Assembly (NCBI GenBank): GCA_913009335.1
Contig: CAJVXN010000024.1
Span: 1 to 32,671 of the forward strand
DNA length: 32,671 bases
Source: an uncultured bacterium
GTDB lineage: Bacteria; Omnitrophota; Gorgyraeia; Ghiorseimicrobiales; Ghiorseimicrobiaceae
Reading direction: 5' to 3'
Under the pieces are notes generated by a model. It had not been told where the DNA came from. It saw only the letters and a program-made list of their open reading frames with translations, and did not search any database. The position numbers and the translations under genes were made by a program. Within the stretch, counting starts at the first letter, position 1. Each line of letters opens with the position of its first letter. This document shows, piece after piece, positions 1-32,671 of the stretch.

Positions 1-191
1 TTTAGTTCACCTCTCTGTTTTAGAATACATCCGGCAATGCTCTGTTGTTCACATTTTGAAATACGCCCGCCTGCCGCAGTAGAACAGATGCACCCGGCTT
101 TACCTCTTCCTGATTCGCAGGCAATACTTGCGACTGGCAACCCAAGCACTAAAAACAAACTCACGATAATTATTATTCGTTTCTTCCGCAT
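1..191 (-). CDS. Small Cys-rich exported protein, 3' end beyond window edge
   Basis: Reverse-strand frame from ATG at 191: MRKKRIIIIVSLFLVLGLPVASIACESGRGKAGCICSTAAGGRISKCEQQSIAGCILKQRGEL...; signal peptide followed by Cys-rich mature part; not in the supplied ORF track because truncated. Confidence 0.6.
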   Translation of the reverse strand, partial: MRKKRIIIIVSLFLVLGLPVASIACESGRGKAGCICSTAAGGRISKCEQQSIAGCILKQRGEL

Positions 192-316
192 TTTAATCAC
201 CCCTTTCTATTGTTTAACATTGCTTCCTTCGTAAGAATCTCTTAAGCAGCAAACTCTCACTATGGATCTTTTATTTCTCATTCATCGCCTCCTTTCAACG
301 AAAAGTTAAAGCAGCA

Positions 317-835
317 TCACTTTTCTTTACATACGCAGCCTTCTCCTGCCACCGCGGAAAGACCTCCGTCCTTATGATGGCCGACTTCCCGATAGAACCG
401 TTCTTCTATCAGAGAACCAAATTTTTCCTGCTGCTCTGGGCTGAAAAGGGCTTTTTGCTTTAACAAGTAATCAATTGTGAGCCTTTGTAAATCAGCCTGT
501 AGAGATGCTATTTCATTTAATTTAAGATTAATCTTTTCCCGATCCGGCTTAGGCTCTATGAGTAAATTAATTAACTGGATTCTTTTTTCATAAAGCGGGG
601 TATTTATCTTTTTCATATTATTCGCGAGAGATTCTTTAAAAGACTCCATTTGTTCTGTTTGCGGCTGAGAAAGATTAAGCTTTCTGGAAAGGAAACTTTC
701 TTGATGTTGTTTTATAATTCGACTATGTCCTTCTCCTCTACAGCCTCCCCATCGATGATAGGCTATAGTTGATAAAACCGCTATATTGACGGTGACTGAG
801 AAGATAAGCCCTAATATCAATAGTTTATTTTTCAT
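317..835 (-). CDS. Periplasmic heavy-metal sensor/resistance protein (Spy/ZraP/CnrX-like)
   Basis: N-terminal TM, LNLSQPQTEQMESFKESL and FSPEQQEKFGSLIEERF motifs, Cys/His-rich ends; next to ECF sigma/anti-sigma. Confidence 0.7.
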   Translation of the reverse strand: MKNKLLILGLIFSVTVNIAVLSTIAYHRWGGCRGEGHSRIIKQHQESFLSRKLNLSQPQTEQMESFKESLANNMKKINTPLYEKRIQLINLLIEPKPDREKINLKLNEIASLQADLQRLTIDYLLKQKALFSPEQQEKFGSLIEERFYREVGHHKDGGLSAVAGEGCVCKEK

Positions 836-855
836 CTCTTACCCCCGAAGCTTCT

Positions 856-1329
856 TCATTTTTGAAATGCTAATTTAATATAAACTCCCCCCACCGAATC
901 TGAAGGTAAATCATCAAGGCTTGCTAAATAGAAGAAATTATCAGCGCCTGCCTCGGCTACTTTAGAACTATCACCTTGCGCATTCAAATAGAGCGCATTA
1001 CCCAGATAGATACCTAACAACAACCCTACCACCAAAATAAAAGAGGCTGCTGCCGGCACCGGCATCTGAACTACTCTTCTAAAAAAGCCATAAGAAAATA
1101 CTCTTTCTTCCTGCGGAATAATTTTCTTGGATAGATTATCCCAGAAGTCTAAAGGAGGCTCTATCGTTCCTAATTCTTTGATAAATCCCAAAGCAGCAGA
1201 AAGGGCCTCGGCTTCTTTTGCGCAAAAGACACATTGAGAAATATGCCCTTTGATTTCAAGCGCTTCTTTCTGACTAAGTTCATTATCCAGGAATATCGAC
1301 AATCTCCTTCTTGCTTCTTTGCACTTCAT
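856..1329 (-). CDS. Anti-sigma factor with zf-HC2 domain and one TM
   Basis: MKCKEARRRLSIFLDNELSQKEALEIKGHISQCVFCAKE (HxxxCxxC), central TM segment, directly downstream of ECF sigma gene. Confidence 0.85.
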   Translation of the reverse strand: MKCKEARRRLSIFLDNELSQKEALEIKGHISQCVFCAKEAEALSAALGFIKELGTIEPPLDFWDNLSKKIIPQEERVFSYGFFRRVVQMPVPAAASFILVVGLLLGIYLGNALYLNAQGDSSKVAEAGADNFFYLASLDDLPSDSVGGVYIKLAFQK

Positions 1330-1385
1330 CTTTAATCACCCTCCCCCTCTACTTATTAAACACCAAATACAGCCGAAACTTGCGG

Positions 1386-1961
1386 TCAATTTAAATAGTC
1401 CTTTAATTTTTCTTTTAGTGCCTGTTTAGCCCTGAATAGAAGCGATTCAATAGCAGAAACAGAACAACCCATAATTTTAGATATTTCCCCATAAGATAAG
1501 CCTTCAAATCTCTGTAGTATGACTGCCATTTTCTGCTTTTCGGGTAGAGAGTCAATGGCTTCTCGAATAACAGAATCCTTCTCTTGTCTCTCAAGAATAA
1601 CATCAGGTTGCGTATCGGAAGGTAGAGATATCTGCCTGGGGAGCTCTTCGCCCTCTATAAAAACAGGGCTATCTAAAGACACGGAAGGTTTGCGTTTTTT
1701 CTGGCGATGATAATTAAGGCAGATATTAGTTATGATTCTATATAGCCACGTGGTAAACTTGGCTTGGGGTCTATAACGCTTGGCAAATTTAAAGACCCGA
1801 ATAAATACCTCTTGAGATAAATCTTCCGCCTCAGCTTGATTGCCGATATATCGAAAGATAGTATTTAGCACCAACCTCTGATGTTTCGCAACAAGCTCCT
1901 CAAAGGCAGATAAATCTCCTTGCGCAGTCCTTTCCATTAGACTGTGATCATTATCTGGCAT
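1386..1961 (-). CDS. ECF-family RNA polymerase sigma factor (RpoE-like)
   Basis: Sigma-70 region 2 (NQAEAEDLSQEVFIRVFKFAKRYRPQAKFTTWLYRIITNICLNYHRQ) and region 4 (SLPEKQKMAVILQRFEGLSYGEISKIMGCSVSAIESLLFRAKQALKEKL). Confidence 0.95.
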   Translation of the reverse strand: MPDNDHSLMERTAQGDLSAFEELVAKHQRLVLNTIFRYIGNQAEAEDLSQEVFIRVFKFAKRYRPQAKFTTWLYRIITNICLNYHRQKKRKPSVSLDSPVFIEGEELPRQISLPSDTQPDVILERQEKDSVIREAIDSLPEKQKMAVILQRFEGLSYGEISKIMGCSVSAIESLLFRAKQALKEKLKDYLN

Positions 1962-2136
1962 GCCATTTTCTCCCTATTTATATAACACCGTAAATCGAGA
2001 AAAATTGCGGTGATTTCTACATAATATAACTAATTCTTTCTTCTGCTGCCTTTAAAGTGTTTCTTAATCTTTAACGATATAGTGGGAAAAGTTTATAAGG
2101 TGTTTTTTTGCTCGTCTTTAAGAATAAGAGATAAGA

Positions 2137-3312
2137 TTATTTTTTTATAAATAGGCTTAATAAAACTGCCGAAATTAATGCCAGAGAGGCTCCAAAGCCA
2201 AAGGCAACAGCGGGACTAAACTGCTGCCATAAAATCCCCATAATCAAACTTGCTGGAAACATACATAATCCCACAACCATATGATACATTCCATAGGCAG
2301 TTGCTAAAACAGACTTATCCTCTATCAAATCCGCCACATATGCCCGCAATACCCCTTCGCTTAAGCCATAATAGACCCCATAAAGTGCCATAAATAACCA
2401 GACCGAAGCTTGAGAACTGGAAAATGCAAAACCAAAATAAACAATCCCGTAAACCATAAATCCTAAAAGTGTGGTTTTTCTTCTACCGATTCTGTCTGAG
2501 AGATGGCCTAAAGGTACTGAGGAAACAGAACTAACGAAGTTATACATAAAATAAAGAATTGGTATAAAAACTACATTCACGCCTAAATCTCTTGCTCTTA
2601 AGATTAAAAAAACATCGCTGGAATTACCAAGAGTAAATATTGCCAGTATCCCGACAAAAAATTTAAAATCTCTGCTAAAATGCTTGAAAGAAAAGGATTT
2701 TATCTGCTTAGAGGGATCCGAAGTATGCACTCGTTCTTTTAGAAAAAAAACTATAATAAATACAGCTATAAGCGCCGGGAAAAAAGCAAGTAGAAATAGC
2801 AAACGCAGATTATTATTTAATAAAGGCAATAGGCAGAAAGCAACTAACGGTCCCAAGAAAGCGCCCATTCTATCCATAGCGCGCTGGATACCAAACGCCT
2901 TGCCTCTCTGTTCGGGGAGAGCTGAATCTGCAACAAGAGCATCACGAGGAGATGTACGTATCCCCTTGCCTGCTCTATCAATGAAGCGGATTATTAATAC
3001 ATGCCATCCAGCTGTCGCCAGATATAGAAAAGGTTTGCCTATAGTTGATAAGCTATAGCCTAAAAAGACAATAGGTTTACGTTTTTTTAATTTATCGGAA
3101 TACCAACCAGAAAATACTTTTAATATACTCGCGGTAGCCTCAGCTATTCCTTCAAGCAAGCCAATAAATACTATGCCCACACCCAAAACACTGGATAAAA
3201 ATATGGGAAGCAAGGGATAAATCATCTGGCTGGAAATATCAGTAAATAAACTGACTAACCCAAGAATGAATACATTTTTGTCTAATTTCTTATCTTGTAG
3301 TTTATTCTGCAC
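2137..3312 (-). CDS. Major facilitator superfamily transporter
   Basis: 391 aa, about 12 TM, RAGKGIRTSPRDALVADSA and LSDRIGRRKTTLLGF MFS motifs. Confidence 0.9.
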   Translation of the reverse strand: MQNKLQDKKLDKNVFILGLVSLFTDISSQMIYPLLPIFLSSVLGVGIVFIGLLEGIAEATASILKVFSGWYSDKLKKRKPIVFLGYSLSTIGKPFLYLATAGWHVLIIRFIDRAGKGIRTSPRDALVADSALPEQRGKAFGIQRAMDRMGAFLGPLVAFCLLPLLNNNLRLLFLLAFFPALIAVFIIVFFLKERVHTSDPSKQIKSFSFKHFSRDFKFFVGILAIFTLGNSSDVFLILRARDLGVNVVFIPILYFMYNFVSSVSSVPLGHLSDRIGRRKTTLLGFMVYGIVYFGFAFSSSQASVWLFMALYGVYYGLSEGVLRAYVADLIEDKSVLATAYGMYHMVVGLCMFPASLIMGILWQQFSPAVAFGFGASLALISAVLLSLFIKK

Positions 3313-3422
3313 TTAGTGTCCTATAAACATTTTTAAAAGCACTTTATCTTTTTTTATAACTTCGTGTATTAATTCGCAGATTTTATCTATACATTCTGCC
3401 AAGGCAATCCTTCCTTTTTAAG

Positions 3423-4079
3423 TCAACAATATGTTTTAGGGTTTGAAGTCTTTGGTTCCCGTATAAACAAAAGCGGAAACACAATATCACTTAAACAACA
3501 AGGTACCCAGACCGCAATAAAAAGAAAAAGAAAAATCGCAACATATACAAACCAATGCAATGACATGCCTCCGATAGCCATAATAATATGAAACAGTGAT
3601 GCCCATGTGCTTAATAAGACATGCCCGGCATAAGGGATTTTTGTCGCCGGCTTAAAAGAAGCAATTGCAACACCTAAAATTGCTAAAGGATTAACCAACC
3701 ACCATTTTTCAATAAAACCAATATGAATCTCTCTATTAGGCATCCTTAATATCACCTCGCCCAAATAGGGAATAACCGAATCACTCATGGTAGCGATACC
3801 TATAGAACCCACGTAACCAATAATAAGCAAAATCCAAAAATTACATTTACCTCTTATACACTTACCGCTTATGTGCTCACATTTATGGAGTTTATACATA
3901 GATGCGGTTACAAGTGCGCTCAAAACAACGTGAATTGGATGAAGTATATAAAATATGTTATAGGAAAGATTGGAAGGCAATTTTTGAAAAAATGCTATGA
4001 TTATGATACCGGTAATTGCTCCAAAAATAGTAAAAGGCGCATGAATTTTTAATTCTTTAGAAGCTTGCTTAAACATCAT
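3423..4079 (-). CDS. Uncharacterised polytopic membrane protein with His/Cys motifs
   Basis: 218 aa, multiple TM; HPIHVVLSALVTASMYKLHKCEHISGKCIRGKCN motif. Confidence 0.75.
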   Translation of the reverse strand: MMFKQASKELKIHAPFTIFGAITGIIIIAFFQKLPSNLSYNIFYILHPIHVVLSALVTASMYKLHKCEHISGKCIRGKCNFWILLIIGYVGSIGIATMSDSVIPYLGEVILRMPNREIHIGFIEKWWLVNPLAILGVAIASFKPATKIPYAGHVLLSTWASLFHIIMAIGGMSLHWFVYVAIFLFLFIAVWVPCCLSDIVFPLLFIREPKTSNPKTYC

Positions 4080-4331
4080 CTCATCCTTAAAATATTTTAC
4101 TCTTTAGCTGTGTTAATTTTCGCCTCTACGCCCATAATCAGATTAATAACCCTGCTGCTTACTATCTCTAAATTTACCTTTACTGACATTACCCCCTTTT
4201 TTTTATCAATAACATCTCCTATCATTAATTTATACCATAATCTATTTTTTGCCAAGTCATTTTTTAATGACTAAAAATTATTAGAAAAAGTTAATTGTGA
4301 TCACCGTTAGCGCAAGCTTGGAGATTGAATA

Positions 4332-4368
4332 AAAAAGGGACAGATTATTAACTAATCTATCCCTTTTT
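4332..4368 (-). terminator. Probable bidirectional Rho-independent terminator
   Basis: AAAAAGGGA.AGATT...AATCT.TCCCTTTTT inverted repeat just beyond the stop of the 4391..4678 gene. Confidence 0.7.
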
Positions 4369-4390
4369 CAACAATTCGTATGTTGATAAA

Positions 4391-4678
4391 TTACCTTGTG
4401 ACGCTTACATAATTAGCTAAGGTTGGATTTACCTTACTGCATACAAGCGTTGCTGCCCAGCAAATAAGGATAACAATCACAATAGCTACTCCCAGTATTA
4501 GATCACTTGCTATGTTTTCAGAGATTAAGAACAATTCACCATTCCAGAGATGATCTATTACTCCAAATAATGCCCCTCCGCCAAACATCAAAGTCAGCCA
4601 CCATACTTTAACGTTTTTTGTCTTACTCCAGAAAAGCGAACTAATCACTACTCCTGCTACCGATGCGACATAACACAT
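4391..4678 (-). CDS. Small uncharacterised membrane protein
   Basis: 95 aa, TM segments, RBS-like GGAGGGAGG upstream, follows the OM protein gene. Confidence 0.65.
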   Translation of the reverse strand: MCYVASVAGVVISSLFWSKTKNVKVWWLTLMFGGGALFGVIDHLWNGELFLISENIASDLILGVAIVIVILICWAATLVCSKVNPTLANYVSVTR

Positions 4679-4703
4679 TTTTGCCTCCCTCCTTTCTGCT
4701 TGT

Positions 4704-5414
4704 TTAAAATCCGAATGTTAAACCTGTAGTGATTGTATGATCCAGGCTTGCCTCGGATATCTCAAAACCAATCCCAAAGTCATAAGAAACTATCTCACTA
4801 AGCGCATAATTTAACCCTACCAGTCCACTAAGTGGATTATCATCAAAATCTCCATCAAAAACCGTCTCTCCGCTAATCTCTCCGACCAGGCTTAATTTTT
4901 CTTTTACGGGATACTCTAAAGCTACGCTGTATGAAAAAATATCGTTGAGGTTTTCACTTTTAGGATCACCTACAAATGTATAGCCGAAATTTAAATGGGT
5001 AATGAATTTGTTTATTTTTTTTGTAATTACCCCATTTAGGCTATAGTCCACTTCGCCAGAACCTAAACCTTTATCATCATCTCCCGATTCTGTTTTAACG
5101 CTAAAGCTTAAAGCTAATGCTGGAAAATTAGGCGCTTCATCTAAGAAATGATATTTTGTCGTAATAACCATATCTCCCACACCGTCAACATTACTCGCTT
5201 GGCTAAAATCAATAAATTTATATGGAGTCTCAATACCAAAATCCAAATTTTTAATAAACCTGTATTTTACAACAAGGCTTAGATTATTTTCCTTATCGGC
5301 CTGATTTACATATTCAAAACCGCTCTCAATCTCTATATGCCCCGTATCTACTACACCGGCATCATCCGTAGATAACGGTCTTGCTGCATAAACGTCTATC
5401 GGAAAAAATACCAT
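4704..5414 (-). CDS. Outer-membrane beta-barrel 'transporter' (phenol_MetA_deg/PF13557-like)
   Basis: ARPLSTDDAGVVDTGHIEIESGFEYV... then alternating beta strands ending in TTGLTFGF. Signal peptide reading upstream of the annotated ATG suggests a 5' extension to about 5450-5459. Confidence 0.75.
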   Translation of the reverse strand: MVFFPIDVYAARPLSTDDAGVVDTGHIEIESGFEYVNQADKENNLSLVVKYRFIKNLDFGIETPYKFIDFSQASNVDGVGDMVITTKYHFLDEAPNFPALALSFSVKTESGDDDKGLGSGEVDYSLNGVITKKINKFITHLNFGYTFVGDPKSENLNDIFSYSVALEYPVKEKLSLVGEISGETVFDGDFDDNPLSGLVGLNYALSEIVSYDFGIGFEISEASLDHTITTGLTFGF

Positions 5415-5474
5415 CGATATAATTACCAGAACCGTGATTGAATTTAAAATCTTTCTTATTAACTCTCTTTATAA

Positions 5475-5501
5475 ATATTACTATTATTAAAATCGTGCTA
5501 C
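5475..5501 (-). promoter_or_regulatory. Putative NikR half-site cluster upstream of OM protein gene
   Basis: Minus strand GTAGCAC-N13-GTAATAT; the GTAGCAC block and flanking TTTTTTACCTATT are shared with 21671..21718. Confidence 0.5.
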
Positions 5502-5525
5502 CAATAGGTAAAAAAAGAATGCTAG

Positions 5526-5942
5526 TTACTTAATCTCCTTACCGGTAGTTGACATGCTCAAAGTTCCGTACTTTACACCTTTAACTGCTTTTAACGTATC
5601 TGCTAATTTCTGCGCCTGCTTAGGGTTTCCCTTTACGACAATTATCTCCAAACAGTTATTATGGTCTAGATGAATATGTTGGGTTGAAACAATCAGATTT
5701 TGGAAATCATGCTGAATATTCGTAAGCTTATTCAACAGCTCTCTTTTATGATGATCATAGATAAGAGTGATTGCGCCAGCAATTTCAGCAGCTTTCTGCC
5801 ATTCTCTTTTAACTAATTCCTTACGGATTAAATCACGAAACGCCTCTGAGCGATTAGGATAATTCTTTGCGCGGATGAGGCGATCAAATTTATCAAGCAA
5901 GTCTTTATCTAATGAGACTCCAAATCTGAATAACTTTGACAT
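5526..5942 (-). CDS. nikR: Nickel-responsive regulator NikR (copy 1)
   Basis: Ribbon-helix-helix N-terminus (RFGVSLDKDLLDKFDRLI..NRSEAFRDLI) and ACT-like metal domain TQHIHLDHNNCLEIIVVKG. Confidence 0.95.
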   Translation of the reverse strand: MSKLFRFGVSLDKDLLDKFDRLIRAKNYPNRSEAFRDLIRKELVKREWQKAAEIAGAITLIYDHHKRELLNKLTNIQHDFQNLIVSTQHIHLDHNNCLEIIVVKGNPKQAQKLADTLKAVKGVKYGTLSMSTTGKEIK

Positions 5943-5954
5943 ATTGCACCTTTC

Positions 5955-6000
5955 GTATTACGTTTTCATAAATCGTAGCACATAAGAATTACCATGTCAA
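5955..6000 (-). promoter_or_regulatory. nikR copy 1 promoter with NikR operator
   Basis: Minus strand TTGACA (6000-5995)-17 bp-TACGAT (5977-5972); overlapping operator GTGCTAC-N13-GTAATAC (5981-5955), which fits the GTGTTAC-N13/14-GTAACAC type NikR site. Confidence 0.75.
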
Positions 6001-6126
6001 GTATTTTCAGAAGGTTTTTACGCGTTGAACAAAGCCAGCTCTGAGCGTAGACAGGCAAGTTTTATCTATAAATTCAATTAGAAGCTCGTCCGCTATTTTA
6101 TCCTTAGCCACCTATATCTTGCATAT

Positions 6127-7824
6127 TTAACCTAAAGATTTTGCCTTTTCTTCAGCTTCAATTATTTTTGTAGAAATAAACTTATTTAATATCCTTCGTT
6201 CCAGGAATCCCGTAATTTTAAGCTCATCCGTAACTACGGGCAAATAATCCAAATTGTATTTCTCAAAAAGGTCACTTGCTTCTAATAATGACGCATCAGC
6301 GGAAATTTTTATACGCACCGGCTCCATTATATCATCTGCCAGAAAAAGATTAGCCGTATCAGCATACATAAAGGTCTGTTTTATACTCTCAACAGTGATA
6401 ACGCCTGTAAGTTTATTTTCTGCATCAATTACCGGATAGTACAAATAATCACTATCGCTGAAAATTTTTAAAATAGCTTTTAAAGGCGTATTTTTATATA
6501 TCACCGGCGGTTTTTTATCCATGGCATCCGCCACAAATACCTGCCGCATCAGGTCTTCTTCCGTAATATTCAAACCTACCTCTCCCGCCTTAATTACCGC
6601 ATATTTAACGGATGATGGGCCGATAAGCTGAACAACAAAAGTTGAGGTAGTAATTACAATAACAATCAAGTTCCCTATTTCACCCGGAAAAGCATGATAC
6701 GCAACGATAGATAAACCTATGGCAACCCCCGCCTGACTAAAAAGGCAAAACGGAAGATATTTTTTTACTGTTTCAGGCGCTGCGGAAATCCTCGCGCCAA
6801 AAGAAGCACCAACCATCTTCCCTGTTGTTCTTGCGATAAGATATATAACTGCGATTAATATTACAGTAGATGTAATATTATGTAAATCAAACTTTGCTCC
6901 AACAAGAACAAAAAATAATACATAAATTGGAGCGGCAAATCCGGCAACCAGGTTAAATACTTCCCGGCTTATACGCGGGGCGCGATTAACCACTACTATT
7001 CCCAGCGTCATCGCAGCCAAAAGCATATCAACATTAATCGCTAGCGACAACCCCAAAACCAAAAGAACTGCACCTATTGAAAAAGCAAGCATTCGTTCCT
7101 TCTGGCTATATTTTTTAATTAATTTCGTCAAACTTAATCCGGCAATACCCCCTATAACTATTGCACCGCCTATTTCATAAATCGGATGAATTATAGTCTG
7201 AATTATAGTCTCGGTGTTTTGACCTAAAATCCTTGAGGCGATACTTGAGGCAATAGCAAAAAGTATAAGCGCGAGCCCGTCATCCATTCCGACAATACCT
7301 AAAACAGTAGTTGTTAGAGGGCCGCGTGTTTTATGCTCCCAAAGAACATCAGTTGTCGCGGCAGGCGCAGTAGCCGAGGCAATAGCCCCCAATAATAAAC
7401 CTACCGCCCAAAAATGTATGCCTCCCTCAAAAAATAAACTGCCCAAAAACCCAACAGACAAAAATACCGCAAGAAAAGAAATAAAACCTTCGGATAAGAG
7501 TATAAACGCAAACTGCTTCCCATGACGGCGCAAAACATCTTTTTTTAACTCCCCGCCAATCATAAAACCAATTAAACCCAGGGCAAAAAAGTTAAATGGC
7601 TGCAACGTCATAATAATATCACGGTTTATGATATTTAAACCGCTCTGTCCCACTAAAATTCCAATACTTATATAACCGACAACTTGCGGTATCCGGATTT
7701 TCTGGAACAGGCGTCCGCCGATTGTCCCCCCGAACAAAGCAAGACCCAAAAGAAGCAAGATATTAAGATGAAGAAATGAAATCCTGGTAAAGATATAATT
7801 TAACTGTTCAATTATGTATTCCAT
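6127..7824 (-). CDS. Cation:proton antiporter (CPA2/Kef-like) with C-terminal CBS pair
   Basis: TM domain with GxxGGRLFQKIRIPQVVGYISIGILVG and GAIASATAPAAT; C-terminus AVIDAENKLTGVITVESI / YLPVVTDELKITGFLERR CBS motifs. Confidence 0.9.
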   Translation of the reverse strand: MEYIIEQLNYIFTRISFLHLNILLLLGLALFGGTIGGRLFQKIRIPQVVGYISIGILVGQSGLNIINRDIIMTLQPFNFFALGLIGFMIGGELKKDVLRRHGKQFAFILLSEGFISFLAVFLSVGFLGSLFFEGGIHFWAVGLLLGAIASATAPAATTDVLWEHKTRGPLTTTVLGIVGMDDGLALILFAIASSIASRILGQNTETIIQTIIHPIYEIGGAIVIGGIAGLSLTKLIKKYSQKERMLAFSIGAVLLVLGLSLAINVDMLLAAMTLGIVVVNRAPRISREVFNLVAGFAAPIYVLFFVLVGAKFDLHNITSTVILIAVIYLIARTTGKMVGASFGARISAAPETVKKYLPFCLFSQAGVAIGLSIVAYHAFPGEIGNLIVIVITTSTFVVQLIGPSSVKYAVIKAGEVGLNITEEDLMRQVFVADAMDKKPPVIYKNTPLKAILKIFSDSDYLYYPVIDAENKLTGVITVESIKQTFMYADTANLFLADDIMEPVRIKISADASLLEASDLFEKYNLDYLPVVTDELKITGFLERRILNKFISTKIIEAEEKAKSLG

Positions 7825-8034
7825 AGCATTCCCCCTAAAACAAGTAGTTTAAGCTCTATCGCAATAGTTTGCAAGACAATTTATTTAAATATAGAGAATG
7901 AAGCTGAATATCTATTATGTGATACAACAATATAATTATTTTATGTATCGAAGAAGAGGGAAATTACAAAGGTATTTTATTAAAACTTCAAGATTAATTC
8001 GGGCGAGAGCGAAGTCTACCATGAGAAAGGTAAT

Positions 8035-8056
8035 GCAAAACCCTTTTCTTTAAGGG
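8035..8056 (-). terminator. Possible terminator after DUF2490-like gene
   Basis: Minus strand CCCTTaaagaaAAGGGTTTT; weak stem and short T run. Confidence 0.35.
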
Positions 8057-8116
8057 CTGGAACCGCTAAAAGAAAGCAAATTTAAAAACTTATTTTTAAC
8101 TTTGTTCCCAAAACAT

Positions 8117-8764
8117 TCACATCAGTCCATTTTTGGTGCTTGAGCTTTTATTACGTTCAAAAACATAATATACCTCACCGGATAAATCACCGAACAGTTT
8201 TAAGATTACACCAGAGTAAAATCTATTCCTATTAAGGCGCTCAGAGCCAAAATCATAAAATAGCTCATCAGCAACATAAGGCTGAATTTCTAAAACGGTA
8301 AATTTAAAGGGGAATTTTATCGCCAGCTTATTCCTGTATCGAAAATAATTATCCGCATCTTCCTTGTTTCGATATTCAAGTCTTCCTCTATTACTGAAAT
8401 CAAATTCTGCTAATTCAAATTTTACCGCGGCATTCAAATGAGGCCTGTTTTCTTCTTGCCAACCACTGCTTTTTTCTTCGTTTACATAGCGGTAATTTAA
8501 ACCCAAAACAAGCCAATCATACAAACCGGAATAACTTATACCAATATCCGTATGGTTGTAATAAGGATTGACGGCATTGTCTCCAAACCTAGGCTCCTGT
8601 TCTAAATTTACTTTTAAATCGTCACTTATCTTCCAGGACGCCATTTCCGTATTCCAATACTGGAAATCTCCGTCATCAAACGCGAAGGATGCCCCAGGAA
8701 ATAATACCATAGACAACATTACTACCAATATGCCTATGCATTCTCTCTTGAATAGATTACTCAT
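8117..8764 (-). CDS. DUF2490-like outer-membrane protein
   Basis: FQYWNTEMASWKISDDLKVNLEQEPRFGDN...YYNHTDIGISYSGLYDWLVLGLNYRY; start reassigned to MSNLFKREC (ORF track starts at 8800) to match the short overlap with the upstream PhoU-like gene. Confidence 0.75.
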   Translation of the reverse strand: MSNLFKRECIGILVVMLSMVLFPGASFAFDDGDFQYWNTEMASWKISDDLKVNLEQEPRFGDNAVNPYYNHTDIGISYSGLYDWLVLGLNYRYVNEEKSSGWQEENRPHLNAAVKFELAEFDFSNRGRLEYRNKEDADNYFRYRNKLAIKFPFKFTVLEIQPYVADELFYDFGSERLNRNRFYSGVILKLFGDLSGEVYYVFERNKSSSTKNGLM

Positions 8765-9431
8765 CTTTTTTCCTTTCATCAAAATAATCCAGCTCATCAA
8801 GGGGCAATATTACAGAAGTAGCAGTATTCGCCAAATGTGCTGTGATGCGCTTAAAATATCTGGCAATTAAGGCAAAGCAGACCGCCTCATTGACCGAAAT
8901 ATTACTTTTTGCTAAATTTTGTATAATCTTATCGCAACGCTTAGCGATCCGACTCTCATAGTGCCATGACATACTTGCAGTATTCTGATCTGATTCAATA
9001 AATGCTTTTTTTGTTATCTCAAATAATTCTAAAATATCCTGATCCATTTTATCGAATAAATCCTGATAACGTTTCTGGTCTATCGGCTTTTCCAAAAGCT
9101 GAACAACCTCAAAAAGGTTCTTACAATAATCACCCAGTCTTTCCGCATCTTTTACTACGCTCATCAGAAGCAGGCATGCGGATATATCTACCGAAGGCCG
9201 AAGCGATAAATGCTGAACTATTTTCTTACGGATATTTCTCTGCAACTCGTTTATTTTCTTATCCGCGTCATATACCGCATCTTCAAGCCCTGCAATGTCC
9301 TCATTATGAATGAGCTTTCGGCATACGCAGGAAAACATACTCTGCGCATCGCTTAGCATCTGACTAAATTCTTCTAAGACGTTAGATAAGAAATCTTTCC
9401 CCTTCCAGAAACTCAATAAATTATTAAACAT
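8757..9431 (-). CDS. PhoU-domain protein
   Basis: Helical PhoU repeats (MSVVKDAERLGDYCKNLFEV; ALIARYFKRITAHLANTATSVI), directly after Na/Pi cotransporter gene. Confidence 0.85.
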   Translation of the reverse strand: MFNNLLSFWKGKDFLSNVLEEFSQMLSDAQSMFSCVCRKLIHNEDIAGLEDAVYDADKKINELQRNIRKKIVQHLSLRPSVDISACLLLMSVVKDAERLGDYCKNLFEVVQLLEKPIDQKRYQDLFDKMDQDILELFEITKKAFIESDQNTASMSWHYESRIAKRCDKIIQNLAKSNISVNEAVCFALIARYFKRITAHLANTATSVILPLDELDYFDERKKDE

Positions 9432-9445
9432 TTTGACCTCCTCTG

Positions 9446-10573
9446 CTATTTTAGTAACTTTGAAATTATAATTAATAACCCCGGGATAAGAAAGAAAATA
9501 GTCGCTACGTAAATCAATGCGTATCTTCTCTTGCGGAATGATAAATCGCCGAGCCCTTTTGCCAAATTAATCGGTAGAGTTCTAAATAATTTTACAGGAT
9601 AAATAAACAATACACCTATTAAATTAAATAAAAGATGAGAAAACGCGATAGTAATAGCCGCAGGATTTCCAGTGGCAAACGATGCTAGAATCGCGGTGGC
9701 AGTTGTGCCGATGTTTGCCCCCAGGGTTATTGGAAAAACAGTCTCTATTGTTACAATACCGGCCCCAATTAAAGGAATCAATAAAGAAGTCGTTATGGAG
9801 CTAGACTGGACAAAAATTGTAAAAATTATTCCGGCAAGTATCCCTACTAAAGTATTCTTACCGATAACATTGTTTAGGGCAATTTCGGTTCTCTCTATAA
9901 CTAATGACTTCATAAGTTTTACGATACAAAATAAAGTAATAAAAGTCATTAGAGCACCCGTTAATAATATCAGGCTGTAGCCTAAATTATGGGGTAGCGT
10001 CAAAACTTCGGTAAACAGATCTTTGATCAGATGGATTGCCGGCTGTGTAGCTGTTTTTATCGGGCTGGTAAATTTAATCCCCCCAAAATTAACAAAAAGT
10101 GTCGATAAAAACGTGGCTGATTTTTGCAAAAATCCCGTTGCAAGCTCTAAGGGAAACATAATTGCTACGCATATAAGATTAAAGAAATCATGCACTGTCG
10201 CGCCCGCTATGGCGCGCCTGAATTCTTCTTTGCGTGTAATATGGCCCAATGCTACAAGGGTGTTGGTTACGGTAGTTCCGATATTGGCTCCCATAATAAT
10301 CGGTATGGCATTTCCGACTGTTATGACACCGGATGCAACCATACCCACAGTTATGGAAGTAGTAGTTGATGAGCTCTGTATCAAGCTAGTTGCCAAAATC
10401 CCGATAAATAAACCTACAAATGGATTAGAAGTTGTCGCAAGCAGGTTTTCGGCAAACCCCTTGCCAAAACCTTTAAATGCCACGCCGATAATGCCGATAC
10501 TCACCAAAAATAAATAAAGAGAGGTTACTACCAGAATGATTTTTAAAAAAGTTTTGAATGTATTCTTATTCAT
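9446..10573 (-). CDS. Na+/Pi cotransporter (NptA/PF02690)
   Basis: Duplicated signatures SLIQSSSTTTSITVGMVASG..IIMGANIGTTVTNT and FVQSSSITTSLLIPLIGAG..ITLGANIGTTATA. Confidence 0.95.
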   Translation of the reverse strand: MNKNTFKTFLKIILVVTSLYLFLVSIGIIGVAFKGFGKGFAENLLATTSNPFVGLFIGILATSLIQSSSTTTSITVGMVASGVITVGNAIPIIMGANIGTTVTNTLVALGHITRKEEFRRAIAGATVHDFFNLICVAIMFPLELATGFLQKSATFLSTLFVNFGGIKFTSPIKTATQPAIHLIKDLFTEVLTLPHNLGYSLILLTGALMTFITLFCIVKLMKSLVIERTEIALNNVIGKNTLVGILAGIIFTIFVQSSSITTSLLIPLIGAGIVTIETVFPITLGANIGTTATAILASFATGNPAAITIAFSHLLFNLIGVLFIYPVKLFRTLPINLAKGLGDLSFRKRRYALIYVATIFFLIPGLLIIISKLLK

Positions 10574-10625
10574 AATTTTGTTTAGGTTTTCAGGTAACCT
10601 TTAAGGTAAAGAATACATTATTACT

Positions 10626-10664
10626 ATGAAGTGGGTATGAAGAAAATGTGAAGATTTAATGAAG
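10626..10664 (-). promoter_or_regulatory. Pho box: four PhoB half-sites upstream of nptA-like gene
   Basis: Plus strand ATGAAG at 10626, 10637, ATGAAG-like GTGAAG at 10648, ATGAAG at 10659: exact 11-bp period (minus CTTCATTAAATCTTCACATTTTCTTCATACCCACTTCAT). Confidence 0.8.
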
Positions 10665-10678
10665 ATGAAAAATGATTT

Positions 10679-12103
10679 TTATTGCTTTGGAAGGGTGATT
10701 ATGACTTTTGTTCCGTTGCCGATTTGACTTTCGATATCAATATTCCCGTTATGGAGTAAAATTATATGCTTTACAATAGCCAGTCCTAATCCTGTTCCGC
10801 CGAACTTACGGGAGCGCGCCTTATCTACCCTATAAAAACGCTCAAAAATCCTATCTAGATGCTCTTGAGGTATGCCGATACCGGTATCTTCTACTCTCAT
10901 CTCAAGCATGTCTTTTCGCTCTGCGATAACGATTTTAATTTGGCCGGTTTCCGGGGTGTATTTCACAGAATTATCGATCAGATTTACAAAAACCTCTTCA
11001 ATTTTCGTTCTATCGGCGAATATCTTAAAACTATTTCCCTTAAAATCTAACTCCAATTTTTGTTTTTTATTTGAGATGGCATGGCCAAACCCTAAAATAA
11101 CCTCATCTAGCAAACCCTTTAAATCAAAGTTACATTTACTAATCCTGTCTTTTGCTAATTCTAATTCCGAAAGACTCAATAAATCATTTATGATATTACT
11201 TAGAGCTTCGGCATGTTTTTTTATAATAGAAATAAACCTTCTTGCATTTTCCTTATCATCTATCGCGCCGTCTTCTAGTGTCTCAATAAATCCTTTTATC
11301 GATGTGAGCGGGGTTTTAAGCTCATGAGATACATTTGCTACAAAATCGGTCCTTACCTTATCCATCTTCTTTAGGTTATTAATCTTGAGCTGTAATTCGT
11401 CAGCCATTTTATTTAGCGACCCGGCCAATACCTCAAGCTCGTCTTTAGTTCTAATATCTACGCGTTTTGAAAAATCACCTTTAGCTAACGCTTGAGCAAT
11501 TTCTTTCATTTGTGTTATAGGACTTATAATACTGCGTGATATAAAATATCCGGTTATTACAACAAAAACTATGGCGATAATACCGCCCAATAAAACAATT
11601 CTATAAATCACTCGTATTTGAGATTCCACCTCTCTCAAGGGCAAAGCAAGACGCACCACTCCGATAGAATTATTATCTTTTTTAACGTCAATAGCGACAT
11701 ATTTCATGTTATAGCCCAGAGTATCGCTGAAACGATTACTCTCACCAATTCCACCTTCAATTACCCTGATTATTTCTAATCTATCGCTATGATCGTCCAT
11801 TAAATGCGGGTCTTCTTCCGAATCACCTAAAACTTTACCACCTATATCAATAACAGTAATCCGCAAATTCAATCTATCCGCCAGAACTTCTATCTTCGTC
11901 TGAATCTGCTCTTGAGCATTACTTGATAAATCTTCCTCTAAAATATCCCCGACTAAAAAAGCATTACTCATTAACCTTTCAGAAATCTTCAACTCATAAT
12001 AATCCCGTAATTTTATCCCTACAAAGAAATTCAACACAAAAACAGCTATTACAATAGATAAAATATATGTACCTAAAAATTTCCAGATGATCTTATTTTT
12101 CAT
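10679..12103 (-). CDS. phoR: Sensor histidine kinase PhoR-like (TM, HAMP, HisKA, HATPase)
   Basis: HAMP, FVANVSHELKTPLTSIKGFIETL, NLIDNSVKYTPETGQ, RFYRVDKARSRKFGGTGLGLAIVKHI; abuts PhoB-like gene. Confidence 0.9.
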   Translation of the reverse strand: MKNKIIWKFLGTYILSIVIAVFVLNFFVGIKLRDYYELKISERLMSNAFLVGDILEEDLSSNAQEQIQTKIEVLADRLNLRITVIDIGGKVLGDSEEDPHLMDDHSDRLEIIRVIEGGIGESNRFSDTLGYNMKYVAIDVKKDNNSIGVVRLALPLREVESQIRVIYRIVLLGGIIAIVFVVITGYFISRSIISPITQMKEIAQALAKGDFSKRVDIRTKDELEVLAGSLNKMADELQLKINNLKKMDKVRTDFVANVSHELKTPLTSIKGFIETLEDGAIDDKENARRFISIIKKHAEALSNIINDLLSLSELELAKDRISKCNFDLKGLLDEVILGFGHAISNKKQKLELDFKGNSFKIFADRTKIEEVFVNLIDNSVKYTPETGQIKIVIAERKDMLEMRVEDTGIGIPQEHLDRIFERFYRVDKARSRKFGGTGLGLAIVKHIILLHNGNIDIESQIGNGTKVIITLPKQ

Positions 12104-12104
12104 A

Positions 12105-12788
12105 TCACAATTCTTTAAACCTATATCCTGCGCCTCTGATTGTCTCGATATACTCGCGAGCCTTGCCTAATTTTTTCCTCAAAGATTTCATGTGGGCATC
12201 TACTGTTCTATCATAAATAGAGGCCTCATAGCCGAAAACATTATCCAGTATTTTATCTCTCGATAATACTATACCCGGTCTCTGGGCCATAAATTCTAAT
12301 AGCTTAAATTCTGTAGGGGTAAGGGAAATTGCTTTACCTGAAACCGTTACTTTATATTTAAGGCTATCAATAAAAATACCTCCTACCTTGACTATCTTTT
12401 TAGCTAAAGAGACATCGCCGCGTCTTAATACTGCTTTTATTCTGGCGATTAATTCTCGCGGACTAAATGGCTTGGTCATATAATCATCAGCACCCAATCC
12501 CAGGCCTATAACCTTATCTGCTTCCTGAGATTTTGCTGTAAGCATAATAATCGGTATATGCGCGGTTAGTTCATTTTTCCGCATGTTCCGGCAAACTTCT
12601 AACCCATCCATTCCGGGCAGCATTAAATCTAAAATTATTAAATCCGGTTTATCCCTCTTTGCTGAATAAACTGCCCGCTCACCATCTAAAACTGATATTA
12701 CACTATAGCCTTCTTTCTTTAAGTTATAGCTGATCATCTCAACAATATCAGCATCATCCTCAACTATTAAAATCTTTTCTTTAGCCAT
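12105..12788 (-). CDS. phoB: OmpR/PhoB-family response regulator
   Basis: KILIVEDDADIVEMISYNLKKEGY, DLIILDLMLPGMDG, LTAKSQEADKVIGLGLGADDYMTKPFSPRELIARI; winged-helix with TPTEFKLLEFMAQRPG and TVDAHMKSLRKKL. Confidence 0.95.
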   Translation of the reverse strand: MAKEKILIVEDDADIVEMISYNLKKEGYSVISVLDGERAVYSAKRDKPDLIILDLMLPGMDGLEVCRNMRKNELTAHIPIIMLTAKSQEADKVIGLGLGADDYMTKPFSPRELIARIKAVLRRGDVSLAKKIVKVGGIFIDSLKYKVTVSGKAISLTPTEFKLLEFMAQRPGIVLSRDKILDNVFGYEASIYDRTVDAHMKSLRKKLGKAREYIETIRGAGYRFKEL

Positions 12789-12842
12789 CTTTTTTGTAAT
12801 TTTTTATTTTGAACTAAAAGGCAATTTTGTTTTTCCGCAAGT

Positions 12843-13775
12843 CTACTTCGGAATCTTAATATAAAACTTTGTGCCCTTGCCCTCTTCTGAAATACACCAA
12901 ATCTTTCCGCCATGGGATTCAGTAATTATTCTACAATTATATAATCCAATTCCGGAGCCGCCTTTTTTACCGAATGTTTTTCCAATTTCGAATAAAGACT
13001 TACTTATCTCTTTAGGTATTCCGGGTCCATTATCGCTTATACACATAAGTACTGAGTCCTCTGTCTTACTAACAGATAGTTCTATTTTTCCACCTTCAGT
13101 CATCGCTAAGGCTTCATCCGCATTTTTAAGCAAGTTCCAAATAACTCTTTCAAAATAATCTTTATCTATCGAAACTACTCCCTCAAACCCACAACTAATC
13201 TTTATTTCATGACGAAGCGTCATTCCGGAAACGACATCATCCAAAAATGTCTTAAGCTCAACTGGTGTTTTTGACAATTGGATTAGTTTTTCCCCTTGCG
13301 CGACTATCTTAATATCTGTCACCATCTTAGAAAGCCGCGCAACATCTCTTTCTATCTCTCCATAAATTTCAATCCGCTCTGTATCAGCAATATTTCGCCT
13401 TAACACCTCTACGCCCATCTTTATTGTCGCGACCGGATTATTCAAGTCATGAATAATACTGGAGGCATTCATACCGATTAGGGAAAATGATTCAAGCTGT
13501 TTAGCGATCATTCTGTAGGCAATTATAGTTTTGCCGATAAAAAAACCCATTATCCCCCCAAATATAATGTACAACACAGCCGGGGGTAAATGCTCCGCGG
13601 AAAATGCCATCTTAAATGCCGGTAAAACTTTACCCCAGTGAACATGCATAAAACCGACTTCTCCACCAAGATGGACCTGATGTGCCATCATGCCAAAAGG
13701 ATGAAGCAACACATAACCAAATACAGCCCCAAAAAACGTATTAAAAAATAACAGATATTTTTTAATAAAATTCAT
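12843..13775 (-). CDS. Membrane sensor histidine kinase with His-rich extracytoplasmic loop (copy 1)
   Basis: HPFGMMAHQVHLGGEVGFMHVHW between TM segments; H-box SSIIHDLNNPVATIK; NLLKNADEAL, DNGPGIP, GSGIGLYNCRIITESHGGKIW. Confidence 0.88.
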   Translation of the reverse strand: MNFIKKYLLFFNTFFGAVFGYVLLHPFGMMAHQVHLGGEVGFMHVHWGKVLPAFKMAFSAEHLPPAVLYIIFGGIMGFFIGKTIIAYRMIAKQLESFSLIGMNASSIIHDLNNPVATIKMGVEVLRRNIADTERIEIYGEIERDVARLSKMVTDIKIVAQGEKLIQLSKTPVELKTFLDDVVSGMTLRHEIKISCGFEGVVSIDKDYFERVIWNLLKNADEALAMTEGGKIELSVSKTEDSVLMCISDNGPGIPKEISKSLFEIGKTFGKKGGSGIGLYNCRIITESHGGKIWCISEEGKGTKFYIKIPK

Positions 13776-13858
13776 TCGTATGCCTCCATTGTCAAAAAAA
13801 TATTTAATCTAATTAGCCTTTAGTTTCTCTACGGTATATTATAATACTATCCGTATTA

Positions 13859-16270
13859 TTACAATTCCAAATATCGCAGCCTGAGGGCATTCCCAATCAC
13901 GGAAACCGAACTAAAACTCATTGCTGCTCCGGCAATCATTGGGCTTAAAAGCAATCCGAAAAATGGATAAAGTATGCCGGCGGCAATAGGAACACCTAAC
14001 GCGTTATAAATAAAAGCGAAAAAGAGGTTTTGACGAATGTTTCGCATGACGGCCCTGCTTAAACGCAATGCCTTAACAATGCCGTTTAAGTCACCTTTAA
14101 CCAAAGTAATCCCCGCGCTTTCAATGGCTACATCCGTTCCCGTACCCATGGCAACGCCTACTTCTGCTTCTGCCAAAGCAGGAGCATCATTAATACCATC
14201 ACCGGCAACCATAACTTTTGCCCCTTCACCTTTTAGCTTCTTAACAATCTTCTGCTTATCCTTTGGTTCGAGTCCGGCATAGACATCAGTAATACCTAAT
14301 TCTTTTGCAATGGCTTGAGCCGTTTTTTGATTATCGCCTGTAAGCATAACAACTTTAAGCCCCATTTTACGCAAAGCTCTAATGGCCCCTGGCGTAGTTT
14401 CTTTTATAGGATCTGAAATGCTGAGAATTCCTGCTATTTGTTTATCAGCAACAACCCAGATAACTGTCTGCGCCTTCTTTTGAAGATCAATGGCTTTCTT
14501 TTTTAATTCCTCGGGTAAGATTATTCCTGAATCTTGGATAAATTTTTGTTTTCCAAGTAAAACCGCTTTCCCATTAACCCTACCTTTAACACCACCCCCG
14601 GTTACGGATTGAAAATCATTAACAGGCTCTAATCGACAGCCTTGTTCTTTTGCGTAATTAACAACTGCGCGCGCTAATGGATGCTCACTACTAACCTCAA
14701 TAGATGCCGCAATGCTCAACAATGTTTGTTCATTCCAGCTTTTAGCTGTAATCGTAGCAGTTACCTGCGGTCTACCGGCTGTCAAAGTCCCTGTCTTATC
14801 CGTAAGAAGATGGGTAATTTTTCCGGCCTTCTCAATTGCCTCTGCGTTTTTAATCAAAATACCTGACTGCGCGCCCTTTCCCACTCCTACCATAACCGAC
14901 ATCGGGGTTGCCAGGCCTAAAGCACAAGGACAGGCGATAATCAAAACTGAAATGGCGCTCACTAAAGCATAGGCTAAAGCCGGTCTGGGCCCGAAGATAA
15001 ACCATACAGTAAAAGCAAGCACAGCACAGGCAAGCACCGCGGGGACAAAATAACCGGAAACTTTATCCGCAAGCTTCTGGATGGGGGCGCGGCTGCGTTG
15101 CGCCTGGGCCACCATATTTACAATTTGAGAAAGTAGGGTCTCAGAGCCGATTTTTTCAGTCCGCATCAGAAAAGTGCCTGTCTGATTAACGGTCGCACCG
15201 ATAACCCGATCCCCAACTTTTTTGACAACCGGAATCGGCTCTCCGGAGATCATTGATTCATCGATTGTGCTTTTACCTTCAAGAATAACGCCATCAAATG
15301 GAATTTTCTCCCCTGGCCGCACACGTAATAAATCACCTCTCTGAATATCTTCAATCGCCGTATCTTCTTCTTTGCCATCGTAAACGCGATGCGCATCCTT
15401 GGCGGCAAGGCCGAGCAATGCTTTGATTGCCTGGCCTGTTTTATTGCGGGCTCTTGCTTCAAGGAATTGCCCCAGAAGCACCAATACTGTAATAACGGCA
15501 GCTGCTTCAAAATATAACCCAATCTCACCGCCATTTTTCAATGAATCAGGAAAAATAGCCGGAAAAAGAATAGCCACCGCACTAAAACCATAAGCTGCCC
15601 CCACACCCATAGCAATCAGAGTAAACATGTTAAGGCTTTTATTCACAATCGACTGCCATGCTTTAACAAAGAAAATATTTCCTGCCCATAACACAACTGG
15701 TGTCGCTAAAACAAACTGTAACCAACGCGAGAGCTTGAGGCTCACAAAAACCTCCAGGCTAAAACCTGGAATCATCTCACCCAAACTTAAAATAAAAACG
15801 GGAATTGCTAAAATCAATCCCACCCAAAATTTATGAGATAAAACCCGTGTTTCTTTATCCTCCTCACCTGCTTCATTCGAGATAGTTTTTGGTTCAAGAT
15901 GCATGCCGCATTTCGGGCAATCGCCGGAATGGCCCTGCTCGATTTCCGGATGCATCGGACAGATATAAAGCAACTTCTGCTTTAAGGGTCTTTTCGGTTT
16001 CGATAACTCTAAAGACATACCGCACTTTACGCAATTACCCGGCCCATCTGAACCAACCTCAAGGTGCATAGGGCAAACATACTTATATTGATGTCCTTCA
16101 AATACATTCTTATTGTTAATCTTATCAACTTGTGCTTTATTTAAGAATTTATCCTGGCAATTCTTGCTGCAGAAAAAATAAACCTTGCCGTTGCTTTCGG
16201 ATTTTATAGCGCGATCCTCAATTACTTTCATCCCGCAAATAGGATCTTTTACTGTTTTTTCCATAATCAA
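13859..16270 (-). CDS. copA: Cu+-exporting P1B-type ATPase with N-terminal YHS and two HMBD (YxCPMHP) domains
   Basis: [80 protein letters not shown] and [15 protein letters not shown] (P1B-1 motifs). Confidence 0.95.
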
Positions 16271-17340
16271 TTGCTTTCGCTTACTGAAAGATATTTTTTT
16301 GCACTTAGAGCCGCTTTCGCACCTTCCCCGGAAGCTATGACTATCCTTTTACCAAAACAATTTGTCACATCGCCACAGGCAAATATACCCTCAAGACTTG
16401 TTGAACAATCAGGTTTAATAACTATCTCGCCTTTTTCATTTAGCTTAACAATCCCAGAGCAAAATTCAGTATTTGGAATAAAACCCACCTGAATAAATAC
16501 GCCGCGGCAAGAAATATATCTGATTTCTGAATTTTCATACGACTGAACAACTACGCCTTCTACCCTATCCTTACCTTCTATCTTAATAAGATCATAGTTT
16601 TCGAAAATATCGATGGAACTTTCTTTTCTAAGTTTATCGATATCACATTGATCAGCGATAAGTTTCCCCTTTGATATAAGGTTAATTTTGGAAGCAATAT
16701 TTTTTAACTCATAAGCGGTCTGCACTCCGGAATTTCCACCACCCGCTACGACCACATCCAAATCTTTAAATAAGGCCATATCCTGCACCGCGCTATACGA
16801 TACACCTTTTCTTAAAAGGCGCTCTTCTCCAGGAATGCCTAACTTTTTTCGTTTCATACCGGTAGCGATAATGATTGCACGCGCAATAATTATAGTTTTT
16901 TCTTTAGTTAAAATTTCGAATTCTTTGTCTCTGAGGCAGATTTTAACAACATCATCTATTTTATGAGCCAAATAGTGCTCATGTAAAAACTGATTCTTAA
17001 ATTTTTTTACAAGTTCTTTTCCGCTGACAAAATCAAACCCCATATAATTTTTAATCTTGGTACCATCTACCGCTTGGCCACCTATGTCTTTAGTTATCAG
17101 AAAGGTATCCATCTTTAACACCGAAGCATACACTGCTACGGTAAGACCTGCAGGACCAGCTCCGATAATAACCAGATCATAAATATACTTTTGTGAAAAA
17201 TCCTTAGGGGAATTCTTAAATTTTTCAAGGCAACCCTTTGAGCAAAATAAAAATTCCCTACCTTCAAACTCAAAAGCAATCTTTTTGTTCGTAATTTCCA
17301 TCCCGCAAATTGGATCTTTAACCATCTTTTTATCTTTCAT
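16267..17340 (-). CDS. YHS-domain fused thioredoxin-reductase/AhpF-like flavoprotein lacking CxxC
   Basis: [24 protein letters not shown], then [34 protein letters not shown] (CxxC position), [47 protein letters not shown]; 4-nt overlap with copA. Confidence 0.92.
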
Positions 17341-17423
17341 CTCTAGCAGCTTATATACGAAATATCTATTAAGGGCCTTCTCTGTATCTATACCTTCTTT
17401 ATATTATGCCTATCATAAAAATA

Positions 17424-17442
17424 TTGCAAATAGTATTTATAA
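17424..17442. promoter_or_regulatory. Candidate palindromic operator upstream of YHS-flavoprotein gene
   Basis: TTGCAAATA-G-TATTTATAA; counterpart ATGCAAATA-C-TATTTGTAA upstream of the truncated copy. Confidence 0.45.
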
Positions 17443-17657
17443 ATATGAATTTAGCTTATCGTTGAGGATGGTCCACTTTAGGTGATGCGGCTACCGGGTG
17501 GATAAAAACGAAACAAAAATTCTCTAAAAAATTCTTTTTATAGTGCTTTTTTGGGAGGGGGTAGAACAGAAGAGAAAAAATTTGACCTAAATAAAATTAT
17601 AGAATTCCCAAGAAATATTTCTACTCGGTTATTTCTAAAGAAAAAGATTTGCATTTC

Positions 17658-18389
17658 CTAGAAAAATGAATTCGGCATCTCAAGGTCGTGTGTTTCCAAC
17701 AGAGACTTATTTCTAAGGATGTCTAAAGTATTGCCTGCGGCAACTATCTTTCCTTTATCAATCAGGGCAACCCTTGAGCAGGTTTGTACTACTAAATCCA
17801 AATCATGAGTTACAATTATTGTTGTAAGCTTTAAAGTCTGCAGAAAATTTATCAAGTTGCGCCTATGTTTCGGGTCAAGATTGCTGCTCGGTTCATCTAA
17901 GGCAAGAATTTGTGGTTTCATTGATAATACAGTGGCGATAGAGACTCTTTTTTTCTCACCAAAACTTAAATGATGTGATGGACGTCTAATAGAGCTCACC
18001 ATATCCACTTCTTCTAGAGCATCATTAACAGACGCCTCCACTCCATCTTTTGGCAGTGACATATTGATAGGACCAAAAGCAACATCATCAAAAACTGTCG
18101 GCATAAAAAGTTGATTGTCCGGATCCTGAAAAACCAAACCTACCTTGCTCCTAATATGAGCCAAATTCTTATCATTTATATCTAGATCAAATATTCGGAT
18201 ATGGCTGTTGCCATTGCCCCTGAAAATTCCATTTAAATGGAGCAGCAAAGTAGATTTACCCGCGCCATTAGGCCCAATAATCCCAATAAACTCACCCTCA
18301 AAAACATCTAAGTTTATATTGCATAAAGCTTCTGTTCCATCGGGATAGGAGTAATCCAAATTCTTAATTTCGATTGCCTTTTCAGTCAT
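17658..18389 (-). CDS. cbiO: ECF-type cobalt/nickel transporter ATPase
   Basis: Walker A GPNGAGKSTLLLHL, Q-loop VFQDPDNQLF, LSFGEKKRVSIATVL, ALDEPSSNLDP; start reassigned to MTEKAIEIKN (ORF track 18449). Confidence 0.93.
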   Translation of the reverse strand: MTEKAIEIKNLDYSYPDGTEALCNINLDVFEGEFIGIIGPNGAGKSTLLLHLNGIFRGNGNSHIRIFDLDINDKNLAHIRSKVGLVFQDPDNQLFMPTVFDDVAFGPINMSLPKDGVEASVNDALEEVDMVSSIRRPSHHLSFGEKKRVSIATVLSMKPQILALDEPSSNLDPKHRRNLINFLQTLKLTTIIVTHDLDLVVQTCSRVALIDKGKIVAAGNTLDILRNKSLLETHDLEMPNSFF

Positions 18390-18391
18390 TT

Positions 18392-19162
18392 TTAGCTTCC
18401 AAAGATTCTGATTACGGTTAATATACTCATTATAATTAACATAAAACAAAAATCCTTCATCTTCAGTTCAAAGCCAGTTATTATTTTTATCTTCCCGTTA
18501 AATCCTCTTGAGCACATAGCAAAATATACATTCTCCCCGCGTTCATAGGTTCTCATAAATAATACACCAATCATATTAGCAAGGACCTTGACATGAAACC
18601 ACCTTGAGCCACCAGTAGTGCGTGCTTCTTTTGCTTGCTTCATTTTCATTAATTCATCCTGAACTACAAAAATATAGCGATACATAAAGGAAAGAATTAT
18701 AACAAAAACGGACGGAAACTTTAACTTCTCAAGAGCCTTTAAAAGATTTGATAACTTTGTACTGGTTATAAGAAGTATCATAGACAGAATACACAAATAT
18801 GCCTTAACCAGAATATTCCAAAGAATCATCAACCCATCATAAGTCACTGTCAACTTTAAAGTGCCAAAAGAATACCCGCCGGCAATCTCTCCTTTCTTAA
18901 AGAAAGGGATAAAAATCGCAACCATTAAAACAAATGGTATAATTACTAGCGACCTTTTTAAAATAAAGCCAGGCGGGATTTTTGATAGCAAAAACAAAAC
19001 AGCAATAAGCACCCCATATAAGGCAAAGGCAATAAATGACGTCGGCCTTGTAAAGATTACAAAGAGGATAAACGCGAAAAGAGAGATAATCTTAATCCTT
19101 GGATCAAGTCGATGAATATAACTATCTATATCACTGTATTCATCAATATAAGCATGCTTCAT
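18392..19162 (-). CDS. cbiQ: ECF-type cobalt/nickel transporter transmembrane protein
   Basis: RLDPRIKIISLFAFILFV, SFMYRYIFVVQDELMKMKQAKEART; in cbi cluster. Confidence 0.92.
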   Translation of the reverse strand: MKHAYIDEYSDIDSYIHRLDPRIKIISLFAFILFVIFTRPTSFIAFALYGVLIAVLFLLSKIPPGFILKRSLVIIPFVLMVAIFIPFFKKGEIAGGYSFGTLKLTVTYDGLMILWNILVKAYLCILSMILLITSTKLSNLLKALEKLKFPSVFVIILSFMYRYIFVVQDELMKMKQAKEARTTGGSRWFHVKVLANMIGVLFMRTYERGENVYFAMCSRGFNGKIKIITGFELKMKDFCFMLIIMSILTVIRIFGS

Positions 19163-19449
19163 TGAATTTGGCGCCGTCTAATTAAAGCCGCTAAACCATA
19201 TCCCATACCAAAAACCAATAAGGTTCCGGCTACGCCAGCAAATGAGGTGGCTAACTTTTCACTTTTAAAGTGAGGCCAGGCATAGTCAGGAATTGGCGAG
19301 GAAAAAGATGGCTCAACTTCTTTTTCAGAAAAACCCTTATCATCGGCTACTCTCTCTAAACCATCCGGTAACTGTGAAGCAAACGGTGAAAGGACCAAAG
19401 CCAGAAAAATAGCCGCCATTAAACCAAAAAGAATCTCTTTCTTATCCAT
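19159..19449 (-). CDS. PDGLE-domain protein (NikN/CbiN-equivalent)
   Basis: ASQLPDGLERVADDKGF between two TM helices, located between cbiM and cbiQ. Confidence 0.88.
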   Translation of the reverse strand: MDKKEILFGLMAAIFLALVLSPFASQLPDGLERVADDKGFSEKEVEPSFSSPIPDYAWPHFKSEKLATSFAGVAGTLLVFGMGYGLAALIRRRQIQ

Positions 19450-19451
19450 AA

Positions 19452-20087
19452 TTATTCCCCCTTTCTATATATCAAATCCGGCCTTACCTTTAAAACAAAG
19501 CCGATAACTAAACAGGTAATTATTGCCTCACCTATCCCAATAAGGGCATGTACTCCTGCCATTGCAGGAAGCGCAACCCTAAATGGCGAAGTACCAGATA
19601 TAGACAACTCAACAGCCACTGCACTTGAAGCAACAACTACGGAAAGCCAGGCACTTATACCTGTCCCAATAATAATCCCTTTGTTATCACCAATAATTTT
19701 TCTGATAATGTTGTAAATAAGATATCCTCCTATAGCACCCAAAAAAGACATATTGAAGATGTTTGCTCCTAGGGCAGTTAATCCGCCATCCTGAAAAATA
19801 AGGCATTGAGCAGTTAAGACTACAGCAATTACAATTGCCCCTGCATATGGTCCAAGTAAAACTGCTGCTAAGACTCCACCTAGCAGGTGTCCTGAAGTTC
19901 CTCCCATTACAGGGAAGTTAAGCATTTGAGCTGCAAAGATAAACGCAGCCATTACTCCCATAAGAGGCACCATTCTATCTTTTAAAACTAAAGATGTCTT
20001 TTTTAAACAATAACCAATCCCCCCTACTGAAATTAGCCAGGCAGGCGCCCAAGTATTTACCGCCAAAAATCCGTCTGGTATATGCAT
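19452..20087 (-). CDS. cbiM: Energy-coupling factor S component CbiM/NikM
   Basis: MHIPDGFL N-terminus, FPVMGGTSGHLLGGVLAAVLLGPYAGAIVIAVVLTAQCLIFQDGGLTALGANIFNM. Confidence 0.95.
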   Translation of the reverse strand: MHIPDGFLAVNTWAPAWLISVGGIGYCLKKTSLVLKDRMVPLMGVMAAFIFAAQMLNFPVMGGTSGHLLGGVLAAVLLGPYAGAIVIAVVLTAQCLIFQDGGLTALGANIFNMSFLGAIGGYLIYNIIRKIIGDNKGIIIGTGISAWLSVVVASSAVAVELSISGTSPFRVALPAMAGVHALIGIGEAIITCLVIGFVLKVRPDLIYRKGE

Positions 20088-20104
20088 AATCTTCTCTCCT
20101 TTCT

Positions 20105-21418
20105 TTAAAAATCAATTTGTGTCCTTAATCCCCCAAAAACAATAGTCTTATTTCCATTCGTTGCATCACCCCCATAGGGAGCCCATATTACTTGAACGTC
20201 TGGACTTAGAGTAAGGTGGTCATTAATTTTAAAGTTATAATAAGTCTCCAAATGCCCTTCTGATTTTGCCTCGAAACTGTTTATTTTTTTATAATCATCT
20301 GAAGGCATTACCTGACCAAAAGCAACAGCAAACACATCCTCATCTCTGCCCCATAAACTACCTGCAAGCTGAATGCCTGCGCTCCAGGATTGCTCAAGAG
20401 AAAAATCAGAACCATTCGCATAAACTTCCGGATTTTGCCAACCATAACGTGCAAAAGCACCTATATAATCGGTTAATTCCTGGTCAAAGCTTAAACCAAA
20501 ACCATAGCCTTTTTCTTTGGTTTTAGCGGCATCATCCCATTTAATATGGTCTTTATCATTCAGCCAACCATAAAATCTATAATTACCCGGCCTATCAAAA
20601 AGATTCGGTTTAAAGTTAAGCTGACCAGAAAAAAAGATATTATCAAAGGCATCTTCCCAATCAGCATTTGCATCCATCATCACAACTCCTACATCCATCA
20701 AATCTGTCGGCTGTAATAAGAGACGCACACCTACAGCATTATCATCAGGAAATTCCAATATAGGAGAATTACGAAAAATCCGCCCCAAAAATTGCGTAGA
20801 TTCATTATTAGCATATTCATTGTTATCAATATAAGAAGCAGCATCAATCTTACCAAACGTTGATATCAAGGCGAGTATTGTAAAATAGTGCTCATACCAT
20901 GCCTCTGTAAGAGAGACGCTATTATCAGAATCATCCGCGTCTCTATTTACGTTTGAAAATACTTTAAGTTCGTCTTCGACTCCTGCTCCGTCGCCTGTTT
21001 CAAGATGAAGAAAAGCTTTTGCCTTATCGTCAAATTCTTTCTCAAATTCCACATCAATGGAGTATGAACCATCTGCTGCATCTTCATTGTTTTTAGAAAG
21101 ACTATCGCCATTGGCATTATGTGTTCCCTGAAATACAAATGTCGTTCCAAGCCCCATACGTGAACCTTCCAATAATTGGTAGCCGGGAATCCTGTGCAAT
21201 AAGTGAGAATCTATATGTTTACCCAGATCCTCTATAGTCATATCTTCAAGATGTACACTTTTAGATGCAGATGCCTGCTGGGCTAATTTTGTTTCTAGTT
21301 TTATAATCCTAGCTTTTAAATCTGCCATTTCATCCTGAATACTTTGTCCAAAAACAACATCACAGGGAAGAAGCAATACACCGGCCAAAATCAACCCCTG
21401 AAACACTTTTTTAAACAT
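20105..21418 (-). CDS. Outer-membrane porin, OprB/carbohydrate-porin-like
   Basis: Signal peptide, coiled-coil DLKARIIKLETKLAQQ, ...LTEAWYEHYF..GKIDAASYIDNNEYANNESTQFLGRIFRNSP.., C-terminal beta barrel ending LRTQIDF. Confidence 0.82.
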   Translation of the reverse strand: MFKKVFQGLILAGVLLLPCDVVFGQSIQDEMADLKARIIKLETKLAQQASASKSVHLEDMTIEDLGKHIDSHLLHRIPGYQLLEGSRMGLGTTFVFQGTHNANGDSLSKNNEDAADGSYSIDVEFEKEFDDKAKAFLHLETGDGAGVEDELKVFSNVNRDADDSDNSVSLTEAWYEHYFTILALISTFGKIDAASYIDNNEYANNESTQFLGRIFRNSPILEFPDDNAVGVRLLLQPTDLMDVGVVMMDANADWEDAFDNIFFSGQLNFKPNLFDRPGNYRFYGWLNDKDHIKWDDAAKTKEKGYGFGLSFDQELTDYIGAFARYGWQNPEVYANGSDFSLEQSWSAGIQLAGSLWGRDEDVFAVAFGQVMPSDDYKKINSFEAKSEGHLETYYNFKINDHLTLSPDVQVIWAPYGGDATNGNKTIVFGGLRTQIDF

Positions 21419-21513
21419 GATCGCAATTCTCCTTGTTTGTGTGCTTCCTCTGGTTGTCCAGTCGGTATCGCAAAAATAGTATATTTTTAGCTTTGTTGGT
21501 ACAGTGGCTCCCC

Positions 21514-21660
21514 TTAAATAAAACGTTTTTTTTCTTTTTTTTCGATTTGGAAAATTTTTGAGTTGTGTATAGTAATCACTACCTCCCCATAGTTTATTTC
21601 TTGAATAACTTTTATAATCTCTTTCAATACTTTATTATCAATATCTTTTTTCTGATCCAT
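21514..21660 (-). CDS. YezD-family (DUF2292) small protein
   Basis: 48 aa, below the ORF-track cutoff: MDQKKDIDNKVLKEIIKVIQEINYGEVVITIHNSKIFQIEKKEKKRFI; fits L.EIL..L..I.YGSV.I.IHDG.VVQIE..EK pattern. Confidence 0.82.
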   Translation of the reverse strand: MDQKKDIDNKVLKEIIKVIQEINYGEVVITIHNSKIFQIEKKEKKRFI

Positions 21661-21670
21661 GCCTTTTATA

Positions 21671-21718
21671 TTGCTACTTTTAAAATAATCGTGCTACGAA
21701 TAGGTAAAAAAATACTAC
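21671..21718 (-). promoter_or_regulatory. Putative NikR half-site array upstream of yezD-porin-cbi operon
   Basis: Minus strand GTAGTAT-N14-GTAGCAC-N13-GTAGCAA between nikR copy 2 and yezD. Confidence 0.5.
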
Positions 21719-21719
21719 G

Positions 21720-22136
21720 TTATTCAATTTCTTTACCAGTGCTTGACATACTTAATGTGCCGTGTTTTACGCCTTTGACGGATTTTAAAGTATCGGTTAA
21801 TTTCTGCGCCTCTTTAGGATTACCTTTTACTGCGATTATCTCTAAACAGTTATTATGATCCAAATGAATATGTTGAGTTGATATTATCATCTTTTGAAAA
21901 TCATGCTGGATATCGGTAAGCTTATTGATTAATTTTCGCCGGTGATGGTCATAAATAAGAATAATTGCACCGGCAATCTCTTTATCATCCTCCCACTGCT
22001 TCTTCACTAATTCCTGGCGGATTAAATCACGAAACGCCTCTGAGCGATTAGGATAATTCTTTACGCGAATAAGGCGATCGAATTTATCAAGCAGATCTTT
22101 GTCTAATGAAACTCCAAATCTAAATAACTTTGACAT
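21720..22136 (-). CDS. nikR: Nickel-responsive regulator NikR (copy 2)
   Basis: Near-identical to the 5526..5942 product, including TQHIHLDHNNCLEIIAVKG. Confidence 0.95.
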   Translation of the reverse strand: MSKLFRFGVSLDKDLLDKFDRLIRVKNYPNRSEAFRDLIRQELVKKQWEDDKEIAGAIILIYDHHRRKLINKLTDIQHDFQKMIISTQHIHLDHNNCLEIIAVKGNPKEAQKLTDTLKSVKGVKHGTLSMSSTGKEIE

Positions 22137-22149
22137 ATTGCACCTTTTC

Positions 22150-22195
22150 GTATTACGTTTTCATAAATCGTAGCACATAATAATTACCATGTCAA
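22150..22195 (-). promoter_or_regulatory. nikR copy 2 promoter with NikR operator
   Basis: Minus strand TTGACA (22195-22190)-17-TACGAT (22172-22167); operator GTGCTAC-N13-GTAATAC (22176-22150). Confidence 0.75.
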
Positions 22196-22343
22196 ATATT
22201 TTCAAAAGTTTTTATGTGTTGAGTAAAGCCGGCTCAGAGCACAAGCAGGCATTAAAAGAAGAATTTTTATATATCGTAAAACCTGTATACAAGGCCAACC
22301 AAAAGTGCGGATGTAGACTTTTTACTTGTTGTCCTCATATTAA

Positions 22344-22691
22344 CTATCTTTTATCACTATTGCCATGTCTATATTTAACAACTTTTATTCTCTCCAGCGT
22401 TACTAATCCCTCTACAACTATCTCATCAAGGAATGGTAATAATTTATTTAGATTCTCTTGCGTATCAACTAATTCTATCACAATGGGCAGATCTTCTGAG
22501 AGTCTCAAAATTTTAGAAGAATGCATCCGGCTGTCTGCGCCAAATCCCATCATGCCGCGAATAACCGTCGCTCCGGCAAGCCCTAGCTCTTTAGCCTTTA
22601 GAACAATTTGTTCATATAGAGGTTTTCCGTGATATTTATCGCCTTCTCCAATGAATATCCTTAAAAGCATACCCTCTTCCGATAACTTCAT
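22344..22691 (-). CDS. DUF190 family protein
   Basis: LLRIFIGEGDKYHGKPLYEQIVLKAKELGLAGATVIRGMMGFGADSRMHSSKILRLSEDLPIVIELVDTQENL. Confidence 0.93.
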   Translation of the reverse strand: MKLSEEGMLLRIFIGEGDKYHGKPLYEQIVLKAKELGLAGATVIRGMMGFGADSRMHSSKILRLSEDLPIVIELVDTQENLNKLLPFLDEIVVEGLVTLERIKVVKYRHGNSDKR

Positions 22692-22700
22692 CTTCTCCCC

Positions 22701-23087
22701 CTATTTTAAAATTTCTAAAATTAGCCGTGAGGCAAAAAAACCAATAAAAACTAATCCTACTCCTAGAACTACACTTATTGCGATATTACAAAAAACAAAC
22801 CAATATTCCCCATCCCTTAATAAATGAAAATTTTCCAATGAAAATGTTGAGAAAGTCGTAAAAGAACCCAAAAGTCCTATAAACACGAATAATCTTATGT
22901 TCTGGGAAACAGCTACTGTTTCAATTACACCCCACACAAACCCGATTAATAACGAACCAATGAGATTAACGCATAATGTTCCCCAGGGGAAACCACCGCT
23001 AAAAAATCTATAAGTCAATCCCGATACCCAATATCGCAAAAGCGCTCCTAAAGCTCCACCGATTGCAATATTTAATAATTTTAGCAT
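22701..23087 (-). CDS. crcB: Fluoride exporter CrcB/Fluc
   Basis: GGALGALLRYWVSG, FPWGTLCVNLIGSLLIGF, GLLGSFTTFSTFSLE. Confidence 0.95.
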   Translation of the reverse strand: MLKLLNIAIGGALGALLRYWVSGLTYRFFSGGFPWGTLCVNLIGSLLIGFVWGVIETVAVSQNIRLFVFIGLLGSFTTFSTFSLENFHLLRDGEYWFVFCNIAISVVLGVGLVFIGFFASRLILEILK

Positions 23088-23105
23088 AAGAATCGTACCC
23101 TTTGA

Positions 23106-23444
23106 TCATCCAAAAGTAAAGATATGAAAGATTTCATTCATATTGGACAAATTATATAATTGATTATTTTTAATCTTAGTGCCATCTACCGCTTGACCAC
23201 CTATGTCTTTAGTTATCAGAAAAGTATCCATCTTTAGCACCGAAGCATAAACTGCTGCGGTCAAGCCCGCAGGCCCTGCCCCGATAATAACCAGATCGTA
23301 AATATACTTTCGTGAAAAATCTTTAGGGGAATTCTTAAATTTTTCAAGGCAGCCCTTTGAGCAAAATAAAAATTCCCTACCTTCAAACTCAAAAGCAATC
23401 TTTTTGTTCGTAATTTCCATCCCGCAGATCGGATCTTTATTCAT
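23106..23444 (-). pseudogene. Truncated copy of the YHS-flavoprotein (YHS + first part of FAD domain)
   Basis: Residues 3-93 match the 16267..17340 product with about 2 differences, then diverge after [12 protein letters not shown] into an unrelated 19-residue tail and stop. Confidence 0.85.
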
Positions 23445-23539
23445 CTCTTTTCTTTCATCTCTAGCAAGTTATAAAATTCTATTCTTGGCTTTTTCCGTGC
23501 TTATGCACCTAGCGTTATATTAAACCTACCGCAAAAATA

Positions 23540-23558
23540 ATGCAAATACTATTTGTAA
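23540..23558. promoter_or_regulatory. Candidate palindromic operator upstream of truncated YHS-flavoprotein copy
   Basis: ATGCAAATA-C-TATTTGTAA; core CAAATA-C-TATTTG is a perfect 6-1-6 palindrome. Confidence 0.45.
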
Positions 23559-23832
23559 ACGGGGAGGCAGATTCGCAACGCAGGCAACTTATACGCCAAA
23601 TGCGGCTAAGCCCGAGCAGCGAAACCGTACGCTCGGTTTTTTATATCACCGGTGGAAAATTTTTAAAATGTGTTTTTGGTCTTCTTAGGATCAACAATCC
23701 CATAAAAGGCACTGCGTACCTGAACATAGCCGAAGGATGCAGCCTGGCGAGAGTGAAGCCTGCCCTATAGGTACCGTGATTGCCGCGGGCAAACGTAAAA
23801 ATCAATCCGAGTCAAAACAATCCAATAAGGTC

Positions 23833-24186
23833 TTAAAAAACTAAAACATTCTTGCTTACTTTTATCGACTTAGATAAATCCACAAAGGTACATACAGTAA
23901 CACCATCTACTATCTCATCTTTCTTTATCCCTCCTGCTTCCACACATGTACCACATGCATTTACCTTAACGCCTAATTCCATTAATTCCGTTAACTTATT
24001 GGCTAGATTTAGTTCACTTAATCCTTCAGGTGGTTTTTGTCCTTTTTTCGCGGCATATACCGCGGCATCAAACAAAAACACCTCAACTTCCATATCAACG
24101 CCTACACACCCCACAGCTACCCTTAAACCATTCCACGACCTCATAGTACCAGGACCCTCATTGAGAATTATAGTAACCTTCTCCAT
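23833..24186 (-). CDS. DsrE-family protein
   Basis: MEKVTIILNEGPGTMRSWNGLRVAVG...VEVFLFDAAVYAAKKGQ...LMELGVKVNACGTCVEAGGI; conserved-type Cys pair CGTC. Confidence 0.88.
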   Translation of the reverse strand: MEKVTIILNEGPGTMRSWNGLRVAVGCVGVDMEVEVFLFDAAVYAAKKGQKPPEGLSELNLANKLTELMELGVKVNACGTCVEAGGIKKDEIVDGVTVCTFVDLSKSIKVSKNVLVF

Positions 24187-24233
24187 GCTACACCTCCTTT
24201 ATCTTTACGTTCTTTCGCAAAAAACTTGATCTT

Positions 24234-24650
24234 TCATCTATATCGTTCCGCTTCTTTGTTAAACACGCCTGCAAGAAATTCTATGCCCTCATCTAATCCC
24301 TTTCGGCAATCTTGGGCAGTTTCACCTGTAGCCTGAATCTTAATCTCCCAATCCCAGGCAAGGTTATTATCCTGGTTAAGGCTGTATTTTCTCTCAATAA
24401 TAAACGCGAACTCTCGCTCTACTGTTATTTTCTTTCTTTGCCGTAAAATCTCCTGAGCAAGAGATAACCAAGCTATAAGATTCTGAGGCTCATCTTTGAT
24501 TTCAAAAATTATGTTAGCGACTGCATAGCCATATTTTTGAACAGCTGATTCCTCTGGATGCCCTTGGCAGCAGCTAAATGTCTCGATATAGGATACTCGA
24601 TTCATAGCCTCAACTAAAGGATTCATCACATTATCAATACCTTTTTCCAT
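24234..24650 (-). CDS. Uncharacterised protein with SCCQGHPE motif
   Basis: 138 aa intact ORF; IETFSCCQGHPEESAVQKYGYAVANIIFEI; RBS-like GGAGGAAATAT upstream. Confidence 0.7.
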   Translation of the reverse strand: MEKGIDNVMNPLVEAMNRVSYIETFSCCQGHPEESAVQKYGYAVANIIFEIKDEPQNLIAWLSLAQEILRQRKKITVEREFAFIIERKYSLNQDNNLAWDWEIKIQATGETAQDCRKGLDEGIEFLAGVFNKEAERYR

Positions 24651-24677
24651 ATATTTCCTCCGGATTATCGCTCGCTT

Positions 24678-24842
24678 CGCTCACTCTCCATACCCCGCCT
24701 TTGGCGGGGTCAGGACATCCCGCTTTTGGCGGGACTGTCACCCCGCAGAGCAACTAAAGTGAGCGATTCATTAAGGGGAAAAACTTTCCCCTTAAACTCC
24801 CCTTTGGGTCCTTTCGCCTATTTTCATTCATTTTGCGAAAGA
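24678..24842. repeat. Nested palindrome/hairpin cluster between tusA-like gene and SCCQGHPE gene
   Basis: TCGCTCACT...AGTGAGCGA enclosing CCCCGCC-TTT-GGCGGGG (24693-24709) and TCCCGC-TTTTG-GCGGGA (24718-24734); then AAGGGGAAA-AAC-TTTCCCCTT and GGGTcCTTTCGC...GCGAAAGaACCC. Confidence 0.8.
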
Positions 24843-24845
24843 ACC

Positions 24846-25091
24846 CTACTTTTCTTTTTTTACTACTATCTGCCAGTCAAGCTCATTTATTTTATCCACG
24901 CCTATAATCTCCTGCCCTTCTTCTTTAAAATACTTCGGGATATTTTCTGATGCCGGAGCATGGTCAACGATAATTTTTAGTATCTGTCCTACTTGCATCT
25001 TTGATAAAGTCTTTTTTGAACTAACCCAAGGAAACGGGCAAACTTTTCCTTTTAAATCAATTATTTTATTTGCTTCAATTTCTTTATTCAT
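24846..25091 (-). CDS. TusA/SirA-family sulfur carrier protein
   Basis: IIDLKGKVCPFPWVSSKKTLSKMQVGQILKIIVDHAPASENIPKYFKEEGQEI; start reassigned to MNKEIEANK after GGAGAGGC (ORF track 25106). Confidence 0.9.
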   Translation of the reverse strand: MNKEIEANKIIDLKGKVCPFPWVSSKKTLSKMQVGQILKIIVDHAPASENIPKYFKEEGQEIIGVDKINELDWQIVVKKEK

Positions 25092-25193
25092 GCCTCTCCT
25101 TTTCATAGATCATACATTATTTTACTTTCTTGGCTACTTCAGGAATTTCTCCGTTCACCGTTTACATCTAAACCTGCGCTCTTATAATAAATG

Positions 25194-25463
25194 CTATAAA
25201 AAAACTTTAAGTATATCTCTTATTAATCGAGGTTTTTTTAAAAAATAACATTTCATTTTACCTTTTTGCTTATACGCAACGATGTTATTTAATTTAAGCA
25301 GAGATAGATGCTGAGATATATTTGACTGCCTCGCCTTTATTAAATCTCTTATATCGCTAACGCATTTTTTGCCATTTAGCAACTCCTTGACTATCATCAG
25401 CCGTGTTGGATGCGAAAGAACCTTAAAAAAAGCGGAAATGTTTTTATAATTTCTCATACCCAT
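25194..25463 (-). CDS. ArsR-family transcriptional regulator
   Basis: FFKVLSHPTRLMIVKELLNGKKCVSDIRDLIKARQSNISQHLSLLKLNNIVAYKQKGKMKCYFL; start reassigned to MGMRNYK after AAGGAGG (ORF track 25529 runs through the promoter). Confidence 0.9.
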   Translation of the reverse strand: MGMRNYKNISAFFKVLSHPTRLMIVKELLNGKKCVSDIRDLIKARQSNISQHLSLLKLNNIVAYKQKGKMKCYFLKKPRLIRDILKVFL

Positions 25464-25481
25464 TAGAACCTCCTTTTTCAT

Positions 25482-25529
25482 ATTCGTATATTCGAATGTA
25501 TTTATATCATATATATAGAAATTTGTCAA
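25482..25529 (-). promoter_or_regulatory. arsR promoter and operator
   Basis: Minus strand TTGACA (25529-25524)-17-TATAAA (25506-25501), followed by ATTCGAATATACGAAT (25497-25482), then RBS. Confidence 0.75.
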
Positions 25530-25835
25530 TACTGATTTCTAAAAATACTACATTATCTCAGATTGTCTCTATGATTTAATGGAGGAAAAGCGGATTCGGC
25601 ACCCAAGGGTAGGCTTCGCACAGCGCAGTCAGCGCAAGACGCCAAAGGCAAACAATGCCTCTATTCACTCAATCTTTCCGCCAGGGGCGGATTAGCCTAC
25701 TGCTAAAAAAAACGAGACTAACATAGTGTAGAGTGAAAAAATAAGGTCATCCGAAAGTACGGATATAGGCTCTTTGGCCGTCTTTTTTATAACTCATTTT
25801 TTTGAACTGATTGGCATTTTTGTTGTTCCACAAAC

Positions 25836-26768
25836 TTACTTCGGAATCTTAACATATATATTTGTGCCCTTATCTACTTCCGAAATAGCCCAAATCTTTC
25901 CACCGTGAGCCTCAGTAATAATCCTGCAATTATATAATCCAATTCCGGATCCCTTTGTTTTACCAAATGTTTTACCGATTTTAAATATATTCCTCAAGGC
26001 TTTCCGGGGTATTCCCGGGCCGTTGTCACTTACACAAATAATAACAGAATGGCTATCTTGCGTTATAGATATTTTGATTCTACCATTTTCAATCGTTGTC
26101 AATGCCTCATCGGCATTTTTTATCAAATTCCATAACACCCTTTCAAAGTAGACTACATCAATAAAAACGTCTTCGCTAATTTCAGATCTAATTTCTACCT
26201 TGCATCCTAGCGTTAATCCAGAAACAATATTTTCAATGAAATTTCTAAGATTAATGCCCTGCTTATCCAATGGAAAATTTGTCCCTTGCCGCGCACTAAC
26301 GCTTATGTCGGCAGCTAATTTTAGCACTTTTTCGCTTTGCCTCCTTATCCCATCACAACATTCATCCTGCTCAGATGACTTAGCATTTTCACATAAGTAA
26401 TCTGCGAACTGAGATATTGCTATAATATTATTCTTTAAATCATGTATAAAGCCAGAGGTATTTTCGCCGATAAATGAAAAAATTTTGAGTTGTTCATTTA
26501 TTTTTTTGTAGCTTAATATCACCTTGGCGATTAAATAAGCTACTCCTCCGGAAAAAATAACATAAAGTATTGCCGGTGGCAAATACTCTATACTAAATGC
26601 CATTTTGAATTCTGCCAAAGCTCTATCCCAATGGATATGCAGATACTTGCCTTCTCCACCGATGTGAACTTGATGAACTAGTATCCCGAAAGGATGCAAG
26701 AACACATAGCCAAATAAAGCCCCGATAAATATACTAATAGTTAAAAAATGTTTTTTAATAAAATTCAT
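25836..26768 (-). CDS. Membrane sensor histidine kinase with His-rich extracytoplasmic loop (copy 2)
   Basis: Paralogue of 12843..13775: HPFGILVHQVHIGGEGKYLHIHW; SGFIHDLKNNIIAIS; NLIKNADEALT, DNGPGIP, GSGIGLYNCRIITEAHGGKIW. Confidence 0.87.
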   Translation of the reverse strand: MNFIKKHFLTISIFIGALFGYVFLHPFGILVHQVHIGGEGKYLHIHWDRALAEFKMAFSIEYLPPAILYVIFSGGVAYLIAKVILSYKKINEQLKIFSFIGENTSGFIHDLKNNIIAISQFADYLCENAKSSEQDECCDGIRRQSEKVLKLAADISVSARQGTNFPLDKQGINLRNFIENIVSGLTLGCKVEIRSEISEDVFIDVVYFERVLWNLIKNADEALTTIENGRIKISITQDSHSVIICVSDNGPGIPRKALRNIFKIGKTFGKTKGSGIGLYNCRIITEAHGGKIWAISEVDKGTNIYVKIPK

Positions 26769-26805
26769 TCGCTATGCCTCCATTGCAAAAAAATATTTAA
26801 TCTAA

Positions 26806-27078
26806 TTATCGTTTACTTTTTCGCCGATATGACACTTTAAGGCCTCTGCCCAATCCTTCTAACTGATATACACCCCTTAAATCTCCATCAAACTCTGAAT
26901 AAACATAAATTTTACCTGTATTATAATCAAAAAATTTCAAGGCATTATGATGCGCCGCAAAAAAGATATTTTTCCAACTAGGGGTTTCCTGCGAAAAAAA
27001 ACGAATAGCCATAATTCCCAAGATTAAACTAAAAACAAAATCCGAAACAATAAATCTTATCATTCTAGATTTTATCAT
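26806..27078 (-). CDS. Small protein with N-terminal TM helix, function unknown
   Basis: 90 aa intact ORF, hydrophobic N-terminus, between kinase copy 2 and CBS gene. Confidence 0.55.
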   Translation of the reverse strand: MIKSRMIRFIVSDFVFSLILGIMAIRFFSQETPSWKNIFFAAHHNALKFFDYNTGKIYVYSEFDGDLRGVYQLEGLGRGLKVSYRRKSKR

Positions 27079-27128
27079 AATACTCTCTCTTGATAGCCAC
27101 CTATGCTTTTTTATTTTAATCTGTAAGA

Positions 27129-27617
27129 TTATTTGGCAGTAGCTTGTTTTATTTGCCTTACCGCAGAATAAAAATGTTTTAAAATATCCCGTCTTCCTAT
27201 AACTCCGGATACTTTCCTGCCTTCAAAAACAGGAAGCGTATGGACATTTTTGTATTTTAGTAGAGCTATAATATCGAATAATGTCGTATTTTTTTTGATA
27301 TGCACAAAATCGGTAGACATCGCAAATTTAACTGTCGGATTAAAAGCGCCTATGCGGCCGTCTTCGACAATATCGCCTGATTCCAACATATCCATTACAA
27401 TGAATAAGTCATTGGTTGTTATAACGCCGATTATCTTACCTTTTTTATTTTTGACCGGCATGCCGCTTATACGCCTCTTAATCAAAATCTCGGCAACTTC
27501 CGCCAATGTCGCGTCTTCATGAGTTGAAATTACATTTTTTGTCATGATATCTTTTGCCTTTATACTTTTTAATTTAACGGCCAACTTATCTAATTTATTA
27601 TTCCTGGCTTTTGACAT
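27129..27617 (-). CDS. CBS-domain-pair protein
   Basis: KDIMTKNVISTHEDATLAEVAEILIKRRISGMPVKNKKGKIIGVITTNDL and NTTLFDIIALLKYKNVHTLPVFEGRKVSGVIGRRDIL. Confidence 0.93.
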   Translation of the reverse strand: MSKARNNKLDKLAVKLKSIKAKDIMTKNVISTHEDATLAEVAEILIKRRISGMPVKNKKGKIIGVITTNDLFIVMDMLESGDIVEDGRIGAFNPTVKFAMSTDFVHIKKNTTLFDIIALLKYKNVHTLPVFEGRKVSGVIGRRDILKHFYSAVRQIKQATAK

Positions 27618-27666
27618 AACTGCCTCCTTTTTTCGGCAAATTTTACTAAATTTTTCACACCTAAGG

Positions 27667-30537
27667 TCAATAAACCTTATTCTTGATAATATTTTTTACT
27701 TCTTTTAATAATTTATCTGTAATGTAAGGCTTTGCAAAAAATGCATCCACTCCCATATGCTGAAAAGTCTCTTTCATTCCTCTTTTCTTAGTTTGCATAA
27801 TAATCGGGATATCACAAAATTGGTTATTACGTTTTACTTCTTTAAATAACTGAAAACCGCTCATTTCACCCTGGAGCATTACAGAAAGAACAATTAAATC
27901 TATCCAATGAGTCCTTAAAATGCTAAGCGCGTTATTTCCCGTATAGGCGCAATCAACAAGATACCCCATTGCCTCAAGCCTTGTCTTTAACATAACCGCT
28001 TGGGATATGTCACCATCAATAATAAGGATTCTTTCTTGGACCATTTTTTGCACACCCCCCTGCATTGTAATCATTGCCTTTCGCTCAAGAGATATTTTAT
28101 GTATTTTTCTACACTCAAGATCACATCTCTGTTCATATATAAATACGGGTACCGGAAAAATCTGCGATTTTTTACCTTGGATAAATATAGTTATCTGCCG
28201 ATGCGTAACAGATATAAATATGGGATACCCCTGACACATAAACCGAAACTTAATATTGTACCAATCTTTAGGTAAGTTAGGATTTATTCTTATCCTGCTT
28301 TCTTCAATGCTGACTCCGGCAAAACTTTTTATAGCAATATTGATTGAGCCGCCCATTACCCCTGTATGAATCCCTTCCGGAGTAGTACCTCCCTGTGTAT
28401 CATAGATATCTGATTTTAATACATCCAGATACCAATCCCATACCTCATCGCCCCGGTTTAGCAAAGACGCCAAATAAGAATGAACCACCTTACTCAATGT
28501 CGAGCCGTGCGATGTCCTGCGTATATGATATTCATAATTCTTACGGAATATCTCCCGGTCAAACTTATAACCAAGCCGTTTAAGAATAAATTTTATCTCC
28601 GAAAGCGGGAAAAGATAAAACATCATAAGAACATCCGCCTGTTTGGCAACTTTATATTCATTAGGCGATTTTCCCTCAGCCTTTAAAATTCTATCCATCC
28701 TATGTATATTACCGTATTTCTTTTTATAGGCCTTCCAATTAAGTTCTTTTAACTTGAAATATCCTTTGAATTGACTAATAATACCACTTTTACTAATTAT
28801 TAAATTCATTTTTCGTGTGATACTATCCCACCTGTCTAATTCCCTCTGAGGAATCTTTAATTTTTTAAGTAAATCAGAGCATTGCTCCGGCGGCAAGATA
28901 TCTAACAATTGAAGCGTCTTATTCATTGTCGCCACTATTAAAAAATTAGTATAGGCATTATCACAAAAACCGGGCTTAGGAGCACCGGGAAGATGCTCAT
29001 GGAATTCATCCGGCCCCATTACTCCTTCCACATGGAAACGCCCGTCTTTTTTATCAAACTTGGACAGGCTTGAGCCAAAAAAACAGACTGAAAGCATAAT
29101 TTCCATACCGTAATCCAGCATGAAATTTATATCATGCGTACCAACCCAATATTGCCATACATTATAGGCAACGGAGAAAGAAACATGCCGCTGATGATGG
29201 CTGTAATCAGGGCCCCACTTGCCTGACATAGGATTAAGATGGATTGACTGAGTCTGTTCATCGCCATGCATACTGCTTTGCCAGGGAAACATCGCTCCTT
29301 TATATCCAGCCTCTCTAGCATTCTTACGGGCTTGAGCGAGCCTCCTATAGCGGTACAAGAGTATAGTTCTGACTATTTCAGGTGCGCGTAAATTATAAAA
29401 TGGCATAACAAATAACTGATCCCAAAAAATATGCCCCCGATATGCCTCACCATGCAGGCCGCGTGCCGGCACACCCGCGTCAATATTTAAGTTATGATAC
29501 GATGCCGTTTGTAATAAATGAAACGCATGTAACCTTAGAACCTTGCGAAAATGCACATCGCCATTAATATTAATATCAAACTTTTTCCACAAGCTAGACC
29601 ATACTTTCCTATGGGCCTCAAAAAGAATATCAAAACGGGTAGAGGTCTTAACAGTTTTAACAGCCTTCTGATAAAGGCTCCCTTTTTCGCTGTCGCAGGA
29701 GGTATAAATAGCACAAGTCTTTTCAATAAAATATTCCCTGTTTTTACGAACATGAATTTTAAAATCCTGGTATATTGCTTTTTTATTTTCTGTTATAGTT
29801 TTACCAATTGGGGTTATTTCTTTATCGCAAGAGAAAATCCTGGTTTTATAAACAGTAGCAATAATTATACCTGATTGATTAGTCTTAACCGATAATGCTG
29901 CTATGTTCTTTGCAATTTTACCTAAAGAGTGAGCCTTAAGATGTAGAGAATTTAACTGCCTGTATCGCGCCACCCCGTCGTTTCGAACATTACCGTCTAT
30001 ACCGGATCTTATTGTAATCGGCCCGTCATAATTCTCAGGAGTAATAACATACCTAATCGCACCAATATGAGGATTAGACATATCTACTATGCGCCGGGTT
30101 TGAATATCTACTATGCGCCCTTTTAAATCCTTAAGACGCATATTGCGACTAAGCAGGCCCCGGTACATATCAAGTTCTTGATAGTAAGATAATATCTTAC
30201 ACTCGCAAGGAGTTACCCACTCCTCATCAGCAAATTTAAAAGTAAGGGGCAACCAGTTAGGACAATTTACCAGTGATTCGTTAACAACATCCTTACCGGC
30301 AATGTGGCTTCTGAGCGTATTATAGATACCGGCAATGTATGTTCCGGGAGAATGGATGCGGGACGACTTTACTTCGCAGAGCGCTCCGCGGGTAGCAAAA
30401 TATCCGTTACCAAGAGTACACAATGACTCTCGTAATGCTTCTTTTGCCGGCTGGAAATGATTATAACTAAGCTTCCAGGAAGACTCCCTAGCTTCTTTTT
30501 TTAGTCTTCGTAATCTATAGTCTAATGATTTTTTCAA
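27667..30537 (-). CDS. GH65 family disaccharide phosphorylase (trehalose/kojibiose type) with C-terminal receiver-like domain
   Basis: GNGYFATRGALCE, ARGLHGEAYRGHIFWDQLFVMPFY, GVMGPDEFHEHLPG, GGTTPEGIHTGVMGGSINI; C-terminus ERILIIDGDISQAVMLKTRLEAMGY...DLIVLSVMLQGEMSGFQLF...IPIIMQTKK...FFAKPYITDKLL. Confidence 0.93.
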   Translation of the reverse strand: MKKSLDYRLRRLKKEARESSWKLSYNHFQPAKEALRESLCTLGNGYFATRGALCEVKSSRIHSPGTYIAGIYNTLRSHIAGKDVVNESLVNCPNWLPLTFKFADEEWVTPCECKILSYYQELDMYRGLLSRNMRLKDLKGRIVDIQTRRIVDMSNPHIGAIRYVITPENYDGPITIRSGIDGNVRNDGVARYRQLNSLHLKAHSLGKIAKNIAALSVKTNQSGIIIATVYKTRIFSCDKEITPIGKTITENKKAIYQDFKIHVRKNREYFIEKTCAIYTSCDSEKGSLYQKAVKTVKTSTRFDILFEAHRKVWSSLWKKFDININGDVHFRKVLRLHAFHLLQTASYHNLNIDAGVPARGLHGEAYRGHIFWDQLFVMPFYNLRAPEIVRTILLYRYRRLAQARKNAREAGYKGAMFPWQSSMHGDEQTQSIHLNPMSGKWGPDYSHHQRHVSFSVAYNVWQYWVGTHDINFMLDYGMEIMLSVCFFGSSLSKFDKKDGRFHVEGVMGPDEFHEHLPGAPKPGFCDNAYTNFLIVATMNKTLQLLDILPPEQCSDLLKKLKIPQRELDRWDSITRKMNLIISKSGIISQFKGYFKLKELNWKAYKKKYGNIHRMDRILKAEGKSPNEYKVAKQADVLMMFYLFPLSEIKFILKRLGYKFDREIFRKNYEYHIRRTSHGSTLSKVVHSYLASLLNRGDEVWDWYLDVLKSDIYDTQGGTTPEGIHTGVMGGSINIAIKSFAGVSIEESRIRINPNLPKDWYNIKFRFMCQGYPIFISVTHRQITIFIQGKKSQIFPVPVFIYEQRCDLECRKIHKISLERKAMITMQGGVQKMVQERILIIDGDISQAVMLKTRLEAMGYLVDCAYTGNNALSILRTHWIDLIVLSVMLQGEMSGFQLFKEVKRNNQFCDIPIIMQTKKRGMKETFQHMGVDAFFAKPYITDKLLKEVKNIIKNKVY

Positions 30538-32128
30538 ACAGTTCTCCTACTTCGTTTGGATCATTAAGTACAAATCTAGCGCTTGAAGGGGAATCTTTAG
30601 ATGAGACCAAAATACCACTACCCCTGGTATTTATAGTCCTAAAAGCATATTCATCGGTAGTATCATCGCCGATATACATAACGCAAGATTTATCCCATGA
30701 GATATCAAGAGCCTTCATTATCCATCTTATCGCCTGACCTTTATCCCAGGGTATATTAGGAAGTATCTCAAATACTTTTTTACCGCTTAAAAGACGCAGT
30801 GATTCATGCTCTGCGATTATATTATTAACGATTTCTTTTATATTCGGCAGATTAGCCTGATTATCGAGAAGACGATAGTGTACGGCTACGCTAAATTTCT
30901 TCTCTTCAATAAGAATACCTTTCATATCTTTAAGTTCGCGCTTTAGGCGAGTAATCACTTTATCAACAACCGAAATAACCTCTTCTGCCTTTGCTTGCAC
31001 CAGGCTAAATCCCGGACCACGAATATCAAAACCATGACTTCCGGCATAAAACAAGTTATCTATTCCTACTAAATTTTCAACATCCTCCCGCATTCTTCCG
31101 CTAACAATAGCAACGGTATATTTTTCAGAAAGCGCACGCACTGCATCCTGCATAGACTTTGATATAATCGCGTCCTGAGGCCTATTGACAATAGGCGTTA
31201 GAGTACCGTCATAATCAAGAAAGAAAACCGGCTTACCTCGTTTAAAAAATGCGTCTTTTGCGGATTGTGTATAAAATTGATTAAGAGTAACACTGATTTC
31301 TGCTTCTTGCGCATAATCCGGCATTGTAATACCTTTGGCGCTATCCCATGCGGAAAAGAGAGGTTCCGGCTTTCTACCAAACCAAGCATTACACCACTCC
31401 AGAGAAATTTCCGATAAATCATTTACAACAACATCAGCTCCGTTTTCAAGAAGCTCGCTCTTGTTATCTGCCCGAGCTATTCCTAAAACCAACCCAAACC
31501 CTCCATTTCTTCCGGCCTGGACTCCCGATACGGCATCTTCAATTACAATAGATTTAGCCGCCTCAGAATTCATATTTTTAACAGCCACAACAAATATATC
31601 GGCTTCGGGTTTACCTGTTAAACCCATCTGATCCGAAACCGTACCGTCAACGCGTGTTTCAAAAAGCACATCTAACTTCGTTGATTCAAGTATTCCCTTG
31701 CAATTTTTAGATGATGAGGCAACGCCGATTCTAACGCCGGATTCTTTTAACTTCTTTACAAATTTAACGCTTGACTCAAAAACCTCGGCCCCTAAATCTT
31801 TAAGTAAGATATTGAATAATTTATTCTTTTTATTACCTAACCCGCATACAGTCTCCGCATCCGGAGCGTCTGTCGCTTCTCCATAGAGTATTTCTATGCC
31901 TCGAGATTCCAGAAAACTCTCAACCCCTTTATATCGAGGCTTGCCATCTACGAAAGGAAGATAATCATTATCATGGGTAAACTCGCGAAACGGCTCTGCA
32001 TCTCGCGCTTGGCGCTTACGCAGGTATTCATCAAAAGTATCTTTCCAGGCCTTGGCGTGAACTTTCGCAGTCTTAGTTATTACTCCGTCAAGGTCAAATA
32101 CAGCAGAATCAAAGTTAAGTTTCGACAT
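30515..32128 (-). CDS. Fusion of beta-phosphoglucomutase-like HAD and trehalose-6-phosphate phosphatase
   Basis: N-half FDSAVFDLDGVITKTAKVHAKAWKDTFDEYL..GVASSSKNCKGILE; C-half PVFFLDYDGTLTPIVNRPQDAIIS..AIVSGRMREDVENLVG..YAGSHGFDIRGPG..YIGDDTTDEYAF. Confidence 0.93.
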   Translation of the reverse strand: MSKLNFDSAVFDLDGVITKTAKVHAKAWKDTFDEYLRKRQARDAEPFREFTHDNDYLPFVDGKPRYKGVESFLESRGIEILYGEATDAPDAETVCGLGNKKNKLFNILLKDLGAEVFESSVKFVKKLKESGVRIGVASSSKNCKGILESTKLDVLFETRVDGTVSDQMGLTGKPEADIFVVAVKNMNSEAAKSIVIEDAVSGVQAGRNGGFGLVLGIARADNKSELLENGADVVVNDLSEISLEWCNAWFGRKPEPLFSAWDSAKGITMPDYAQEAEISVTLNQFYTQSAKDAFFKRGKPVFFLDYDGTLTPIVNRPQDAIISKSMQDAVRALSEKYTVAIVSGRMREDVENLVGIDNLFYAGSHGFDIRGPGFSLVQAKAEEVISVVDKVITRLKRELKDMKGILIEEKKFSVAVHYRLLDNQANLPNIKEIVNNIIAEHESLRLLSGKKVFEILPNIPWDKGQAIRWIMKALDISWDKSCVMYIGDDTTDEYAFRTINTRGSGILVSSKDSPSSARFVLNDPNEVGELFEKIIRL

Positions 32129-32391
32129 TAAGTAATCTCCTTTTCTAATTTGTTTTATTTAGTATATAGAAAAACACCAGAAAAAGCAAGGGCGCGCTAG
32201 AAAAGAAGGTAATTGTCTAGGGTAATTCGGGGTAAAAACATGGGCCATTAATAATAACCCGGTAGGAATCATTCTATCTAATAAATACAATTTTCTCTCT
32301 AATTGAGGCTCGAAAAGGCATATTTAATAACAGCTAATGTTAGTTTCATTACAAATTCTTTTTGAGCCTAAAAACAATAATTTAGTATTGA

Positions 32392-32553
32392 TTATAATCC
32401 CAGAAATTTTATCGCACCACCACAGAAAAAAATTATTAATCCTGCCAAGGCATGTGAATATCTTTCAAAACGATTAAATGCGATCTTCGATACACCATAT
32501 GAAAAAAGTAGCACCATTGCCAGCATGGTAATAATGGTTACTGTTGTACTAGC
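32392..32553 (-). pseudogene. 3' remnant of a membrane transporter gene (UreH/NicO or TauE-like C-terminus)
   Basis: Frame without start: ASTTVTIITMLAMVLLFSYGVSKIAFNRFERYSHALAGLIIFFCGGAIKFLGL*; in-frame TGA directly 5' at the IS junction. Confidence 0.55.
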
Positions 32554-32671
32554 TCAATAATTCGGTAACCTTTTTAAGTTTATCAAAAGGCGTTTCATAA
32601 TTTAATCCACCATGTCTTCTTAGGTGGTTATATTCAAAAAGGAAGTTGCCAAGATTCATGACAAGGTCTTC
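32542..32671 (-). mobile_element. IS481-like insertion sequence end with transposase C-terminus (partial)
   Basis: Minus frame 32671-32549: EDLVMNLGNFLFEYNHLRRHGGLNYETPFDKLKKVTELLS*; typical integrase-core C-terminus; TGT terminus close to stop. Confidence 0.8.

Follow-up and report, generated by a model that had tools for sequence, protein, structure and literature searches.

A YHS-flavoprotein gene next to copA

The window, that is, the whole 32,671-nucleotide stretch of an Omnitrophota contig that was analyzed, contains a flavoprotein gene adjoining a copper ATPase gene. The features on which the analysis centers are the following:

16267..17340, minus strand: gene for a YHS-FAD flavoprotein, AhpF/TrxR-like and without CxxC (ORF, 357 aa; Pfam YHS and Pyr_redox_2)
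17191..17322, minus strand: YHS metal-binding domain, residues 7-50 (PF04945, 1.4e-11; ligands D9, C12, C33 and C37, plus M14)
16327..17181, minus strand: FAD/NAD module (Pyr_redox_2), residues 54-338 (Pfam E 8e-35; AhpF/TrxR fold match, E ~1e-36)
16780..16794, minus strand: former active site, residues 183-187, with S-A-V-Q-D replacing C-x-x-C-D (sequence comparison)
13859..16270, minus strand: CopA, a P1B-1 Cu(I) ATPase that has YHS at the N-terminus and also two HMBD modules (TIGR01511, 612 bits; PF04945; PF19335; motifs)
17403..17438, minus strand: promoter-like element TTTGCA-16-CATAAT, whose -35 box is overlapped by the palindrome AAATACTATTT (scan)
23106..23444, minus strand: truncated second copy with YHS, the start of the FAD domain and an unrelated tail, 112 aa (92% identity over 288 nt)
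23541..23554, minus strand: second occurrence of the palindrome/-35 motif, preceding the truncated copy (motif match)

The original prediction placed the flavoprotein gene at 16267-17340. The open reading frame itself stands, but the start probably does not: homologues begin at codon 6 and, therefore, the gene probably extends over 16267-17325, encoding 352 aa from the ATG at 17325. The proposed in-frame fusion of a YHS domain to an AhpF/TrxR-type module is borne out by the Pfam matches to YHS (residues 7-50) and Pyr_redox_2 (residues 54-338), and the YHS match lies above the PF04945 gathering cut-off (44.7 vs 30.3 bits). The FAD motifs are intact, as had been noted (GAGPAG and the terminal GD motif), and so is the nucleotide motif GGGNS. 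At the position of the redox center, the window protein has SYSAVQDM, the equivalent in E. coli AhpF is KGVTYCPHCDGPLF, and relatives have YCxxCD. Comparison with AhpF and paralogues confirms that both redox cysteines are gone, and the codons are as originally read. The cysteines of the protein are at residues 12, 33, 37, 135, 232, 278, 294, 312, 322 and 328, with no CxxxxC among them. With no signal peptide seen in the flavoprotein sequence, the proteins appear to be cytoplasmic.

CopA contains all the P1B-1 motifs (CPC, N-x6-YN-x4-P and MxxSS), reaches the TIGR01511 cut-off and, as claimed before, has a YHS domain of its own (PF04945, 40.0 bits). The 4-nt overlap reported between the flavoprotein stop codon and the copA start exists if copA starts at TTG 16270, but not if it starts at the in-frame ATG at 16264, which lies 2 nt past the stop and is a likely start, as likely as the TTG or likelier. 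Under either start, translational coupling of the two genes is plausible.

Upstream of the flavoprotein gene, the promoter scan gave sites no more frequently than chance. The exact 14-mer AAATANTATTTGCA has two occurrences in the 1.88 Mb genome, each of them upstream of one copy of the flavoprotein gene, and we regard the palindrome as a weak lead to a putative operator. The second copy, which is absent from the original prediction, is cut off after approximately residue 98 and keeps the GxGxxG part. Compared to the full copy, it has 17 synonymous and 7 other differences (dN/dS 0.09 over 96 codons); because the differences are mainly synonymous, it seems to have diverged mostly under selection. 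It may encode a YHS protein that stands alone, or be a relic; its neighbors are a CrcB fluoride-channel gene on one side and the palindromic promoter motif on the other. Directly upstream of the copper operon is a nickel/cobalt uptake cluster (17658-22136, minus strand) with CbiO-, CbiQ-, CbiN- and CbiM-like genes (by eye), an OprB-type porin gene and NikR (Pfam).

A rare family without the redox cysteines

The flavoprotein belongs to a family of 17 sequences from 16 genomes, including Omnitrophota, Caldisericota, Bacteroidota and Calditrichota; 15 are aligned members and two are further sequences from genome G303, one partial (L021) and one frameshifted (L023). Among 84,980 species genomes scanned, 11 loci were recovered, and their records bear the labels Caldisericota, Omnitrophota, Bacteroidales and Calditrichota, among others. 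In whole-genome profile searches, members were found in 5 of 285 genomes of the window's phylum, in 1 of 396 of the phylum of G300, in 5 of 295 of the order of the Bacteroidales genome G301, and in 1/40, 1/39 and 2/7 genomes of other phyla. The family is rare and scattered. It is also discrete, because members score 457-652 bits while the next best proteins score ~306 bits. Carriage by viruses or mobile elements was considered and rejected: viral contigs contained no family member, nor did the listed phage matches include one, and the listed plasmid matches are ordinary trxB/ahpF genes, judged by their annotations only.

The original prediction had pointed to homologues retaining CxxC as a sign of local decay. 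CxxC is present in 0 of the 17 family sequences and is kept by all paralogues from the relatives' genomes; among ~1,150 genomes, no YHS-fused form with CxxC was found in searches in which most thresholds were 1e-90 to 1e-100 and poor scorers may escape. The position of the first cysteine is variable (S, N, R, K, G or Y). The second is Gln, or His in two members, and is followed by an invariant Asp (D187), giving a Gln/His-Asp pair. In the YHS domain, C12, M14, C33 and C37 are invariant in 15/15 members, and at position 9, 13 members have Asp and the other 2 have Cys; both alternatives are known for the first ligand position of YHS/TRASH sites (PMC4626032). A further mark of the family is GKRI(V/I)IA, in which Arg332 stands where every CxxC relative has Gln. 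In the tree, the family is monophyletic and forms one clade (95/97); within it, host phyla are interleaved on moderately supported branches, which hints at transfer. Two pairs were tested for selection, and their dN/dS values of 0.045 (L013/L016) and 0.158 (L019/L050) indicate purifying selection.

These data bear on the simplest alternative, that an ordinary thioredoxin reductase or AhpF gene has decayed locally in one genome. The truncated second copy 6 kb away would fit such decay. However, all 17 sequences are without CxxC, and the same substitutions recur across 16 genomes from no fewer than four phyla, in a single clade with dN/dS well below 1. Local decay is refuted by these observations, and we give it next to no likelihood.

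As for ancestry, AhpF (4o5q) is the solved protein that comes nearest, with 189 bits and an E-value of 8e-55 by sequence and 1.2e-36 by fold. The best scores against AhpF and against a TrxR-like FNR (234.6 vs 136.2 bits) likewise place the window protein nearer to AhpF/TrxR. The C-terminal FAD/NADH module is homologous to that of AhpF and shares its GEGAKA C-terminus and its type of NAD loop. By contrast, the window protein is without CxxC and has a YHS domain instead of the double-thioredoxin N-terminal domain, and it scores below the cut-off of the AhpF model TIGR03140 (250.5 vs 502.9 bits). It also scores below the cut-off of the TrxB model TIGR01292 (262.5 vs 343.45 bits), and the family differs from TrxB in having neither CxxC nor HRRxxxR. 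Based on these comparisons, we suggest that the family descended from the AhpF/TrxR fold, in the course of which the CxxC pair disappeared and a YHS copper domain was added at the N-terminus. This suggests that the loss of CxxC in the TrxR fold, known from the FNRs, occurred again in the AhpF branch.

HRRxxxR is missing from all family members, with ISKGKLIAD at this site in the window protein. The original prediction was correct about the absence of this motif but not about its loss: the corresponding loop in AhpF 4o5q, EFAPEMKADQ, has no HRRxxxR either, and nearly all CxxC paralogues of related genomes are without it (all but one of the closest). The absence, thus, reflects the AhpF-type ancestry of the lineage, with nothing lost. 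Because the lineage is AhpF-like, the family flavoproteins are, by analogy with AhpF, probably NADH-dependent. GGGNS is retained in most members, with GGGDF in L044 and GGGNT in L051 as departures.

Copper genes around the family

The survey of genomic context next to copA that had been proposed with the original prediction gave a strong linkage to copper export. A TIGR01511 Cu-ATPase gene is located within 3 kb of the family gene in 8 of 16 genomes (P ~2.5e-13), while 0.14 would be expected from the ATPase counts, made by hand, and the genome sizes. In the other half of the 16 genomes, no Cu-ATPase gene lies within 3 kb on the contig; these mostly have a CsoR, multicopper oxidase or metal-regulator neighbor. 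For instance, a CsoR-type gene adjoins L013, L016 (by eye) and L044, a multicopper oxidase gene adjoins L019, L020 and L050 (L050 by eye), and the gene for an HMA-HTH protein is 7 nt downstream of the family gene in L052. On the contig stretches examined for L015, L017 and L018, there is no clear copper gene.

Two further types of genes were observed in these loci. In two Bacteroidales, genes for NDH-2-type NADH dehydrogenases (NDH2_C) neighbor the family gene (L049, 8857-10194, minus strand; L052, 5714-7045, plus strand). Short P-II-like genes are found near copper ATPase/RND and family genes in L014 (Pfam P-II), L019, L022, L049, L050 and L051 (by eye), and their recurrence in copper loci suggests a metal-linked P-II branch.

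Candidate functions of the flavoprotein

Because the FAD and NAD motifs and the flavin-adjacent Asp are kept while there is no disulfide, the flavin must give its electrons elsewhere. Several known systems indicate where they might go. The TrxR-like FNRs also have a TrxR fold without CxxC, and their flavin gives electrons to a non-disulfide acceptor; this group is established, and one of its members, IruO, reduces Fe(III)-siderophores (PMC8564101, PMC10294844). However, these enzymes are defined by an extension of the C-terminus in which one residue stacks on the re-face of the flavin (PMC10294844). This extension is absent here, and the window protein ends within ~5 residues of the TrxR/AhpF end. 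The window protein is also different in being nearer in sequence to AhpF/TrxR and in having a YHS domain and a copper context. In E. coli, the NADH-linked flavoprotein RclA reduces Cu(II) (PMC7527725), but it is MerA-like, keeps a CxxxxC active site, has no YHS domain and is not encoded in a copA operon. In view of IruO and RclA, the novelty implied in the original prediction, whose author was aware of no characterized enzyme of this type, was overstated; for the YHS-TrxR fusion as such, we found no description in the open-licence literature.

MerA also combines a flavoprotein disulfide-reductase fold with an N-terminal domain that binds metal. By contrast with the window protein, MerA keeps CxxxxC, and the match to the MerA profile is weak (54 of 454 bits). 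The score against NF041853 is likewise below cut-off (38 of 650 bits), and the window protein has no CxxxxC redox center of the glutathione-reductase branch, the mark of the RclA/MerA metal reductases. The N-terminal domain of MerA, NmerA, is HMA-type. Because the window protein lacks at least one tested defining feature of each of these families, it is not a TrxR, an AhpF, a TrxR-like FNR or a MerA/RclA. Two further systems match it in part. CopZ of Archaeoglobus fulgidus similarly combines a copper module with a redox domain and reduces Cu(II) upstream of CopA (PMC7558416), but by Fe-S chemistry, as a CopZ-type chaperone and with an unrelated fold. The YHS domain of an M. phlei adenylyl cyclase, also of the Asp/Cys-Cys-Cys kind, responds to Cu(II) (PMC4626032), but it is joined to a different enzyme and acts as a sensor.

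Given IruO, RclA and YHS as precedents, together with the operon, the acceptor that needs the fewest assumptions would be Cu(II), and CopA would use up the Cu(I). That the family members are FAD enzymes of copper detoxification that reduce copper or another metal, most likely Cu(II), such that CopA can export Cu(I), is in our judgment close to an even call. The more specific reading falls somewhat short of that and is tentative: an AhpF-derived FAD enzyme would have abandoned its disulfide to become a dedicated cytoplasmic cupric reductase, in which NADH reduces copper presented by the enzyme's own YHS domain and which is co-expressed with CopA. In this model, NADH would reduce FAD, and the reduced flavin, in the absence of a disulfide, would pass single electrons to an oxidized metal, the likeliest one being Cu(II) that YHS binds or presents. 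The Cu(I) formed would then move on to CopA, taken up by its YHS/HMBD modules, and be exported. In other words, the mode of action would be that of IruO, i.e. a TrxR fold without CxxC and with a metal acceptor, together with an N-terminal domain that handles metal, similar to that of MerA.

Several observations do not fit copper reduction easily. Several hosts are probably anaerobes, in which a reducing cytoplasm should already hold Cu(I); half of the genomes are without a Cu-ATPase gene within 3 kb; GGGDF in L044 departs from GGGNS; and the M. phlei YHS domain is a copper sensor and not a redox site. The predicted structure also matters here. AlphaFold2 gave a pLDDT of 67 and a pTM of 0.49 with 10 alignment rows, and a pLDDT of 87 and a pTM of 0.76 with 30 rows, after the addition of TrxR/AhpF homologues from viral contigs; a Foldseek search against the PDB returned AhpF and TrxR, with AhpF on top. 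In the predicted model, the C-terminal helix of YHS (45-51) continues into the FAD strand 53-59, and only a very short joint between YHS and the FAD domain is, thus, predicted. Judging by TrxR folds in general, the N-terminus of this strand is expected to be well over 15 Å from the flavin ring of the same subunit, so YHS may be too far from its own flavin. This expected distance weakens the picture of direct transfer between YHS and flavin, unless the dimer arrangement or a movement of domains makes up for it.

A short, rigid linker would suit allostery as well as electron transfer, and this brings in what we consider the most serious rival, which is possible but unlikely. In this alternative, the protein is a copper-gated NADH oxidoreductase in which YHS is the sensor and electrons go to quinone, flavodoxin or ferredoxin, O2, or oxidized thiols of CopA or partner proteins. 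YHS is the shown Cu(II) switch of the fused M. phlei adenylyl cyclase (PMC4626032), TrxR-like FNRs without CxxC feed flavodoxin, ferredoxin and haem proteins (PMC8564101, PMC10294844), and the two Bacteroidales loci have NDH-2 neighbors. Nevertheless, no acceptor-protein gene is conserved in linkage across the whole family, and the recurrent neighbors are metal genes.

The loss of the catalytic cysteines and the presence of YHS in both products of a closely coupled gene pair would also be consistent with a Cu(I) chaperone built on a flavoprotein scaffold, in which Cu(I) is carried to CopA by YHS and the role of the flavin is structural or regulatory (e.g. by NADH/NAD+ sensing), with no net reduction of a substrate. 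We consider this improbable: with FAD motifs that are fully kept, NAD motifs that are nearly so and an invariant D187, selection for turnover seems to continue. There is a slim chance, smaller again, that the enzyme is a reductase for another metal, i.e. Hg(II), Ag(I), Au(III) or Fe(III), that travels with copper genes. P1B/Cus-type loci often handle silver, as is well established, and MerA serves as the model of a flavoprotein with an N-terminal domain that binds metal. RclA responded to Hg(II) as well (PMC7527725). However, no mer genes were seen near any member, while Cu(I) ATPases, CsoR and multicopper oxidases recur.

Copper reduction by a flavoenzyme would address a gap that has been pointed out before. 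A review of copper homeostasis from 2020 named CcoG as the sole specific bacterial cupric reductase and judged the assumed absence of such enzymes to be at odds with the tight control of every other step in copper handling (PMC7558416). A flavoenzyme family genetically tied to a Cu(I) exporter makes this gap testable with one small soluble protein.

The window and related loci contain other genes of possible interest. The genes at 12843-13775, which comes after copA, and 25836-26768 (both minus strand) encode histidine-kinase-like membrane proteins that are 51% identical and share the N-terminus GYVxLHP...HQVHxGGE...HxHW; the 25836-26768 protein has no HisKA match. This N-terminal membrane module recurs (E 2e-7) in a protein encoded near the family gene in the Bacteroidales locus L049 (13188-13994, minus strand), which by eye has an AlbA/Schlafen-type end. 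Possibly, one sensor module is used with different outputs in copper loci. Finally, the gene at 27667-30537 (minus strand) encodes a family 65 glycoside hydrolase of the disaccharide phosphorylase type that carries a response-regulator receiver domain at its C-terminus, and this gene overlaps the gene at 30515-32128 for a HAD phosphatase/mutase fused to a trehalose-phosphatase, forming an unusual signalling-linked cassette of the trehalose type.
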